Positions 1 to 64,000 of a DNA stretch of 64,000 bases are shown piece by piece. The position numbers were made by a program, and so were the translations under genes. The notes below the pieces were generated by a model. The model was given only the letters and a program-made list of their open reading frames with translations. It did no database searches and was not told the DNA's origin. The DNA comes from Janibacter sp. CX7. Its GTDB lineage: Bacteria > Actinomycetota > Actinomycetes > Actinomycetales > Dermatophilaceae. Numbering within the stretch: position 1 is the first letter of the stretch; each line of letters opens with the position of its first letter. The stretch is from the NCBI RefSeq assembly GCF_024362365.1, contig NZ_CP101464.1, positions 806,001-870,000 of the forward strand, written 5' to 3'.

Positions 1-247
1 GGTGCTCGAGCTCATGGGCCGCGAGGCCGGCGATTACGACCACGTCACCGACCGCCCCGGGCACGACCGGCGCTACGCCATCGACTGGAGCCGGCTGCGC
101 GAGGAGCTCGGCTGGCAGCCTCGGTACCGCGACTTCCGGTCCGGGTTGGCGGCGACGATCGACTGGTACCGGACCCACGAGGAGTGGTGGCGGCCGCAGA
201 AGTCGGCCACCGAGGCCCGCTACGCCCGGAGCGAAAAGGTGCTGTGA
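1..247 (+). CDS. rfbB: dTDP-glucose 4,6-dehydratase, C-terminal end (partial)
   Basis: The gene enters from the left edge; only the last ~81 residues are seen, ending at a TGA at 245-247. The segment TDRPGHDRRYAID followed by ELGWQPRY and a closing helix with GLAATIDWY is the typical C-terminus of the RmlB/RfbB extended short-chain dehydrogenases. These convert dTDP-glucose to dTDP-4-keto-6-deoxyglucose in deoxysugar (rhamnose) synthesis for cell-surface glycans. The NAD-binding and catalytic parts lie outside the window, so a related NDP-sugar dehydratase cannot be excluded. A membrane acyltransferase gene follows 36 nt downstream, consistent with a surface-polysaccharide locus to the left. 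Confidence 0.85.
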   Translation, partial: VLELMGREAGDYDHVTDRPGHDRRYAIDWSRLREELGWQPRYRDFRSGLAATIDWYRTHEEWWRPQKSATEARYARSEKVL

Positions 248-283
248 TTCCCCTTCGCCCTCGGTTTTTGGGACCATGCCGGG

Positions 284-1261
284 ATGCGCAACGGCTATCT
301 CGACCTGCTGCGGGTCGTCGGCACGGTCGCGATCGTCCTCGGGCACATCGAGGGTCTCAAGCCGCTGCCGGACTACGTCTACCCCTGGCACGTGCCGCTG
401 TACTTCATGTTGTCGGGGTGGCTGTGGCGGCCGGGGTCACGTGACTTCGGCAGCGAGGTCAAGGTGCGCGCCAAGACCCTGCTGCTGCCGTACGTCCCGT
501 GGTTTGCGATCGTCTCCCTCGTCTACGGGCTCGAGCTGTGGCGAAGGGGGCGCGACAGCACCGGCAAGGTCGAGGAGCAGCTGCCGGGCGGGGCCTATGC
601 GATCGAGCCGTACTCCGCCTTCTGGTTCATCACCGCGCTCTTCGTCGCCGTCGTCGTCGTCCGCGCCATGGAGGCGCTGCGCCTGCCGCTGTGGCTGCAG
701 ATCGGGGTGGGCGTGGGGCTGTGCGCGCTCGTGCAGATCTACCAGGACATCTCGGTGAACTCGCCCTTCGCGATCGCGCAGGGGCTGGGGTGCGTCATCT
801 TCGTGCAGGCGGGCTACCTGGCGCGGCTGCTCACCGGGCGCTCGGGGCAGCGCTCGCGGTGGAGTCGCCGGACGCTGTGGGTGATGGCGATCGCGACCTT
901 TGCGGCCGGGGTGTGGATCACGACGTGGCCGGGGGTGGGCAACCTCAACCTGAAGTTCGCGCAGTTCAACGAGCCGGTGTGGGCCGTCCTCGCGGGGATC
1001 CTCATCAGCGCCGGGATGATCATGGCCCCGATCTACATCGGCGGGGTGTGGTCGCACCGGATCAGCACGCTCGCCCAGTCGGGCATGGCGGTGATCCTGC
1101 TGCACGCGCTCTTCGTGTGGCTGGGCAAGGACTACCACCCCTGGGCCGTCGCCGTCGTGGCGGTGGTCGTGCCGTGGACCCTCGGGCTGCTGCTCGCGCG
1201 CACGCGGTGGGGGTGGGTCTTCGGCTGCTCTCGGCCCAAGCCGCTGGTGCCGGCTGCGTGA
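284..1261 (+). CDS. acyltransferase family 3 membrane protein
   Basis: A 325-residue polytopic protein of the acyltransferase-3 (OafA/fucose 4-O-acetylase-like) family. It begins RNGYLDLLRVVGTVAIVLGH, with the early D-LR-I-VxxH pattern that carries the presumed catalytic His, and then has about ten hydrophobic segments. A conserved HVPLYFMLSGWL segment follows at ~35-45, as in this family. These enzymes move acyl groups (often acetyl) onto sugars or lipids at the cytoplasmic membrane. It lies just after a deoxysugar gene, so decoration of an exported glycan is likely but the substrate cannot be read. The ATG at 284 is the first start after the upstream stop; no strong Shine-Dalgarno is visible. 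Confidence 0.8.
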   Translation: MRNGYLDLLRVVGTVAIVLGHIEGLKPLPDYVYPWHVPLYFMLSGWLWRPGSRDFGSEVKVRAKTLLLPYVPWFAIVSLVYGLELWRRGRDSTGKVEEQLPGGAYAIEPYSAFWFITALFVAVVVVRAMEALRLPLWLQIGVGVGLCALVQIYQDISVNSPFAIAQGLGCVIFVQAGYLARLLTGRSGQRSRWSRRTLWVMAIATFAAGVWITTWPGVGNLNLKFAQFNEPVWAVLAGILISAGMIMAPIYIGGVWSHRISTLAQSGMAVILLHALFVWLGKDYHPWAVAVVAVVVPWTLGLLLARTRWGWVFGCSRPKPLVPAA

Positions 1262-1307
1262 GCCTCTGCGTCGGGAGGTCGGGAGGTCGGTTGCCCCACC
1301 CCCAGCA

Positions 1308-1353
1308 GCTCGGTTGAGGTAATCGCGACCGTCTATTCGGTCGGAGGTACCTC
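1308..1353. repeat. left hairpin repeat copy L1 of DUF559 cassette A
   Basis: A 46-bp unit starting GCTCGGTTGAGGTA and ending GGTACCTC. The outer arms GAGGTA/TACCTC enclose an inner near-inverted repeat GACCG...CGGTC. It is one of four related copies around the nuclease gene at 1557-2609. The next copy to the right starts exactly 84 bp later. No gene is seen in 1262-1556 apart from these repeats. Confidence 0.85.
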
Positions 1354-1391
1354 TACTGGCGGGGTCAGCGGGGCGTGCTCGCGCTCATAGC

Positions 1392-1442
1392 GCTGGGTCG
1401 AGGTAACCGTGACCGACTAATCGGTCGGAGGTACCTCGTCCG
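1392..1442. repeat. left hairpin repeat copy L2 of DUF559 cassette A
   Basis: Second left copy: GCTGGGTCGAGGTA at 1392, the inner hairpin GACCGACTAATCGGTC at 1411-1426, then GAGGTACCTCGTCCG to 1442. A further half-unit, ATACCTCGAC, follows at 1446-1455. L1 and L2 are in the same orientation with an 84-bp pitch, matching the pitch of the right-hand pair. Confidence 0.85.
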
Positions 1443-1556
1443 CTGATACCTCGACGCGTCGACACGGTTGTCCCCAAGTTTGTCTGGGCGGGTCCAGTTG
1501 TCCACCGATCTCGCGAGGGGGGCCGCGAGGGGAGCACTCTCCTCCACTGTTCGGAG

Positions 1557-2609
1557 ATGACCGACACCACGCCCGAGCAGCCAGAGGATGCCCACAGCCA
1601 CGACGACGAAGGGGGTCGACCGCACGTCACGCGCGAAGGACCGCTGGACCGCCATCAGCGGGTGCTCGCCGTCGCGGAGGACACCGACTTCGTCGTTAGC
1701 CACCAGATGCTGCGCGCCATCGGAGTGAGCCGGCAGCAGGCAGCGCGTCAGGTCTCGGCCGGTCGTTGGACGAAGTGCGGCAGCCGGACCTTCGCTGTGC
1801 GCACCGGGCCGTTGGGGTTTCACGCCCGGTGCTGGCGAGGCGTGTGGGAGACGGGGGAGAGGATCGCCGTCATCGACGGGGTGAGCTCGCTCCGGCTCGC
1901 CGGGCTCAAGGGGTGGGACGAAGGCGACGTCGTCTTCGTGTCCGTCGTCCACCGGCACGACCGGACTCACCGTGAGGGAGTACAGGTGCGCAAGCTCGCT
2001 CGCCGCGTCCCCGACGAGGTCATCTCCTCGGGGGTACCGCGCACGCGCCCCGCAGTGGCAGCGATCCGGGCCGCGCACTGGGCAGCGAGCGACCGCGCGG
2101 CAGCGACTCTGCTCGCGATGGCCGTGCAACAGCGCCTTGTCACCCCCGATCAACTCGTCACGGCAGGGCAGATCGTCAAGGGGCGGACGCGCAGAGCCTT
2201 CATCGCACAGGTCGTCGCCGACATCGCCACCGGCGCCCACTCGCTCAACGAGCTCGACTTCGCGGCGGCGTGCCGGGCGCGGGGGCTTCCGGAGCCGACT
2301 CGTCAGGCGGTGCGCACGGGGTCCAAAGGGAGGGTGTACCTCGACGTGCTCTTCGAAAAGCACGGGCTGGTCGTCGAGATCGATGGTGCCGGCCACCTCT
2401 GGGGACTCAACGGTATCGCCGACGCCCTCCGAGCCAATCAAGTCGTCATCGACGGAGACCGCGTGCTGCGCATCAACGTCCTGGGCTGGCGGCTCGATGC
2501 CGACGCCTTCATGGATCAGGTGACTGCCGCCCTTCGCTCCGGGTGGGCACGGGAAAACCTCGCCAGACACAACGCAGACACGCTCGAGGTGCCACCGGAC
2601 GAGGTGTGA
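1557..2609 (+). CDS. DUF559-type protein: winged-helix N-terminus plus PD-(D/E)XK nuclease domain
   Basis: A 350-residue protein with two parts. Residues ~40-90 read like the AbiEi-type winged helix (LRAIGVSRQQAARQVSAGRW). Residues ~230-340 carry a DUF559/Vsr-like PD-(D/E)XK fold: E in SLNELD, D in YLDVLF and E-x-D in VVEIDGAGH. The basic DALRANQVVIDGDRVLRI strand and a closing helix complete the domain. DUF559 proteins are predicted DNA endonucleases, often annotated as type IV toxin-antitoxin AbiEi-like; no function is established. The stop codon at 2607-2609 lies inside the right-hand repeat R1. Two inverted repeat copies flank each side, so the gene looks like the cargo or driver of a palindrome-bounded cassette. 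The ATG at 1557 lacks a clear Shine-Dalgarno. Confidence 0.75.
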   Translation: MTDTTPEQPEDAHSHDDEGGRPHVTREGPLDRHQRVLAVAEDTDFVVSHQMLRAIGVSRQQAARQVSAGRWTKCGSRTFAVRTGPLGFHARCWRGVWETGERIAVIDGVSSLRLAGLKGWDEGDVVFVSVVHRHDRTHREGVQVRKLARRVPDEVISSGVPRTRPAVAAIRAAHWAASDRAAATLLAMAVQQRLVTPDQLVTAGQIVKGRTRRAFIAQVVADIATGAHSLNELDFAAACRARGLPEPTRQAVRTGSKGRVYLDVLFEKHGLVVEIDGAGHLWGLNGIADALRANQVVIDGDRVLRINVLGWRLDADAFMDQVTAALRSGWARENLARHNADTLEVPPDEV

Positions 2610-2644
2610 GCGACCGGATAGTCGGTCAGAGATACCTCAACCCG
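2598..2644. repeat. right hairpin repeat copy R1, overlapping the nuclease stop codon
   Basis: Begins CGGACGAGGTGTGAGCGACC, has the core GACCGGATAGTCGGTC at 2612-2627 and ends ATACCTCAACCC. Its reverse complement aligns with L2, including the ACCTCGTCCG end, so the left and right repeats are inverted. The last codons of the preceding gene, Asp-Glu-Val-stop, are part of the repeat. Confidence 0.85.
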
Positions 2645-2678
2645 CGCGTTGGGGGAGCGGGGGCCGGAGGTTGCCTGC

Positions 2679-2730
2679 TGGGTCGAGGTGTGAGCGACCG
2701 GATAGTCGGTCAGGGATACCTCAACCGAGC
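2679..2730. repeat. right hairpin repeat copy R2 of DUF559 cassette A
   Basis: Starts TGGGTCGAGGTGTGAGCGAC, has the same core at 2696-2711 and ends TACCTCAACCGAGC. Its reverse complement starts GCTCGGTTGAGGTA, identical to the outer end of L1 over 14 bp. The R1-to-R2 pitch is 84 bp, as on the left. No short target-site duplication is evident outside 1308 or 2730. Confidence 0.85.
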
Positions 2731-2791
2731 GGTCCGGGGGCCCTGCAGGAGGGCTCGCAGGAGGCGACGAAGGTGGGAAGGGGGACCGGGG

Positions 2792-3451
2792 TCAGCCGAT
2801 CCACTCGCCCCAGCCGTGGTGCAGCACGAGCCAGGCGATCAGGCCGTAGCCCGCCTGGCCGGGGTGCACGCCATCAGCGGAGGCGGCGATGTCGGACTCC
2901 CACTGGTCGTGGCCGGCCAGCGGGGTGAAGGTGTCGACGAACGTGACGCCCCGGCGGTCGCAGACGTCGCGCTGGGCCTCGACGACGTGGCGCAGCTGGT
3001 TGTTGACCTCCGGGTCGGCGGAGGGCGGGGGGCCGACGACGAAGGTCGCGACACCCTGGCTCGAGGCCTCGTCGAGGATGTTGGCGAGGTTGAGCCGCAG
3101 GCGGGCGATCGAGGTGGCCTGGGCGACGTCGGCATGGCCGATCTGGACGACCAGCCGCCGCTCGAAGACCCCCTCGAAGCGGGCGGGGGACTCGCGCAGC
3201 CAGCGCTCGGCGACCCCGCCGGCGGTCTCGCCGCGCACCCCGAGGTTGTAGTGCGCGACGACCGCGTCCTTGACCTGGGTGCGGGCCATGACCCGACCGA
3301 CCCACCCAAGAGCCTTGTCGTCACCCTCGCCGGCGACGAAGGAGTCGCCGATGAAGACCAGCGAGATCTCCCGGCGCCCGTCCTCCTGGCCGAAGGTCGC
3401 GCTGGGGGTGAACTCGTTGCCGGCTGCGTCCGTCATCGGGTGGCCGCTCAC
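2792..3451 (-). CDS. SGNH/GDSL-family hydrolase, atypical block III
   Basis: A 219-residue protein with the SGNH hydrolase blocks: FIGDSF near residue 33 (Ser nucleophile), NLGVRGETA (block II Gly) and DGVHP near 195 (Asp/His pair). Block III reads IGHADV where the family normally has GxND, so the oxyanion-hole Asn appears to be Ala. The family contains esterases, lipases and deacetylases; the substrate here is unknown. There is no signal peptide, so it is probably cytoplasmic. The GTG at 3451 is chosen because AGGAG lies 8 nt upstream; an ATG at 3436 is the alternative. It is last in a minus-strand run after kgd and the DUF6104 gene, 45 nt apart from the latter. Confidence 0.8.
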   Translation of the reverse strand: MSGHPMTDAAGNEFTPSATFGQEDGRREISLVFIGDSFVAGEGDDKALGWVGRVMARTQVKDAVVAHYNLGVRGETAGGVAERWLRESPARFEGVFERRLVVQIGHADVAQATSIARLRLNLANILDEASSQGVATFVVGPPPSADPEVNNQLRHVVEAQRDVCDRRGVTFVDTFTPLAGHDQWESDIAASADGVHPGQAGYGLIAWLVLHHGWGEWIG

Positions 3452-3496
3452 GTGGGGTACTCCTGGGGTGGGTCGGTCTGTGGGTCCCGGCCGACG

Positions 3497-3682
3497 TTAC
3501 TCGTCGTCGAGCTCCTCGTCGTCGAGGCGTGCCAGCCACGACGCGAGTCGCTCGATCGGCGTCTCGAACTCGGGGTTGAGGTCGACGAAGGTTCGGAGCT
3601 GGTCACTCACCCACTCGAGAGTGACCTGCTCCTCACCACGTCGGTCCGCGAGCTCCTCGATGCCGCGGTCCGTGAAGTACAT
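3497..3682 (-). CDS. DUF6104 family small protein
   Basis: A 61-residue acidic protein beginning [11 protein letters not shown] and ending in an Asp/Glu-rich tail, matching the actinobacterial DUF6104 family as I recall it. The start overlaps the kgd stop by one base (TGATG), so it is translationally coupled to kgd. Such proteins commonly sit beside kgd/sucA in Actinobacteria. No enzymatic motif is visible; an accessory or regulatory role for the 2-oxoglutarate complex is only a guess from position. Confidence 0.75.
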   Translation of the reverse strand: MYFTDRGIEELADRRGEEQVTLEWVSDQLRTFVDLNPEFETPIERLASWLARLDDEELDDE

Positions 3683-6600
3683 CAGCGGTCGAAGGCGCGG
3701 GCGATGAGGTCCGCCTGCTCCTGCGCGTGCTTCTTCGCGGTACCGGCGGCGGGGGAGGCGCTCGGCGGGCGGGTGACCGCCGTCAGGGCGCGGGTCTCGC
3801 CGTGCTTGGCCAGGTCGGCCGGCAGGTTCATCCCGAGGAAGGGCCAGGCGCCCTGGTTCTCCGGCTCCTCCTGCACGAGGACGAGCTCGGCGCCCGGGTA
3901 CTGCGCCAGCTCGGCCGCGAGTTCCTCACCCGGCAGCGGGTAGAAGCGCTCGAGGTGCAGGATCGCGGTCTGCTCGTCGCCGCGCTTCTTGCGCTCGGCC
4001 TCGAGGTCCCACGTCACCTTGCCCGCGGCGATGAGCACCCGGGTGACCTGATCCCCCTTCGGCTGGGTCATGTCGGGCAGGACCGCGCGGAAGCCGCCGC
4101 TGGTGAAGTCCTCGGGCTGGCTGCTCGCGGCCTTGAGGCGCAGCATCGACTTCGGGGTGAAGACGATGAGCGGGCGACGCGGACGGTGGTAGGCCTGACG
4201 ACGCAGCAGGTGGAAGTAGCTCGCCGGCGTCGACGGGAAGGCGACCGTCATGTTGTTCTGCGCGCAGAGGGCGAGGAAGCGCTCGATGCGGGCGGAGGAG
4301 TGGTCCGGCCCCTGGCCCTCGTAGCCGTGCGGCAGGAGGAGGACGACCGAGGAGTTCTGGCCCCACTTCTGCTCGGAGGAGGAGATGAACTCGTCGATGA
4401 TCGTGGCCGCGCCGTTGACGAAGTCACCGAACTGGGCCTCCCACAGCACGAGCGCGTCGGGGCGCTCGACGGAGTAGCCGTACTCGAAGCCGAGGGCCGC
4501 GAACTCCGACAGCAGCGAGTCGTAGACCCAGAAGCGGGCCTGGCCGCCACCGAGGTAGTTGAGCGGCGTCCACTCCTCACCGTCGTTCTTGTCGATGAGG
4601 ACCGCGTGCCGCTGCACGAAGGTGCCGCGACGCGAGTCCTGACCGGCCAGACGCACCGGGGTGCCGTCCATGAGGAGCGAGCCGAAGGCGAGCATCTCGC
4701 CGGTGCCCCAGTCGATGCCGCCCTCGCTGACCGAGGCCGCGCGCTTCTGCATGGCCTGCTGCAGCTTGGGGTGGATCGTGAAGTCGGCCGGCGGGGAGTC
4801 GAAGAGGTCACCGATGTGCTTGAGATCGGTCTCGGAGATGCCGGTCTCGTCGGCGGAGCGGGTCGTCGCGTCGCTCGTCTGCGACGACGGACGCTCCAGG
4901 CCGGCGTTGTCCGGCGCGTCGGAGCCGGTGTCGCCGGAGTCGCTCGAGGCGTCGGCCGGCGAGGCGGGGGCCTTGAGGGCCTCCTTGGTCTCGACGAAGA
5001 CCCGCTCGAGCTGGGCCTGGTAGTCGCGCAGCGCGGCGTCGGCCTCCTCCGGGGTGATGTCCTTACGGCCGATGAGGTTTTCGGTGTAGAGCTTGCGCAC
5101 CGAGCGCTTGGACTCGATGAGCTTGTACATCAGCGGCTGGGTCATCGACGGGTCGTCGCCCTCGTTGTGACCGCGGCGGCGGTAGCACACGACGTCGATG
5201 ACGACGTCCTTGTGGAAGCGCTGGCGGAACTCGAAGGCGAGCTCGGCGACCCGCACGCAGGCCTCCGGGTCGTCACCGTTGACGTGGAAGATCGGCGCCT
5301 GGATCATCCGCGCGACGTCGGTGCTGTAGACCGACGAGCGGCTCGCGGACGGCGAGGTGGTGAAGCCGACCTGGTTGTTGACGACCACGTGGATCGTGCC
5401 GCCGGTGCGGTAGCCGCGCAGCTGGCTCTGCTGCAGCGTCTCGGCCACGACACCCTGACCGGCGAAGGCCGCGTCACCGTGCATGAGGATCGGCAGCACC
5501 GGGAAGTCCTCGCCGCCGTGGTTGAGGCGGTCCTGCTTGGCGCGGACGATGCCCTCGAGGACGGGGTTGACCGCCTCGAGGTGGCTCGGGTTGGCCGCGA
5601 GGTAGACCTTGGTCGTCTCGCCGTCCTCGCCGGTGAACTCGCCCTCGGTGCCGAGGTGGTACTTGACGTCGCCGGAGCCCTGGACGGACTTCGGGTCGAG
5701 CTGGCCCTCGAACTCGCGGAAGATCTGCGCGTAGGACTTGCCGGCGATGTTGGCCAGCACGTTGAGGCGGCCGCGGTGCGGCATGCCGATGCAGACCTCG
5801 TCCATGCCCTCGCTGGCAGCGCGGGTGAGGATGCGGTCGAGCACGGCGATGACCGACTCGCCGCCTTCGAGGGAAAATCGCTTCTGCCCGACGAACTTCG
5901 TCTGCAGGAAGGTCTCGAAGGCCTCGGCGGCGTTGAGGCGGCGCAGGATCCGCAGCTGCTCGTCGCTCGTCGTCTTCGCGTAGCCGACCTCGACGCGCTC
6001 CTGCATCCAGCGGCGCTGCTCCGGGTCCTGGATGTGCATGTACTCGATGCCGGTGGTGCGGCAGTAGGAGTCACGCAGGATGCCGAGGATCTTGCGCAGC
6101 TTGAGGAAGGGCTCGCCGCCGAAGCCGCCGGTGGCGAAGTGCCGGTCGAGGTCCCACAGCGTCAGGTCGTGGCTCGTGATGTCGAGGTCCTCGTGGCGAC
6201 GCTGCTTGTACTCCAGCGGGTCGATGTCGGCCATGAGGTGACCGCGCACGCGGTAGGCGTGGATGAGCTCCTGGACACGTGCGACCTTGTTGATGTCGTC
6301 GTCGTGCGTGGTGGAGATGTCCTGCACCCAGCGCACCGGCTCGTAGGGGATGCGCAGGCTCTCGAAGATCTCGTCGTAGAAGCCCTCGGCACCCAGGAGC
6401 AGCTGGTGGACGATCCGCAGGAACTCGCCCGACTGCGCACCCTGGATGATGCGGTGGTCGTAGGTCGAGGTCAGCGTGAGGATCTTGGAGACGGCATTGC
6501 GGTTGAGCGTCTCGGTGCTCGCGCCCTGCCATTCAGCGGGGTAGTCGAGGGCACCGACGCCGATGATCGCGCCCTGGCCCTTCATCAGGCGCGGGATCGA

Positions 6601-7509
6601 GTGGACGGTGCCGATGCCGCCGGGGTTGGTCAGCGACATCGTCGTGCCTTGGAAGTCCTCGACGGTCAGCTTGCCGTCGCGCGCCTTCTTGACGACGACC
6701 TCGTAGGCATTCCAGAAGGCGGTGAAGTCCATCGTCTCGGCCGGCTTGATCGCCGGGACCATGAGCTGACGGGAGCCGTCGTCCTTCTGCAGGTCGATGG
6801 CGATGCCGAGACCGACATGGGCCGGCTGGATGACGACCGGCTTGCCCTTGTCGTTCGTCGTGTAGCCGACGTTCATCTCGGGCATGGCGCGCAGCGCCTT
6901 GACCAGGGCGTAGCCGATGAGGTGGGTGAAGGAGACCTTGCCACCGCGGCTGCGCTTGAGGTGGTTGTTGATGACGATGCGGTTGTCGATGAGCAGCTTC
7001 GCCGGGACGGCGCGCACCGACGTGGCGGTCGGGACCTCGAGCGAGGACTCCATGTTGGTCACGACCCGGGCGGCAGCACCGCGAAGGGGGGTGTGCACGT
7101 CCTCCTCGACCGGCTTCTGGGCGGAGGCGGGCTTCTGCTCGTCACGCGGGGTGGGCTCGGCCTTCTTCGCCTCGGCCTTGGGCTCGGCCTTCTTCGGCTC
7201 GGCCTTGGCCGGGGCGGCCTCCGCCTTCTTGGGCTCTGCCTTCTTCGGCTCCGCCTTCGCCGGGGCGGGGGCCTCGGCCTTCTTCGGCTCGGAGGTCGGG
7301 GCGCTCGTCGCGGCAGGTGCGGCAGCCCCCTTCGGGCTGGTGCCGTTGTCCCCGCCGGACTGGCCCGGCGTGTAGTTCTCGAAGAACTCCCACCAGGCCT
7401 TGTCGACGCTGTTGCGGTCGTTCTTGAACTGCTCGTACAGCTCGTCGACGAGCCACTCGTTGGGGCCGAAGTCGTTCAGGGACACGGAGCCATCCTGGGG
7501 GTCAGGCAC
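3682..7509 (-). CDS. kgd: multifunctional 2-oxoglutarate decarboxylase/dehydrogenase E1 with fused E2 catalytic domain
   Basis: A 1275-residue TCA-cycle enzyme of the Kgd/OdhA type. Order: a short E1 N-terminal helix region ([15 protein letters not shown]), a Lys/Ala/Pro/Glu-rich linker at ~50-140, a lipoyl-free E2 succinyltransferase domain with DHRIIQG near 353, then the ThDP-dependent E1 body ([37 protein letters not shown]). It decarboxylates 2-oxoglutarate to succinic semialdehyde or feeds the dehydrogenase complex with DlaT and Lpd. A Ser/Asp/Thr-rich insertion at ~845-895 is longer than I expect for the family. GTG start at 7509 with AAAGAGG 9 nt upstream. In relatives GarA inhibits this enzyme; garA is not in the window. 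Confidence 0.95.
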
Positions 7510-7577
7510 GGCGCATACGCCTCTTTCGTCACAGTCGCGAATCAGGGCCCGAAGTCAGCGCGGACCCCACTCGGGTC

Positions 7578-7583
7578 AGCCTA
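7578..7583 (-). promoter_or_regulatory. candidate -10 box for kgd
   Basis: The minus strand reads TAGGCT, matching TAnnnT, about 70 nt before the kgd GTG. No convincing -35 hexamer is visible. The assignment rests on the motif and its position only. Confidence 0.35.
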
Positions 7584-7663
7584 ACGTGACGCAGCCCATG
7601 CGCGAGCCCCCGGTCCGCCCGCTGACGCGAGGCACGAGCCGCCGCCCCCGCACCCCATAACGT

Positions 7664-7697
7664 GACGAAGGGGGGAGCACTCGCTCCCCCCTTCGTC
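7664..7697 (-). terminator. hairpin terminator of the ABC transporter operon
   Basis: Perfect 15-bp arms GACGAAGGGGGGAGC / GCTCCCCCCTTCGTC with a 4-nt loop. It lies just after the permease stop on the minus strand and before the kgd promoter region. It has no U-tract, as is common in Actinobacteria. The stem base carries the recurrent word CGAAGGG. Confidence 0.8.
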
Positions 7698-7715
7698 CTG
7701 CTGGTGCCTCGCTCC

Positions 7716-8522
7716 TCAGGCGATGTCCTTGCGGACAGTGAGGAGGGTGCCGATGCCGGCGAGGACCGCGGCGTAGGCGATGAGCACGAGCGCCCCTGCC
7801 CACCACTGCAGCTGGTCGCCGCCCGGGCCGCCCATGGCGCTGGCGTCGACCCCGCTGACGATCGCATTGGTCGCACTCGACGGCAGGAACTTCGCGATGT
7901 CGGCGCCCCAGTCCCAGAAGCTGAGGATGACGCCGGCGATCGGCTCGACGATCCACGCGACACCGATGGCGATGAGCAGCGCGGCCACCTGGTTGGGGAT
8001 GAGGATGCCGACGCCGAGGCCGATGAGCGCCCACAGCCCGAGGACGAGCAGGCTGAGCAGCAGCGTGCGCCCGACCTCCGCGCTCGGGAAGACCTCGGCC
8101 CCGCGCGCGGCGAGGACGATGCCGCCGGCGCCCACCGAGCCGATGAGCGAGATGACGCCGTAGAAGGCGCCGATGACGAGCAGGGAGATGACCTTGGCGC
8201 CCATGACGGTGGTGCGCTTGGGCGTCGACAGGAAGGTGCTCGTGATCGTCTTGTGGCGGTACTCGCTGCCGATCTGCATGACGCCGATGGCCAGCGTGAT
8301 CAGGTAGGCGATGCCGAGGCCGCCCGTGTAGACGGAGTTGGCGATCTGCGTCGGGTCGGCCTGCATCTGCGACTCCGGCGGCACCCCGCTCTGGTCGAGG
8401 GTGTAGACGATGCCGAAGAGCGCGGCGAAGGCGGCGCTCACGAGGAGCACGGCGATGGCCATGCCCCACCACATGCGCGTGGAGAAGTACTTGAGGAACT
8501 CGGATCGGATCGCACCCAGCAT
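7716..8522 (-). CDS. ABC transporter permease (ABC-2 type)
   Basis: A 268-residue membrane protein starting MLGAIRSEFLKYFSTRMWW, the classic ABC-2 permease opening with an amphipathic helix before transmembrane segment 1. Five or six further membrane spans follow, and a conserved EYRHKTITSTFL segment at ~85. With the adjacent ATPase it should form an exporter; substrates of such pairs include antibiotics, lipids and peptides, and cannot be assigned here. The start overlaps the ATPase stop by one base (TGATG). The hairpin at 7664-7697 ends the unit. Confidence 0.85.
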   Translation of the reverse strand: MLGAIRSEFLKYFSTRMWWGMAIAVLLVSAAFAALFGIVYTLDQSGVPPESQMQADPTQIANSVYTGGLGIAYLITLAIGVMQIGSEYRHKTITSTFLSTPKRTTVMGAKVISLLVIGAFYGVISLIGSVGAGGIVLAARGAEVFPSAEVGRTLLLSLLVLGLWALIGLGVGILIPNQVAALLIAIGVAWIVEPIAGVILSFWDWGADIAKFLPSSATNAIVSGVDASAMGGPGGDQLQWWAGALVLIAYAAVLAGIGTLLTVRKDIA

Positions 8523-9490
8523 CAGTGCGTCCCTCCTTCCTGGCCCGGGGCCGAGACCGGGGAGATGCCGGCCATCGGGTCGTCGCCGAGGTTGCGGTTG
8601 GTGCCCTCGGTGAGGGAGAAGAAGAGCTGCTCGAGGTCCGCGGAGAGCGGCCGCAGCTCGTGGACCGGCACACCGGCGCGCAGGGCGACGTCGCCCACCA
8701 GCCGCAGGTCGTCGGTCTCGGCGACGATGCCGCCGTCGGCCTGGACCGCGGCCGGCACGTCGGCGATGCGCAGCGCGCCGACGAGCGCGTCGGAGTCGGT
8801 CGTGCGCACGAGCGACGTCGCGGTGCCGCGCAGCTCGCCGACCGTGCCCTCCTTGACGAGCTTGCCGTTGGCGATGATGACGACGTCGTCGACGGTCTGC
8901 TCGATCTCCTGCAGCAGGTGGCTCGACACGAGCACGGTCTTGCCCTCGGCGGCGAGGTGGCGCAGGAAGCCGCGCAGCCAGCGGATGCCCTCGGGGTCGA
9001 GGCCGTTGGCCGGCTCGTCGAGGACGAGCAGGCGCGGGTCGCCGAGCAGGGCCGCGGCCAGGCCGAGGCGCTGGCGCATGCCCATGCTGTAGCCGCCGGC
9101 CCGCTTGCGGGCGGCGGCGGGGATCCCGGTGAGCTCGAGCAGCTCGTCGACGCGGGTGGCGGGGATGCCGGCGGTGGCGGCGAGGACCCTCAGGTGGTCG
9201 CGGCCGGAGCGGCCGGGGTGGAAGTTGGTCGCCTCGAGCGCCGAGCCGACGACCCGCAGCGGCTGGTCGAGCTCGCGGTAGTCCTGGCCGTCGATCGTCG
9301 CGGTGCCGGAGGTCTGGTGGACGAGGCCGAGCAGCATGCGCAGGCTCGTCGTCTTGCCGGCGCCGTTGGGTCCGAGGAACCCGGTGATCCTCCCGGGCTC
9401 GACGTTGAAGCTGAGGTCGTCGACGGCCGTGAAGCCGCCGAACCGCTTCGTCAGGTTGCGCACCTCGACGCGCGCTCCTGTCGTGGTCAT
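8522..9490 (-). CDS. ABC transporter ATP-binding protein (DrrA/CcmA-like)
   Basis: A 322-residue ATPase with GPNGAGKTT (Walker A, ~40), the signature YSMGMRQRL, Walker B LLVLDEPANGLD and the switch SSHLL. The C-terminal ~90 residues form the extra domain found in drug- or bacitracin-type exporters. It powers the ABC-2 permease encoded by the next gene, with which it overlaps by one base. The ATG at 9490 is chosen over longer in-frame options because AAGGGG stands just upstream and the conserved domain starts right after it. Here the recurrent word CGAAGGGG doubles as the Shine-Dalgarno. Confidence 0.88.
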   Translation of the reverse strand: MTTTGARVEVRNLTKRFGGFTAVDDLSFNVEPGRITGFLGPNGAGKTTSLRMLLGLVHQTSGTATIDGQDYRELDQPLRVVGSALEATNFHPGRSGRDHLRVLAATAGIPATRVDELLELTGIPAAARKRAGGYSMGMRQRLGLAAALLGDPRLLVLDEPANGLDPEGIRWLRGFLRHLAAEGKTVLVSSHLLQEIEQTVDDVVIIANGKLVKEGTVGELRGTATSLVRTTDSDALVGALRIADVPAAVQADGGIVAETDDLRLVGDVALRAGVPVHELRPLSADLEQLFFSLTEGTNRNLGDDPMAGISPVSAPGQEGGTH

Positions 9491-9573
9491 CAGGTCCCCT
9501 TCGTCGGTGATGTCGCAGACCATGCAACCATCCCGGCCGAAGGGAGGGCATCCGCCTTTCGTCTGAACCTCAC

Positions 9574-9591
9574 CTCCCCCCGTCGGGGGAG
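9574..9591. repeat. small GC hairpin in divergent spacer
   Basis: CTCCCCC and GGGGGAG face each other across CGTC. It lies in the 194-nt divergent spacer between the ABC ATPase and the CNNM gene, upstream of the CCCTGGGG-centred palindrome. Its function is unknown. Confidence 0.5.
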
Positions 9592-9603
9592 ACCGCCCAG
9601 CCG

Positions 9604-9635
9604 AACTCTGCAAAACCCTGGGGTTTTGCAGAGTT
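9604..9635. repeat. CCCTAGGG-family palindrome, single copy
   Basis: Perfect 15-bp arms AACTCTGCAAAACCC / GGGTTTTGCAGAGTT around TG. The same unit, with CCCTAGGG at the centre, recurs at 32002-32073 and 53210-53282. This copy is between divergently transcribed genes, so it cannot be a terminator for either neighbour. Confidence 0.9.
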
Positions 9636-9668
9636 GGCGCACACAGGCAATGCTCAGCGAGCTCCCCG

Positions 9669-9674
9669 TAGAAT
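9669..9674 (+). promoter_or_regulatory. -10 box for the CNNM/CorC pair
   Basis: TAGAAT lies 10 nt before the ATG at 9685, a good TAnnaT match implying a very short or absent leader. No clear -35 is seen. Confidence 0.5.
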
Positions 9675-9684
9675 CTCGCCCACC

Positions 9685-11034
9685 ATGACCATAGGTCTTC
9701 TCATCCTGGCCCTGGTGCTCACTCTGGGTACCGCCCTCTTCGTGGCTGCCGAGTTCTCCCTCGTCGCCCTCGACCGACCCGCCGTCCAGCGAGCCGTCGA
9801 CCACGGCGACACCGCGGCCAAGCCCGTGCTGGGCTCCCTTCGCCAGCTCTCCACGCTGCTCTCCGCGTGCCAGATCGGCATCACCGTCACGACCCTGGCG
9901 CTGGGCTACATCGCCAGCCCCGCGGTCGGCTCGCTCATCCAGCCGGGGCTCGAGGCCGTCGGGGTGCCGGAGAGCGTGGCGTCCTCCTCGTCCGACGGAC
10001 TGGCCCTGATCATCGCCACCGTCTTCTCCATGATCCTCGGCGAGATGGTGCCCAAGACCCTCGCCGTGTCGGAGCCGCTGGGTGTCGCCAAGCTCGTCGC
10101 CGTGCCGATGCGCGTCATCGGCGTGCTCTTCAAGCCGCTGATCTTCGTCCTCAACGGCAGCGCCAACTGGGTGCTGCACCGCATGGGAGTCGAGCCGCAG
10201 GAAGAGTTGTCGGCCGCCCGCAGCCCTGCCGAGCTCGCCTCGCTCGTGCGCACCTCCGTCGAGGCCGGCACGCTCGACTACGGCACCGCCCGGCTCGTGA
10301 CCCGCTCGCTCGGCTTCGGCGAGCAGACCGCGGCCGACGTCATGACGCCCCGCAACCGCGCGAGCGCCATCGACCGCACCGCGTCCGCCGAGGATCTCGT
10401 CTCGCTCGCGCGCCGCACCGGTCACTCGCGCTTCCCCGTCACGGGGGAGGACTGGGACGACATCGACGGCGTCGTCCACGTCAAGAAGGCCATCGCCGTC
10501 CCGCACGACCGCCGCGCGGGCGTGCCCGTCTCCGCGCTGATGATCGACCCGATCGTCGTCCCCGAGACCCTGCGCCTGGACCCGCTGCTCATCCAGCTGC
10601 GTGACTCCGGCCTGCAGATGGGCGTCGTCGTCGACGAGTACGGCGGCACCGCGGGCGTCGTCACGCTCGAGGACCTCGTCGAGGAGATCGTCGGCGAGGT
10701 GAGCGACGAGCACGACCTCGCGCAGACCACCGGTCGTCGCCTCCGCGACGGCGTGTGGACCGTGCCCGGCCTGTGGCGCCCCGACGAGGTGCGTGACCGT
10801 CTCGGCGCCGAGGTGCCCGAGGGTGCGGCCTACGAGACCGTCGGCGGCTGGGTCATGGCCGAGCTCGGCCGGGTCCCCGAGGTCGGTGACGTCGTCGAGC
10901 TCGACGGCTGGCAGGTGACCGTCACCGACATGGACACCCGCCGCGTCGACCGCCTCCGCTTCGTCCGGCAGGCCCCCGCGGAGGGCGACGCCTCGAGCGA
11001 CGAGCGTGGGACGAAGGGGGGTGAGCTCCAGTGA
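9685..11034 (+). CDS. CNNM/CorC-family membrane protein with CBS pair and CorC_HlyC domain
   Basis: A 449-residue protein in the order: DUF21/CNNM membrane domain (residues ~1-190, with SACQIGITVTTLALGYI and GEMVPKTLAVS), a CBS pair (~210-335, ending VVVDEYGGTAGVVTLEDL) and a C-terminal CorC_HlyC domain. CNNM/CorC proteins are linked to Mg2+ (or Co2+) efflux and homeostasis; some are annotated haemolysin-like for historical reasons. It overlaps the next, paralogous gene by four bases (GTGA), so the two are co-translated and may form a heterodimer. The ATG at 9685 opens directly into the first membrane helix. Confidence 0.88.
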   Translation: MTIGLLILALVLTLGTALFVAAEFSLVALDRPAVQRAVDHGDTAAKPVLGSLRQLSTLLSACQIGITVTTLALGYIASPAVGSLIQPGLEAVGVPESVASSSSDGLALIIATVFSMILGEMVPKTLAVSEPLGVAKLVAVPMRVIGVLFKPLIFVLNGSANWVLHRMGVEPQEELSAARSPAELASLVRTSVEAGTLDYGTARLVTRSLGFGEQTAADVMTPRNRASAIDRTASAEDLVSLARRTGHSRFPVTGEDWDDIDGVVHVKKAIAVPHDRRAGVPVSALMIDPIVVPETLRLDPLLIQLRDSGLQMGVVVDEYGGTAGVVTLEDLVEEIVGEVSDEHDLAQTTGRRLRDGVWTVPGLWRPDEVRDRLGAEVPEGAAYETVGGWVMAELGRVPEVGDVVELDGWQVTVTDMDTRRVDRLRFVRQAPAEGDASSDERGTKGGELQ

Positions 11035-12062
11035 CGACCGTGCTGATCACCGTCGCCCTGCTGCTCGCCAACGGCTTCTTCGTCGGCGCCGAGTTCGCCG
11101 CGATGTCCGCGCGGCGCTCGCAGCTCGAGCCCCTCGCCGACGCCGGCAACAAGCGCGCGGCCATCGCTGTCGACGCCCTGCAGCACACCGGTGTCCTGCT
11201 CGCCACCTGCCAGCTGGGCATCACCATCTGCTCCGTGCTCCTCGGTGCCATCTCCGAGGCGGCGCTGCACCACGCGCTGCACCCCGTCATGGAGGGCATC
11301 GGCGTGCCGCACGCCTTCACCGACGCGGCCTCGCTCGTCCTGGCCATCGCGATCGTCGTCTACCTGCACGTCGTCGTCGGCGAGATGGTCCCCAAGAACC
11401 TCTCCATCGCCGGCCCCGAGCGCTCCGCGATCATGCTCGTGCCGCCGCTCATGTGGGTCATGAAGATCGCCAAGCCGGTCATCCTCGTCATGGACTGGGT
11501 CTCCAAGGCCTTCGTCCGGGCCATGGGCATCGACCCCAAGGACGAGGTCGGCTCGGCCTTCACGGCCGAGGAGGTGCAGCACATCGTCACCGAGTCGCAC
11601 CGCGAGGGGCTCGTCGAGACCGAGAAGTACGGCCTCGTCGGCGCGGCCCTCGAGTTCTCCGACAAGGACGCCCGTGACGTCGGGGTGCCCGTCGCCGACC
11701 TGGTGACCGTGCCGCGCGACGCGACGCCCGACGACATCGAGCGGCTCGTGGCCCGCTACGGGTACTCGCGCTACCCGACGACCGACGAGTCCGGCGAGCT
11801 CATGGGCTACCTGCACCTCAAGGACGTGCTCTACGCCGACGAGACCGAGCGCGCCGAGCCGGTGCCCCGCAAGCGTCTGCGCCGCATGGCGACGGTCCAG
11901 CCGGCCGACGAGGTCGAGGATGTGCTGGCGACCATGCAGCGCACCGGCACCCACTTGGCCCGCGTCGTCGACGACGCCGGCTCCACGCTGGGCGTCGTCT
12001 TCCTCGAGGACGTCATCGAGGAGCTCGTGGGCGAGGTGACGGACTCCACGCAGCGGGGGTGA
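11031..12062 (+). CDS. CNNM-family membrane protein with CBS pair, short form
   Basis: A 343-residue paralogue of the preceding protein: DUF21 membrane domain (ATCQLGITICSVLLG, GEMVPKNLS) and a CBS pair ending VVFLEDVIEELVGEV. It stops right after the CBS pair and lacks the CorC_HlyC domain. Long-plus-short CNNM pairs are common in Actinobacteria. GTG start in a GTGA overlap with the upstream stop; AAGGGGGG, part of a CGAAGGG word, provides the Shine-Dalgarno. Ion specificity cannot be told from sequence. Confidence 0.86.
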   Translation: MTTVLITVALLLANGFFVGAEFAAMSARRSQLEPLADAGNKRAAIAVDALQHTGVLLATCQLGITICSVLLGAISEAALHHALHPVMEGIGVPHAFTDAASLVLAIAIVVYLHVVVGEMVPKNLSIAGPERSAIMLVPPLMWVMKIAKPVILVMDWVSKAFVRAMGIDPKDEVGSAFTAEEVQHIVTESHREGLVETEKYGLVGAALEFSDKDARDVGVPVADLVTVPRDATPDDIERLVARYGYSRYPTTDESGELMGYLHLKDVLYADETERAEPVPRKRLRRMATVQPADEVEDVLATMQRTGTHLARVVDDAGSTLGVVFLEDVIEELVGEVTDSTQRG

Positions 12063-12086
12063 TCCCCTTCGTCCGGATCTGGCGGG

Positions 12087-12144
12087 TCAGGTGGTCGGGT
12101 CGTGCTTCGTACCCGCGGGTATGCAGCACCACGTGACCACCTGA
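12087..12144. repeat. left 58-bp palindrome of DUF559 cassette B
   Basis: Outer arms TCAGGTGGTC / GACCACCTGA, inner imperfect arms GTGCTTCGTACCC / GGGTATGCAGCAC around GC. It is the same length as the palindrome at 13168-13225 and differs from it at about seven or eight positions. It lies between the CNNM stop and the nuclease start. Confidence 0.9.
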
Positions 12145-12200
12145 CCTCTGGATGTGCACAACATCGCGGCGGCCCCCGGCGACTCCGGCACGCTGAGGAG

Positions 12201-13139
12201 GTGGCCCGACCTCGAGACCTTCCCGACCCCTTCGCCCAGGGGGCCTTCGCCGTGCGCGTGGCGAAGGGGGCCAAGGTCCCGATGAGCAGTCTGCGGACTC
12301 TGCCCAACCCCTATCGCGGGGTCCGGGCCCACGCCCCGCCGGTGACGATCGCCGAGCGCTTCGCGATGCTCTCGCTCGTGCGGCCTGGCCTGCTGCTGTC
12401 GCACTGCTCGGCGGCCCTGGTGTGGGATCTGCCGGTCCCACGCTCCTGCGAGCACCTGGCCCTGCACGTCACGGCACCGGGCACGCGGCTGCGTCGACCG
12501 GGGGTGGTCGCACACCGGGGCGCGCGCGAGGCGGACCGGGTCGCGGGAGTGCCGGTGACCTCTCTCGCCGACACGTGGATCGACCTCGCGGCGAGTCTGC
12601 CCCTCGCCGACCTCGTCGTGCTCGGGGACGCGGTCGCCCGACGCCTGAGGAGCATGGACCCCCTTCGCCAGCGGGCGGGGCGCCGGGTGCCGGGAGCGGT
12701 CCGCGCGCGGGAGGCGCTCGAGTGGATCCGGCTGGGCAGTCGGTCGGCGATGGAGACCCGATCGCGGGTGCTCTTCGTGCGGGCGGGTCTGCCGGAGCCC
12801 GCGCTCAACGTCGAGATCCACGACCCCGACGGCGGCTGGCTCGCCACGAGCGACCTCGTCTGGCGCGAGCGGCGGGTCGTGGGGGAGTACCAGGGCGCGC
12901 ACCATTTCGGCGACTACGGGCGCGGTGACGACGACATCGCGCGGCGGCGACTGATCGAGGGCAGCGGGTGGCTCTTCGTCGACTTCACCAAGGGTGACTA
13001 CTACGCGCGGCCACGGCGACTGGCCCTGCTCCGGCGGCTGGCGGGACATCTCGACTGCGCGCTCGATCCGGCGGGCCTGGCCGCGATCGAGGACTCCCTC
13101 GAGCTCCCCGGGGCTCCCGTCCGCCCGTGCGGGGCGTGA
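12201..13139 (+). CDS. DUF559-type protein (second copy): AbiEi-like N-terminus plus PD-(D/E)XK domain
   Basis: About 312 residues with the same layout as the gene at 1557 but distant in sequence. The N-terminal part LPDPFAQGAF...YRGVRAH is typical of actinobacterial DUF559 proteins with a predicted winged helix. The C-terminal ~110 residues carry E in METRSR, D in ATSDLVW and E-x-Q in VVGEYQG, then a basic helix RRRLIEGSGW. This suggests a DNA endonuclease; substrate and role are unknown. The GTG at 12201 is preferred because homologues begin just before LPDPF, although GAGGAG abuts it too closely; ATG 12282 would remove the N-terminal domain. Near-identical 58-bp palindromes flank the gene. 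Confidence 0.72.
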   Translation: MARPRDLPDPFAQGAFAVRVAKGAKVPMSSLRTLPNPYRGVRAHAPPVTIAERFAMLSLVRPGLLLSHCSAALVWDLPVPRSCEHLALHVTAPGTRLRRPGVVAHRGAREADRVAGVPVTSLADTWIDLAASLPLADLVVLGDAVARRLRSMDPLRQRAGRRVPGAVRAREALEWIRLGSRSAMETRSRVLFVRAGLPEPALNVEIHDPDGGWLATSDLVWRERRVVGEYQGAHHFGDYGRGDDDIARRRLIEGSGWLFVDFTKGDYYARPRRLALLRRLAGHLDCALDPAGLAAIEDSLELPGAPVRPCGA

Positions 13140-13165
13140 CCATGGTGCGAGAGCGCTGACAACGC

Positions 13166-13227
13166 CATCAGGTGGTCAGTTGGTGCTGCATACCTGCGGG
13201 TATGCAGCACCACTCGACCACCTGATG
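13166..13227. repeat. right palindrome of DUF559 cassette B
   Basis: Perfect outer arms CATCAGGTGGTC / GACCACCTGATG and perfect inner arms TGGTGCTGCATACC / GGTATGCAGCACCA around TGC. It sits between the convergent nuclease and Tat-protein genes, where it could also terminate transcription. Its twin at 12087 is upstream of the gene, so termination alone does not explain the pair. Confidence 0.92.
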
Positions 13228-13256
13228 CAGCGCTTGGCAGGGAGACGGCCAGTCGC

Positions 13257-13703
13257 TCAGTACTCGTAGCCGGCGCAGTGCGGGCTGGTCTGGATGCGGG
13301 CGGCCGTGACCGGGCCGTCGCCGATCGTGTAGGTGATGTCGAGCCAGGTCGCGCTGGAGCCGCCCTCGACGACGTACTCGTAGACACCGGGCTCGCCGGA
13401 GACGGCGAGCGGGCCGCGGACGACGGTCTGGGTCTCGCCGCTGCCGTTGACCACGGAGACGAGCACCGGGGCCGGCGCGGTCGCGGGCTCGACGGCGAGG
13501 AAGACGCGGTAGCCCTTGTTGTAGCCGGCCGGCTCCTGGGAGGCGCCCTGGCAGCGGGTGCCGTGGCTGCGGCCCTCGTCGATGCTCGGGATCTCGCTCT
13601 CGGACGCGGCGAGCGACGGGGCGGTGGCGGCGATGGTGATGGCCGGCGCGGTCCAGGCGATGCCCTTGGCGACGCTGCGGCGAGAGATCTGCGGGGTGCT
13701 CAT
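13257..13703 (-). CDS. secreted protein with Tat-type signal peptide, unknown function
   Basis: A 148-residue protein beginning STPQISRRSVAKG followed by a hydrophobic run ending near APSLAAS: a twin-arginine signal with a probable cleavage after residue ~33. The mature part is small, has two Cys residues (TRCQG and PHCAG, a possible disulfide) and looks beta-rich with Ig-like spacing. I do not recognise a family. The start at 13703 has GGAG 8 nt upstream. It is convergent with the nuclease gene. The spacer to the divergent PucR gene (13704-13935) shows no clear promoter by eye. Confidence 0.7.
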   Translation of the reverse strand: MSTPQISRRSVAKGIAWTAPAITIAATAPSLAASESEIPSIDEGRSHGTRCQGASQEPAGYNKGYRVFLAVEPATAPAPVLVSVVNGSGETQTVVRGPLAVSGEPGVYEYVVEGGSSATWLDITYTIGDGPVTAARIQTSPHCAGYEY

Positions 13704-13935
13704 GTGGTGCTTCTCCTGATGATGTCGGTGTCGCGCGGACCCCCTCCAACACCGGCCCCCGCCACGCGTCATCGTGCTCAGCCGCCCGCCCCCGCGCCTT
13801 CGCCCGAGGTGACAGGAGCGAGGGTTGCCAATATCACGACATGACAGTCCTCGCATCTCGAGAGGGGATGTGTGACGATCCTCCGGACGACGGGACCTGG
13901 GGAGGGGCCCGCGAGACCGCGAGGGAGGCGGTGCG

Positions 13936-15075
13936 ATGACGGGGACCACCGCGGCCGCCAGCCGGCTGGCGAGCGAGCTCCTGGCCACCCACGCGGAGCA
14001 GGTCGAGCAGCTGACGCCCGGGCTCATGCGTGACGTCGCCCGCCGGCTCGGGCGCCTCGACGTCCCCGCGGAGAGCCAATGGCCCGGCCTCGTGACCGAG
14101 CTGCTCCGCGACTTCTTCGACGTCCTCGTGGCCGACGACCTCCAGCGCATCGACGCCCCGGGCAGCATCTACGAGCGCGTCGGGACTGGCGCCGCCGGCG
14201 CGGGCATCTCCGCCGACGACTTGGCCGTCGGGATCCGGCTGTCGGCCGTGCGAACCCAGGCGCAGGTCCACCGCTTCGTTCTCGCCGGGGCCACCCCTGC
14301 CGACCCCGAAGCCGTCGTCGGGCTCCTCGCGCGCGTCGTCGCCGCGGGGGAGGCGGTCGTCGTCGCCGCGCTGCGCGGCCACGCCCTCGCGGCAGGCGAC
14401 GGTGAGTCGGTGCAGGCGCGGCGCCTCGGCGAGCTGCTCGTCGCGGGCGCGCCCGGCGCGGCCGACCTCGCCGCCCTCGTCGGGTGGCCGGCGGGCACCC
14501 ACGTGAGCGCGGTCGTCGTCGCGCCCGAGGACGCCGACCGGCTACGGGGCCGGGGGGACCTCCCCTTCGCCCGGTACGAGCGGGAGCGCGACGTCGTCCT
14601 CGTCGCGCCCGTGACCGAGGGGCTGCTCGCCACCACGCTGCGTCCGCTCGTCGCCGACGTCGACTGCACCGTCGGCCCCGTCGTGCCGCTGGCCGGGCTG
14701 CCCGACTCGCTCGCGCTGGGCGACCGGCTCACCGGACGCCGGGCGTCGGGGGCGGGTCCGGTCTTCGTCGACGACGAGCTCCTCGAGCTGGCCAGCACTG
14801 CCGACCGTTCGGTGCTCGAGGCGTTGCGGCGCAAGTACTTCGTCGAGATCGACCGCCTGCCCGCGGAGGTCCGCGAGCCGCTGCTGCAGACCCTGCACGA
14901 GTGGCTGCGGCACTGGGGCCACCGGCCTGCGACCGCCAAGGCGCTCGGGGTGCACCCGCAGACGGTGAGCGGCCGGATCAACCGGCTGCGCGACCTGCTC
15001 GCCGACGAGCTCGAGGACGCCCAGGTGCGCTCCGAGCTGCTCCTGCTGCTGACCGCGCTGGCGGCGGAGGACTGA
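13936..15075 (+). CDS. PucR-family transcriptional regulator
   Basis: A 379-residue protein with the C-terminal PucR helix-turn-helix: LLQTLHEWLRHWGHRPATAK followed by ALGVHPQTVSGRINRLRDLL. The N-terminal ~160 residues resemble the RsbRD/GGDEF-like N-terminal domain common to actinobacterial PucR regulators. Such proteins usually activate catabolic or transport genes in response to a metabolite. The MetPS-like transporter genes lie just downstream (spacer 15076-15268), a plausible target. The ATG at 13936 follows GAGGGAGG. Confidence 0.82.
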   Translation: MTGTTAAASRLASELLATHAEQVEQLTPGLMRDVARRLGRLDVPAESQWPGLVTELLRDFFDVLVADDLQRIDAPGSIYERVGTGAAGAGISADDLAVGIRLSAVRTQAQVHRFVLAGATPADPEAVVGLLARVVAAGEAVVVAALRGHALAAGDGESVQARRLGELLVAGAPGAADLAALVGWPAGTHVSAVVVAPEDADRLRGRGDLPFARYERERDVVLVAPVTEGLLATTLRPLVADVDCTVGPVVPLAGLPDSLALGDRLTGRRASGAGPVFVDDELLELASTADRSVLEALRRKYFVEIDRLPAEVREPLLQTLHEWLRHWGHRPATAKALGVHPQTVSGRINRLRDLLADELEDAQVRSELLLLLTALAAED

Positions 15076-15109
15076 GCCCGGCCGCTGTTGGCGGTCCCGG
15101 ACGACGCCT

Positions 15110-15143
15110 CCCTTCGAGACGCTTGCTGCGCAAGCTCCTCAGG
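15110..15143. repeat. REP-like palindromic element
   Basis: CCCTTCGAGAC, a small hairpin GCTTG-CTGCG-CAAGC, then TCCTCAGG. The same head and tail recur at 56052-56162. Repeats of this style are, from memory, widespread in Intrasporangiaceae-type genomes. Confidence 0.7.
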
Positions 15144-15178
15144 GAGCAGGGAGCAGGGAGCAGGGAGCAGGGAGCAGG
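15144..15178 (+). repeat. 7-bp tandem repeat GAGCAGG x5
   Basis: Five perfect copies of GAGCAGG directly after the REP-like element and ~90 nt before the transporter start. Copy-number change would shift upstream promoter spacing but not a reading frame. Confidence 0.9.
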
Positions 15179-15268
15179 GGCGGATCGCGGCGAAGTCGGC
15201 GTGGCGTGGGCCACATCTGGGGCGGATACTGGAACATGCTGGGGTTCATCCGACACCAGGAGAGTGAC

Positions 15269-16819
15269 ATGTCCAGCACACCAGAGGTGCAGGCCCCCGC
15301 GAAGGAAGGCTTCTCCTCACGCAAGGTCTTCATCTTCGCGGCCATCGGCTCGGCCGTCGGCCTGGGCAACATCTGGCGCTTCCCCTACGTCGCTTACGAG
15401 GGCGGCGGCGGAGCCTTCATCATCCCGTACCTCTGCGCGCTGCTCTTCGCGGGCATCCCGCTGCTCTACCTCGACTACGCGATCGGTCACCGCTACCGCG
15501 GGTCGGCGCCGCTCTCCCTTCGCCGTCTCGGCCGGGGCGCCGAGTGGCTCGGCTGGTGGATGGTCCTCATCTGCGTGATCATCGCCGTCTACTACGCGGC
15601 GATCCTCGCGTGGGCGAGCAAGTACGCGGTCCTGTCCTTCACCAAGGGCTGGGGCGACGACCCCGAGACGTACTTCATGCACGACTACCTGCAGCGGGCC
15701 AAGGCCCCCGGGCCGACGATGGACTTCGTCCCCGAGATCACCTGGACGATGGTCATCGTCTGGGTCGTGACGATCGGCGTGCTCGCCCTCGGCGTCCAGA
15801 CCGGCATCGGCCGCACGGCCGTCGTCTTCATCCCGGTGCTCGTGCTCGCCTTCATCGTGCTCGTCATCCAGGCGCTGACGCTCGACGGTGCGATGGAGGG
15901 GCTCAACGCCTTCTTCACCCCCGACTGGGGTGCCCTGACCGACGGCGCCGTGTGGATCTCCGCGGTCGGGCAGATCTTCTTCAGCCTCTCCGTCGGCTTC
16001 GGCATCATGATCACCTACGCCAGCTATGTCGGCCGCAAGACCGACATGACCGGCTCGGGTGCGGTCGTCGCCTTCTCCAACTCGGGCTTCGAGCTGCTCG
16101 CCGGCATCGGTGTCTTCGCCGCCCTCGGCTTCATGGCCACGACGGCGGGCACCTCTGTCGGCGAGGTCCTCGGCAGCGGCGGCATCGGTCTGGCCTTCAT
16201 CGCCTTCCCGACGATCATCAACGAAGCGCCCGGCGGCGTCATCATCGGCGTGCTCTTCTTCGTCTCGCTGCTGCTCGCCGGCATCACCTCGCTCATCTCG
16301 ATCGTCGAGGTGATCATCGGTGCCGTGCGCGACAAGGTCGGCATCTCCCGCCTCGCGGCGACCTTCGTCGTGGGTGTGCCGATCGCCGTCATCAGCGTGC
16401 TGATGTTTGCGACGACCGGTGGGCTCTACGTGCTCGACACGATGGACGCCTTCGTCAACAGCTTCGGCATCATCGCCGTCGCGGCCGTGATGATGCTCGC
16501 CGTCACCTACGTCTTCCGCAAGCTGCCCGTGCTGCGCGAGCACCTCGACGCGCGCAGCTCGGTCAAGCTCAAGGGCTGGTGGCCGGCGCTCGTGGCCGTC
16601 GTCGTCCCGATCCTGCTGATCGTCATGCTCTGGCAGGCGCTGCGGGACAGGCTCGCCGCGCCCTACGAGGACTACCCGGCCGACCTGCTCAACGTCTTCG
16701 GCTGGGGCATGGTCATCGCGCTGCCGATCATCGCGATCGTGCTGTCCTTCATCCCGTGGCGCAAGGACGTCTCGCTCGAGGACCCGACCGTGGCCGTCGA
16801 CGGAGGTGAGCAGTCATGA
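15269..16819 (+). CDS. metP: sodium-dependent amino-acid transporter, NSS family (MetP-like)
   Basis: A 516-residue neurotransmitter:sodium-symporter family protein. After a short cytoplasmic tail the first helix reads AAIGSAVGLGNIWRFPYVAYEGGGGAF, quoted here only as the conserved GLGNIWRFPY sodium/substrate motif. About twelve helices follow. A 47-residue membrane subunit gene overlaps its stop (ATGA), the arrangement of the Corynebacterium MetP-MetS methionine/alanine uptake system. The ATG at 15269 is chosen because CAGGAGAG lies 5-12 nt upstream; an in-frame start at 15206 would add residues without a ribosome site. Substrate assignment rests on the small-subunit pairing. Confidence 0.85.
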   Translation: MSSTPEVQAPAKEGFSSRKVFIFAAIGSAVGLGNIWRFPYVAYEGGGGAFIIPYLCALLFAGIPLLYLDYAIGHRYRGSAPLSLRRLGRGAEWLGWWMVLICVIIAVYYAAILAWASKYAVLSFTKGWGDDPETYFMHDYLQRAKAPGPTMDFVPEITWTMVIVWVVTIGVLALGVQTGIGRTAVVFIPVLVLAFIVLVIQALTLDGAMEGLNAFFTPDWGALTDGAVWISAVGQIFFSLSVGFGIMITYASYVGRKTDMTGSGAVVAFSNSGFELLAGIGVFAALGFMATTAGTSVGEVLGSGGIGLAFIAFPTIINEAPGGVIIGVLFFVSLLLAGITSLISIVEVIIGAVRDKVGISRLAATFVVGVPIAVISVLMFATTGGLYVLDTMDAFVNSFGIIAVAAVMMLAVTYVFRKLPVLREHLDARSSVKLKGWWPALVAVVVPILLIVMLWQALRDRLAAPYEDYPADLLNVFGWGMVIALPIIAIVLSFIPWRKDVSLEDPTVAVDGGEQS

Positions 16820-16959
16820 CCACCACCGCGATCATCATGATGATCGTCGCGATCCTCGTCATCTGGGGAGGCCTCGCGCTGGCGATCACCAACCTGGCCC
16901 GCAACGGCGACTCCGCCGCCGAGGACGTGCGTGAGTTCGAGGTCCACCGCGACCTCTGA
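16816..16959 (+). CDS. metS: small membrane subunit of NSS transporter (MetS-like)
   Basis: A 47-residue peptide with one membrane helix (MMIVAILVIWGGLALAI) and a charged tail ending EVHRDL. It overlaps the transporter stop by four bases (ATGA) and has GGAGGTGAG upstream. In Corynebacterium glutamicum the matching MetS subunit is required for MetP-mediated methionine and alanine uptake, so this is probably its counterpart. The gene is short enough to be missed by standard size cut-offs. Confidence 0.82.
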   Translation: MTTTAIIMMIVAILVIWGGLALAITNLARNGDSAAEDVREFEVHRDL

Positions 16960-16969
16960 CCGCAGCAGG

Positions 16970-17010
16970 ACGAAGGGAGCCGACGACCAGGTGTCGTCGG
17001 CTCCCTTCGT
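16970..17010 (+). terminator. terminator after metPS-like operon
   Basis: 18-bp arms ACGAAGGGAGCCGACGAC / GTCGTCGGCTCCCTTCGT with a 5-nt loop, starting 11 nt after the metS stop. The stem base is again CGAAGGG. Confidence 0.88.
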
Positions 17011-17077
17011 GCTGTGGTGCCGCTATCTTGTGACTGCCGGCGCGGCGATGGGCCGCGCAAGGACCAGGGGAGATGCC

Positions 17078-17983
17078 ATGCGCACGTTGCCGAGCTGGGT
17101 CATGTCCGGAGCGCTGGGGGTGGCTCTCGTCGGGATCGCGGCGCCCGCCGCGACCTCCGCGCCGGTCGAGGGGAGCTTCCAGGTCGTCGAGTGGGAGACG
17201 CAGGCGTCGTGCCGCAACCACGGCGCGCCCTCGCCCGTGGTGACGTACACGGTGCCGACCGCGGTGACCTCCTGGCGCAACATCCTCTTCGCCGTCGACG
17301 ACCAGTCCGGCTACTCACGTACCGCGCTGCAGGAGGGGCAGACCACGGTCACCGAGACCCTCGCGCCGATCGCCAGCGGCGAGCACCGGCTGCGCGAGGT
17401 CGCCGGGGGCGAGCAGGAGCTCACCGTGACCGCGCCGGAGTGTCCCGAGGGATCGCCGGACCCGACGTCCGACGTGTTCCCCAACGACCGGGTCGCCGCG
17501 GCGGTCGTCGACGGGGCCTTCACCGAGCCGACGTGCACCAACCCGACCGAGCAGTCCCTCGAGCCGCCGGTCCTGCCCTTCGACTACGACAACACCGGCA
17601 CGGACAACGGTTTCATCGCCTACGCCGTCGACGGCCTCGTCCAGCTCGGGACCTTCGTCAGCCCCGGGGGCAGCCGCACCCAGGCGATCGCGATGGAGGA
17701 GGGCGAGCACACCTACAGCCTCTACGGGGCGAAGGGGGAGCTGCTCGACAGCGTCACCGTCACCGCGCCAGACTGCAGCGACGACGGGACGGTTGACCCC
17801 GGTACGGACGATCCGGGCAGCGACGAGCCCGGCACCGACGAGCCCGGCACCGACGAGCCCGGCAGCGACGAGCCCGGCACCGACGACCCGGGCACCGGCA
17901 CGGAGGAGCCGGGCGACGACGCCGGCACCCCCGTGGTCACGGCGCCGACCCCCGAGATCCCCAAGGTCGTGCAGACCGGCTGA
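17078..17983 (+). CDS. secreted protein with acidic Asp/Pro/Gly repeat tail
   Basis: A 301-residue exported protein. A signal peptide spans ~1-28 (LPSWVMSGALGVALVGIAAP, cleavage near TSA-PVE). Two similar ~100-residue beta-type modules follow, each with paired Cys (e.g. QASCRNHG...APECPEG). The tail at ~240-285 is a repeat of D-E-P-G-T/S units. It ends KVVQTG, which resembles the start of a sortase-like signal but has no membrane helix or basic end, so it is probably released or loosely attached. I do not recognise the family. The ATG at 17078 has AGGGGAG 5 nt upstream. Confidence 0.72.
   Translation: MRTLPSWVMSGALGVALVGIAAPAATSAPVEGSFQVVEWETQASCRNHGAPSPVVTYTVPTAVTSWRNILFAVDDQSGYSRTALQEGQTTVTETLAPIASGEHRLREVAGGEQELTVTAPECPEGSPDPTSDVFPNDRVAAAVVDGAFTEPTCTNPTEQSLEPPVLPFDYDNTGTDNGFIAYAVDGLVQLGTFVSPGGSRTQAIAMEEGEHTYSLYGAKGELLDSVTVTAPDCSDDGTVDPGTDDPGSDEPGTDEPGTDEPGSDEPGTDDPGTGTEEPGDDAGTPVVTAPTPEIPKVVQTG
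17795..17915 (+). repeat. 15-bp coding repeat for the acidic tail
   Basis: Tandem variants of CGACGAGCCCGGCAC encode the D-E-P-G-T/S units. The in-frame unit length makes the tail prone to length variation between strains. Confidence 0.8.
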
Positions 17984-17991
17984 GTGAGCAC

Positions 17992-18043
17992 CTGGGTCGA
18001 TGTATCCGGGTGAGTCCTGACGCACCCGGATACATCGACCCAG
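17992..18043. repeat. large perfect palindrome (21-bp arms)
   Basis: The left arm 17992-18012 starts CTGGGTCGATGTATCC; the right arm 18023-18043 is its exact complement; a 10-nt spacer separates them. It begins 8 nt after the secreted-protein stop. A second, CGAAGGG-type terminator follows at 18068. Its base composition is unlike a normal stem: it is A/T-containing with no T-tract. Confidence 0.93.
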
Positions 18044-18067
18044 CCCGCGGGAGGACCGCCGGGCACG

Positions 18068-18103
18068 ACGAAGGGCCGCCAGCGAGTGCTGGCGGCCCTT
18101 CGT
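18068..18103. terminator. bidirectional terminator between secreted-protein gene and tRNA-Arg
   Basis: Arms ACGAAGGGCCGCCAGC / GCTGGCGGCCCTTCGT around GAGT. An A6 run follows on the plus strand, i.e. a T6 run directly after the tRNA on the minus strand. Confidence 0.85.
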
Positions 18104-18112
18104 GAAAAAACG

Positions 18113-18185
18113 CGCCCCCGGCAGGATTCGAACCTGCGGCCCCTGGTACCGGAAACCAGTGCTCTATCCCCTGAGCTACGGAGGC
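18113..18185 (-). tRNA. tRNA-Arg (anticodon CCG)
   Basis: Minus-strand cloverleaf of 73 nt: acceptor GCCTCCG pairs with CGGGGGC; D-arm with AGCTCAGGGGATAGAGC; anticodon stem CTGGT/ACCAG with loop TTCCGGT, giving anticodon CCG for codon CGG; T-arm GCAGGTTCGAATCCTGC. The discriminator is G and CCA is not encoded. argS starts 96 nt away on the opposite strand. Confidence 0.95.
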
Positions 18186-18266
18186 GGGGTGGTGCCCGGT
18201 GAGATTAGCACCGGGGGTGGGCGTCCCGAGAATCGGCCAGCGCATCGACGCACGTGGTAGCGCACC

Positions 18267-18272
18267 TAGACT
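18267..18272 (+). promoter_or_regulatory. leaderless -10 box for argS
   Basis: TAGACT ends 8 nt before the GTG at 18281, placing the transcription start at or next to the start codon. Confidence 0.6.
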
Positions 18273-18280
18273 GAGCGACC

Positions 18281-19924
18281 GTGACCCCCGAAGAGCTTGT
18301 CGACGCCATCCGTGCCGCCCTCACCGCCGCCGTCGAGGCCGGCGACCTGACCGTCGAGGTGCCCACCGGGATCAGGGTCGAGCGACCGAAGCAGAAGGGC
18401 CACGGCGACTGGACGACCAATGTCGCGATGCAGCTCGCCAAGCCTGCCGGCATGAAGCCCCGTGACGTCGCGACCGCGATCGCCGCCCGCCTCGAGCAGG
18501 CCGAGGGCGTGGCCTCCGTCGAGGTCGCCGGCCCCGGCTTCCTCAACATCACCCTCGAGGCCGCCTCCGCGGGCGCGCTCGCGCGCACCATCGTCGAGGC
18601 CGGTGCCGACTACGGCCGCAACGACGCGATGGCCGGCCACGTGGTCAACCTCGAGTTCATCTCGGCCAACCCGACCGGCCCGCTGCACATCGGCCACACT
18701 CGTTGGGCCGCGCTCGGCGACTCGATGCGCCGCCTGCTCGCCGCCTCCGGCGCCGACGTCACGGCCGAGTACTACATCAACGACGCCGGCGCCCAGATGG
18801 ACAACTTCGGCGCCTCGGTCCTCGCCCGGGCGAAGGGGGAGCCGACTCCCGAGGGTGGCTACCCCGGCGCCTACGTCGACGAGCTGGCCGCGACCGCCCT
18901 CGAGCAGCGCCCCGACCTGCTCGAGCTGCCCGCCGACGAGGCCCTCGCGACCGCCCGCTCCATCGGCTACGAGGCGCAGCTCGCCGACATCCGCAGCACC
19001 CTCGAGGACTTCGGCGTCACCTTCGACGTGTGGTTCTCGGAGAAGACGCTGCACGACGGGGGAGCGGTCGAGCAGGCCATCGCCCGCCTGCGCGAGCAGG
19101 GCCACGTCGACGACCGCGACGGTGCCGTCTGGCTGCGCACGACCGACTTCGGCGACGACAAGGACCGCGTGCTCGTGCGCGCCGACGGCGTCCCGACCTA
19201 CTTCGCCGCCGACGCCGCCTACTACCTGAGCAAGAAGGACCGCGGCTTCCCGGAGAAGATCTACCTCCTCGGCGCCGACCACCACGGCTACGTCGCCCGG
19301 CTCAAGGCGATCGCCGCCTGCGCGGGCGACGACCCGGCGAAGAACATCGAGATCCGCATCGGGCAGCTGGTCAACCTCGACGGAGCCAAGCTGTCCAAGC
19401 GCGCCGGCAACATCGTCGAGCTGCGCGACCTCATCTCGTGGATCGGCTCCGACGCCGTGCGCTACTCGCTGGCCCGCTACCCCGCGGACAGCCCGCTCAG
19501 CCTCGACGGCGAGGAGCTGCGCAAGCAGACCAACGACAACCCCGTCTTCTACGTGCAGTATGCCCACGCCCGCACCTTCAACGTCGCCCGTCTGGCGGCC
19601 GAGGACGGCGTGCGTCGTGAGGACGCCTTCGACCCCGGCCTGCTGTCGCACCCGACCGAGGCGACCCTGCTCGCGACGCTCGGCGACTTCCCGCGGGTCG
19701 TTGCCCATGCCGCCGAGCTGCGTGAGCCGCACCGGGTCGCGCGCTACCTCGAGACCCTCGCCGGCCACTTCCACAAGTGGTACGACACCTGCCGCGTGCG
19801 CCCGCGCTCCGACGAGGAGACGACCGACACGCACCGCACCCGCCTGTGGCTCAACGACGCCACCCGCCAGGTGCTCGCCAACGGCCTCGACCTGCTCGGC
19901 GTCTCCGCGCCCGAGCGGATGTGA
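18281..19924 (+). CDS. argS: arginyl-tRNA synthetase
   Basis: A 547-residue class I synthetase that charges tRNA-Arg. The N-terminal Add-1 domain (~1-110) is followed by the catalytic core with NPTGPLHIGH (HIGH motif, near 128) and AKLSKRAGN (KMSKS-like, near 370). The C-terminal DALR anticodon-binding domain ends at the stop. The GTG at 18281 follows a leaderless promoter. It heads the argS-lysA-hom-thrC-thrB-rho order known from Mycobacterium. Its substrate tRNA-Arg(CCG) is encoded divergently next door. Confidence 0.97.
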   Translation: MTPEELVDAIRAALTAAVEAGDLTVEVPTGIRVERPKQKGHGDWTTNVAMQLAKPAGMKPRDVATAIAARLEQAEGVASVEVAGPGFLNITLEAASAGALARTIVEAGADYGRNDAMAGHVVNLEFISANPTGPLHIGHTRWAALGDSMRRLLAASGADVTAEYYINDAGAQMDNFGASVLARAKGEPTPEGGYPGAYVDELAATALEQRPDLLELPADEALATARSIGYEAQLADIRSTLEDFGVTFDVWFSEKTLHDGGAVEQAIARLREQGHVDDRDGAVWLRTTDFGDDKDRVLVRADGVPTYFAADAAYYLSKKDRGFPEKIYLLGADHHGYVARLKAIAACAGDDPAKNIEIRIGQLVNLDGAKLSKRAGNIVELRDLISWIGSDAVRYSLARYPADSPLSLDGEELRKQTNDNPVFYVQYAHARTFNVARLAAEDGVRREDAFDPGLLSHPTEATLLATLGDFPRVVAHAAELREPHRVARYLETLAGHFHKWYDTCRVRPRSDEETTDTHRTRLWLNDATRQVLANGLDLLGVSAPERM

Positions 19925-19931
19925 GGCCGGC

Positions 19932-21404
19932 ATGGCGACGAACATGAGGGCCCACGAGGCCGGCATCCTCCACGCCGACGGCTACGGGGCGGCGCCCCAG
20001 TGGCTGCCGACGCCGCACGACGTCAACGAGCTGCTCCCGCAGCTGTGGCCGACCCACGTCGAGCGCAACGTCGACGGCGTGCTCGCGGTGGCGGGCCTGC
20101 CCGTCACGGACATCGCCCGTGACTTCGGCACCGCCGCCTACGTCCTCGACGAGGACGACTTCCGCTCCCGCGCACGGGCCTTCCGCGACGACTTCACCGC
20201 TCCCTTCGACGCCGTGGCCGGTGCCGACGTCTACTACGCCGGCAAGGCCTTCCTGTGCACCGCGGTCGCCCGCTGGGTCATGGAGGAGGGGCTCAACCTC
20301 GACACCTGCAGCGGTGGCGAGCTCGCCGTCGCGCAGCGCGTCGGCTTCCCCGGCGAGCGGATCGCCCTGCACGGCAACAACAAGTCCGTCGCCGAGCTGC
20401 GCCAGGCGCTGGAGTACGGCGTCGGCCGGATCGTCGTCGACTCCTTCGCCGAGATCGACCGCGTCGCCGCCGTCGCCGCCGAGCTCGGGGTCGTCGCGCC
20501 GGTGATGGTCCGCGTGACCGTCGGCGTCGAGGCCCACACCCACGAGTTCATCGCGACGGCGCACGAGGACCAGAAGTTCGGCTTTTCCCTCGCCGGCGGC
20601 CAGGCCCGCGCCGCGATCGACGCCATCGTGGAGAAGGGGGAGCACCTGCGCCTGCTCGGGCTGCACAGCCACATCGGCAGCCAGATCTTCGACGTCTCCG
20701 GATTCGAGATCGCCGCCCGGCGGCTCGTCGCGCTGCACACCGAGGTCGCCGACGTCCACGGCATCGCGATGCCCGAGATGGACCTCGGTGGTGGCTACGG
20801 CATCGCCTACACCTCGGAGCACACGCCGCTGACCGCCGGCGAGCTCGGCAGCCAGATGGCCGCCCTCGTCGACCGGGAGCTCAAGGAGCTGCGTGACGGG
20901 CACCCCGAGGCGCCGCTGCCGCGGATCTCCATCGAGCCCGGCCGTGCGATCGCCGGCCCGAGCGCCTTCACCCTCTACGAGATCGGCACGGTCAAGGACG
21001 TCGAGGTCGCCCACGACGCGATCCGCTCCTACGTCAGCGTCGACGGCGGCATGAGCGACAACGTGCGCACCGCGCTCTACGGCGCCGACTACTCGTGCAC
21101 CCTCGCCAGCCGCACGTCGAGCGCCGGCCCGCGCCTCGTCCGCGTCGTCGGGCGGCACTGCGAGAGCGGCGACATCGTCGTCATGGACGAGTACCTGCCG
21201 GCCGACATCACGCCCGGCGACCTCATCGCCGTCCCCGGCACCGGCGCCTACTGCCGCAGCCTGTCCAACCAGTACAACCACACGCCCCGCCCGCCGGTCA
21301 TCGCCGTGCGGGACGGTGTCGCGCGCGTCATCGTGCGCCGCGAGACGATCGACGACCTGCTCGCCCTCGACGTGGACGAGCCCGCCCCGCAGGAGGTCCG
21401 ATGA
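19932..21404 (+). CDS. lysA: diaminopimelate decarboxylase
   Basis: A 490-residue PLP enzyme that makes lysine from meso-diaminopimelate. Motifs: YYAGKAFLC (PLP Lys, near 104), HSHIGSQIFD, GGGYGIAYT (phosphate-binding glycines), EPGRAI and the dimer-interface CESGD. The ATG at 19932 is 7 nt after the argS stop with GAGG upstream; an alternative ATG is at 19944. The gene overlaps hom by four bases, so argS-lysA-hom form one transcript. Confidence 0.96.
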   Translation: MATNMRAHEAGILHADGYGAAPQWLPTPHDVNELLPQLWPTHVERNVDGVLAVAGLPVTDIARDFGTAAYVLDEDDFRSRARAFRDDFTAPFDAVAGADVYYAGKAFLCTAVARWVMEEGLNLDTCSGGELAVAQRVGFPGERIALHGNNKSVAELRQALEYGVGRIVVDSFAEIDRVAAVAAELGVVAPVMVRVTVGVEAHTHEFIATAHEDQKFGFSLAGGQARAAIDAIVEKGEHLRLLGLHSHIGSQIFDVSGFEIAARRLVALHTEVADVHGIAMPEMDLGGGYGIAYTSEHTPLTAGELGSQMAALVDRELKELRDGHPEAPLPRISIEPGRAIAGPSAFTLYEIGTVKDVEVAHDAIRSYVSVDGGMSDNVRTALYGADYSCTLASRTSSAGPRLVRVVGRHCESGDIVVMDEYLPADITPGDLIAVPGTGAYCRSLSNQYNHTPRPPVIAVRDGVARVIVRRETIDDLLALDVDEPAPQEVR

Positions 21405-22723
21405 CCACCGACCAGCAGACCCCCCTTCGCGTCGCCCTGCTCGGTGGCGGCGTCGTCGGCGGCAGCGTCGCCCGCCAGCTGATCACGCAGGCCGACGACC
21501 TCGCCCAGCGCATCGGTCGCCCGCTCGAGCTCGTCGGCATCGCGGTGCGCCGCGCCGGCCGCGACCGCTCCGACCTGGGCGTCGACCCGGCGCTCTTCAC
21601 GACGGACGCCGCCGAGCTGGTGACCCGCGCCGACATCGTCGTCGAGGTCATCGGCGGCATCGAGCCGGCCCGCAGCCTCATCCTCTCGGCGATGGAGCAC
21701 GGCGCCTCCGTCGTGACGGCCAACAAGGCGCTGCTCGCCGAGGACGGCCCGACCCTCTACGCGGCGGCCGCCGACCACGGCGTCGACCTCTACTACGAGG
21801 CTGCGGTCGCCGGGGCGATCCCGATCCTGCGCCCGATCCGCGACTCGCTCGCCGGCGACTCGATCCGTCGGGTCATCGGCATCGTCAACGGCACGACGAA
21901 CTTCGTGCTCGACGCCATGGACTCCACGGGCGCCGGCTTTTCCGAGACGGTCGAGCGCGCCCAGGCACTCGGCTACGCGGAGGCGGACCCGACCGCCGAC
22001 GTCGAGGGCTTCGACGCGGCGGCCAAGGCCGCGATCCTGTCCTCGCTGGCCTTCCACTCCCGCGTGGGCAGCGCCGACGTGCACCGCGAGGGCATCACCG
22101 AGGTGAGCGCCCGCGACATCGCGGCCGCGCGCGACATGGACTGCACCGTCAAGCTGCTCGCGATCTGCGAGCGGGTCGAGGGCCCCGACGGCACCCCGGG
22201 CATCTCCGCCCGGGTGCACCCGGCGCTCATCCCGCTCAGCCACCCGCTCGCCTCCGTGCGCGAGGCCTACAACGCGGTCTTCGTCGAGGCCGAGGGCGCG
22301 GGCGACCTGATGTTCTACGGCCAGGGCGCCGGCGGCGACCCGACGGCCAGCGCCGTGCTCGGCGACATCGTGGCCGTCGCGCGCACCCGGGTCACCGGCG
22401 GTCGCGGGCCGGGGGAGAGCGCCTATGCGCACCTGCCGGTCCTGCCCATCGGGCAGGCGATCACGCGCTACCACGTGAGCCTCGACGTGGCCGACCGTCC
22501 GGGTGTCCTCGCGAGCGTCGCGCAGGTCTACTCCGACCACGGCGTGTCCATCGAGACCGTGCGCCAGCAGGTGGTCACCGACGACCACGGCGAGGCGCGG
22601 GCGATGCTCATCATCGTCACCCACGCGGCGACCGATGCCGCACTCTCCGCGACCGTCGCCGAGCTCGCCCGGCTCGAGACGGTCAACGAGGTCACCTCCG
22701 TCATGCGTGTTGAAGGGAACTGA
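21401..22723 (+). CDS. hom: homoserine dehydrogenase
   Basis: A 440-residue enzyme reducing aspartate semialdehyde to homoserine. NAD(P)-binding LLGGGVVGGSVA near residue 13, catalytic-domain NGTTNFVLDAM and GYAEADPTADVEGFDAA, and a C-terminal ACT domain (~355-435, YHVSLDVADRPGVLASV) that normally mediates threonine feedback inhibition. ATG start overlaps the lysA stop; AGGAGG lies 5 nt upstream. The start of the coding region contains a CCCTTCG word that imposes a rare CTT Leu codon. Confidence 0.96.
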   Translation: MTTDQQTPLRVALLGGGVVGGSVARQLITQADDLAQRIGRPLELVGIAVRRAGRDRSDLGVDPALFTTDAAELVTRADIVVEVIGGIEPARSLILSAMEHGASVVTANKALLAEDGPTLYAAAADHGVDLYYEAAVAGAIPILRPIRDSLAGDSIRRVIGIVNGTTNFVLDAMDSTGAGFSETVERAQALGYAEADPTADVEGFDAAAKAAILSSLAFHSRVGSADVHREGITEVSARDIAAARDMDCTVKLLAICERVEGPDGTPGISARVHPALIPLSHPLASVREAYNAVFVEAEGAGDLMFYGQGAGGDPTASAVLGDIVAVARTRVTGGRGPGESAYAHLPVLPIGQAITRYHVSLDVADRPGVLASVAQVYSDHGVSIETVRQQVVTDDHGEARAMLIIVTHAATDAALSATVAELARLETVNEVTSVMRVEGN

Positions 22724-22726
22724 CAC

Positions 22727-23830
22727 ATGGCAGCCCACCAGTGGCGCGGCGTCATCACCGAGTACTCCGACCGGCTGCCGATGCTGGCCGGTGCCCCGAC
22801 CGTCACCCTGCGCGAAGGGGGGACCCCCCTCATCCCCGCCGAGCACCTCAGCGAGCTCGTCGGCGCGCAGGTCCACGTCAAGTACGAGGGCCTCAACCCC
22901 ACCGGCTCCTTCAAGGACCGGGGCATGACGACCGCGATGTCGATGGCCGCGGCGAAGGGGGCCAAGGCCGTCATCTGCGCCTCCACCGGCAACACCTCGG
23001 CGTCGGCTGCGGCCTATGCGACCAAGGCCGGCATGACCTGTGCCGTCCTCGTGCCCGAGGGCAAGATCGCGATGGGCAAGCTCTCGCAGGCGATCGCGCA
23101 CGGCGCGACCCTGCTGCAGGTGGACGGCAACTTCGACCACTGCCTCGACGTGGCCCGCAAGCTCGCCGAGACCTACCCGGTCGAGCTGGTCAACTCGGTC
23201 AACCCCGCGCGCATCGAGGGGCAGAAGACCGCGTCCTTCGAGATCGTCGACGCGCTCGGTGACGCCCCGGACATCCACTGCCTGCCCGTCGGCAATGCCG
23301 GCAACATCACCGCCTACTGGCGCGGCTACCGCGAGTACGCCACCGAGACCGAGGGCGTCTCGGGCACGCTCGCGCCGGTGTCGACCCGCACCCCGCAGAT
23401 GTGGGGCTTCCAGGCCGCCGGCTCCGCGCCGATCGTCCTGGGCCACCCGGTCGACGAGCCCGACACGATCGCCACGGCGATCCGCATCGGCAACCCCGCC
23501 TCGTGGCAGCAGGCCGAGGCCGCCCGTGACGAGTCCGGCGGGCGCATCGAGGCGGTCACCGACGAGGAGATCCTCGCCGCCCACCGCATCCTCTCCGCGC
23601 GCGAGGGCATCTTCGTCGAGCCAGCCTCCGCCGCCTCGGTCGCCGGCCTGCTCAAGGCCTCGGCCGCCGGCCGGGTCCCGGCCGACGCGACGATCGTCTG
23701 CACGGTCACCGGCCACGGCCTCAAGGACCCGCAGTGGGCCCTGAAGAACGCCGACGGCTCCGACGTCGCTCCCGTGAGCGTGCCCGCCGAGGCCTACGCG
23801 ATCGCCCGCGAGCTCGGTCTGCAGGACTGA
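22727..23830 (+). CDS. thrC: threonine synthase
   Basis: A 367-residue PLP enzyme converting phosphohomoserine to threonine. The PLP lysine is in GSFKDRGMT near 62; [13 protein letters not shown] and [10 protein letters not shown] are the phosphate-binding segments. It follows hom after 3 nt and precedes thrB after 2 nt, in the usual actinobacterial order. The ATG at 22727 has GAAGGGAA upstream. Confidence 0.96.
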
Positions 23831-23832
23831 CC

Positions 23833-24774
23833 ATGTCGATCCCCGTCGGGACGTCGGTCACCCTCGCGGTGCCCGCGTCCAGCGCCAACCTCGGCCCGGG
23901 ATTCGACTGCGTCGGGCTCGCGCTCGGCGTGTGGGACGAGTGCACGGTCACCGTGACCGAGCAGCCCGGCCTGCAGGTCGAGGTCACGGGCTCGGGCGCC
24001 GACTCGGTGCCCCGCGACGAGAGCCACCTCGTCGTGCGGACGATGGCGACCACGTGGCAGCACCTCGACGTCACGGCTCCGGCCGGGCTGCGGCTCGAGG
24101 CGACCAACGCGGTGCCCCACGGACGCGGGCTGGGCTCGTCGGCGACGGCGATCGTCACCGGCGTGGCAGCTGCCCACGCCCTGGCCGTGCGCGGCGGCGC
24201 ACTCGCGGGGGAGGAGCTCGACCTCGAGGTCGTCAACACCATCGCGGCAGCTCTCGAGGGGCACCCGGACAACTCGTCCGCCAGCGTCTTCGGTGGGGCG
24301 ACGCTCTCCGTCACGGAGGCCGGCGCGCCGCTGCCGCGGACCCGGACCGTCCCCCTTCGCCTCGACCCGCGGATCACGCCGGTCGTGCTCGTGCCGGGCA
24401 CGACGCTGAGCACGCACACCGCACGCTCCGTGCTGCCGGAGGTCGTGCCCCTGGCGACCGCCGCGGCCAACTCCGCGCGCACCGGCCTGCTGGTCCACGC
24501 GCTGACGAGCGCCCCCGAGCTGCTCGTCGACGCCACCGCGGACCTGCTGCACCAAGAGGCCCGTCGCCCGAGCTATCCGGAGAGCATGGGGCTCGTCGAC
24601 GCCCTGCGCGCCGCAGGGCTGGCCGCGACGATCTCCGGCGCGGGGCCGTCCGTCCTCGTCCTCGTCGACGCCGACCGCGTCGACGAGGTGCGTCGGGTGA
24701 CGGTGGAGGTGGCCGCCGGCTGGCAGGTGCTCACCCCCGGGGTGCCCGCGCACGGGGTGCAGCTGCGCGGGTGA
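23833..24774 (+). CDS. thrB: homoserine kinase
   Basis: A 313-residue GHMP kinase phosphorylating homoserine. PASSANLGPGFD near residue 13 is the family N-terminal motif; PHGRGLGSSATAIV near 98 is the ATP-binding loop; ISGAGPSVLVL is the third motif. The ATG at 23833 opens directly into that pattern. It closes the aspartate-family operon; rho follows after a 227-nt leader. Confidence 0.95.
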   Translation: MSIPVGTSVTLAVPASSANLGPGFDCVGLALGVWDECTVTVTEQPGLQVEVTGSGADSVPRDESHLVVRTMATTWQHLDVTAPAGLRLEATNAVPHGRGLGSSATAIVTGVAAAHALAVRGGALAGEELDLEVVNTIAAALEGHPDNSSASVFGGATLSVTEAGAPLPRTRTVPLRLDPRITPVVLVPGTTLSTHTARSVLPEVVPLATAAANSARTGLLVHALTSAPELLVDATADLLHQEARRPSYPESMGLVDALRAAGLAATISGAGPSVLVLVDADRVDEVRRVTVEVAAGWQVLTPGVPAHGVQLRG

Positions 24775-24797
24775 TCCCTCACCCGGCACCGCAGTGA

Positions 24798-24803
24798 TAC
24801 ATT
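24798..24803 (+). promoter_or_regulatory. candidate extended -10 for rho
   Basis: TGATACATT contains TACATT with an upstream TG. It would give a ~190-nt untranslated leader (to 25001), reminiscent of autoregulated rho leaders. No -35 is visible, and no known riboswitch fold is recognised in 24810-25001. Confidence 0.4.
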
Positions 24804-25001
24804 GGCGGTGCTCCTTCAGGTCCGGTGCCTCGGCGACGTCGTCGAGTCGCACACGATGGGCCGGAGCCTCCTCCCACGTGAGTGCCATCGGCCTCCGGGT
24901 CCGGCACGCAGCCGTGGGGATCAGTGACAAGTCGTCCCGCTCTTGACGGGATTCATCAGGCCTGCCCGTCCCGGGTGGCCCCAACGAGGGAAGGGTCCTT
25001 C

Positions 25002-26987
25002 GTGACCGACACCACGACTGGCGACAGCGCTGCTCCCGCGACCAGCGAGCAGCCCCGTCGCTCCGGCGCCCTGAGCGCCATGCGCCTCGCCCAGCTCCAG
25101 CAGCTCGCCTCGAGCATGGGGATCACCGGCACCGCCAAGATGCGCAAGAGCGACCTCATCTCCGCCATCCGCGCCCAGCAGTCCGGCTCCTCCGCGCCCG
25201 CCCCGGCGAAGTCCGCGGCAAAGAGCACTTCGGCAGCGCAGAGCGCCCCGGCCAAGCAGAGCGCCCCGGTCGAGCAGGCCGCTCCGGCCGAGCAGTCCGC
25301 CCCCGAGGCGAAGGGGGGCGAGCGCCCCTCCCGCGAGTCGGCTCCCGCCGAGCAGGACCGCGGCCAGCAGGACAACGACCAGCAGGAGCGCGGCCAGCGC
25401 GACTCCGGCGAGCGCCGCGGCGGCAACGACCGTCAGGGGAATGACCGCCAGCAGGGCGGCAACGACCGCCAGCAGCGCGGCGACCGCAACGACCGTCAGC
25501 AGGGCGGTGACCGCCAGCAGGGCGACCGTCAGGGCGGCAACCGCAACGACCAGCAGGGTGGTCGCAACCAGGGCGGCAACCGCAACGACCAGGGCGGCAA
25601 CGACCGTCAGGGCGGCAACCGCAACGACAACCGCAACCAGGGTGGCAACCAGCAGGGTGGCAACCAGGGTGGCGGCGGCCAGCAGGGCGGCGACGACGAG
25701 CGCGGCGGCCGTCGGCGCAACCGCAACCGCAACCGCAACCGGGACAAGCGTCGCGGCGGCGGCCAGCAGTTCGACGACACCGAGCCGCAGATCTCCGAGG
25801 ACGACGTGCTCGTCCCGGTCGCGGGCATCCTCGACGTCCTCGACAACTACGCCTTCGTGCGCACTTCGGGCTACCTGCCCGGCCCGGGCGACGTCTACGT
25901 GCCGCTCGGCATGGTCAAGCGCAACGGCCTGCGCAAGGGTGACGCCGTCACAGGCCAGGTCAAGGCCGCCCGCGAGGGCGAGGAGCCGCAGCAACAGACC
26001 GTCGGAACCAAGGGCAACCGCGGCAAGTACAACCCGCTGGCCAAGCTCGAGACGGTCAACGGCATGACCCCCGACGACGCGAAGCGCCGCGCGGAGTTCG
26101 GCAAGCTCACGCCGCTCTACCCGCAGGACCGACTGCGCCTCGAGACCGAGTCCAATGTCCTCACGACGCGGATGATCGACCTCGTCGCCCCGATCGGCAA
26201 GGGTCAGCGTGGCCTCATCGTCGCCCCGGCCAAGGCCGGCAAGACGATGGTCATGCAGTCGATCGCCAACGCGATCACGACCAACAACCCCGAGTGCCAC
26301 CTCATGGTCGTCCTCGTCGACGAGCGCCCCGAGGAGGTCACCGACATGCAGCGCGCGGTCAAGGGTGAGGTCATCGCCTCCACCTTCGACCGCCCGGCCG
26401 ACGACCACACGACGGTCGCCGAGCTGGCCATCGAGCGCGCCAAGCGCCTCGTCGAGATGGGCCACGACGTCGTCGTGCTGCTCGACTCGATCACCAAGCT
26501 GGGTCGCGCCTACAACCTCGCCGCCCCGGCGAGCGGGCGCATCCTCTCCGGTGGTGTCGACTCGGCGGCGCTCTACCCGCCGAAGAAGTTCTTCGGCGCG
26601 GCCCGCAACATCGAGAACGGCGGCTCGCTGACGATCCTCGCGACCGCGCTCGTCGAGACCGGCTCGCGCATGGACGAGGTGATCTTCGAGGAGTTCAAGG
26701 GCACCGGCAACATGGAGCTCAAGCTCGACCGTGGCCTGGCCAACCGCCGCATCTTCCCCGCGGTCGACGTCAACGCGTCCGGCACCCGGCGCGAGGAGAT
26801 CCTCCTCGCGCCCGAGGAGCTGAAGATCATGTGGAAGCTGCGTCGCGTGCTCGCTGCCCTCGACACCCAGCAGGGCGTCGAGCTGCTCATCGACCGGCTG
26901 CGCAAGACCAAGACGAACTACGAGTTCCTCATGCAGGTCCAGCAGACGAGCTCGATCAAGCTCGACGACGAGGACGAGACCGCCTGA
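25002..26987 (+). CDS. rho: transcription termination factor Rho with N-terminal insertion
   Basis: A 661-residue hexameric RNA helicase. An N-terminal SAP-like helix region (LAQLQQLASSMGITGTAKM) is followed by a long Gln/Asn/Arg/Gly/Asp-rich insertion (~70-255). Then comes the RNA-binding cold-shock-like domain (GILDVLDNYAFVRTSGYLPG) and the RecA-type ATPase: GPIGKGQRGLIVAPAKAGKT in part as Walker A, DSITKLGRAYN, and the Q/R loops. GTG start at 25002 with GGGAAGGG upstream. Disordered insertions of this kind are typical of high-G+C Rho proteins and can bind RNA or drive condensation. Confidence 0.96.
   Translation: MTDTTTGDSAAPATSEQPRRSGALSAMRLAQLQQLASSMGITGTAKMRKSDLISAIRAQQSGSSAPAPAKSAAKSTSAAQSAPAKQSAPVEQAAPAEQSAPEAKGGERPSRESAPAEQDRGQQDNDQQERGQRDSGERRGGNDRQGNDRQQGGNDRQQRGDRNDRQQGGDRQQGDRQGGNRNDQQGGRNQGGNRNDQGGNDRQGGNRNDNRNQGGNQQGGNQGGGGQQGGDDERGGRRRNRNRNRNRDKRRGGGQQFDDTEPQISEDDVLVPVAGILDVLDNYAFVRTSGYLPGPGDVYVPLGMVKRNGLRKGDAVTGQVKAAREGEEPQQQTVGTKGNRGKYNPLAKLETVNGMTPDDAKRRAEFGKLTPLYPQDRLRLETESNVLTTRMIDLVAPIGKGQRGLIVAPAKAGKTMVMQSIANAITTNNPECHLMVVLVDERPEEVTDMQRAVKGEVIASTFDRPADDHTTVAELAIERAKRLVEMGHDVVVLLDSITKLGRAYNLAAPASGRILSGGVDSAALYPPKKFFGAARNIENGGSLTILATALVETGSRMDEVIFEEFKGTGNMELKLDRGLANRRIFPAVDVNASGTRREEILLAPEELKIMWKLRRVLAALDTQQGVELLIDRLRKTKTNYEFLMQVQQTSSIKLDDEDETA
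25380..25700 (+). repeat. low-complexity coding repeats in rho
   Basis: Degenerate units such as CAGGGCGGCAACCGCAACGA encode Q-G-G-N-R-N-D strings. The pattern is internal to the reading frame and should be length-variable. Confidence 0.85.
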
Positions 26988-27006
26988 GTCTTGACCACAC
27001 ACGGCT

Positions 27007-27041
27007 GGGGGGCCGCTGCGCTACGTGCGCGGCGGCCCCCT
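27007..27041 (+). terminator. terminator after rho
   Basis: GGGGGCCGC and GCGGCCCCC pair across a partly paired 15-nt apex. The 3' arm runs into CCCCCTTCG, but the 5' side lacks the matching CGAAGGG. Confidence 0.75.
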
Positions 27042-27082
27042 TCGTCGTCAGCACTCATCCTGCGCGACCCGGGCATGACGCC

Positions 27083-27088
27083 TAGGGT
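27083..27088 (+). promoter_or_regulatory. -10 box for the receiver-HEAT-glycosyltransferase-kinase operon
   Basis: TAGGGT lies 34 nt before the ATG at 27123, after the rho terminator, giving this module its own promoter. No clear -35. Confidence 0.45.
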
Positions 27089-27122
27089 TGCGGCACACCA
27101 CGATTCGTTGCGGAGGTCGCAC

Positions 27123-27497
<375 letters not shown>

Positions 27498-27499
27498 CC

Positions 27500-28588
27500 G
27501 TGGGCGAGATCGTCGTCCAACCCTGGATCCTGCGGCTGAGCCTGTGGATCATGCTCGGCACCGTCGTCGCCCTCGTCGCGACGATCGTCGTCGCGCGACT
27601 GGCCCGCCGCGAGCGGGCCCGGGCCGTGACCCGGCGGGTCGGCCCGCTGCGCGAGGACGTGCTGGCCGTCGTCTCCGGCGATGACGACGGGCGATCCCGA
27701 GCTCTGCTCGCCGGGCTCCGCGGCCGCTCGGCGGATCTCGTCGAGCCGGTGCTCGTGGGCTACCTGAGCAAGGTGCGCGGCACCCCTGCGGAGCGGATCA
27801 CCGAGGTCCTCGCCGCGCACGGGATGCACGAGCGGGCCCTCGCCGGCGTCGACTCCTGGTCCGGCACGAAGCGGGCCCGCTCGTCATGGGCGCTCGGCAC
27901 GATGCGTGCGGACGGTGCATCCCAGGCGGTCGCGCCCCTCCTGCAGGACCGTGACCGCGGGGTGTCGGTCACCGCAGCTCGCTCGCTCGGACTGCTCGGC
28001 GACCCGGCCACGGCGCGCTCGCTCCTCGACGCCGTCGTCCCCGGCAGCCGGGGACGCGGCCAGCTGCCCGTGTGGGTCGTCGTCGAGTCGCTCGTCGCCC
28101 TCGGGCCGGCCGCGGCGTCGACCGTCGGCGCCGCCCTCGCCAGCGATGACGCGAGCACGCGCGCCGTTGCCGCGCTGACGATCGGTCGCGCCCAGCACCT
28201 CTCGCAGGCACCGGCGCTGCGAGCGCTGCTCGACCACGAGGAGGACCCCGTCGTCCTCACCGCGGCTGCCGGGGCTCTCGGCTCCGTCGGCACCGCCACG
28301 GACGTCGGGACCCTGCTCCCGCTGGCCCGCGCGGGCCGCCCCCGGTCGGTGCGTCTGGCGGCGGCGCTCGCCCTCGGCGAGCTCGGCGGACCGGATGCCG
28401 TGGCCGCTCTCGCAGATCTCCTCGGCGACGACGACCCGCGGCTGGGTGAGCTCGTGGCCGAGATCCTCGTCGACCACGGACCGGCCGGCATCGCCGCTCT
28501 CGAGGCCCACGCGGACGACGCCGGCGCCTCCGGCCAGGCCGCGGCCTACGGCCTGGCCGTCCACCAGCTGCGGCGAGGCCGAGGCTGA
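27500..28588 (+). CDS. membrane-anchored HEAT-repeat protein
   Basis: A 362-residue protein with one N-terminal membrane helix (~10-33) and about six to seven HEAT/PBS-type helical repeats, e.g. DRGVSVTAARSLGLLGDPAT and SVRLAAALALGELGGPDAV. HEAT solenoids are docking scaffolds. GTG start 2 nt after the receiver stop; its own stop overlaps the glycosyltransferase start (TGATG). Its position suggests an adaptor between the receiver and the membrane synthase; that role is inference. Confidence 0.78.
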   Translation: MGEIVVQPWILRLSLWIMLGTVVALVATIVVARLARRERARAVTRRVGPLREDVLAVVSGDDDGRSRALLAGLRGRSADLVEPVLVGYLSKVRGTPAERITEVLAAHGMHERALAGVDSWSGTKRARSSWALGTMRADGASQAVAPLLQDRDRGVSVTAARSLGLLGDPATARSLLDAVVPGSRGRGQLPVWVVVESLVALGPAAASTVGAALASDDASTRAVAALTIGRAQHLSQAPALRALLDHEEDPVVLTAAAGALGSVGTATDVGTLLPLARAGRPRSVRLAAALALGELGGPDAVAALADLLGDDDPRLGELVAEILVDHGPAGIAALEAHADDAGASGQAAAYGLAVHQLRRGRG

Positions 28589-30045
28589 TGGACGAGGTCC
28601 TGGAGCCGGTCACCCCTGTCGTCGAGGCGATCTTCGGGGCCATCGCGCTCCCGGTCCTCGTCTACTTCCTCATCATCAACACCTCCTACCTCGTCCTCGT
28701 CGTCGCCGCGGCACTGGAGTTCCGACGCTCGTCCCGGCAGCTCCCCTTCGCCGGCCGCGAGGAGCTCCTCGGCTCCGGGCTCGTGCCCGGGGTCAGCGTC
28801 GTCACCTCGATGTACAACGAGGAGGCCGGCATCCGGGTCGCGGCGCAGGCGATGCTCGCGCTGCACTACCCGCGGCACGAGGTCGTCATCGTCGACGACG
28901 GCAGCAGCGATCGGGGCTTCGAGGTGCTGCGGGAGACCTTCGACCTCGTCGAGGTGCCGCGTCGCATGCCCGAGGACCTCGCGGTGCGCGAGCACGCCAC
29001 CTCCGTGCACGTGCCCCGCAACGGCCGCACCCGGCTGACCGTCGTGCGCAAGCCCAACTCCGGGCGCTCCGACTCGCTCAACGTCGGGGTCAACTTCGCC
29101 ACCCAGGACCTCGTCGTCTTCGTCGACTCCGACTCCGTGCTCGACCCCGACGCCCTGCTCGCCGTCGTGCGGCCCTTCGCGGAGGACCCGGTGCGGATGG
29201 TCGCCGGCGGGGGAGTGATCCGGGCGGTCAACGGCTGCGTCGTCCGGGGCGGCCGGGTCACCGAGGTGCGGATGTCGCGCAACTGGCTCGCTCGCATCCA
29301 GGTCGTCGAGTACCTGCGCGCCTTCCACCTCGGGCGCAGCGGCTGGTCACGGCTGAAGTCGCTCATCCTCATCAGCGGCGCCTTCGGGATCTTCCGTCGG
29401 GACGCGCTCGTCGAGGTGGGTGGGCTCGACCCGGACAGCATCGGCGAGGACTTCGAGCTCGTCCTGCGGGTGCACCGTCACATGCGACGGCAGCGGCGTG
29501 ACTACCGGGTGGAGTTCATCTCCGAGCCGATCTGCTGGACCGAGGTCCCCGAGACGACGAAGGTGCTGCGCAAGCAGCGCCGCCGGTGGCACCGCGGGCT
29601 GTGGGAGACCCTCTGGGCCTATCGCTCGATGTTGCTCAACCCGCGCTACGGTCGGGTCGGCATGATCGCCGTGCCCTACTACTGGGTCTTCGAGCTGCTC
29701 GCCCCCGCACTCGAGCTCTTCGGCCTCGTCCTCGTCGTCGTCGGCTCGCTGCTCGGGGTGGTCGATGTCGGCTACTTCCTGCTCTTCATGGCCGTCGCCT
29801 ACGGCTACGCGGGGCTGGTGACGCTCGCGGCGATGACCGTCGAGGAGCTGAGCTTCCACAAGTACCCGCGCTGGCGTGACCTGCTGAGCACGCTCGCGTC
29901 GGCCGTGGTCGAAAACATCGGCTACCGCCAGGCCACCGCCGTCTGGCGGCTCGAAGGGTGGTGGCAGAGCCTGCGGGGGAGCCGCCACGAGTGGGGGACG
30001 ATGACCCGCACCGGCTTCGACACCCGTGACGAGACGACGTCATGA
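28588..30045 (+). CDS. family 2 glycosyltransferase, processive polysaccharide-synthase type
   Basis: A 485-residue membrane GT2 enzyme. An N-terminal helix (~15-40) precedes the GT-A domain with VDDGSSD, FVDSDSVLD and GEDFEL as the D, DxD and third acidic motifs, and QRRRWHRG as the QxxRW motif of processive synthases (cellulose, hyaluronan, PNAG types). Three or four C-terminal helices (~350-440) follow. It should polymerise and perhaps export a polysaccharide; the sugar is not readable. It is translationally coupled to the HEAT gene before it and overlaps the kinase after it (ATGA). Confidence 0.83.
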   Translation: MDEVLEPVTPVVEAIFGAIALPVLVYFLIINTSYLVLVVAAALEFRRSSRQLPFAGREELLGSGLVPGVSVVTSMYNEEAGIRVAAQAMLALHYPRHEVVIVDDGSSDRGFEVLRETFDLVEVPRRMPEDLAVREHATSVHVPRNGRTRLTVVRKPNSGRSDSLNVGVNFATQDLVVFVDSDSVLDPDALLAVVRPFAEDPVRMVAGGGVIRAVNGCVVRGGRVTEVRMSRNWLARIQVVEYLRAFHLGRSGWSRLKSLILISGAFGIFRRDALVEVGGLDPDSIGEDFELVLRVHRHMRRQRRDYRVEFISEPICWTEVPETTKVLRKQRRRWHRGLWETLWAYRSMLLNPRYGRVGMIAVPYYWVFELLAPALELFGLVLVVVGSLLGVVDVGYFLLFMAVAYGYAGLVTLAAMTVEELSFHKYPRWRDLLSTLASAVVENIGYRQATAVWRLEGWWQSLRGSRHEWGTMTRTGFDTRDETTS

Positions 30046-32015
30046 GCCCTCGCAACACCGTCGCCCGGGTGCTCGAGCGCCTCGTCATCGTGCTCTCGCT
30101 CGTCATCCTCGTCATGTCGCTGCTGTCGATCGCCTCGATCTTCGTCATCCGCCAGGAGGTGCTCGAGACGACGCGCACGATCAGTCCGCTCAACGAGCAG
30201 AGCGGGCAGATGCGGATCACCGTCTCCGAGGCCCAGGGCAGCTATCGCGCCTACCTCCTCACCGAGGAGGAGACCTTCCGCGAGGACTACGTCGCCTCCA
30301 GGGACGACTTCCGGCGGGGTGAGGCGGTGCTGCTGCAGCGGGCCGAGCGCGCCGACATGGACGAAGGGAGGGTCGAGGACTTCATCGCCGCGGCCGACGA
30401 GTGGTTCCGCCTCGCCGACGCCCAGATGAGGTCTCCCTCCCGGGCGCCCCTGCGGCAGACCGCGCCGGCCTTCGCCGAGGTCGAGCGGGAGCACGACGCC
30501 CTCGTCACGCAGATCACCGAGGTCCGGCAGGAGCGGCGTGACCGCTACGGGCTGCTCATGACGGGCGGGGTGGCGGTCATGGGGGGCGCGGCGCTCGTCG
30601 CCCTCGTCGTGACGATCGGCCAGACGCGGCGCACCCACCGCCGACTCGCGCGGCCGCTGCAGGCCCTGCACCGGGTCGTCACCGGGCACCAGACGGGGAC
30701 GACGCTGGAGCGGGCGGACGTCACCGACGGCGCCGACGAGGTCATCGCGCTCGCGGGCGCCTTCAACACGCTCGCCGAGTCCAATGCCTCGATGCACCGG
30801 GAGCGCGAACGTCGGATCGATCTCTACCGGGTGACCGGCAGCGTGCCCGGACTGCTCACCGCCCGGGACGGTGGCTGGGACAGCGCGTGCGCCCGGCTGG
30901 GCGAGGGGCTCGGGGTGGACGCCGTGTCCATCTACCGGCTCACCGGGACCCGCACCGCCGAGCGGATCGGGAGCTGGAGCTCCAGCGGCGCGGGATTTTC
31001 GGTTGCGGTGCAGGAGCTGGAGATCCCGGGGCTGGCCCGGCTGCTCGCCGAGACCCCGATCCTGCGCGCCCGGGACCTGCAGGAGGTCACCGCGACCTTC
31101 CCGCGGCCGCTGCCCAAGGTGGCCGCCGGCGAGTCCATCGAGGGTTGGGTGCTGCATCCTCTGCTCTTCGGTGACGAGGCGGTGGGCGCGCTGTCGGTGG
31201 CCACGCTCACCCCGCACGACTGGGACCAGGCCGAGGTCCAGGCGATGGAGCGGGTCGCCGAGTACGCGGCGCACACCTTCGTCGAGCAGCGCTACGTCGC
31301 CTCGCTCGAGGAGCTGGACCAGCAGAAGTCGGACTTCACCGCCACGACGAGCCACGAGCTGCGCACCCCGCTGACCTCGATCGCCGGCTACCTCGAGCTG
31401 CTCGAGGACGGTGACTTCGGCGAGCTCACCGCGCCGCAGGGCAATGCGCTCGGTGTCATCTCGCGCAACGTCGAGCGGCTGCGCAGCCTTATCGACGACC
31501 TGCTTCTGCTCAACCGGCTCGACAGCGGCGCCGTCCAGCAGACGCACGAGGAGCACGACGTGCGGTGCGGTGCCACCCGGGTCGTCGAGCAGCTCGAGCC
31601 CGTGGCGCGCTCCGCCGGCGTCGAGCTCGTCCTCGACCACGGTGACGAGCCGCTGCTCGTGCGCGGTGACGCGGGGCAGATCGAGCGTGCCGTCGGCAAC
31701 GTCGTGAGCAATGCCGTGAAGTTCACGCCCGCCGGTGGTCGGGTGCACCTGACCACCCGGCAGGAGGGCGGCGAGGTGCGCATCGTCTGCTCCGACACGG
31801 GCATGGGCATCCCCGCTGCCGACCAGCAGCGGCTGTTCACCCGCTTCTTCCGGGCGTCCAACGCCCAGGAGGGCCACGTGCCCGGAACCGGTCTGGGCCT
31901 GGTCATCGTCGAGACGATCGCCCGGGCCCACGGCGGCGGCGTCACCCTCGACTCGGTCGAAGGGGAGGGGACGACGGTGACGATCACCCTCGCCCCCGAC
32001 CCTGCAAAACCCTAG
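30042..32015 (+). CDS. sensor histidine kinase with CHASE3-like, HAMP and GAF domains
   Basis: A 657-residue kinase. Membrane helices at ~10-33 and ~170-193 enclose a helical CHASE3-like sensor. A HAMP segment (~195-250), a GAF domain (~265-410), HisKA with TTSHELRTPLTSI (His438) and an HATPase (NVVSNAVKFTP, DTGMGIP, GTGLGLVIV) follow. It should phosphorylate the receiver encoded first in the operon. The C-terminal residues P-A-K-P and the TAG stop (32013-32015) lie inside a CCCTAGGG palindrome, so the repeat supplies the stop codon. Confidence 0.88.
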   Translation: MSPRNTVARVLERLVIVLSLVILVMSLLSIASIFVIRQEVLETTRTISPLNEQSGQMRITVSEAQGSYRAYLLTEEETFREDYVASRDDFRRGEAVLLQRAERADMDEGRVEDFIAAADEWFRLADAQMRSPSRAPLRQTAPAFAEVEREHDALVTQITEVRQERRDRYGLLMTGGVAVMGGAALVALVVTIGQTRRTHRRLARPLQALHRVVTGHQTGTTLERADVTDGADEVIALAGAFNTLAESNASMHRERERRIDLYRVTGSVPGLLTARDGGWDSACARLGEGLGVDAVSIYRLTGTRTAERIGSWSSSGAGFSVAVQELEIPGLARLLAETPILRARDLQEVTATFPRPLPKVAAGESIEGWVLHPLLFGDEAVGALSVATLTPHDWDQAEVQAMERVAEYAAHTFVEQRYVASLEELDQQKSDFTATTSHELRTPLTSIAGYLELLEDGDFGELTAPQGNALGVISRNVERLRSLIDDLLLLNRLDSGAVQQTHEEHDVRCGATRVVEQLEPVARSAGVELVLDHGDEPLLVRGDAGQIERAVGNVVSNAVKFTPAGGRVHLTTRQEGGEVRIVCSDTGMGIPAADQQRLFTRFFRASNAQEGHVPGTGLGLVIVETIARAHGGGVTLDSVEGEGTTVTITLAPDPAKP

Positions 32016-32030
32016 GGTTTTGCGAAGTTG
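32002..32030. repeat. CCCTAGGG palindrome, pair 1 copy a
   Basis: CTGCAAAACCCTAGGGTTTT continues to TGCGAAGTTG; centre at 32010-32017. It overlaps the kinase stop codon. Confidence 0.93.
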
Positions 32031-32044
32031 AGGGGCGGCCAACC

Positions 32045-32073
32045 CTGCAAAACCCTAGGGTTTTGCGAAGTTG
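32045..32073. repeat. CCCTAGGG palindrome, pair 1 copy b
   Basis: Identical to copy a over 29 bp, same orientation, centre 43 bp further on (32053-32060). It lies between the convergent kinase and GNAT genes. Confidence 0.93.
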
Positions 32074-32124
32074 GGGGTGGCTGAGCCTGCATTGCCGTTG
32101 GGGAATGCGAAAAGGGAGGGGAGG

Positions 32125-32712
32125 TCAAGCCTCGTCGGGGGTGGTGGCGTCCAGCTCGGGGGAGGTGCGGTCGATGCGTCGGCGCATCTCGGGGAAGGCC
32201 GCCTCGGTGAAGCCGAAGTCCTCGTAGATGTCGCGGCCCATCTCGGTCGCGTTGAGCGAGAGCACCTCGACGTCGGTCTCGTCCTCGAACCACGCGATGA
32301 GCTCGGCGACGACGGCGTGGGTGAAGCCCAGGCGACGGTGCCGGGGGAAGGTGGCGATGTTGGACACGAGGCCACCCGTGCCGCGGCGGCCGGGCGCCGG
32401 CATGAGGTCGGTGACCTGACCCATGGCGCACGAGACGACGGTGCCGTGGGCCTCGGCGACGACGACCCGCACGTCGTCCTCACCGAGTCGCAGCTGCAGC
32501 CAGCGGGCGGCGTCCTGCTGCCAGCCGATGTCGGAGACCTCCTCGGAGGAGGTGCCCATCGCCTCGAACATCAGTGCCCGCAGGGCGACGATGGTGCCGA
32601 TGTCGCCGGCCGTGGCCGGCCGGATCACCGAGCCCTCCACGGGCCCGGGCGCGGGCTCCCTTCGCCGGTCACGGGTGGTGCGGCGGGGCAGGCGGGGGGC
32701 TCGAGGTGCCAT
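32125..32712 (-). CDS. GNAT-family N-acetyltransferase
   Basis: A 195-residue protein. After a basic, low-complexity ~40-residue N-terminus the GNAT fold starts at [20 protein letters not shown]. Motif A with the acetyl-CoA loop reads [18 protein letters not shown], and YEDFGFTEA is the usual C-terminal signature. The substrate is unknown. The ATG at 32712 is the likely start; a downstream GTG just before SVIRP would remove the basic tail. It is convergent with the kinase operon and divergent from rpmE. Confidence 0.8.
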
Positions 32713-32772
32713 GCGCCCATCCTGCCCCAGCCGGGTGCGCCCGCACGGGAACATCCGGGACCGACGTCGTGT

Positions 32773-32801
32773 TTGGACCACCGTGCCTGCTCTGGCACAA
32801 T
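32773..32801 (+). promoter_or_regulatory. promoter for rpmE
   Basis: TTGGAC (32773-32778), 17-nt spacer, CACAAT (32796-32801). The GTG start of rpmE is ~100 nt downstream, preceded by AAGGAG. Confidence 0.55.
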
Positions 32802-32903
32802 CGACTGCTGGTCCGGTTCACGGCACGCGGCACAGACGCTCGCAGTTGTCGGCCCCAGCGAGGGCGCAACGCCGACCCGGACGACACGACCAAGGAGCAC
32901 CAC

Positions 32904-33122
32904 GTGAAGAAGGACATCCACCCCACCTACGAGGCCACCAGCGTCTCGTGCACCTGCGGCAACACCTTCACCACCCGCAGCACCAAGCCGGGCGGCGAGA
33001 TCCGCGTCGAGATCTGCAGCAACTGCCACCCCTTCTACACGGGCAAGCAGAAGATCATGGACACCGGTGGTCGCGTGGCCCGCTTCCAGAAGCGTTACGG
33101 CCAGAAGACCGAGGCCAAGTAA
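32904..33122 (+). CDS. rpmE: 50S ribosomal protein L31, zinc-binding form
   Basis: A 72-residue L31 beginning [10 protein letters not shown]. The C-x-C and C-x-x-C pair (SCTCG, CSNC) marks the zinc-containing paralogue rather than the zinc-free stress form. The GTG at 32904 has AAGGAG 8 nt upstream. It is followed by a good hairpin terminator. In mycobacteria it directly follows rho; here 5.9 kb separate them. Confidence 0.96.
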
Positions 33123-33130
33123 CCCACTCG

Positions 33131-33167
33131 ATGCGCCGGTCAGCCCACAGGGCTGGCCGGCGCATCA
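33131..33167 (+). terminator. terminator after rpmE
   Basis: 17-nt arms GATGCGCCGGTCAGCCC / GGGCTGGCCGGCGCATC with one G-U pair and a 3-nt loop. Unlike most terminators here it has no CGAAGGG word. Confidence 0.85.
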
Positions 33168-33223
33168 GTCGTTTCCACCACCCCTCCACCTCCGCTCCAC
33201 CCACCGACCGCCGGGAGGCCACC

Positions 33224-34309
33224 GTGCTCGAGTCCGTCGAGGCGCTGCTCGCCGAGCACGCCGAGCTCGAGGCGTCGCTCGCCGACCCGGCCGTCATCGG
33301 TGACCCCGACCGCCTGCGCGACGTCAACCGGCGCTATGCCGAGCTGACCCCGGTGGTCACGGCCCAGCGTGAGCTCGACCTGGCCGTCGGTGACCTCGAG
33401 GCCGCCCGCGAGCTGGCCGCGGAGGACGCGGCCTTCGCCGCCGAGGTCCCCGCGCTCGAGGAGGCGGTTGCCGCCGGCGAGGACCGGATGCGCCGCCTGC
33501 TCATCCCGCGTGACCCCGATGACGACCGTGACGTGATCCTCGAGATCAAGGCGGGCGAAGGGGGAGAGGAGTCCGCCCTCTTCGCCGGCGACCTGCTGCG
33601 CATGTACCTGCGCCATGCGGAGAAGCGCGGCTGGACCACGCGCCTGCTCGACGCCACCGAGTCCGACCTCGGCGGCTACAAGGACGTGCGGGTCGCGGTC
33701 GGTGCCAAGGGCACGCCGGAGCCGGGCGCCGCCCCGTGGGCCCGCCTCAAGTACGAAGGGGGAGTCCACCGCGTCCAGCGCGTCCCCGTCACCGAGAGCC
33801 AGGGTCGTATCCACACCTCCGCGGCCGGCGTGTGGGTCATGCCCGACGTCGGCGACGTCGTCGAGGTCGAGATCGACCCCAACGACCTGAAGATCGACGT
33901 CTACCGCTCGTCGGGTCCCGGCGGGCAGTCGGTCAACACGACCGACTCGGCCGTGCGGATCACCCACCTGCCGACCGGCACCGTCGTCTCCTGCCAGAAC
34001 GAGAAGTCGCAGCTGCAGAACAAGGAGTCGGCGATGCGCGTGCTGCGCGCCCGGCTGCACCAGATGGCGATGGACGAGGCGGCGGCCGAGGCCAAGGAGG
34101 CGCGTGCCTCGCAGGTGCGCACCGTCGACCGCTCGGAGCGGATCCGCACCTACAACTTCCCCGAGAACCGGATCAGCGACCACCGCACCGGCTTCAAGGC
34201 CAACCGGCTCGACACCGTGCTCGACGGCGACCTCGACGCGGTGATCGACTCCGCGGTGCAGGCCGACGAGGAGGCGCGGCTCGCGGCTCTCGCCGGGGAC
34301 GGGGAGTGA
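33224..34309 (+). CDS. prfA: peptide chain release factor 1
   Basis: A 361-residue RF1 that recognises UAA/UAG. The GGQ motif is in [12 protein letters not shown] near 236; the codon-recognition loop lies in the segment after [20 protein letters not shown] start at 33224 with GGGAGG 5 nt upstream. It overlaps prmC by four bases, coupling the factor to its own methylase. Two in-frame CGAAGGGGGA words force GAA-GGG codons. Confidence 0.96.
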
Positions 34310-35181
34310 CCTCCCTTCGCTCGGCGGTGGGGGAGGCGACGGCGACGCTCACCGCTGCGGGCGTGCCGACCCCACGACCTGACGCGCTGCTCCTCGCGGC
34401 CCACGCCCTGGGCTGCGACCGGGCCGAGGTGGAGCGCCGGATGCTGCTCGGTGCCGACCTCGACGAGATGACCTCGCGGCGGCTCGACGCGCTCGTCGAG
34501 GAGCGCGCCACCCGGGTGCCGCTGCAGCACCTCACCGGCACCGCCCCCTTCCGCCGGCTCGAGCTGCACGTCGGGCCCGGGGTCTTCGTGCCCCGCCCCG
34601 AGACGGAGGCCGCCGTCGACCACGTGCTGGCGGCGCTCGACGGGCTCGACGCGCCGGTCGTCGTCGACCTGTGCACCGGCTCGGGCGCGCTCGCGCTGGG
34701 CGTCGCCGACGAGGCGCCGGGTGCCGAGGTGACCGCCGTCGAGCTCAGCGAGCTCGCCGTGGCCTGGGCCGCCCGCAACATCGAGGCGAGCGGGCTGCCC
34801 GTGCGGCTCGTCGCCGCCGACGCCACCGCCGACCCGGCCACCGTGCCCGAGCTCGCCGAGCTCGTCGGCCGGGTCGACGTCGTCGTGTCCAACCCGCCCT
34901 ACATCCCCGTCGGGATGGTGCCGCTCGAGCCGGAGGTCGCCGAGCACGACCCCCAGGTGGCGCTCTACGGCGGCAGCGCCGACGGGCTGGCGATCCCGCT
35001 CGCGGTCGCCGCGACCGCCGCGCGCCTGCTGCGGCCGGGCGGGCTGCTCGTCATGGAGCACGCCGACAGCCAGGGCGAGAGCCTGCCCCGCGCGCTGGTG
35101 GCGACGGGCGACTGGGCGGACGCCACCGACCACACCGACCTCGCCGGACGCCCCCGCACCACGACCGCACGTCGCGCCTGA
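34306..35181 (+). CDS. prmC: release-factor glutamine methyltransferase
   Basis: A 291-residue SAM-dependent enzyme that methylates the GGQ glutamine of RF1/RF2. The N-terminal helical domain precedes FVPRPETE and the SAM site [11 protein letters not shown]; the catalytic motif NPPYIP is near 197. The GTG at 34306 overlaps the prfA stop (GTGA). A bidirectional terminator follows 17 nt after the stop. Confidence 0.95.
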
Positions 35182-35198
35182 GCCCGGCACGAGCATGA

Positions 35199-35234
35199 CG
35201 AAGGGGGCGTGGCCGGTCGGCCACGCCCCCTTCG
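35199..35234. terminator. bidirectional terminator, prmC / small membrane peptide
   Basis: Perfect 16-bp arms CGAAGGGGGCGTGGCC / GGCCACGCCCCCTTCG with a 4-nt loop, between convergent genes. Confidence 0.9.
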
Positions 35235-35249
35235 GTGGTGCTGGGAACT

Positions 35250-35324
35250 TCAGAGGATGTACATCAGCAGCACGATGATCAGCAGCACGCCGACGATCGT
35301 CCAGATGAGACCTGAGCCTCGCAT
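35250..35324 (-). CDS. 24-residue single-helix membrane peptide
   Basis: A tiny minus-strand gene encoding MRGSGLIWTIVGVLLIIVLL plus four more residues ending in Leu. It is one hydrophobic helix with a short basic N-terminus. A very strong Shine-Dalgarno, GAGGAGGAG, lies ~5 nt before the ATG at 35324, which is the main reason to believe it is translated. A terminator follows its stop at 35250. No function is assigned; similar hydrophobic micropeptides are often seen in this lineage as I recall. Confidence 0.68.
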   Translation of the reverse strand: MRGSGLIWTIVGVLLIIVLLMYIL

Positions 35325-35455
35325 GTTCTCCTCCTCGAGGGGATCGGTTTTGGGCGGTCGTTCAACCTATCGCCGCGAGGGGCGCGTGGGGGGCGAAGCG
35401 GCGTCACCAATTCGGCGGCGTCCCGACCGGGCCCGTCCGCCGCGAGCCTGCGGCA

Positions 35456-35461
35456 TAGGGT
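35456..35461 (+). promoter_or_regulatory. leaderless -10 box for sua5
   Basis: TAGGGT ends 7 nt before the ATG at 35469, implying a leaderless mRNA for sua5 and glyA. Confidence 0.55.
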
Positions 35462-35468
35462 GGGCCCC

Positions 35469-36434
35469 ATGAGTCCCGTCGTTGATGCGACCACCGCAGA
35501 CCGCGAGCAGAGCGTGACGGCGACGGTCGACGCCGTCCGCCGCGGCGAGGTCGTCGTCATCCCCACCGACACCGTCTACGGGATCGGGGCCGACGCCTTC
35601 GACCCCGAGGCCGTGGCCGCCGTCCTCAGCGCGAAGGGGAGGGGCCGCGACATGCCCCCGCCCGTCCTCATCCCCGACGTGCGCACCGTCGACGGACTGG
35701 CCCGCGCCGTGCCCGAGTGGGCCCGCCGGCTGGTCGACCAGCTGTGGCCCGGTCCGCTGACCCTCGTGCTGTGGGCGCAGCCCTCGCTGCACTGGGACCT
35801 CGGTGAGACCGCCGGCACCGTCGCGCTGCGCATGCCCGACGACGAGATCGCCCTCGAGGTCCTGCGCGAGACCGGCCCGCTCGCCGTGACGAGCGCCAAC
35901 CGCACCGGCGAGCCGGCGGCCACGACCGTCACCGACGCCGCCGTGCAGCTCGGGCCGGCCGTGAGCGTCTACCTCGACGGTGGTCCGCGGGCCACCCAGG
36001 AGCCGTCGACGATCATCGACTGCACCGGCGAGCACCCCGTCGTGCTGCGTCAGGGCGCCGTCGGCCGCGAGCGGCTCGAGGAGATCCTCGGTGTCGGCTT
36101 CGACCGGCCGGACGACGCGGGGGAGGGCGTCGCCGACGTCGCGGACCCCGGTGCCGAGCCCGAGCCCCAGCCGGAGTCGCCCGTCGCCGACGTGGCAGAG
36201 GCCGAGGCCGGGTCCGAGCCGCAGCGCGGCGACCTGCCAACCTACGACGACGAGGACCCCGAGGTCGCGGCCGCCGAGGCCGCCCGCCTGCGCGAGCCGC
36301 GTCACGGCACCGGCGGTGACGCCGCCGACGCCGAGTGGGAGGATCTCCCTTCGTCAGACCGTGCGACGGCGCAGGCCGCGCCCACCGACCCGCCGCAGAC
36401 CGACCCCACCACCCCCACGGAGGCCCCGCGATGA
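35469..36434 (+). CDS. sua5: L-threonylcarbamoyladenylate synthase (Sua5/YrdC) with acidic tail
   Basis: A 321-residue protein. Residues ~1-205 form the YrdC domain making threonylcarbamoyl-AMP for tRNA t6A37: VVIPTDTVYGIGADAF, the KxR-like KGRGRDMPPPVLI, and LAVTSANRTGEP. The last ~110 residues are Asp/Glu/Pro/Thr-rich and disordered, not the usual Sua5 C-terminal domain. ATG 35469 fits the leaderless promoter. It overlaps glyA by four bases. Confidence 0.92.
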   Translation: MSPVVDATTADREQSVTATVDAVRRGEVVVIPTDTVYGIGADAFDPEAVAAVLSAKGRGRDMPPPVLIPDVRTVDGLARAVPEWARRLVDQLWPGPLTLVLWAQPSLHWDLGETAGTVALRMPDDEIALEVLRETGPLAVTSANRTGEPAATTVTDAAVQLGPAVSVYLDGGPRATQEPSTIIDCTGEHPVVLRQGAVGRERLEEILGVGFDRPDDAGEGVADVADPGAEPEPQPESPVADVAEAEAGSEPQRGDLPTYDDEDPEVAAAEAARLREPRHGTGGDAADAEWEDLPSSDRATAQAAPTDPPQTDPTTPTEAPR

Positions 36435-37708
36435 CCGACGACACCTTCTACGGCTCCGACTTCGGCGCCCTGAGCGCCTTCGACCCGGAGATCGCCGGTG
36501 TCCTCACCAGCGAGCTCGACCGCATCCGCGGCGGCCTCCAGCTCATCGCGAGCGAAAACATCTCCTCTCCCGAGGTGCTCACCGCGCTCGGGTCGACGCT
36601 GAGCAACAAGTACGCCGAGGGCTACCCGGGGCGTCGCTACTACGGCGGCTGCTCCGAGGTCGACAAGGCCGAGAACCTCGCCATCGAGCGCGCCAAGAGC
36701 CTGCTCGGCGCCGAGCACGCCAACGTGCAGGCCCACTCCGGCGCCAGCGCCAACCAGGCCGTCTACGGTGCCTTCCTCCAGCCGGGGGAGAAGATCCTCG
36801 CGATGTCGCTGCCGCACGGTGGCCACCTCACCCACGGCACCAAGGTCTCCTTCTCGGGCAAGTGGTTCGACGCCGTCCACTACGGCGTGCACCCGGAGAC
36901 CGAGGACGTCGACTACGACGAGATGGAGCGCCTGGCCAAGGAGCACCGTCCCAAGGTCATCTGCTCCGGCGGCTCCGCGATCCCGCGCCTGCTCGACTTC
37001 GAGCGCATCCGCGCGATCTGCGACGAGGTCGGCGCGATCATGTGGGTCGACGCGGCGCACTTCATCGGCCTCGTCGCCGGCAAGGCGATCCCGAGCCCGG
37101 TCCCGCTCGCCGACGTCGTCACCTTCACGACGCACAAGGTGCTGCGTGGCCCCCGCTCCGGTGCACTCGTGTGCAAGGAGGAGCACGCCAAGGCGCTCGA
37201 CAAGGCGATCTTCCCGATGATGCAGGGCGGCCCGCAGATGCACACGATCGCCGCCAAGGCGGTCAACTTCAAGGAGTGTGCGACGCCCGAGTACCAGCAG
37301 TACGCGGCCGACGTCATCGCCAACTCCAAGGTCCTCGCAGACGAGCTGCTCCAGCGCGGCATCCGCCCGACGACCGGCGGCACCGACACCCACCTCGCGC
37401 TGCTCGACCTGCAGGGCGTGGGCGTCACCGGTGTCGACGCCGAGGCGCGTTGCGACGCGGCCGGCATCACGCTCAACAAGAACGCCATCCCCAACGACCC
37501 GCAGAAGCCCTCGGTCGCCTCCGGCATCCGCGTCGGCACCCCCTGCGTCACGACGCAGGGCATGGGTACCGACGAGATGGTCAAGATCGCCGAGCTCATC
37601 CACACCGCCGTGACGACGGGCGACGCCGACCCCGAGCACGCCGTCTCCCGCGAGGTGCGTGCCCAGGTGAGCGAGCTGGTCACCACCTTCCCCGCCTACC
37701 CGCGCTGA
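36431..37708 (+). CDS. glyA: serine hydroxymethyltransferase
   Basis: A 425-residue PLP enzyme exchanging serine and glycine with tetrahydrofolate. LIASENISS, YYGGCSEVD, HSGASANQAVY and the PLP lysine in TFTTHKVLRGPRSG are all present. ATG start overlaps the sua5 stop. Its place between sua5 and wecA differs from the Mycobacterium order, so it is a lineage-specific insertion or rearrangement. Confidence 0.96.
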   Translation: MTDDTFYGSDFGALSAFDPEIAGVLTSELDRIRGGLQLIASENISSPEVLTALGSTLSNKYAEGYPGRRYYGGCSEVDKAENLAIERAKSLLGAEHANVQAHSGASANQAVYGAFLQPGEKILAMSLPHGGHLTHGTKVSFSGKWFDAVHYGVHPETEDVDYDEMERLAKEHRPKVICSGGSAIPRLLDFERIRAICDEVGAIMWVDAAHFIGLVAGKAIPSPVPLADVVTFTTHKVLRGPRSGALVCKEEHAKALDKAIFPMMQGGPQMHTIAAKAVNFKECATPEYQQYAADVIANSKVLADELLQRGIRPTTGGTDTHLALLDLQGVGVTGVDAEARCDAAGITLNKNAIPNDPQKPSVASGIRVGTPCVTTQGMGTDEMVKIAELIHTAVTTGDADPEHAVSREVRAQVSELVTTFPAYPR

Positions 37709-37724
37709 TCCCCCTCCGGACCGT

Positions 37725-37762
37725 GGTCGAGGTGCGAGGAGCTCCGCGACGGGGCCTCGACG
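37725..37762. repeat. REP-like element between glyA and wecA
   Basis: GTCGAGG (37726-37732) and CCTCGAC (37755-37761) enclose TGCGAGGAGCTCCGCGACG. The style matches REP sequences known, from memory, in related Micrococcales. Confidence 0.55.
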
Positions 37763-37784
37763 CCTCGCAGGGGAGGGGTGAGCG

Positions 37785-38921
37785 GTGAGGGAGTACCTCT
37801 TCGTCTTCCTCGTCGCGCTCGCGACGACCTATGTCCTCGTCCCGCTGATGCGCACCATCGCGGTGCGCGTCGGCGCCTTCACCGAGGTGCGGGAGCGCGA
37901 CGTCCACGTCGTGCCGATCCCGCGCCTCGGTGGGGTGGCGATGTTCTTCGGCTACGCGGCCGCGACCCTCGCGGCCTCGCGCATGCCCTTCCTGCGGCAG
38001 GTCTTCGAGACCGGTGAGCTCATCGGGATCCTCGTCGGCGCGGCCGTCGTCTGCCTCGTCGGGGCGATCGACGACGTCAAGGAGCTCGACGCCCTGACCA
38101 AGCTCGGCGGCCAGCTCGTCGCCGCGGCGATCATCGCCTTCGCGGGGGTGCAGTTCTTCTCGCTGCCGCTGGGCACGGTGACCGTGCTGCCGGCGCCGCT
38201 GCTCGTGCTGCTGACGATCTTCGTCGTCGTGCTGTGCATCAACGCGGTCAACTTCATCGACGGGCTCGACGGCCTGGCCGCCGGCCTCGTGGCGATCGCC
38301 GCCGGCGCCTTCTTCATCTACAGCTATCTCATCTCGGGCAGCTACGACCCGCCCAATGTCTTCTCCTCGGCGACCTTCGTCTCCGCGGCGCTCGCCGGGT
38401 GCTGCCTGGGCTTCCTGCCGCACAACGTCTTCCCGGCGAAGCTCTTCATGGGTGACTCCGGCGCGCTGCTCCTCGGCCTGCTGCTAGCGGCCGCGACGAT
38501 CTCCAACGTCGGTCAGATCAACCCCGACCAGGTGAGCGCCAACGCGCTCGCGGCCACCGTGCTGCCGCTGCTCATCCCGATCTCGATCATGCTGCTGCCG
38601 CTGCTCGACGTCGTGTGGGCGGTCGCGCGGCGCACCGCCCGCGGCCAGCGCCCCTGGGACGCCGACAGCCAGCACCTGCACCACCGGATGCTCCAGATCG
38701 GCCACGGTCACCGGCGTGCGGTCCTGCTGCTGTGGCTCTGGGCGGCCGTCGTCGCCCTCGGCGCCGTGAGCCTGGTCTTCCTGCCCCTGCTCGTCGCCGG
38801 CATCGGGGGAGTGGTGATGCTCGTCGTCGCCGCCGTCCTGACGATCTGGCTGCCGCGGTTCTCGCGCCCGGGCCACCGCCCGAAGACGTACGACACCCAG
38901 GGCCAGCGTCTCGACGTCTGA
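37785..38921 (+). CDS. wecA: undecaprenyl-phosphate N-acetylglucosaminyl-1-phosphate transferase (WecA/Rfe type)
   Basis: A 378-residue membrane enzyme of the MraY/WecA family with ~10-11 helices. GAIDDVKELDALTKLGGQL, NAVNFIDGLDGLAAG and MGDSGALLLGLLLA are the catalytic Asp motifs; HLHHRML near 300 is the His-rich loop marking WecA/TagO rather than MraY. It primes arabinogalactan-linker or teichoic/polysaccharide synthesis on undecaprenyl phosphate. GTG start with GGGGAGGGGTGA upstream. As in Mycobacterium (rfe), it directly precedes the atp genes. Confidence 0.93.
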   Translation: MREYLFVFLVALATTYVLVPLMRTIAVRVGAFTEVRERDVHVVPIPRLGGVAMFFGYAAATLAASRMPFLRQVFETGELIGILVGAAVVCLVGAIDDVKELDALTKLGGQLVAAAIIAFAGVQFFSLPLGTVTVLPAPLLVLLTIFVVVLCINAVNFIDGLDGLAAGLVAIAAGAFFIYSYLISGSYDPPNVFSSATFVSAALAGCCLGFLPHNVFPAKLFMGDSGALLLGLLLAAATISNVGQINPDQVSANALAATVLPLLIPISIMLLPLLDVVWAVARRTARGQRPWDADSQHLHHRMLQIGHGHRRAVLLLWLWAAVVALGAVSLVFLPLLVAGIGGVVMLVVAAVLTIWLPRFSRPGHRPKTYDTQGQRLDV

Positions 38922-38938
38922 GGGCCGGCCAGGGCGAA

Positions 38939-38968
38939 TTGGTGGCCCTCGCGGCGCTTGTGTAAACT
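38939..38968 (+). promoter_or_regulatory. promoter of the atp operon
   Basis: TTGGTG (38939-38944), 18-nt spacer, TAAACT (38963-38968). It is upstream of the first atp-linked gene at 39042. Confidence 0.6.
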
Positions 38969-38980
38969 TTCACAAGCGCC
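38953..38980. promoter_or_regulatory. CRP/GlxR-like palindromic operator overlapping the atp -10 box
   Basis: Perfect 10-bp arms GGCGCTTGTG / CACAAGCGCC around TAAACTTT. The core TGTG-N8-CACA (38959-38974) matches the spacing of CRP/GlxR sites. It covers the -10 box, which suggests repression or start-site control. Confidence 0.6.
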
Positions 38981-39041
38981 CACCGGACCGTTCGGTCCGA
39001 CCCGCCAGAGCACCTCGTGCTCCCGTTCCCGAAGTGAGCCG

Positions 39042-39461
39042 ATGACCACGACTCAGCGCCGCAGCCCCGTGCCGGGCATGCGCCGTGGTGTCCTCGTCGC
39101 CGGTGTCGTCGGGACGGTCCTGACCACCGCCGTCGCGGCCGTGGCGAAGGGGGGAGACGCCGCCCTCAGCGCGCTGGCCGGCTCCCTGCTCGCTTTCTTC
39201 GTCGTGCTGACCGGCCTCGTGGCGATCTCGCTCATCGTCGCCGGCGACGTCGGCACGTCGATGGCCGGAGCCGGGGTCGTCTACCTCGGGCAGCTCATCA
39301 TCCTCGTCGCCGCGGTCGCCGCGCTGCGCGAGATGACGTGGCTCGACGGCCGCACCGCCGCGCTGTCGGCTGTTGCCGCCGCCGTGCTGCTCCAGGTGGG
39401 TGTCATCGCCGGATACGTGCGTAGCCGCCACCTGATCCACCCGGCCGGGGTCGGCGCATGA
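39042..39461 (+). CDS. ATP synthase-associated membrane protein (AtpI-like)
   Basis: A 139-residue protein with four hydrophobic helices after a short basic tail, the size and topology of AtpI/Rv1303-type proteins encoded just before atpB. AtpI is thought to help assemble the c-ring. Starts at ATG 39042, 74 nt after the promoter -10 box, and overlaps the next gene by four bases. A CGAAGGGGGGA word lies in the reading frame. Confidence 0.72.
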   Translation: MTTTQRRSPVPGMRRGVLVAGVVGTVLTTAVAAVAKGGDAALSALAGSLLAFFVVLTGLVAISLIVAGDVGTSMAGAGVVYLGQLIILVAAVAALREMTWLDGRTAALSAVAAAVLLQVGVIAGYVRSRHLIHPAGVGA

Positions 39462-39838
39462 GCGCCCTGACCCGCCGGGCGAAGGGCGGCAACCCCCGAC
39501 TCGTGACCAAGGCGCTCCCCAGCGCCGAGGACTCCGCGGCACAGACCGCGCGCTACCGCCACGACCCGTCCGCTCCGCATCCGGCCGCAGGGTCGGATGC
39601 GATGGCGGCGACGGTCCTGGCACACCTGATCACCGGGCCGATCCTGTACGGAGCCATCGGCTGGCTGCTCGACCGCTGGCTGGGAACGTCGTTCCTCGTC
39701 GTCGTCGGTGTCGTCGGCGGAATGGCTCTGTCGCTGTACGTGATCTGGCTCCGGTACGGTACGTCCCAAGCACCCCACTCCGACCGCGCCACCGCGTCGA
39801 CGCTCGGTGCCCAGCCACACAACGAGGAGAACCAGTGA
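39458..39838 (+). CDS. AtpZ/AtpI-like two-helix membrane protein
   Basis: A 126-residue protein with a hydrophilic N-terminal ~50 residues, two helices (ATVLAHLITGPILYGAIGWL and FLVVVGVVGGMALSLYVIWL) joined by DRWLGTS, and a polar tail. The two-helix hairpin matches AtpZ-like proteins at the head of atp operons. Overlaps with both neighbours (ATGA before, GTGA after) show tight coupling. Confidence 0.72.
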   Translation: MSALTRRAKGGNPRLVTKALPSAEDSAAQTARYRHDPSAPHPAAGSDAMAATVLAHLITGPILYGAIGWLLDRWLGTSFLVVVGVVGGMALSLYVIWLRYGTSQAPHSDRATASTLGAQPHNEENQ

Positions 39839-40632
39839 TCCTGACTGCGCCCGCGCTGCCTGCTGCCGGTGGGGGGGAGTTCCACTCCCCGACGCCGGAG
39901 ATCTTCTGGCAGCCGCTCTTCGAGGTCGGCGGCATCGTCGTCACCAACCAGATGGCGTGGGCCGCCATCGTCACGGCGGTCGTCTCGATCGCGCTGGTCA
40001 CCCTGAGCCGCAAGGCGGCCGTCGTCCCGAGCAAGGGCCAGTGGCTCCTCGAGGGCTTCTACAACTTCCCGCGCAACAGCGTGGCGCGCGACATGATCGG
40101 GACCAAGGAGTTCCGCAAGTTCGTGCCGCTCATCGTCACCCTCTTCACGATGGTGCTCTTCTACAACCTGATGGGCATCTTCCCCTTCGCGATGAACCCG
40201 GTGACGGGCAAGATCGGATTCCCGATCGCCCTCGTCGCGGTCGTCTACGTGGTCTACCACTGGATCGGTTTCCAGAAGATGGGCTTCGTCGGCTACTTCA
40301 AGCACATGGTCCCGCCGGGCCTGCCGGGTTGGATCGTGCCCGTGGTCTTCCTGCTCGAGCTGATCACCTACTTCATCACCCGGCCGCTGACGCTGGCGCT
40401 GCGACTCTTCGGCAACATGTTCGCCGGCCACATGGTCATCTACCTCTTCGTCACGGCGGGTGCCTACTTCCTGCTCGACGGTGGCGCCCTGCTGAAGGTG
40501 CTGTCGCTGCCGACCTTCCTCATGGCCGGCGTCATGGTGCTCTTCGAGGCGCTGGTGCAGTTCCTCCAGGCCTTCGTCTTCGTCCTCCTGACCTCCAGCT
40601 ACATCGCTGGGGCGCTCGCCGACGACCACTGA
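39835..40632 (+). CDS. atpB: ATP synthase F0 subunit a
   Basis: A 265-residue membrane stator subunit forming the proton half-channels against the c-ring. The essential Arg lies in [16 protein letters not shown] near 193. GTG start at 39835 overlapping the previous stop, with GAGGAGA 5 nt upstream. Confidence 0.96.
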
Positions 40633-40729
40633 GTCACCCACCGACCTACAACTGAAGATCGTCCCCACACTGAACTTCCCCAGGGCACAAGCTCAGGGGT
40701 CACACGAAACACACGAAAGAGGAATCATC

Positions 40730-40930
40730 GTGGAAGGCAACCTCTCGCTCGTCGGCTACGGCCTGTCCGCCATCGGCCCGGCCATCGCCGTCGGTCTGAT
40801 CTTCGCCGCGTACATCAACGGTGTCGCCCGTCAGCCCGAGGCCCGCGGCCTGCTGCAGCCGATCGCCATCCTCGGCTTCGCCCTCGCCGAGGCGCTCGCC
40901 ATCTTCGGTCTGGTGCTCTTCTTCCTCTGA
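40730..40930 (+). CDS. atpE: ATP synthase F0 subunit c
   Basis: A 66-residue two-helix proteolipid. The glycine-rich first helix and the conserved Glu in [15 protein letters not shown] (proton-binding carboxylate) are visible; the loop ARQPEA carries the RQP contact with F1. GTG start with AAAGAGG upstream. The 97-nt gap before it is typical of the high-expression leader of atpE. Confidence 0.96.
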
Positions 40931-40968
40931 GCCTGCCGGCAACGGCCATCCGTCATCGGCACCAGTAA

Positions 40969-41576
<608 letters not shown>

Positions 41577-41577
<1 letters not shown>

Positions 41578-42386
41578 TGCGAGGCTCTTCCCGCGCCGCC
41601 GTGGCCGAGGGACGCCAGTCCTTCGAGACCGCGCTGACGTCGGGTGACGCGGCCGTCGTGGCCGACGAGCTCTTCGCCGTCACCGGGCTGCTCGACGACA
41701 ACGCGGCCCTGCGCCGCAGCGTCGCCGACCCCTCCCGCGAGGGCAAGGACCGGTCCGACCTGGTCACCCGCCTGCTCCACGGCAAGGTGTCCAACGAGAC
41801 CGTCGGCATCGTCTCGGTGCTCGCCGGTCAGCGCTGGGCCCAGGAGCGCGACCTCACCGACACGCTCGAGCGCTTCGCCGTCGAGGCCACCCTCAAGGGA
41901 GCCGAGGCCGCCGGTGCGCTCGACCAGGTCGAGGACGAGCTCTTCCGCTTCGAGCGCCTCGTCGACGGCTCGCCGGAGCTGCGTGACGCCCTCGCCAACC
42001 GGCAGGGCGACCCGCAGGGCAAGGCCGAGGTCATCAGCCGACTGCTCGACGGCAAGGCCCGTCCCGAGTCCGTGCGCCTGGCCCGACAGGCCGTGCTCGC
42101 GCCCCGGGGCCGCCGCTTCGACCGGACGATCGAGGAGTTCCTCGACTTCGCCGCGGAGCGTCGCCAGCAGCTGACCGCCGTCGTCACGTCCGCGGTCGAC
42201 CTCACGCAGGAGCAGCGCAGTCGGCTCGCCGCCGCGTTGCAGCAGATCTACAGCAAGCCCGTCCAGCTGCAGATCGTCCACGACGAGGACGTCATCGGCG
42301 GGATCCGGGTCCAGATCGGCGACGAGGTCGTCGACGGGACTGTCCTGCGACGTCTCGACGAGGCGAAGCGCCACCTGGCCGGCTGA
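41577..42386 (+). CDS. atpH: ATP synthase F1 subunit delta
   Basis: A 269-residue stalk subunit. The C-terminal half holds the OSCP/delta pattern ending IGDEVVDGTVLRRLDEAK. It is a stand-alone delta of Streptomyces type, not the b-delta fusion of mycobacteria. It starts within the atpF stop. Confidence 0.94.
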
Positions 42387-42458
42387 GCCCGGGTCCAGAC
42401 CCACCATGCAGACCACATATTCGGCCACCACAGCGGCCGGCAACGAGGAGAAGACAAC

Positions 42459-44096
42459 ATGACGGAGCTTTCGATCCGTCCGGAGGAGATCCGGGACGCC
42501 CTGGACGGCTACGTGCGGTCCTACAACCCGGGCGCGGCCTCCCGCGAAGAGGTCGGCCGCGTCACCGACACCGGTGACGGCATCGCCCACGTCGAGGGAC
42601 TCCCTTCGGCCATGACCAACGAGCTGCTCGAGTTCGAGGACGGCACCCTCGGCCTCGCGCTCAACCTCGACGTCCACGAGATCGGTGTCGTCGTCCTCGG
42701 CGACTTCTCCAAGATCGAGGAGGGCCAGGCGGTCAAGCGCACCGGCGAGGTCCTCTCGGTGCCGGTCGGCGAGGGCTTCCTCGGCCGCGTCGTCAACCCG
42801 CTCGGCCAGCCGATCGACGGACTCGGCGACATCGAGTCCGAGGAGCGCCGCCAGCTCGAGCTGCAGGCTCCGAGCGTCGTCCAGCGCAAGTCGGTCCACG
42901 AGCCGCTGCAGACCGGTCTGAAGTCGGTCGACGCCATGACGCCGATCGGCCGTGGCCAGCGTCAGCTGATCATCGGTGACCGCCAGACCGGCAAGACCAC
43001 GGTCGCGGTCGACACGATCATCAACCAGAAGCAGTTCTGGGAGACCGGCGACCCGCAGAAGCAGGTCCGCTGCATCTACGTCGCCATCGGCCAGAAGGGC
43101 TCCACGATCGCGTCCGTCAAGGGCACGCTCGAGGAGGCCGGCGCCATGGAGTACACGACGATCGTCGCGGCCCCCGCGTCCGACGCCGCCGGCTTCAAGT
43201 ACCTCGCCCCCTTCACCGGCTCGGCCATCGGCCAGCACTGGATGTACCAGGGCAAGCACGTCCTCATCGTCTTCGACGACCTGAGCAAGCAGGCCGAGGC
43301 CTACCGCTCGATGTCGCTGCTGCTCCGCCGCCCGCCGGGCCGCGAGGCCTACCCGGGTGACGTCTTCTACCTGCACTCGCGTCTGCTGGAGCGCTGCGCC
43401 AAGCTCTCCGACGACATGGGCGCCGGCTCGATGACCGGTCTGCCGATCATCGAGACGAAGGCGGGCGACGTCTCGGCGTACATCCCGACCAACGTCATCT
43501 CGATCACCGACGGCCAGATCTACCTGCAGGCCGACCTCTTCAACTCCGACGTCCGCCCCGCCATCGACGTGGGTGTCTCGGTCTCGCGTGTCGGCTCGGC
43601 CGCGCAGACCAAGGCGATGAAGTCGGTCTCCGGTCGCCTCAAGCTCGACCTGGCCCAGTACCGCGCGCTCGAGGCCTTCGCGATGTTCGCGTCCGACCTC
43701 GACCCGGCCTCGAAGCAGCAGCTGGCCCGCGGCGCCCGCCTCGTCGAGCTGCTCAAGCAGAAGCAGGCCGACCCCTACCCGGTGCCGGAGCAGGCCGTGG
43801 CGATCTGGGCCGGTACCACCGGTGAGCTCGACTCGATCGCGGTCGAGGACATCCGTCGCTTCGAGTCGGAGTTCCTCGCCCACCTGCGTCGCAACAAGAA
43901 CGACCTCATGGAGGGCATCCAGGAGACGGGCAAGCTCGAGGACTCGACGATCTCCGCCCTCGAGGCCGAGATCGCCAGCTTCCGCGACACCTTCGCCCCC
44001 TCCAACGTCGAGGACGTCCCGGTGGGCTCTGCCGAGGAGTCGGGCGAGGACGCCCAGGACTCCGAGCAGGTCCAGATCGTCAAGCAGAAGCGCTGA
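42459..44096 (+). CDS. atpA: ATP synthase F1 subunit alpha
   Basis: A 545-residue non-catalytic nucleotide-binding subunit. Walker A GDRQTGKT near 172, the Gln-x-Lys pattern and signature [15 protein letters not shown] are present. The ~25-residue C-terminal extension after residue 510 is acidic. ATG with GAGGAGA upstream. Confidence 0.97.
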
Positions 44097-44203
44097 CCCA
44101 CCACCGGTCGGGCGTCGCCAGCGGCGCCCGACCGGGGGAGCAGCACCCCCGACCGGCCCACCCCGGGTGAGCCGACCACAGACCATCAGAGAGGCGGAAG
44201 CAC

Positions 44204-45103
44204 ATGGGAGCGCAGATCCGGGAGTACCGGCAGCGCATCCGGGCCGTCAGTTCGACCAAGAAGATCACGCGCGCCATGGAGCTCATGGCGGCCTCGCGTG
44301 TCGTCAAGGCCCAGCAGGCGGTGCGTGAGTCCACGCCCTATGCCCGCGCGCTGACCCGCGCGGCCTCGGCCGTGGCCACCCACTCGGACGAGGACCACCC
44401 GCTGACGACCGAGCCGGAGACGGTGCGCCGCGCCGCGGTCCTCGTCGTCGCGGCCGACCGCGGTCTCGCGGGCGGCTACAACGCCAACGTCCTCAAGGAG
44501 GGCGAGCGGGTCTCTGCCGCTCTGCGTGACCAGGGCAAGGAGGTCCAGACGTACCTCGTGGGTCGTCGCGCGGTCTCCTACTACTCCTTCCGCAAGAGGG
44601 AGTTCGTCGCCGAGTGGACCGGCTCGTCCGAGAAGCCGACCTTCGAGAACGCCCGCGAGATCGGCGAGCGCCTCGTGGCGGACTTCATCAAGGACTACGA
44701 GGACGGTGGCGTCGAAGAGGTCCACGTCGTCTACACCCGCTTCGTCTCCATGGTCACCCAGGAGGCCGAGGTCATCCGGCTGCTCCCGCTCGAGGTCGTC
44801 GAGGGCGTCGAGGAGCCGAGCGAGGACGAGGTGCACCCGCTCTACGAGTTCGAGCCGAGCGGCGAGGAGCTGCTCGACACGCTGCTCCCGCGCTACGTCA
44901 ACGCGCGCATCTTCAACTGCCTCCTCATGGCGGCGGCCTCCGAGCTCGCGGCCCGTCAGCGCGCCATGAAGTCGGCGACCGACAACGCCGAGGAGCTCAT
45001 CAAGAAGTACACCCGACTGGCCAACCAGGCCCGTCAGGCCGAGATCACCCAGGAGATCTCCGAGATCGTCGGCGGGGCCGGGGCCCTGGCCGAGTCCAAG
45101 TGA
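44204..45103 (+). CDS. atpG: ATP synthase F1 subunit gamma
   Basis: A 299-residue rotor shaft. N-terminal [20 protein letters not shown] and C-terminal ATDNAEELI helices form the coiled coil. The 107-nt spacer from atpA contains no gene. ATG start at 44204 with AGAGAGGCGG upstream. Confidence 0.96.
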
Positions 45104-45111
45104 GAAGGTAG

Positions 45112-46575
<1,464 letters not shown>

Positions 46576-46594
46576 CCCGACCCCGCGTCACCGT

Positions 46595-46630
46595 GACGGC
46601 CGCTCCCTTCGCTCGAAGGGGGCGGCCGTC
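46595..46630 (+). terminator. hairpin after atpD
   Basis: 17-nt arms GACGGCCGCTCCCTTCG / CGAAGGGGGCGGCCGTC with one G-U pair. The two CGAAGGG words face each other at the apex instead of the stem base. It separates atpD from the genes leading to atpC. Confidence 0.75.
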
Positions 46631-46671
46631 GCCGTCCCCGGACCCGTTGGGGCGAAGGGGGCCGCGGCACC

Positions 46672-46677
46672 TACACT
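46672..46677 (+). promoter_or_regulatory. leaderless -10 box for the TM2 gene
   Basis: TACACT ends 7 nt before the ATG at 46685, so transcription restarts after the atpD hairpin. Confidence 0.55.
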
Positions 46678-46684
46678 GGCGGCC

Positions 46685-47233
46685 ATGACGACTCCCGGTG
46701 AGCACCCCGACCAGCAGCCCGGTCCGCCCCCTCCGCCCGGCGCGCAGAGCGCCCCGCAGGGGCAGGGCGGTCAGCCCACGGCCGGCGGCTACCAGCAGCA
46801 CGGTGCCTACCAGCAGCAGGGTGGGTACCAGCAGGCGCCCGGCTACCAGCAGGCGCCCCAGCTGACCGGCGGCGAGCGCTACCACCTCAACGTCATGGGC
46901 CAGGAGTACGGCCCCTACGGACTGACCGAGCTCGCCGGCATGGCGACCGGCGGCCAGCTCAAGGGCGACACCCCGGTGCGGGCGGAGGGGCAGCAGAACT
47001 GGTTCCCCGCGTCGCAGGTGCCCGGGCTCTTCTCCAGCCGCGAGTGGATGACGACCCTGCTGCTGTCGATCTTCGTCGGCAGCCTCGGCGTCGACCGCTT
47101 CTACCTCGGCCAGACCGGCCTCGGCGTCCTCAAGCTGCTCACCTGCGGTGGCGCGGGCATCTGGCAGATCATCGACATCATCTTCGTGGTCACCCGCAAG
47201 ATGGTCGACGTCGACGGGCGGCCGCTGCGGTGA
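46685..47233 (+). CDS. GYF_2/TM2-domain membrane protein
   Basis: A 182-residue protein: a Pro/Gln/Gly/Tyr-rich disordered N-terminus (~1-60), a GYF_2-type domain ([20 protein letters not shown], ~65-115), then a TM2 domain of two helices with the [17 protein letters not shown] signature. The function is unknown; TM2 proteins are small membrane modules. It is inserted between atpD and atpC and overlaps the DUF2752 gene by four bases. Confidence 0.82.
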
Positions 47234-47697
47234 CCCAGCAGGTCCACGGCCGGGTCCACCTGGCGCGAGGCGTCAGCATCGCGGAGCGATGGGTCGTGCC
47301 CGTCGTCGCCGCGATCAGCCTCGTCGGGTTGGTCATCGCCCGGCTGTGGCCCGTCCCCTCCGTCGACGGCGGGACACCGACCTGCCTCATGCGCACCCTC
47401 ACCGGGCTGCCCTGCCCCGGGTGCGGCATGACCCGCTCGTGGGTGCACCTGGCGCACGGCGACGTCGCGACCGCCTTCGAGTACAACCTCTTCGGCCCGG
47501 TCGCCATGGCCGCGGCCGCCGGCATCGTCGTGTGGACCGTCTACGCCCTCGTGCGGCGGGTACCGACGCACTCGTTGCTCGACAAGGTCAACCCCCGCAT
47601 CCTGCTCGGCCTGACGGTGCTGTGGCTGGCCTACTCAGCCGTGCGGATCATCAGCCTCTCGCTGGGGCAGGACTACTTCGCGCTCGTCGTCGCCTGA
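47230..47697 (+). CDS. DUF2752 membrane protein
   Basis: A 155-residue protein with about three helices and the family motif [19 protein letters not shown], a Cys pair near the first helix. The function is not established. The GTG at 47230 overlaps the TM2 stop; TM2 and DUF2752 pairs occur together in other Actinobacteria. Confidence 0.82.
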
Positions 47698-47727
47698 GGC
47701 GCGCGCAGACCCCCTCCGGGTGCGGGA

Positions 47728-47733
47728 TACGAT
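47728..47733 (+). promoter_or_regulatory. -10 box for atpC
   Basis: TACGAT in GGGATACGATGG, 36 nt before the atpC GTG, an excellent actinobacterial -10. It gives atpC its own transcript. Confidence 0.55.
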
Positions 47734-47769
47734 GGACTCCCGCACCACCCCGAGACGAAGGACCCCGCA

Positions 47770-48036
47770 GTGAGCTCCCTCAACGTCGAACTCGTCGCCG
47801 CCGACCGCAAGGTCTGGTCCGGCGAGGCCAGCATGGTCCGTGCCCGCAGCACCGAGGGCGAGATCGGCATCCTGCCCGGCCACACCCCCCTGCTCGGCGT
47901 CCTCGTCGAGGGCGACGTCGTCATCCAGACCGAGGGTGGGGAGCAGACCGCCACGATCGATGGCGGCTTCCTCTCCGTCGACAGCGACACCGTGACCATC
48001 GTCGCCGAGACCGTCCAGACCCCGGCCAAGGCCTGA
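47770..48036 (+). CDS. atpC: ATP synthase F1 subunit epsilon
   Basis: An 88-residue epsilon: only the N-terminal beta-sandwich (SSLNVELVAADRKVWSGEA, GEIGILPGHTPLLGVL) with almost no C-terminal helices, the short actinobacterial form. Without the helical hairpin, the classic epsilon brake on ATP hydrolysis is reduced or absent. GTG start with GAAGGA upstream. It is detached from atpD by two unrelated genes, a terminator and promoters. Confidence 0.94.
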   Translation: MSSLNVELVAADRKVWSGEASMVRARSTEGEIGILPGHTPLLGVLVEGDVVIQTEGGEQTATIDGGFLSVDSDTVTIVAETVQTPAKA

Positions 48037-48046
48037 CACAGGTCCC

Positions 48047-48481
48047 ATGTCCACCCTGCAGGCGGTCGAGCTCGTCCTGCTGGCAGGGTGCGTGGTCATC
48101 GCGCTCTGGCTCGTCGTCCTCTGGCTGCGACGCCGGTCGCTGGCCGCCCACGGACCCGTCAGCCCTTGCGCCGTCAAGCTGCCCGAGTCGCCCCGCTGGC
48201 GACTCGGGCTGCTGCGTCTCGGCTCCGAGCAGCTCGACTGGTTCAGCGTCGGGGGAGTGACGACCCACCCGACGATGTCCTGGCACCGCGCGGGCCTCGA
48301 GATCTCCACGCCGACGTCCGGTGAGACGATCTCGATCCCCGGGCTCGACGCGGCCGTGGCCATCACGCTGACCACCCACGGCAGCGAGGTCGCCCGCCTG
48401 GCCCTGGAGCCGAAGATCTACCCGGCCGTGCGGTCGTGGCTGGAGTCGGCGCCCCCCGGCCACAACGTCAACGTGACCTGA
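48047..48481 (+). CDS. DUF2550 family membrane protein
   Basis: A 144-residue protein with one N-terminal helix (~8-28) and a soluble domain. Its position right after atpC matches Rv1312-type DUF2550 proteins. The function is unknown. It starts 10 nt after the atpC stop and is convergent with the adenosyltransferase gene (17-nt gap). Confidence 0.82.
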   Translation: MSTLQAVELVLLAGCVVIALWLVVLWLRRRSLAAHGPVSPCAVKLPESPRWRLGLLRLGSEQLDWFSVGGVTTHPTMSWHRAGLEISTPTSGETISIPGLDAAVAITLTTHGSEVARLALEPKIYPAVRSWLESAPPGHNVNVT

Positions 48482-48498
48482 GCCCCCTTCGCATCTGC

Positions 48499-49131
48499 TT
48501 AAGGTCGTGCGCCCTTGGTGGGGCGCTCCTCGCGGCCGCCGCCGGGCTGCCACAGCACGTCGCCGCCGATCGGCAGGTTGGCCACGCGGGCGAGGATGAA
48601 GAGCAGGTCCGACAGCCGGTTGAGATAGGTCGTCGTCAGCGGGTTGACCCCGCCCACGCCGCGCTCGTCGGCGGTCTCCGTGCCGTAGTCCTCGCGCGCC
48701 GCCCACGCGGAGCGCTCCGCGCGGCGCACGACCGTCGTCGCGTGGTGCAGGTGGGCGGAGCCCGGGGTGCCGCCGGGGAGGATGAAGGAGCGCAGCTTCT
48801 CCACCTGCGTCAGGTAGTGGTCGCAGTCCGCCTCGAGCTCGTCGACCCACTCCTGCTTGACGCGCAGCGGCGGGTACTCCGGGTCGCTCTGCAGTGGCGT
48901 CGACAGGTCGGCCCCGAGGTCGAAGAGGTCGTTCTGCACCCGGGTGAGCGTCGTGACGACCTCCTCCGAAAGCTCGCCCGTCGCGATGGCGACGCCGATG
49001 ACGGCATTGGCCTCGTTGGCGTCGGCGTAGGCCTGCAGGCGGGAGTCGGTCTTGCTCGTGCGGCTGAAGTCGCCGAGCGCGGTCGTCCCCTCGTCGCCGG
49101 TGCGGGTGTAGATCCGGGTGAGGTTGACCAT
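48499..49131 (-). CDS. pduO: cob(I)yrinic acid a,c-diamide / cob(I)alamin adenosyltransferase (PduO type)
   Basis: A 210-residue ATR-family enzyme making adenosylcobalamin from ATP. IYTRTGDEGTTALGD is the N-terminal ATP-binding signature, ANEANAVIGVA and RRAERSAWA are conserved helices, and NRLSDLLFILARVAN closes the active site. The start at 49131 is chosen because the family begins MVNLTRIYT. It supplies the cofactor for the B12-dependent mutase at 50856. Its place near atpC is conserved with Rv1314c. Confidence 0.93.
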   Translation of the reverse strand: MVNLTRIYTRTGDEGTTALGDFSRTSKTDSRLQAYADANEANAVIGVAIATGELSEEVVTTLTRVQNDLFDLGADLSTPLQSDPEYPPLRVKQEWVDELEADCDHYLTQVEKLRSFILPGGTPGSAHLHHATTVVRRAERSAWAAREDYGTETADERGVGGVNPLTTTYLNRLSDLLFILARVANLPIGGDVLWQPGGGREERPTKGARP

Positions 49132-49295
49132 GCCGCCATCGTGGCAGACCCCGCCGCCTGACCGCCCGGCGGTGCGGTCCTGACTCGCTGCAGGAGATGA
49201 CGTGATCGCATCGTGACGGCTGGGTGCAACCGGATCGGTGTCTCGCACGTCACACTGGATGACAACGGTTCGGCAGGGGAAAGCAGGTAACCGTC

Positions 49296-49652
49296 ATGAG
49301 CGCAATGACCGCGCTGAGCCCAGTGGGCGGCACCGGGACCACTCGCGTGCGGGTGCACGTGCCCTTCGACATCCGGCACAGCGCCGACCTGCGGCAGGGC
49401 TTCGTCGCCGCCCTGCACGAAGGGGGCGACCTCCTCCTCGTCGACCTCACCGAGTCCACGGTCGTCGACAAGGTCGGCTTCGCGACCCTCGTGGGGGCGC
49501 ACGCCCGGGCCGCGCGCGCCGGCCGTCGTCTGCGCTACGTCGGCGCCGACGAGCGCACCACCCGTCTGCTGCGCCGCGCCGGCCTCGCCCGGCTGCTCCA
49601 CGGCACCCCGGAGCCCGCCGTCGCCGTGCGGCGCCGCCGCGCCGCCGTCTGA
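49296..49652 (+). CDS. STAS-domain protein without the phosphorylatable Ser
   Basis: A 118-residue STAS (anti-sigma antagonist-like) domain: LLLVDLTESTVVDKVGFATL is the central strand-loop-helix, and the tail is Arg/Ala-rich. SpoIIAA-type antagonists have a D-S-S/T-G loop here; this one reads D-K-V-G, so the usual Ser phosphorylation switch is missing. No anti-sigma kinase gene is nearby. Start at ATG 49296. Confidence 0.75.
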   Translation: MSAMTALSPVGGTGTTRVRVHVPFDIRHSADLRQGFVAALHEGGDLLLVDLTESTVVDKVGFATLVGAHARAARAGRRLRYVGADERTTRLLRRAGLARLLHGTPEPAVAVRRRRAAV

Positions 49653-49669
49653 CCGCGCCCGCTCCTGCC

Positions 49670-49675
49670 TAGACT
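49670..49675 (+). promoter_or_regulatory. leaderless -10 box
   Basis: TAGACT ends 7 nt before the GTG at 49683. Confidence 0.5.
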
Positions 49676-49682
49676 CGCGCGG

Positions 49683-50750
49683 GTGATCGACGTCGACCCG
49701 CCCGCGGAGAGTGCCCGAGCCCGGATGCCCTGGGACGGCCGCAGGGACCCCGCCGTCGACCTCGTGCGGGGCATCGCCGTCGTCTGCATGGTCATCGCCC
49801 ACGTGCGGGTGTGGTCCCCCTTCGACTCCGGTCCTGCCCGGCTCGTCCTGCTGCTCGTCAACAACGTCGCCTCGCCGCTCTTCGCCCTCGTCATGGGCAT
49901 CTCGGCCGGCATCGTCCTCACCCGCCGCGAGCGGAGGGTGAGCGGTCCCGTCTTCGTCGCGCGCGATGTCGTGCGGGGTCTGCTGCTCGTGCTCGTCGGC
50001 CTGGCCCTGCAGTCGCTCGGCACCTTCGTCGCGATCGTGCTGATGTCCCTCGGGCTGACCCTGGCCGTCGCCGCCCCGCTCGCCCTGCTGCCCCTGCCTG
50101 CGGTCGCCGGCCTCGCCGCCGCGAGCTTCGCCGTCGGGCCCTGGGTCACCGCCGCCGCCCGCTCGGCCTTCAACCCTGCTCGGGTGCACTCGCCAGCACT
50201 GCTCGACCAGGTGCTCCAGTGGGTCGTCCTGTCGACCCACTACCGCGTGGTGAGCCTGCTGCCCTTCGTGCTGCTCGGGGTGGTGCTCGCCCGCCTGCGG
50301 CTGACACCGAGGGTCGCCGGCGCGACCCTCGGGCTCGGGCTGGTCGCCGGCCTCGGCGTCGTGGCACTGCGGCTGGCCGGTCACGGGCTCGGTGTCAGCG
50401 AGGTGCGCTCCGGTGACCTGCCGGACGCCCTGCTCGACCTCGCCCTCGCGGCGACGGCGTGCGGCGCCGTCGTCCTGCTCGCCCGCTGGACGCCGGCGCG
50501 CCCCCTCGTCGCGGCGTCGGCCCCGGTGCGCGCGACCGGGGCGCTCGCCCTCACCGCCTACGTGCTGCACGTGTGCCTCATCGCCGTCGCGATGCGCGCG
50601 GTCCCGTGGCCGACCGCCCAGGCGTGGTGGGCCCCGCTGGGCGGCGGGATCCTCCTGGTCACCCTCGTCGTCTGCCACCTGTGGTGGGCGCGACTGGGCA
50701 AGGGGCCGGTCGAGTGGGTCGTCGCCGCGGTGACCGACCGCATCGGGTGA
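49683..50750 (+). CDS. DUF1624/DUF418-like polytopic membrane protein
   Basis: A 355-residue protein with ~10 helices. It starts with a conserved D-LVRGIAVVCMVIAHV helix after WDGRRDPAVD, as in the heparan-alpha-glucosaminide acetyltransferase-like (DUF1624) family, and ends with the DUF418-like TGALALTAYVLHV segment. This suggests transmembrane acyl transfer; the substrate is unknown. Confidence 0.72.
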   Translation: MIDVDPPAESARARMPWDGRRDPAVDLVRGIAVVCMVIAHVRVWSPFDSGPARLVLLLVNNVASPLFALVMGISAGIVLTRRERRVSGPVFVARDVVRGLLLVLVGLALQSLGTFVAIVLMSLGLTLAVAAPLALLPLPAVAGLAAASFAVGPWVTAAARSAFNPARVHSPALLDQVLQWVVLSTHYRVVSLLPFVLLGVVLARLRLTPRVAGATLGLGLVAGLGVVALRLAGHGLGVSEVRSGDLPDALLDLALAATACGAVVLLARWTPARPLVAASAPVRATGALALTAYVLHVCLIAVAMRAVPWPTAQAWWAPLGGGILLVTLVVCHLWWARLGKGPVEWVVAAVTDRIG

Positions 50751-50843
50751 GGCGGGCTCCCTTCGTCGTGGGGAGGCGGCCACATGCGCCGGGTGTGGCG
50801 TCATTCACCGCGGACAGGCCTACGCGGCGGCGGGCGCCGCGGG

Positions 50844-50849
50844 TACGTT
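50844..50849 (+). promoter_or_regulatory. leaderless -10 box for ecm
   Basis: TACGTT ends 6 nt before the ATG at 50856. Confidence 0.5.
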
Positions 50850-50855
50850 GCCACC

Positions 50856-52943
50856 ATGGCCGACAGCACCGATGCCCCCACCCCTGCAGCCGAGGCAGTG
50901 CGTCCCGAGCGTGACCGTCCGTGGGTGATGCGGACCTACGCGGGGCACTCGAGCGCTGCGGCGTCCAACGAGCTCTACCGCCGCAACCTCGCGAAGGGCC
51001 AGACCGGTCTTTCCGTGGCCTTCGACCTGCCGACCCAGACCGGCTACGACCCCGACCACGTGCTCAGCCGCGGTGAGGTCGGCAAGGTGGGCGTGCCGAT
51101 CAGCCACATCGGTGACATGCGCCGGCTCTTCGACCAGATCCCGCTCGGCGAGATGAACACGTCGATGACGATCAACGCCGTCGCGATGTACCTCCTCGCC
51201 CTCTACCAGGTCGCCGCCGAGGAGCAGGCCGAGGCCGCAGGGGAGGACCCCGCCGAGGTGCGCGCCCGCCTCGCCGGCACGACGCAGAACGACATCATCA
51301 AGGAGTACCTGAGCCGCGGGACCTACGTCTTCCCGCCCGGGCCCTCGATGCGGCTGATCACCGACATGGTCACCTACACCGTCGGCGAGATCCCCAAGTG
51401 GAACCCCACCAACATCTGCAGCTACCACCTGCAGGAGGCCGGCGCGACGCCGGTGCAGGAGATCGCCTACTCGATGTCGACGGCCATCGCCGTCCTCGAC
51501 GCCGTGCGTGACTCCGGCCGCGTGGCCGAGGAGGACTTCGGCAAGGTCGTCGCCCGCATCTCCTTCTTCGTCAACGCCGGCGTGCGCTTCGTCGAGGAGA
51601 TGTGCAAGATGCGCGCCTTCGTCGAGCTGTGGGACGAGATCACCCGCGAGCGCTACGGCGTGACCGACGCCAAGCAGCGCCGCTTCCGCTACGGCGTCCA
51701 GGTCAACAGCCTCGGCCTCACCGAGGCCCAGCCGGAGAACAACGTCCAGCGCATCGTCCTCGAGATGCTCGCCGTCACGCTGAGCAAGGACGCGCGCGCC
51801 CGCGCCGTCCAGCTGCCCGCGTGGAACGAGGCGCTCGGCCTGCCCCGCCCGTGGGACCAGCAGTGGGCGCTGCGCCTGCAGCAGGTCCTCGCCTTCGAGT
51901 CCGACCTGCTCGAGTACGACGACCTCTTCACCGGCTCGCCGGTCGTGGAGCGCAAGGTCGCCGAGCTCGTCGAGGGCGCCAAGGCCGAGATCGAGCGCAT
52001 CCAGGAGATGGGCGGCGCCGTGCCCGCCGTCGAGTCGGGCTACATGAAGTCCGCCCTCGTCGCGAGCCACGCGCTGCGCCGCCAGCGGATCGAGGCCGGC
52101 GAGGACATCGTCGTCGGGGTCAACAAGTTCGAGACCACCGAGCCCAACCCGCTGACCGCCGACCTCGACACCGCGATCCAGACGGTCGACGCCGACGTCG
52201 AGGCCAAGGCCATCGAGGCCGTGCGGGCCTGGCGCACCGAGCGGGACGCCGACCCGGAGCAGGCCGAGGCCGCCCGCAGCGCGCTCGCCACCCTGCAGGA
52301 GACGGCGAAGACCGACGACAACCTCATGGAGGCCTCCCTGGCCTGCGCCCGCGCCGGTGTCACCGTCGGCGAGTGGGCCCAGGCGCTGCGCGAGGTCTTC
52401 GGCGAGTTCCGCGCCCCGACGGGCGTCTCGGGCTCGGTCGGCGTCGCCGACGGCGGCTCGTCCGACCTCGTCGAGGTCCGCGAGCGGGTCAAGGCGACGG
52501 GGGAGGAGCTGGGCGGCCAGCTGCGCGTCCTCGTCGGCAAGCCGGGTCTCGACGGCCACTCCAACGGCGCCGAGCAGATCGCCGTGCGGGCGCGTGACGC
52601 GGGCTTCGAGGTCGTCTACCAGGGCATCCGCCTCACGCCGGACCAGATCGTCTCCGCGGCCGTCGCCGAGGACGTCGACCTCGTCGGCGTCTCGATCCTC
52701 TCCGGCTCGCACATGGAGCTCGTCCCCGACGTGCTCGAGGGGCTCAAGGCCGAGGGCGCGGGTGACATCCCGGTCGTCGTCGGCGGCATCATCCCCGAGT
52801 CCGACGCGGCGAAGCTGCGCGAGCTCGGCGTGGCCGCCGTCTTCACGCCCAAGGACTTCGGGCTCAACGAGATCATGGGCTCCTTCGTCGACATCATCCG
52901 CGAGCGCCGCGGCCTCGCGGACCGGGAGACCGTCGACGCGTGA
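50856..52943 (+). CDS. ecm: ethylmalonyl-CoA mutase (MeaA type, B12-dependent)
   Basis: A 695-residue single-chain acyl-CoA mutase. The substrate barrel (VAFDLPTQTGYDPDHVLSRG, MNTSMTINAVAM, NICSYHLQEAG) is followed by the C-terminal cobalamin domain with GKPGLDGHSNGAEQIAVRA (DxHxxG, His ligand) and SILSGSH. GLDGHSNG and YQGIRLTPDQI mark the Ecm/MeaA branch rather than methylmalonyl-CoA mutase. It turns ethylmalonyl-CoA into methylsuccinyl-CoA. The ATG at 50856 fits the leaderless promoter; a longer frame upstream is not supported. It overlaps the next gene by four bases. Confidence 0.9.
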   Translation: MADSTDAPTPAAEAVRPERDRPWVMRTYAGHSSAAASNELYRRNLAKGQTGLSVAFDLPTQTGYDPDHVLSRGEVGKVGVPISHIGDMRRLFDQIPLGEMNTSMTINAVAMYLLALYQVAAEEQAEAAGEDPAEVRARLAGTTQNDIIKEYLSRGTYVFPPGPSMRLITDMVTYTVGEIPKWNPTNICSYHLQEAGATPVQEIAYSMSTAIAVLDAVRDSGRVAEEDFGKVVARISFFVNAGVRFVEEMCKMRAFVELWDEITRERYGVTDAKQRRFRYGVQVNSLGLTEAQPENNVQRIVLEMLAVTLSKDARARAVQLPAWNEALGLPRPWDQQWALRLQQVLAFESDLLEYDDLFTGSPVVERKVAELVEGAKAEIERIQEMGGAVPAVESGYMKSALVASHALRRQRIEAGEDIVVGVNKFETTEPNPLTADLDTAIQTVDADVEAKAIEAVRAWRTERDADPEQAEAARSALATLQETAKTDDNLMEASLACARAGVTVGEWAQALREVFGEFRAPTGVSGSVGVADGGSSDLVEVRERVKATGEELGGQLRVLVGKPGLDGHSNGAEQIAVRARDAGFEVVYQGIRLTPDQIVSAAVAEDVDLVGVSILSGSHMELVPDVLEGLKAEGAGDIPVVVGGIIPESDAAKLRELGVAAVFTPKDFGLNEIMGSFVDIIRERRGLADRETVDA

Positions 52944-53197
52944 GCGCTGCCCGCGTCTCCTGGCTCCACGCGGTCGTCGCGATCCCGGTCGCGGCGGTCG
53001 TGTGGGTCGTCGTCTCCGGAGCGCTCGCCTATGTGCTCGGTGACATCGCCCTCGGTGGCCTCGTCGCCTGTGGCGTCGGCGCGGCCGTGGGTGCCGTGCT
53101 GCTGCTCGTGCCCCGGCCCGGAGCGCGCGGCGCCGGTCTCGGCTCCATCGTCACGATGCTGCCGTGCGCGATCGGTCTCGCCGTCAGCCTGATGTGA
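52940..53197 (+). CDS. small three-helix membrane protein
   Basis: An 85-residue hydrophobic protein with about three helices (HAVVAIPVAAVVWVVVSGAL and others) and a short charged loop PRPGARG. GTG start overlapping the ecm stop (GTGA), so it is co-translated with the mutase. The family is not recognised. Confidence 0.62.
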   Translation: MSAARVSWLHAVVAIPVAAVVWVVVSGALAYVLGDIALGGLVACGVGAAVGAVLLLVPRPGARGAGLGSIVTMLPCAIGLAVSLM

Positions 53198-53209
53198 GCT
53201 GGCCGGTAA

Positions 53210-53240
53210 CTGCGCAGAACCCTAGGGTCCTGCGGGGTTG
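53210..53240. repeat. CCCTAGGG palindrome, pair 2 copy a
   Basis: CTGCGCAGAACCCTAGGGTC continuing to CTGCGGGGTTG; centre at 53220-53227. Diverged from pair 1 but with the same core and GTTG end. Confidence 0.88.
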
Positions 53241-53253
53241 GGGCCCGGTAACC

Positions 53254-53282
53254 CTGCACAACCCTAGGGTCCTGCAGTGTTG
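53254..53282. repeat. CCCTAGGG palindrome, pair 2 copy b
   Basis: CTGCACAACCCTAGGGTCCT continuing to GCAGTGTTG; centre at 53262-53269, 42 bp from copy a. It lies directly upstream of the -10 box of the next gene. Confidence 0.88.
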
Positions 53283-53289
53283 GGAGGGC

Positions 53290-53295
53290 TAGTGT
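53290..53295 (+). promoter_or_regulatory. leaderless -10 box
   Basis: TAGTGT ends 6 nt before the ATG at 53302. The CCCTAGGG pair sits where upstream activator or -35 contacts would be. Confidence 0.45.
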
Positions 53296-53301
53296 CGGGG
53301 G

Positions 53302-53616
53302 ATGGCCCTGCACTGCCCGGCGACACTGCTCGTGGCCCCTGCTCCGCGTGATGCGAAGGGGGCGGCCTCCCTCGTCGACGCCCTCACGGGCGACCGGGTG
53401 CTGGCCGTTGTGCGGGCCCCCGGCGTGGCGGTCGGGCAAGAGCTCGCGGAGCGGCTCGGGGCACCGCTGGAGGACGAGGTCGGCCTCGCCGCTGACGAGC
53501 CCGACCCGGCGACCCTCGACGCGATCGCGGACCTGCACCGTGGGGAGACGGTCCTCGTGCTCACGCCACCCGGGGAGGCGAGGGGCGCTCCCTTCGTCCG
53601 GCTGGAGCTGGACTGA
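53302..53616 (+). CDS. short protein resembling a degenerate histidine-phosphatase fold
   Basis: A 104-residue protein. The order VRAPGVAVGQELAERLG...IADLHRGETVLVLTPPGE recalls the second half of histidine phosphatases (RA-x-Q-TA, L.E and V-x-THPG strands), but the catalytic RHG and the late His are missing. It may be a non-catalytic remnant or an unrelated protein; I am not sure. Convergent with nucS, 3 nt apart. Confidence 0.55.
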   Translation: MALHCPATLLVAPAPRDAKGAASLVDALTGDRVLAVVRAPGVAVGQELAERLGAPLEDEVGLAADEPDPATLDAIADLHRGETVLVLTPPGEARGAPFVRLELD

Positions 53617-53619
53617 GCC

Positions 53620-54315
53620 TCAGAAGAGGCGGTGCATGCTCGTGTCGATGCCCTTGAGCTCCTCGTAGTCGAGGGTGACGCAGCGGATGCCGCGGTCCTC
53701 CGCGAGCGTGCGCGCCTGCGGCTTGATGACCTGGGCGGCGAAGACGCCGGTGACCGGGCGCAGGGCGGGGTCCCGGTTCATCAGCTCGAGGTAGCGGGTC
53801 AGCTGCTCGACGCCGTCGATCTCGCCGCGACGCTTGATCTCGACGGCCACGGAGACGCCCTGCGCGTCTTTGGCGAGGATGTCGACCGGACCGATCGCGG
53901 TCATGTACTCCCGGCGCACGAGGGTGTAGCCCTCGCCGAGGGTCTCGATGTGCTCGGCGAGCAGCTTCTGCAGGTGGGCCTCGACACCGTCCTTGACGAG
54001 ACCGGGGTCGACGCCCAGGTCGTGGGCGGAGTCGTGGTGGACCTCGTGGAGCTTCACCCGTAGGCGGTCCTCGGTCTTGGCGTGCTGGACCACCCACACG
54101 GACTCGACGCCCTCGGCGGCCTCGGCCTCGTCGGGGTCGACCTCGGCCATCGAGCAGGGCGGGGCCATCCAGTTGAGCGGCTTGTAGGAGCCGCCGTCGC
54201 TGTGGACGAGGACCGAGCCGTCGGCCTTGACCATGAGCAGACGGGTCGCCAGGGGCAGGTGGGCGTTGAGCCGCCCCTCGTAGTCGACGCTGCAGGTCGC
54301 AATCACCACTCGCAC
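53620..54315 (-). CDS. nucS: mismatch-specific endonuclease NucS
   Basis: A 231-residue nuclease of non-canonical actinobacterial mismatch repair. The N-terminal DNA-binding half ([20 protein letters not shown]) precedes a RecB-type domain with [28 protein letters not shown] and QLTRYLE (D, E-x-K, Q motifs). Its C-terminus in relatives binds the beta clamp. GTG start at 54315 behind a leaderless promoter. Its closeness to atp genes and mce matches Mycobacterium. Confidence 0.95.
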
Positions 54316-54322
54316 CCCGCAG

Positions 54323-54328
54323 ACCCTA
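54323..54328 (-). promoter_or_regulatory. leaderless -10 box for nucS
   Basis: The minus strand reads TAGGGT, 7 nt before the nucS GTG. Confidence 0.5.
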
Positions 54329-54421
54329 CGCGCACAAAGAAATCGACGGCGACATCCCTGTGCGGACCATCACGCCACGAACCCCTACCGGGGGGTCATG
54401 GGGACTGCGATAGTGCTCGAC

Positions 54422-55630
54422 ATGTCAGACTCCCGCGCCCTTGCAGACGCCCTGGTCTTCCCGTACCTGAACCACGCCGCCTCGATGTTCGACGAGCAGT
54501 ACGCCTCGCGTGAGGACATCGACAACGGCATGCGCTTCGGCTGCGGTCTGCCCAAGGGGCCGCTCACCGTCATCGACGAGCTCGGCCTCGAGACCGTGCG
54601 TGACGCGCTCGCCGCCCGCTTCGAGCAGACCGGCGACCCGCGCCACCAGCCCAACCCCGCCATCGAGCGACTCATCGCCGAGGGGCGCACCGGCAAGGCT
54701 GCCGGCAAGGGCTTCTACACCTACGAGAGTGACGAGGTCGTCGCCGACGAGCTCACCCCCTCCGGCACCGGTCAGGGCGCGGCCCGCCCGGTCAAGACCG
54801 TCGGCGTCGTCGGCTCCGGCACCATGGCCAGCGGCATCGTCGAGGTCTTCGCGGCCAACGGCTTCCCCGTGACCTACGTCGCCCGCACGCAGGACAAGGT
54901 CGACGCCGTCGCCGCCAAGATCGCGAAGAACCTCGCCCGCCAGGTCGACAAGGGCCGCCTCGAGCAGGGCGACGCCGACGCGATCCTCGGCCGCCTCACC
55001 GGTGCCACCGAGCGCGAGGCACTCGGTGACGTCGACATCGTCGTCGAGGCGATCGCTGAGGAGATCGGCATCAAGAACCAGCTCTTCGCCGACCTCGACC
55101 GCATCTGCAAGCCCGGCGCCGTCCTCGCGACGACGACCTCCTCGCTGAGCATCGCCGACCTCGCCGCGCAGACGAAGCGCCCGCAGGACGTCGTCGGCAT
55201 GCACTTCTTCAACCCCGCGCCGGTGATGAAGCTCGTCGAGGTCATCAACCACCCGACGACCGGCCAGGACGTGCTCGACACCGTCCTCGACCTGTGCCGC
55301 AGCACCCGCAAGGTCGCCGTCAGCTGCGCCGACCGCTCCGGGTTCATCGTCAACGCGCTGCTCTTCCCCTATCTCAACGACGCCATCAAGGCGCACGAGG
55401 AGGGTGCCGAGCTCGACGCGATCGACGGCGCGATCACCGAGCACTACGGCTACCCGATGGGTCCCTTCGCCCTGCTCGACGTCGTCGGCAACGACGTCGC
55501 GCTCGCGATCGAGGAGGAGCTGCTCGCGGAGTTCGAGCACGCCTCGCTCACCCCGGCCCCGCTCCTGCGCGAGGTCGTCGCCGCCGGCAAGCTCGGCCGC
55601 AAGACCGGTGAGGGCTTCCGCACCTACTGA
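54422..55630 (+). CDS. 3-hydroxyacyl-CoA dehydrogenase with a duplicated C-terminal domain in front
   Basis: A 402-residue protein in the unusual order C-N-C. Residues ~5-100 (LVFPYLNHAASMFDEQYA, GMRFGCGLPKGPL, KAAGKGFYTYE) are a 3HCDH C-terminal dimer domain. Residues ~120-300 are the NAD domain (VGVVGSGTMASGIVEVF, MHFFNPAPVMKLVEV with catalytic His). Residues ~305-402 are a second C-terminal domain ending GRKTGEGFRTY. It probably oxidises or reduces 3-hydroxybutyryl-CoA in the ethylmalonyl-CoA route. ATG 54422 is used; ATG 54398 is in frame 24 nt upstream. A nested palindrome follows. Confidence 0.83.
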   Translation: MSDSRALADALVFPYLNHAASMFDEQYASREDIDNGMRFGCGLPKGPLTVIDELGLETVRDALAARFEQTGDPRHQPNPAIERLIAEGRTGKAAGKGFYTYESDEVVADELTPSGTGQGAARPVKTVGVVGSGTMASGIVEVFAANGFPVTYVARTQDKVDAVAAKIAKNLARQVDKGRLEQGDADAILGRLTGATEREALGDVDIVVEAIAEEIGIKNQLFADLDRICKPGAVLATTTSSLSIADLAAQTKRPQDVVGMHFFNPAPVMKLVEVINHPTTGQDVLDTVLDLCRSTRKVAVSCADRSGFIVNALLFPYLNDAIKAHEEGAELDAIDGAITEHYGYPMGPFALLDVVGNDVALAIEEELLAEFEHASLTPAPLLREVVAAGKLGRKTGEGFRTY

Positions 55631-55644
55631 GCACCTGCGTCACA

Positions 55645-55740
55645 GCGCGTCGTCCTGCAGTTCGGCCGCACGAAGGGAGCCAACCCCCGGATCACCGGTG
55701 GTTGGCTCCCTTCGGTTTGGTGAACTGCAGGACGACGCGC
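55645..55740. repeat. long palindrome enclosing a terminator hairpin
   Basis: Outer perfect 19-bp arms GCGCGTCGTCCTGCAGTTC (55645-55663) and its complement (55722-55740). Inside sits the CGAAGGG-type hairpin at 55671-55714. The two-level nesting spans 96 bp. Confidence 0.93.
55671..55714 (+). terminator. terminator after 3-hydroxyacyl-CoA dehydrogenase
   Basis: Arms CGAAGGGAGCCAACC / GGTTGGCTCCCTTCG with further pairing (CCGG/ACCGG) in the loop. Confidence 0.8.
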
Positions 55741-55766
55741 CGCCATCGGTTTGGGAGACTGGAGCC

Positions 55767-56051
55767 ATGCCCCGCAACAACCGTCGTCGACGCGACGAGC
55801 ACCGACCGCTCGCGCTCGGTCGGGCGCCGCAGACGCGGGAGACGTGGATGGGGCGGGCCTGGATCGTGCGCCGGCTCACCGGGCAGACCTCGGAGCGCAG
55901 TTACACCTGCCCGGGGTGCACGCACGAGATCCGGCCCGGGACCCCGCACGTCGTCGTCTGGCCCGACGACGGGCTCGGGGGAGCGGACGACCGGCGGCAC
56001 TGGCACTCGCGGTGCTGGCAGGCGCGGGACCAGGGGCGCTACGGGCGCTGA
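55767..56051 (+). CDS. zinc-ribbon-like small protein (often annotated ATP/GTP-binding)
   Basis: A 94-residue basic protein. After an Arg-rich N-terminus (RNNRRRRDE) it has RRLTG, then YTCPGCTHEIRPGTPHVVVW and HWHSRCW, giving Cys-x-x-Cys plus His/Cys ligands for one zinc. Homologues in Actinobacteria are frequently labelled ATP/GTP-binding without evidence. The function is unknown. The ATG at 55767 starts the conserved part. Confidence 0.7.
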   Translation: MPRNNRRRRDEHRPLALGRAPQTRETWMGRAWIVRRLTGQTSERSYTCPGCTHEIRPGTPHVVVWPDDGLGGADDRRHWHSRCWQARDQGRYGR

Positions 56052-56162
56052 CCCTTCGAGACGGCCGCGGGCGGCCTCTTCAGGGAGCGGGCACGAGACG
56101 GCCGCGGGGGGCCTCCGGATCCTGAGGAGCGAGTCCGCGAAGCGGGCGAGCATCTCGAAGGG
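56052..56162. repeat. REP/BIME-like cluster
   Basis: A left unit at 56052-56084 (CCCTTCGAGACGG...CTTCAGG), a GAGACGGCCGCGG echo at 56095 and an inverted unit at 56121-56162 (CCTGAGGAGCGAG...CTCGAAGGG). The same head and tail occur at 15110-15143. Confidence 0.75.
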
Positions 56163-56179
56163 CAGGGACCGAAAAGATG

Positions 56180-56208
56180 TTGGTGCACTACGTGCACGGT
56201 GCAACAAT
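56180..56208 (+). promoter_or_regulatory. promoter with GTGCAC dyad for the ABC exporter pair
   Basis: TTGGTG (56180), 17-nt spacer, AACAAT (56203-56208), 6 nt before the GTG at 56215. GTGCAC-TAC-GTGCAC (56183-56197) and a third GTGCAAC fill the spacer, a likely repressor site. Confidence 0.6.
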
Positions 56209-56214
56209 CACGGG

Positions 56215-57948
56215 GTGCTCCTACCCCTCGTGTGCCGCCATCTGAGCGGCACGGGCGGACGGGTGGTGCTGCTCCTCGTGCTGCAGCTGGCCGCCACGCT
56301 CGCCTCCCTCTACCTCCCCAGCCTCAACGGCGAGATCATCGACAACGGCGTGGCCACCGGCGACACGGGCTACATCGTCCGGCACGGTGGGCTCATGCTC
56401 GCGGTCTCCGTCGTGCAGATCGTCGCCACGATCGCCGCGACGTGGATCGGTGCCGGGCTGTCGGCGACGATGGCCGCGCGGCTGCGGGCGGCGGTCTTCT
56501 CCCGGGTCGGCAGCTTCAGCGCGCAGGAGGTCGCCCGCTTCGGCGCGCCCACGCTCATCTCGCGCACGACCAACGACGTCACGCAGGTGCAGACCGTCAC
56601 CAACATGGCGCTGACGATGATGGTCACCGCGCCGATGATGATGATCGGCGGCGTGATCATGGCGCTGCGCGAGGACGTCGGCCTCAGCTGGCTCGTCGCC
56701 GTCGCGGTCCCCCTCCTCGCCGTGTGCGTCGGCCTCGTGATCCGGGCGATGATCCCCAACTTCCGCCGGATGCAGACGAGCGTCGACACGGTCAACCGGA
56801 TCCTGCGCGAGCAGATCACCGGCGTGCGCGTGGTCCGTGCCTTCGTGCGCGAAGGGAGTGAACGCGAGCGCTTCGGGGTGGCGAATGCCGAGTACACGGC
56901 CTCGGCCGTCGCCGTCGGCCGGCTGATGTCGCTCGCCTTCCCGATCGTCATGGTGATCCTCAACCTCTCGACCGTCGCGGTCCTGTGGTTCGGCGCCCAG
57001 CGCATCGACAGCGGCCAGATGCAGATCGGTGCGCTCACGGCCTTCATGACCTATCTCATGCAGATCCTCATGTCGGTGATGATGGCGACCTTCATGTCGA
57101 TGATGCTGCCGCGCGCGGCGGTCTCGGCCGGGCGCATCGACGAGGTGCTCTCGACCGAGTCGAGCGTCGTCCCGCCGATCGCCCCGCGGCCGATGCTCGA
57201 GGAGCGGCCAGCGGTCGTCCTCGAGGACGTCGAGTTCTCCTACCCGGGCGCCGACTCGCCGGTCCTGTGCGATGTCGACCTCCGGGCCGAGCCCGGTCGC
57301 ACGACGGCGATCATCGGCTCGACGGGTGCCGGCAAGACGACCCTGCTCGACCTCGTGCCGCGGCTGCACGACGTCACGGGTGGGCGGGTGCTCGTCGGTG
57401 GCGTCGACGTCCGCGAGCTCGACCCGGCGCAGCTGTGGTCGAGCATCGCCGTCGTGCCGCAGAAGGCCTTCCTCTTCAGCGGCACCATCGCCTCCAACCT
57501 GCGCCAGGCCAAGCCCGACGCGAGCGACGACGAGCTGTGGGAGGCGCTGCGGGTCGCGCAGGCCGAGGACTTCGTCCGGGCCCTCGACCTCGGGCTCGAG
57601 GCCCCCGTCGCCCAAGGCGGGACCAACCTCTCCGGCGGGCAGCGCCAGCGCCTGTCGATCGCCCGCGCCATCGTGCGTCGACCGGCGATCTACCTCCTCG
57701 ACGACTCCTTCTCCGCGCTCGACCTGACGACCGATGCCCGGCTGCGCGCCGCCCTTCGTCCCGTCGTCGCCGACAGCGTCGTCCTCGTCGTCGCCCAGCG
57801 GGTCTCCTCGATCATGGACGCCGACCACATCGTCGTCCTCGACGACGGCCGGGTCGTCGGCGACGGCACCCACGAGCAGCTGCTCGAGACCTGCCCGACC
57901 TATGTCGAGATCGTCGAGTCCCAGGCATCGCGGGAGGAGGCAGCATGA
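56215..57948 (+). CDS. ABC exporter subunit 1 (degenerate catalytic site)
   Basis: A 577-residue half-transporter: six-helix ABC-type-1 membrane domain (~1-300) and NBD with GSTGAGKTT, LSGGQRQRL and Walker B IYLLDDSF. The catalytic Glu after Walker B is Asp, the mark of the non-canonical partner in heterodimeric exporters. It pairs with the next gene, which it overlaps by four bases. Drugs, lipids or peptides are typical cargo; the true one is unknown. GTG 56215 follows the promoter by 6 nt. Confidence 0.88.
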   Translation: MLLPLVCRHLSGTGGRVVLLLVLQLAATLASLYLPSLNGEIIDNGVATGDTGYIVRHGGLMLAVSVVQIVATIAATWIGAGLSATMAARLRAAVFSRVGSFSAQEVARFGAPTLISRTTNDVTQVQTVTNMALTMMVTAPMMMIGGVIMALREDVGLSWLVAVAVPLLAVCVGLVIRAMIPNFRRMQTSVDTVNRILREQITGVRVVRAFVREGSERERFGVANAEYTASAVAVGRLMSLAFPIVMVILNLSTVAVLWFGAQRIDSGQMQIGALTAFMTYLMQILMSVMMATFMSMMLPRAAVSAGRIDEVLSTESSVVPPIAPRPMLEERPAVVLEDVEFSYPGADSPVLCDVDLRAEPGRTTAIIGSTGAGKTTLLDLVPRLHDVTGGRVLVGGVDVRELDPAQLWSSIAVVPQKAFLFSGTIASNLRQAKPDASDDELWEALRVAQAEDFVRALDLGLEAPVAQGGTNLSGGQRQRLSIARAIVRRPAIYLLDDSFSALDLTTDARLRAALRPVVADSVVLVVAQRVSSIMDADHIVVLDDGRVVGDGTHEQLLETCPTYVEIVESQASREEAA

Positions 57949-59945
57949 GCGAGGTACCCACCGCGGAGGAGAAGGCCGCACAGGCGCGACGGGGGCCGGG
58001 TGCAGCTGCGCGTCGCGGACCCATGCAGATGGGCACGCCGGGGGAGAAGTCGCAGGACTTCCTCCCTTCGGCCAAACGGCTGCTCGGTCGGCTGCGCCCG
58101 CAGCGCTCGCGGGTGCTCACGGCCATCGTCCTCACCGTCGTCTCCGTCGCGCTGAGCGCGGTCGGACCGCTCGTGCTCGCCCGGGCCACGGACCGGATCT
58201 TCGCCGGGTGGATCGGCTCCGAGCTGCCCGCCGGTGTCCCGCTCGACACGATCGTCGAGCAGCTGCGGGCGCAGGGGGAGGACCGGCAGGCCGACATGCT
58301 CGCGGCCATGCCGCACCTCGTGCCGGGGCAGGGGATGGACTTCGGGGCGATCGGCCGGATCCTGCTGCTCGCGCTCGGCCTCTACGTCGTCGCCGCGGTG
58401 CTGTCGTGGCTGCAGGGGCGGGTCATCGTCCACGCGGTCAACCAGGTCGTCTTCGACCTGCGGGCCGAGGTCGAGGCGAAGCTGCACCGGCTGCCGCTGC
58501 CGTACTTCGACAAGCAGCCGCGCGGCGAGGTGCTCAGCCGGGTGACCAACGACATCGACAACGTCGCGCAGTCGCTGCAGCAGACCCTCAGCCAGCTGCT
58601 GACGAGCCTCATCACCGTCGTCGCGATGGTCTCGATGATGGTGTGGATCTCGCCGCTGCTCTCGCTCATCGCGCTCGTGACGATCCCGATCTCGATCGTG
58701 CTCACCGGCGCGATCGGCAAGCGCAGCCAGCGGCACTTCATCCAGCAGTGGAAGTCCACCGGCGAGCTCAGCTCGGTCATCGAGGAGACCTACACGGGCC
58801 ACTCGCTCGTCAAGGTCTACGGGCGGCAGGCGGAGGTCGACGCGGCCTTCGCCGAGCGCAACGAGCAGCTGCGGTCCGCGGGCTTCGGCGCGCAGTTCGT
58901 CAGCGGCATCATCATGCCGGCGATGATGTTCGTCGGGAACCTCAACTACGTCGTCATCGCCGTCATCGGTGGCCTGCGGGTCGCCTCCGGCACGATGACT
59001 CTCGGTGACGTGCAGGCCTTCATCCAGTACTCGCGGCAGTTCACCCAGCCCCTCACCCAGGTCGCGTCGATGGCCAACCTCATGCAGTCGGGGGTCGCCT
59101 CGGCCGAGCGGGTCTTCGAGGTGCTCGACGCGCAGGAGCAGCTCGAGGACCCGGCCGTGCCGGCGGCGCGCGGCGAGGGGCACGGGCGGGTGGCCTTCGA
59201 GGACGTCAGCTTCCGCTACGACCCCGCGAAGCCCCTCATCGAGGGGCTCGACCTCGTCGTCGAGCCGGGACAGACGGTCGCGATCGTCGGTCCGACCGGC
59301 GCCGGGAAGACGACGCTCGTCAACCTCATCATGCGCTTCTACGAGCTGGACTCCGGGCGGATCACCATCGACGGCGTCGACATCACGACGATGTCGCGGG
59401 CCGAGCTGCGCTCGCGCACCGGCATGGTCCTGCAGGACACCTGGCTCTTCAGCGGGACGATCGGCGACAACATCGCCTACGGGCGCCCGGGCGCGACGCG
59501 TGAGGAGGTCCGTGCGGCAGCGGAGGCGACCTACGTCGACCGCTTCGTCCACTCGCTGCCGGACGGCTACGACACCCACCTCGACGACGAGGGCGGCAAC
59601 ATCTCCGCCGGCGAGAAGCAGCTGGTGACCATCGCCCGCGCCTTCCTCGCCGACCCGAGCCTGCTCATCCTCGACGAGGCGACGAGCTCGGTCGACACCC
59701 GCACCGAGCGTCTCGTGCAGCAGGCGATGGCGGCGTTGCGGGGCGACCGGACGAGCTTCGTCATCGCGCACCGGCTCTCGACGATCCGCGACGCGGATCT
59801 CATCGTCGTCATGGAGGACGGGCACATCGCCGAGCAGGGCACGCACGAGAGCCTGCTCGCCGCCGACGGTGCCTATGCGCGCCTGTACCGCAGCCAGTTC
59901 GCCGCAGCCGTCACGGAGCTGGACACCTCGGTCAGCCTCGCCTGA
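57945..59945 (+). CDS. ABC exporter subunit 2
   Basis: A 666-residue half-transporter with a ~45-residue cytoplasmic N-terminus, a large first external loop (~80-130), six helices and an NBD: GPTGAGKTT, Walker B LLILDEATSSVD with intact Glu, and a degenerate signature NISAGEKQL. Its Glu pairs with the good LSGGQ of subunit 1, giving one active and one degenerate ATP site, as in BmrCD/TM287-288 types. ATG start overlaps the upstream stop. Confidence 0.9.
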   Translation: MSEVPTAEEKAAQARRGPGAAARRGPMQMGTPGEKSQDFLPSAKRLLGRLRPQRSRVLTAIVLTVVSVALSAVGPLVLARATDRIFAGWIGSELPAGVPLDTIVEQLRAQGEDRQADMLAAMPHLVPGQGMDFGAIGRILLLALGLYVVAAVLSWLQGRVIVHAVNQVVFDLRAEVEAKLHRLPLPYFDKQPRGEVLSRVTNDIDNVAQSLQQTLSQLLTSLITVVAMVSMMVWISPLLSLIALVTIPISIVLTGAIGKRSQRHFIQQWKSTGELSSVIEETYTGHSLVKVYGRQAEVDAAFAERNEQLRSAGFGAQFVSGIIMPAMMFVGNLNYVVIAVIGGLRVASGTMTLGDVQAFIQYSRQFTQPLTQVASMANLMQSGVASAERVFEVLDAQEQLEDPAVPAARGEGHGRVAFEDVSFRYDPAKPLIEGLDLVVEPGQTVAIVGPTGAGKTTLVNLIMRFYELDSGRITIDGVDITTMSRAELRSRTGMVLQDTWLFSGTIGDNIAYGRPGATREEVRAAAEATYVDRFVHSLPDGYDTHLDDEGGNISAGEKQLVTIARAFLADPSLLILDEATSSVDTRTERLVQQAMAALRGDRTSFVIAHRLSTIRDADLIVVMEDGHIAEQGTHESLLAADGAYARLYRSQFAAAVTELDTSVSLA

Positions 59946-60105
59946 GGAGCGCCGAGCAGCCCGAGGCAGGGGGCCGCTCCCGGCGTGGAGGGCCGGCGCG
60001 CTGCCGACGTCCGTCGTCGTCGTGTCGTCCCGTTGTCGTTGCTGCGCCGACCCTCCTCGCCGTCCGCCCCCTTCGCTCGACCACAGGCGCGCCTCACGGC
60101 ATGAC

Positions 60106-60143
60106 GAAGGGGGCCGCACCGGTGATCCGGTGCAGCCCCCTTC
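60106..60143. terminator. bidirectional terminator between exporter and ccr
   Basis: Arms GAAGGGGGCCGCACCGG / CCGGTGCAGCCCCCTTC with one mismatch, between convergent genes. The remainder of 59946-60159 shows no gene. Confidence 0.85.
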
Positions 60144-60159
60144 TGTGGTGCTGGTGCGG

Positions 60160-61506
60160 TCAGACCGCCTGGAAGCGGTTGATCTGCTTCTCGAACTTGG
60201 CGCGCTTCTCGGGGTCCGTGACGCCGAGGCCAGGCTCGGGGGAGAGGGCGAGGACGCCGACCTTGCCCTGGTGCTTGTTGTGGTGCACGTCGAGCGTCGC
60301 CTGACCGACCTCCTCGAGCTTGTAGGTCTTGCTCAGGGTCGGGTGGACGAGACCGCGGTTGATGAGCTCGTTGGCCTCCCACGACTCGCGGTAGTTCGCG
60401 AAGTGGCTGGAGATGATGCTCTTGAGGTTCATCCACAGGTAGCGGTTGTCGTACTCGTGCATGTAGCCAGAGGTCGAGGCGCAGGTGACGATCTTGCCGC
60501 CCTTGCGGGTGACGTAGACCGAGGCGCCGAAGGTCTCGCGGCCCGGGTGCTCGAAGACGACGTCGACGTCGTGGCCACCCGTGAGCTCACGGATCTTCTT
60601 GCCGAGGCGCTGCCACTCCTTGGGGTTCTGCTCGGTGTTGTCGTCGTTCCAGAACTTGTAGCCCTCGGCGTTGCGGTCGATGATCAGCTCCGCACCCATG
60701 TCGCGGCAGATCTGGGCCTTCTCGGGGGAGGAGACGACGCAGATCGGGGTCGCGCCGGCGGCCAGGGCCATCTGCGTGGCGTAGGAGCCGAGGCCACCCG
60801 AGGCGCCCCAGATGAGGACGCGGTCGCCGAGCTTGAGGGCGGCGCCGTTCTTGGAGATCAGCTGGCGGTAGGCGGTGGAGTTGACCAGACCGGGGGAGGC
60901 GGACTCCTCCCAGGTGAGGTGCTCCGGCTTGGGCATGAGCTGGTTGGCCTTGACGATGGCGAGCTCGGCGAGGCCGCCGAAGTTGGTCTCGAAGCCCCAG
61001 ATGCGCTGCTGCGGGTCCATCATCGTGTCGTCGTGGCCGTCGGCGTCCTCGAGCTCGACGGACAGGCAGTGGGCGACGACCTCCTGGCCGGGCTTCCACT
61101 TCGAGACGTGGCCGCCGGTGCGCAGGACGACGCCGGAGAGGTCGGAGCCGACGATGTGGTACGGCAGGTCGTGACGCTTGGAGTACTTGTTGAGCCGGCC
61201 GTAGCGCTCGAGGAAGCCGAAGGTCGAGACCGGCTCGAAGATCGAGGTCCACACGGTGTTGAAGTTGATCGCGCTGGCCATGACGGCGACGAGCGCCTCG
61301 TCGGGGGCGAGCTCGGGGATCGGCACGTCGTCGATGTGCAGCGACTTGCGCGGGTCCTTGTCGCGGCTCTGCAGACCCTTGAACATCTCGACCTCGTCCT
61401 TGTGGACGGTCGTCGCGCGGTAGGTGTCCGGCAGGGGGAGGTTGGCGTAGGTCTCTTCGCTGCGGTCACCGGAGAGGATCGCGTCGCGGATCTGGTCGAT
61501 TGCCAT
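60160..61506 (-). CDS. ccr: crotonyl-CoA carboxylase/reductase
   Basis: A 448-residue medium-chain dehydrogenase/reductase family enzyme. ASAINFNTVWTSIFEP and HIVGSDLSGVVLRTG form the N-terminal catalytic domain; WGASGGLGSYATQMALAAG is the NADPH-binding loop; FEHPGRETFGASVYV is characteristic of Ccr. It reductively carboxylates crotonyl-CoA to ethylmalonyl-CoA, the defining step of the ethylmalonyl-CoA pathway and also a source of extender units. ATG 61506 with GAGGAG upstream; minus-strand TAAGTT at 61558-61563 is a possible -10. Confidence 0.94.
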   Translation of the reverse strand: MAIDQIRDAILSGDRSEETYANLPLPDTYRATTVHKDEVEMFKGLQSRDKDPRKSLHIDDVPIPELAPDEALVAVMASAINFNTVWTSIFEPVSTFGFLERYGRLNKYSKRHDLPYHIVGSDLSGVVLRTGGHVSKWKPGQEVVAHCLSVELEDADGHDDTMMDPQQRIWGFETNFGGLAELAIVKANQLMPKPEHLTWEESASPGLVNSTAYRQLISKNGAALKLGDRVLIWGASGGLGSYATQMALAAGATPICVVSSPEKAQICRDMGAELIIDRNAEGYKFWNDDNTEQNPKEWQRLGKKIRELTGGHDVDVVFEHPGRETFGASVYVTRKGGKIVTCASTSGYMHEYDNRYLWMNLKSIISSHFANYRESWEANELINRGLVHPTLSKTYKLEEVGQATLDVHHNKHQGKVGVLALSPEPGLGVTDPEKRAKFEKQINRFQAV

Positions 61507-61715
61507 GAAGGGGGCTCCTCGGCCTCGTCGGGGTGTCTGGGTGATGCGTCTGCGTGCAACTTAGGTCGTCATGGCGCCGTGGGGGCGGCACTCATGACCC
61601 AGTTCACACATCGCTGTGGGACGGTGCGCACCGGGGTGCGGACCGCATCGGAGCCATCGTGTCCCGTCCGACGATCCGACGCAGGACCCCGGCTCGTGAC
61701 CTCCCTCTCACACGA

Positions 61716-61755
61716 CGAAGGGGGTGGCGCACCGATCGGTGCGCCACCCCCTTCG
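61716..61755 (-). terminator. 40-bp perfect palindrome, terminator after mce
   Basis: CGAAGGGGGTGGCGCACCGA and its exact complement meet with no spacer. It follows the mce stop on the minus strand by ~18 nt. Confidence 0.88.
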
Positions 61756-61772
61756 CGTGCTGCTGCGGAGTG

Positions 61773-62204
61773 TCAGTGACCGCCGTCGGCGGCCGGCTCG
61801 ACGAGCTCGACGAGGATGCCGCGGGCGTCCTTGGGGTGGATGAAGTTGACGCGCGAGTTGCTCGTGCCGCGCTTCGGGGTGTCGTAGAGCAGGCGCAGGC
61901 CGCGCTCGCGGAGCGTCGCGCACACGGCGTCGATGTCCTCGACGCGGTAGGCGAGCTGCTGGATGCCCTGGCCGTTGCGGTCGAGGAACTTCGCGATCGT
62001 CGACTCGGGGGAGAGGGGCGCCAGGAGCTGGATGCACGAGCCGGAGTCGCCGACGCGCATCATCGCCTCGCGCACGCCCTGCTCCTCGTTGGTCTCCTCG
62101 TGGGCGAGCTCCATGCCGTAGGAGTCGCGGTAGAAGGCGATGGCCTCGTCGAGGTCGGGAACGGCCACACCGACGTGGTCGATGGCGGTGAAGAGATCAG
62201 TCAT
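61773..62204 (-). CDS. mce: methylmalonyl/ethylmalonyl-CoA epimerase
   Basis: A 143-residue VOC-fold metalloenzyme. IDHVGVAVPDLDEAIAFY opens the first beta-alpha-beta-beta-beta module with the metal His; a second module carries IQQLAYRVEDID and the closing ILVELVEP with the metal Glu. It interconverts 2R/2S ethylmalonyl- and methylmalonyl-CoA, feeding Ecm. Start at 62204 behind a leaderless -10 (TAGAGT). Confidence 0.93.
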   Translation of the reverse strand: MTDLFTAIDHVGVAVPDLDEAIAFYRDSYGMELAHEETNEEQGVREAMMRVGDSGSCIQLLAPLSPESTIAKFLDRNGQGIQQLAYRVEDIDAVCATLRERGLRLLYDTPKRGTSNSRVNFIHPKDARGILVELVEPAADGGH

Positions 62205-62210
62205 GTTCGC

Positions 62211-62216
62211 ACTCTA
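62211..62216 (-). promoter_or_regulatory. leaderless -10 box for mce
   Basis: The minus strand reads TAGAGT, 6 nt before the mce ATG. The palindrome at 62221-62251 covers the -35 area. Confidence 0.5.
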
Positions 62217-62220
62217 GAGA

Positions 62221-62251
62221 GCCGAAGGGGGGCGCCGCGCCCCCCTTCGGC
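62221..62251. repeat. CGAAGGGG palindrome in a divergent intergenic region
   Basis: Perfect 15-bp arms GCCGAAGGGGGGCGC / GCGCCCCCCTTCGGC around a single C. No gene ends here, so it is not an ordinary terminator. Confidence 0.9.
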
Positions 62252-62368
62252 TGTGGTCTGTCCCACCCGCAGGTGGTGCGTGGTCGGGCCCCGACGCGGC
62301 CCGTCGTGCCGGCGCGTGTGTGGCGGGCCCCACCCGGGTGGGGCCTGCCCTCCCTTCGTCCTCGTCGC

Positions 62369-62374
62369 TAGGGT
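62369..62374 (+). promoter_or_regulatory. -10 box for the thiolase gene
   Basis: TAGGGT, 60 nt before the ATG at 62435; TTGGAGG provides the ribosome site. Confidence 0.45.
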
Positions 62375-62434
62375 GAGCGCAAGCCGCGGCCCGGGACCGG
62401 TGCCCGTGGGACCACACATGTTGGAGGCTTTTAC

Positions 62435-63634
62435 ATGTCCGATCGTCCCGTGTCCGTCATCGTCGCCGGGGCCCGCACCCCGATGGGCCGCATGAGCGGC
62501 TCGCTCAAGGGCTTCTCCGGCTCCGACCTCGGCGGCTTCGCCATCAAGGGCGCGCTCGACAAGGCCGGCGTGAAGGGCGAGGACGTCGACTACGTGATCA
62601 TGGGCCAGGTGCTCACCGCGGGCGAGGGCCAGATCCCCGCCCGTCAGGCGGCCATCAAGGGCGGCATCCCCAAGAACGTCCCGGCCCTGACCGTCAACAA
62701 GGTCTGCCTGTCCGGCATCGACGCCATCGCGCTCGCCGACCAGCTCATCCGCGCCGGCGAGTTCGACATCGTCGTCGCCGGTGGCCAGGAGTCGATGACC
62801 AACGCCCCGCACCTGCTGCCCAAGAGCCGCGACGGCATCAAGTACGGCGACGCCACGCTCAAGGACTCGATGGCCTACGACGGTCTCCACGACGTCATCA
62901 CCAACCAGGCGATGGGCGCGCTCACCGAGGCCAAGAACGCCGAGAACTCGGACTTCACCCGCGAGGAGCAGGATGCCTTCGCCGCCGCGAGCCACCAGAA
63001 GGCCGCCAAGGCCTGGGCCGACGGCAAGTTCGCCGACGAGGTCGTCCCGGTCGAGATCCCGCAGCGCAAGGGCGACCCGGTCGTCTTCGCGACCGACGAG
63101 GGCGTGCGCGCCGACACGACCGCCGAGTCCCTCGGCAAGCTGCGTCCCGCCTTCGCCAAGGACGGCACCATCACCGCCGGCTCCGCCTCGCAGATCTCCG
63201 ACGGTGCTGCCGCGGTCGTCGTCATGAGCAAGGCCAAGGCCGAGGAGCTGGGCCTGACCTGGCTCGCCGAGATCGGCGCCCACGGCGTCGTCGCCGGCCC
63301 CGACTCGACCCTGCAGGCCCAGCCGGCCAATGCCATCGAGGCCGCCGTGGCCAAGGAGGGCATCGCCGTCTCCGACCTCGACGTCGTCGAGATCAACGAG
63401 GCCTTCGCGGCCGTCGGCCTGGCCTCGGCCAAGCAGCTCGGCCTCGCGGACGAGCAGGTCAACCCCAACGGCGGCGCGATCGCCATGGGTCACCCGCTCG
63501 GCATGTCCGGCGCCCGCATCACCCTCGCGCTCGCCCACGAGCTCAAGCGCCGCGGTGGCGGCGTCGGTGCCGCTGCCCTGTGCGGTGGTGGCGGTCAGGG
63601 TGACGCGCTGATCATCCGCGTGCCGAGCGCCTGA
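62435..63634 (+). CDS. acetyl-CoA C-acetyltransferase (thiolase)
   Basis: A 399-residue biosynthetic-type thiolase. Acyl-accepting Cys in [12 protein letters not shown] near 92, His in [19 protein letters not shown] near 355 and Cys in [13 protein letters not shown] near 385 form the active site. It condenses two acetyl-CoA to acetoacetyl-CoA, the first step toward crotonyl-CoA. mce next to a thiolase (FadA4/PhaA-like) is conserved in Mycobacterium. TTGGAGG lies upstream of the ATG. Confidence 0.94.
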
Positions 63635-63636
63635 GC

Positions 63637-64000
63637 TTGAGCCGCAGCGTCGACGTCCCCGTCCTGGTCGAGGAGGCCAGGACGGGGACGTCCCGTGCCA
63701 TCGGGCGTCTGGTCTCGCTCGTCGACGACCAGCACCCGGACCTCCCCGAGGTCATGCGGCTGCTCGCGCCGCACACCGGCCGGGCGCACGTCGTGGGCAT
63801 CACCGGGGCCCCCGGCGTCGGCAAGTCGACGACGACCAATGCCCTCGTGCGGGCCCTGCGCGAGCAGGGTCAGCGGGTCGCGGTGCTGGCCGTCGACCCG
63901 TCCTCACCCTTCAGCGGCGGTGCGCTGCTCGGCGACCGCATCCGGATGACCGACTCGGCGAGCGACCCGGGCGTGTGGATCCGCTCGCTCGCCAGCCGCG
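63637..64000 (+). CDS. meaB: MeaB/ArgK-type mutase chaperone GTPase (partial)
   Basis: The gene runs off the right edge; ~121 residues are visible. HVVGITGAPGVGKSTTTNAL is the G1/Walker A loop and VAVLAVDPSSPFSGGALLGD with RIRMTD is the MeaB switch region. MeaB protects and reactivates B12-dependent acyl-CoA mutases, here presumably Ecm at 50856. The start is taken as TTG 63637, 2 nt after the thiolase stop; no better start lies between it and the conserved helices. Confidence 0.9.
   Translation, partial: MSRSVDVPVLVEEARTGTSRAIGRLVSLVDDQHPDLPEVMRLLAPHTGRAHVVGITGAPGVGKSTTTNALVRALREQGQRVAVLAVDPSSPFSGGALLGDRIRMTDSASDPGVWIRSLASR

Follow-up and report, generated by a model that had tools for sequence, protein, structure and literature searches.

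In the REPtron, an enzyme gene is located beside its cognate palindromes, copies of which are dispersed between genes, and the enzyme and the palindrome co-evolve (as outlined in parts of PMC8266576). The antitoxin AbiEi binds two 23-bp inverted repeats located 3 bp apart, and Rv2827c binds two such 23-bp inverted-repeat pairs, in each case in the protein's own promoter (excerpts of PMC7319586), whereas the EDxHD homing endonuclease I-Bth0305I dimerizes on nearly 60 bp (excerpt of PMC3943268). The two genes analyzed here resemble each of these systems in layout or in predicted fold, and differ from each in ways that are described below.

Palindrome-bracketed genes in the window

The window, a stretch of 64,000 nucleotides, corresponds to positions 806001-870000 of the 3.23-Mb single-contig genome of Janibacter sp. 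CX7. It contains the following features, among which the palindromes were delineated by pattern match, comparison with shuffles and DNA folding:

1316..1353, + strand: family-1 palindrome, first left copy
1400..1437, + strand: family-1 palindrome, second left copy
1557..2609, + strand: gene 1, predicted AbiEi-like module (residues 31-224) and PD-(D/E)XK/DUF559-type nuclease domain
2601..2638, + strand: family-1 palindrome, first right copy, overlapping the end of gene 1
2685..2722, + strand: family-1 palindrome, second right copy
12087..12144, no strand: family-2 58-bp palindrome, left
12201..13139, + strand: gene 2, predicted AbiEi-like module and Vsr/EDxHD-like nuclease domain (probable GTG start; longest ORF from 12102)
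13168..13225, no strand: family-2 58-bp palindrome, right

Gene 1 is flanked by two palindromes per side and gene 2 by a single 58-bp palindrome per side. The coordinates given for the palindromes of both genes in a preliminary description of this DNA proved correct on re-mapping, and the two families are indeed unrelated in sequence, as stated there. The gene-1 palindrome pattern has six matches in the window (both strands) versus 0.01 expected in shuffles, and the gene-2 pattern has four versus 0.00, so neither can be attributed to chance. Folding of the six window palindromes as single-stranded DNA gives z-scores from -2.4 to -11.6, the weakest being those of both palindromes to the right of gene 1. 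A search of window positions 1-14000 matched no Rfam family at the gathering score. The start of gene 2 is probably the GTG at 12201, which yields a protein of 312 aa, rather than position 12102 inside the left palindrome, because the confidence of the structural model is low before approximately residue 34 and because a start codon is aligned at 12201 in the L102 relative.

Predicted domain architecture

According to AlphaFold2 models, the products of both genes are predicted to combine a module resembling the AbiEi antitoxin with a nuclease domain of the Vsr/EDxHD type in a single fusion protein. The N-terminal parts of both models match the AbiEi-like fold, and the C-terminal part of the gene 2 model has a fold like that of Vsr/I-Bth0305I; for the model of the gene 1 nuclease domain, there is no clear match in the VIA list. 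The gene 1 profile matches PvuRts1I only weakly (E 0.012), and the Pfam profile AbiEi_4 reaches 17.4 bits with gene 1, under the cut-off of 25; a Pfam search with gene 2 at E 0.1 gave no match, and neither protein was matched in NCBIfam. Acidic residues are invariant across 83 gene-1 relatives. The shared two-domain architecture originally proposed for the two genes is weakly reflected in these sequence profiles, but the predicted structures back both domains. The few source-given names that we encountered are hypothetical protein, DUF559 and very-short-patch-repair endonuclease. The neighbors of genes 1 and 2 encode an acyltransferase, a GDSL lipase, a CNNM/CBS protein and a protein without a Pfam match (E 0.001); there is no AbiEii/DUF1814 toxin among the immediate neighbors at the two window loci.

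Matched flanks in actinobacteria

The bracketing of a nuclease gene by its own palindrome is not confined to the window. The same genome contains 10 matches to a profile built from five of its own proteins, and among the nine full-length loci, eight have matched flanks, L058 with a weak match, and the ninth, L060, lacks them. The palindrome types of these loci differ, with a perfect 42-mer at L021 and L054 and CCTAGGG-centered units at L019 and L055. An extra CCTAGGG-centered palindrome pair is present at L019 (3515-3580), about 1.1 kb past the bracketed gene and beyond the neighboring gene.

At least 117 of the 119 genomes of the same bacterial family contain a DUF559 profile match, and a DUF559-type match was found in at least 118 of the 148 sampled genomes of the class. 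Among the family loci, which are the best matches listed rather than a random sample, 129 of 136 were used, leaving out five located too near a contig end (L035, L040, L082, L168 and L209), one with a partial gene (L059) and one duplicate. Matched repeats or palindromes on both flanks were found in 106 of these 129 best-listed loci versus 9 of 167 control genes from the same family, three of the nine overlapping DUF559 genes; in the remaining 23 loci, the flanks are unmatched by the threshold used. Palindrome pairs are present at 86 of the 129 loci versus 3 of the 167 controls, all three of which overlap DUF559 genes, and the median palindrome length in the family loci is 55 bp. In other families of the class, matched flanks were found in 60 of the 65 best-listed loci used (out of 67, L240 and L269 having been dropped). 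When flanks were swapped between loci, 1.8% (family set) and 0.7% (outside-family set) passed the flank threshold. The pairing of the nuclease gene with bracketing palindromes of its own, as proposed in the preliminary description, is thus general within and outside the family, and most of the DUF559 genes examined have matched flanks, the opposite of what had been named there as speaking against the idea.

A search of the named genome collection with a single-protein query, which reaches close relatives only, identified one gene-1 relative, in Janibacter indicus, and no gene-1 relative was found in the plasmid collection at E 1e-10. The phage collection contains one 44% relative of gene 1 (L284 3637-4530; MT837139.1) on a 7.6-kb scaffold, which is an unverified 'Bacteriophage sp.' sequence from human feces and may be bacterial DNA.

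Co-variation of protein and palindrome

The analyses of co-variation, pairing, palindrome centers, T-runs and tags were performed on the 86 of the 129 family loci whose palindrome pairs score 16 or more. Among non-syntenic loci in this set, protein similarity and palindrome similarity are correlated (Mantel r 0.23, the largest value in 2,000 permutations being 0.13), in support of the previously suggested link between each protein and its palindrome. Palindromes are common to 5 of the 8 pairs with a normalized protein score above 0.6 and to 0 of the 2,833 pairs with a score below 0.4. Across congeners, the palindrome and the gene diverge together at the gene-1 site, and the palindrome arms of the gene-2 site have changed without losing complementarity.

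Architecture of the palindrome site

In 31 family-1 copies, GAGGT, GACCG and the complements of both are near-invariant blocks, with starts at positions 1, 12, 23 and 34. The half-site blocks are spaced one helical turn, which, as far as the sequence indicates, would suit a pair of proteins contacting a single face of the duplex. The median palindrome of 55 bp compares with the two 23-bp repeats, separated by 3 bp, that AbiEi binds and with the nearly 60 bp on which I-Bth0305I dimerizes. In the spacer, pairing is mostly no better than chance and the center is asymmetric, either ATAG or CTAT; no pairing beyond column composition was detected in the 31 copies. The palindromes reported as hairpins around gene 1 are real, but the family-1 site resembles a double half-site on duplex DNA more closely than it does a perfect hairpin. 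Comparison of the left and right copies of the loci revealed 54 compensatory changes versus approximately 17 under a rough independence estimate, suggesting that kept pairing, or arm copying, may also play a part. The polar ATAG/CTAT core of family 1 might set direction. A universal palindrome center was considered and rejected: TA is present in the central four positions of 36 of the 143 even-length palindromes (about 5% expected) and in none of the 29 odd-length ones (86 loci).

These features bear on autoregulation, which is likely to occur via the upstream copy as well. As the only role of the palindromes, it is the main rival of the interpretation developed below, albeit a rather unlikely one: the palindromes would be AbiEi-type operators through which the protein would repress the gene that encodes it, maybe together with a small regulon, with the nuclease acting elsewhere, for example in defence or repair. 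The AbiEi-like fold in both models, the binding of AbiEi and Rv2827c to 23-bp inverted-repeat pairs in their own promoters (PMC7319586, excerpts as above), the resemblance of the family-1 half-sites to a duplex-binding site and the position of the left palindrome of gene 2, which ends 57 nt ahead of the probable start, are all compatible with this explanation, whereas the presence of the same palindrome downstream of the gene is not accounted for.

Dispersal of palindromes

The gene-1 palindrome is represented in its own genome by 14 copies within 3 mismatches, 10 of which are located away from the gene. Among 16 congeners (own genome included), 13-15 copies are present only in the own genome, G123 and G101; gene 1 of the latter two is, respectively, 84% and 69% identical to that of the own genome, and the motif flanks gene 1 in all three. 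The remaining congeners contain 0-5 copies, the five being in G033, which has a 65% gene-1 allele, and a reversed control pattern has no copies in any of the 16. Gene presence in these congeners refers to the DUF559 loci examined, further matches being known to exist. The L021-type palindrome has nine copies in the own genome, four in G114 and three in G124, each with a related motif-flanked gene; copies are also found without a motif-flanked gene or close allele among the loci examined in G122 (4), G088 (4), G126 (2), G127 (2; this assembly is 79% complete), G123 (1) and G125 (1). G108 and G121 have a related allele with a diverged palindrome and a motif count of 0. The gene-2 palindrome is limited to the pair that flanks the gene in the own genome, no further copy being found within 3 mismatches.

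Of the three own-genome alleles for which copies were sought, the gene 1 and L021 types thus show dispersal and the gene 2 type does not, so that REP-like dispersal is limited to some alleles. The expectation that genome-wide copies track the cognate allele holds for the gene-1 type and in part for the L021 type, the gene 2 palindrome being undispersed; likewise, the palindrome is not equally common in genomes without the gene in the case of the gene-1 type, whereas the L021 type occurs in six congeners without a close allele among the loci examined.

Among 30 sites away from the gene, which were hand-chosen from the loci examined and classified with gene calls made in this analysis, 19 are in convergent gaps and 5 between tandem genes; a single site is in a divergent gap, and the other 5 appear to be intragenic. 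The prevalence of convergent gaps, with a single divergent one, argues against autoregulation alone, and is the observation that could favor transcription terminators insulating genes. This identity of the palindromes is nevertheless highly improbable: none of the 172 palindromes is followed by 8 nt that include at least five T (approximately 0.9 expected by chance) and mismatches show no G·U excess (78 G·T, 72 A·C), so the palindromes are not classical terminators; furthermore, a scan for terminators detects none of the six window palindromes, and the tracking with the protein would be left unexplained.

Inversion, loss and mobility

The gene orientation is opposite in 78 of the 192 locus pairs that are syntenic on both sides, and 10 of 26 syntenic groups include inverted pairs (131 of 136 loci; the pairs are non-independent, a single 13-locus group contributing 40 of the 78). 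For comparison, inversion was seen in 0 of 36 comparisons for three ordinary genes in the vicinity of gene 1, in 1 of 7 for gene 1 itself and in 0 of 5 for gene 2. Autoregulation alone does not explain the inversion of the cassette. The median protein identity is 57% for inverted pairs versus 59% for same-orientation pairs, and the median palindrome similarity is 8.75 versus 16.5; given this lower palindrome similarity, many inverted pairs may have arisen when a related allele replaced the resident one. An L021-type gene with its palindrome is present at a different site in G121 (L199).

Of 14 congener regions, 7 have gene 1 at its site, one of these 7 in fragments. At site 2 of G124, the gene is absent and a 20-bp remnant corresponds to the outer arms. 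In the nearest relative, G123 (L101 12075-13108), the match to gene 2 is spread over several frames and the right palindrome lacks its center, so judging by this site, the nuclease and the palindrome may decay together. L109 and L111 have palindromes only upstream of gene 2. Comparison of the own genome with G123 at three places revealed no clean insertion of a dispersed palindrome: in one, the intergenic stretch is unaligned, in another, the copy is shared but degenerate, and the third copy borders a 10-kb indel. In G121, a 7.3-kb block with gene 1 occurs twice (L192 and L193; C1:20000-31000 and 110700-121700), the copies being 99.9% identical and about 90 kb apart; cassette transposition was ruled out as the origin of this duplicate given that the duplicated block spans 7.3 kb. 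Contig G068:C60 (L106) ends within a palindrome of the site-2 type, a hint that assembly may be interrupted at such sites.

Inverted repeats recombine without a dedicated enzyme. The palindromes could, then, be passive, recombination-prone repeats that were acquired with the gene and that general recombination inverts or deletes, the protein being inactive on them, and the gene-less site of G124 and the center-less palindrome of G123 fit general palindrome instability. We regard this explanation as improbable because the palindrome type tracks the protein type at unrelated sites, the genome-wide copy number tracks the gene-1 allele, and such flanks are absent from ordinary genes.

A candidate repeat-making system

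The favored interpretation, to which we give an even chance, is that the nuclease has its own palindrome as the target, that the cassette can be inverted or lost, and that, for some alleles, the palindrome is spread. We infer the following course of events. The AbiEi-like module would bind a dyad site of approximately 40-60 bp, that is, the palindrome, probably as two monomers, and the Vsr/EDxHD-type nuclease domain would nick or cut there or close by. If both flanking palindromes were broken, the cassette could recombine, and it would be inverted in place, lost with a reduced palindrome left behind, or re-established at the same site. Repair would place further copies of the palindrome at other positions, chiefly in convergent intergenic gaps, giving rise, for some alleles, to REP-like non-autonomous copies. 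The upstream palindrome would probably serve as the operator of the gene as well.

Like REP sequences and TnpAREP/RAYT, these cassettes combine a gene located beside cognate palindromes with co-variation and, for some alleles, with intergenic dispersal. Unlike in the REPtron, the enzyme is predicted from the models to be an AbiEi-nuclease fusion rather than a HuH Y1 transposase, the gene inverts, and the gene 2 palindrome is undispersed. The copy numbers (14 for gene 1, 9 for the L021 type and 2 for gene 2) compare with hundreds of REP in E. coli. The tag located on the 5' side of the palindrome in the REPtron, GTAG or CGTC, is not enriched: of the 172 palindromes, 4 have GTAG (5.5 expected) and 25 have CGTC (36.3 expected). 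The analogy with RAYT and REP drawn in the preliminary description accordingly applies to the cognate palindromes and, in some alleles but not in gene 2, to dispersal; it does not extend to the enzyme type or the GTAG tag. The AbiE type IV toxin-antitoxin system and Rv2827c share the predicted AbiEi fold, but the present proteins are predicted to contain a fused nuclease domain, their sites flank the gene and, for some alleles, recur elsewhere in the genome, and no AbiEii gene lies beside the window genes. The predicted fold of the catalytic domain is like that of the EDxHD homing endonuclease I-Bth0305I and of Vsr, which acts on T:G mismatches; however, the putative DNA-binding module is AbiEi-like, in contrast to both, and unlike an EDxHD homing endonuclease, the gene is a free-standing ORF between intact palindromes, with no intron and with its presumed target uninterrupted.

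Given that the REPtron enzyme and tag are missing, that there is no AbiEii toxin beside the window genes and that the presumed target is uninterrupted, the cassettes appear to be of a kind of their own, known here from sequence and models. We found no published description of such a system in the open-access literature searched, preprints aside, and the evidence suggests that palindrome-bracketed nucleases are an undescribed kind of repeat-making genetic system. For actinobacteria as a whole, the odds seem evenly balanced that an AbiEi-Vsr fusion nuclease with a private palindrome is a widespread element that flips, excises and spreads DNA, a HuH-independent origin of REP-like sequences in which the target and the protein co-diversify. 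The cognate palindrome beside each gene would provide the missing substrate, making the function testable at once. If this interpretation is correct, REP-type pairs of enzyme and palindrome have more than one origin, one of them involving an unrelated nuclease, and many natural pairs of nuclease and target, with long and diverse dyad sites, would become available.
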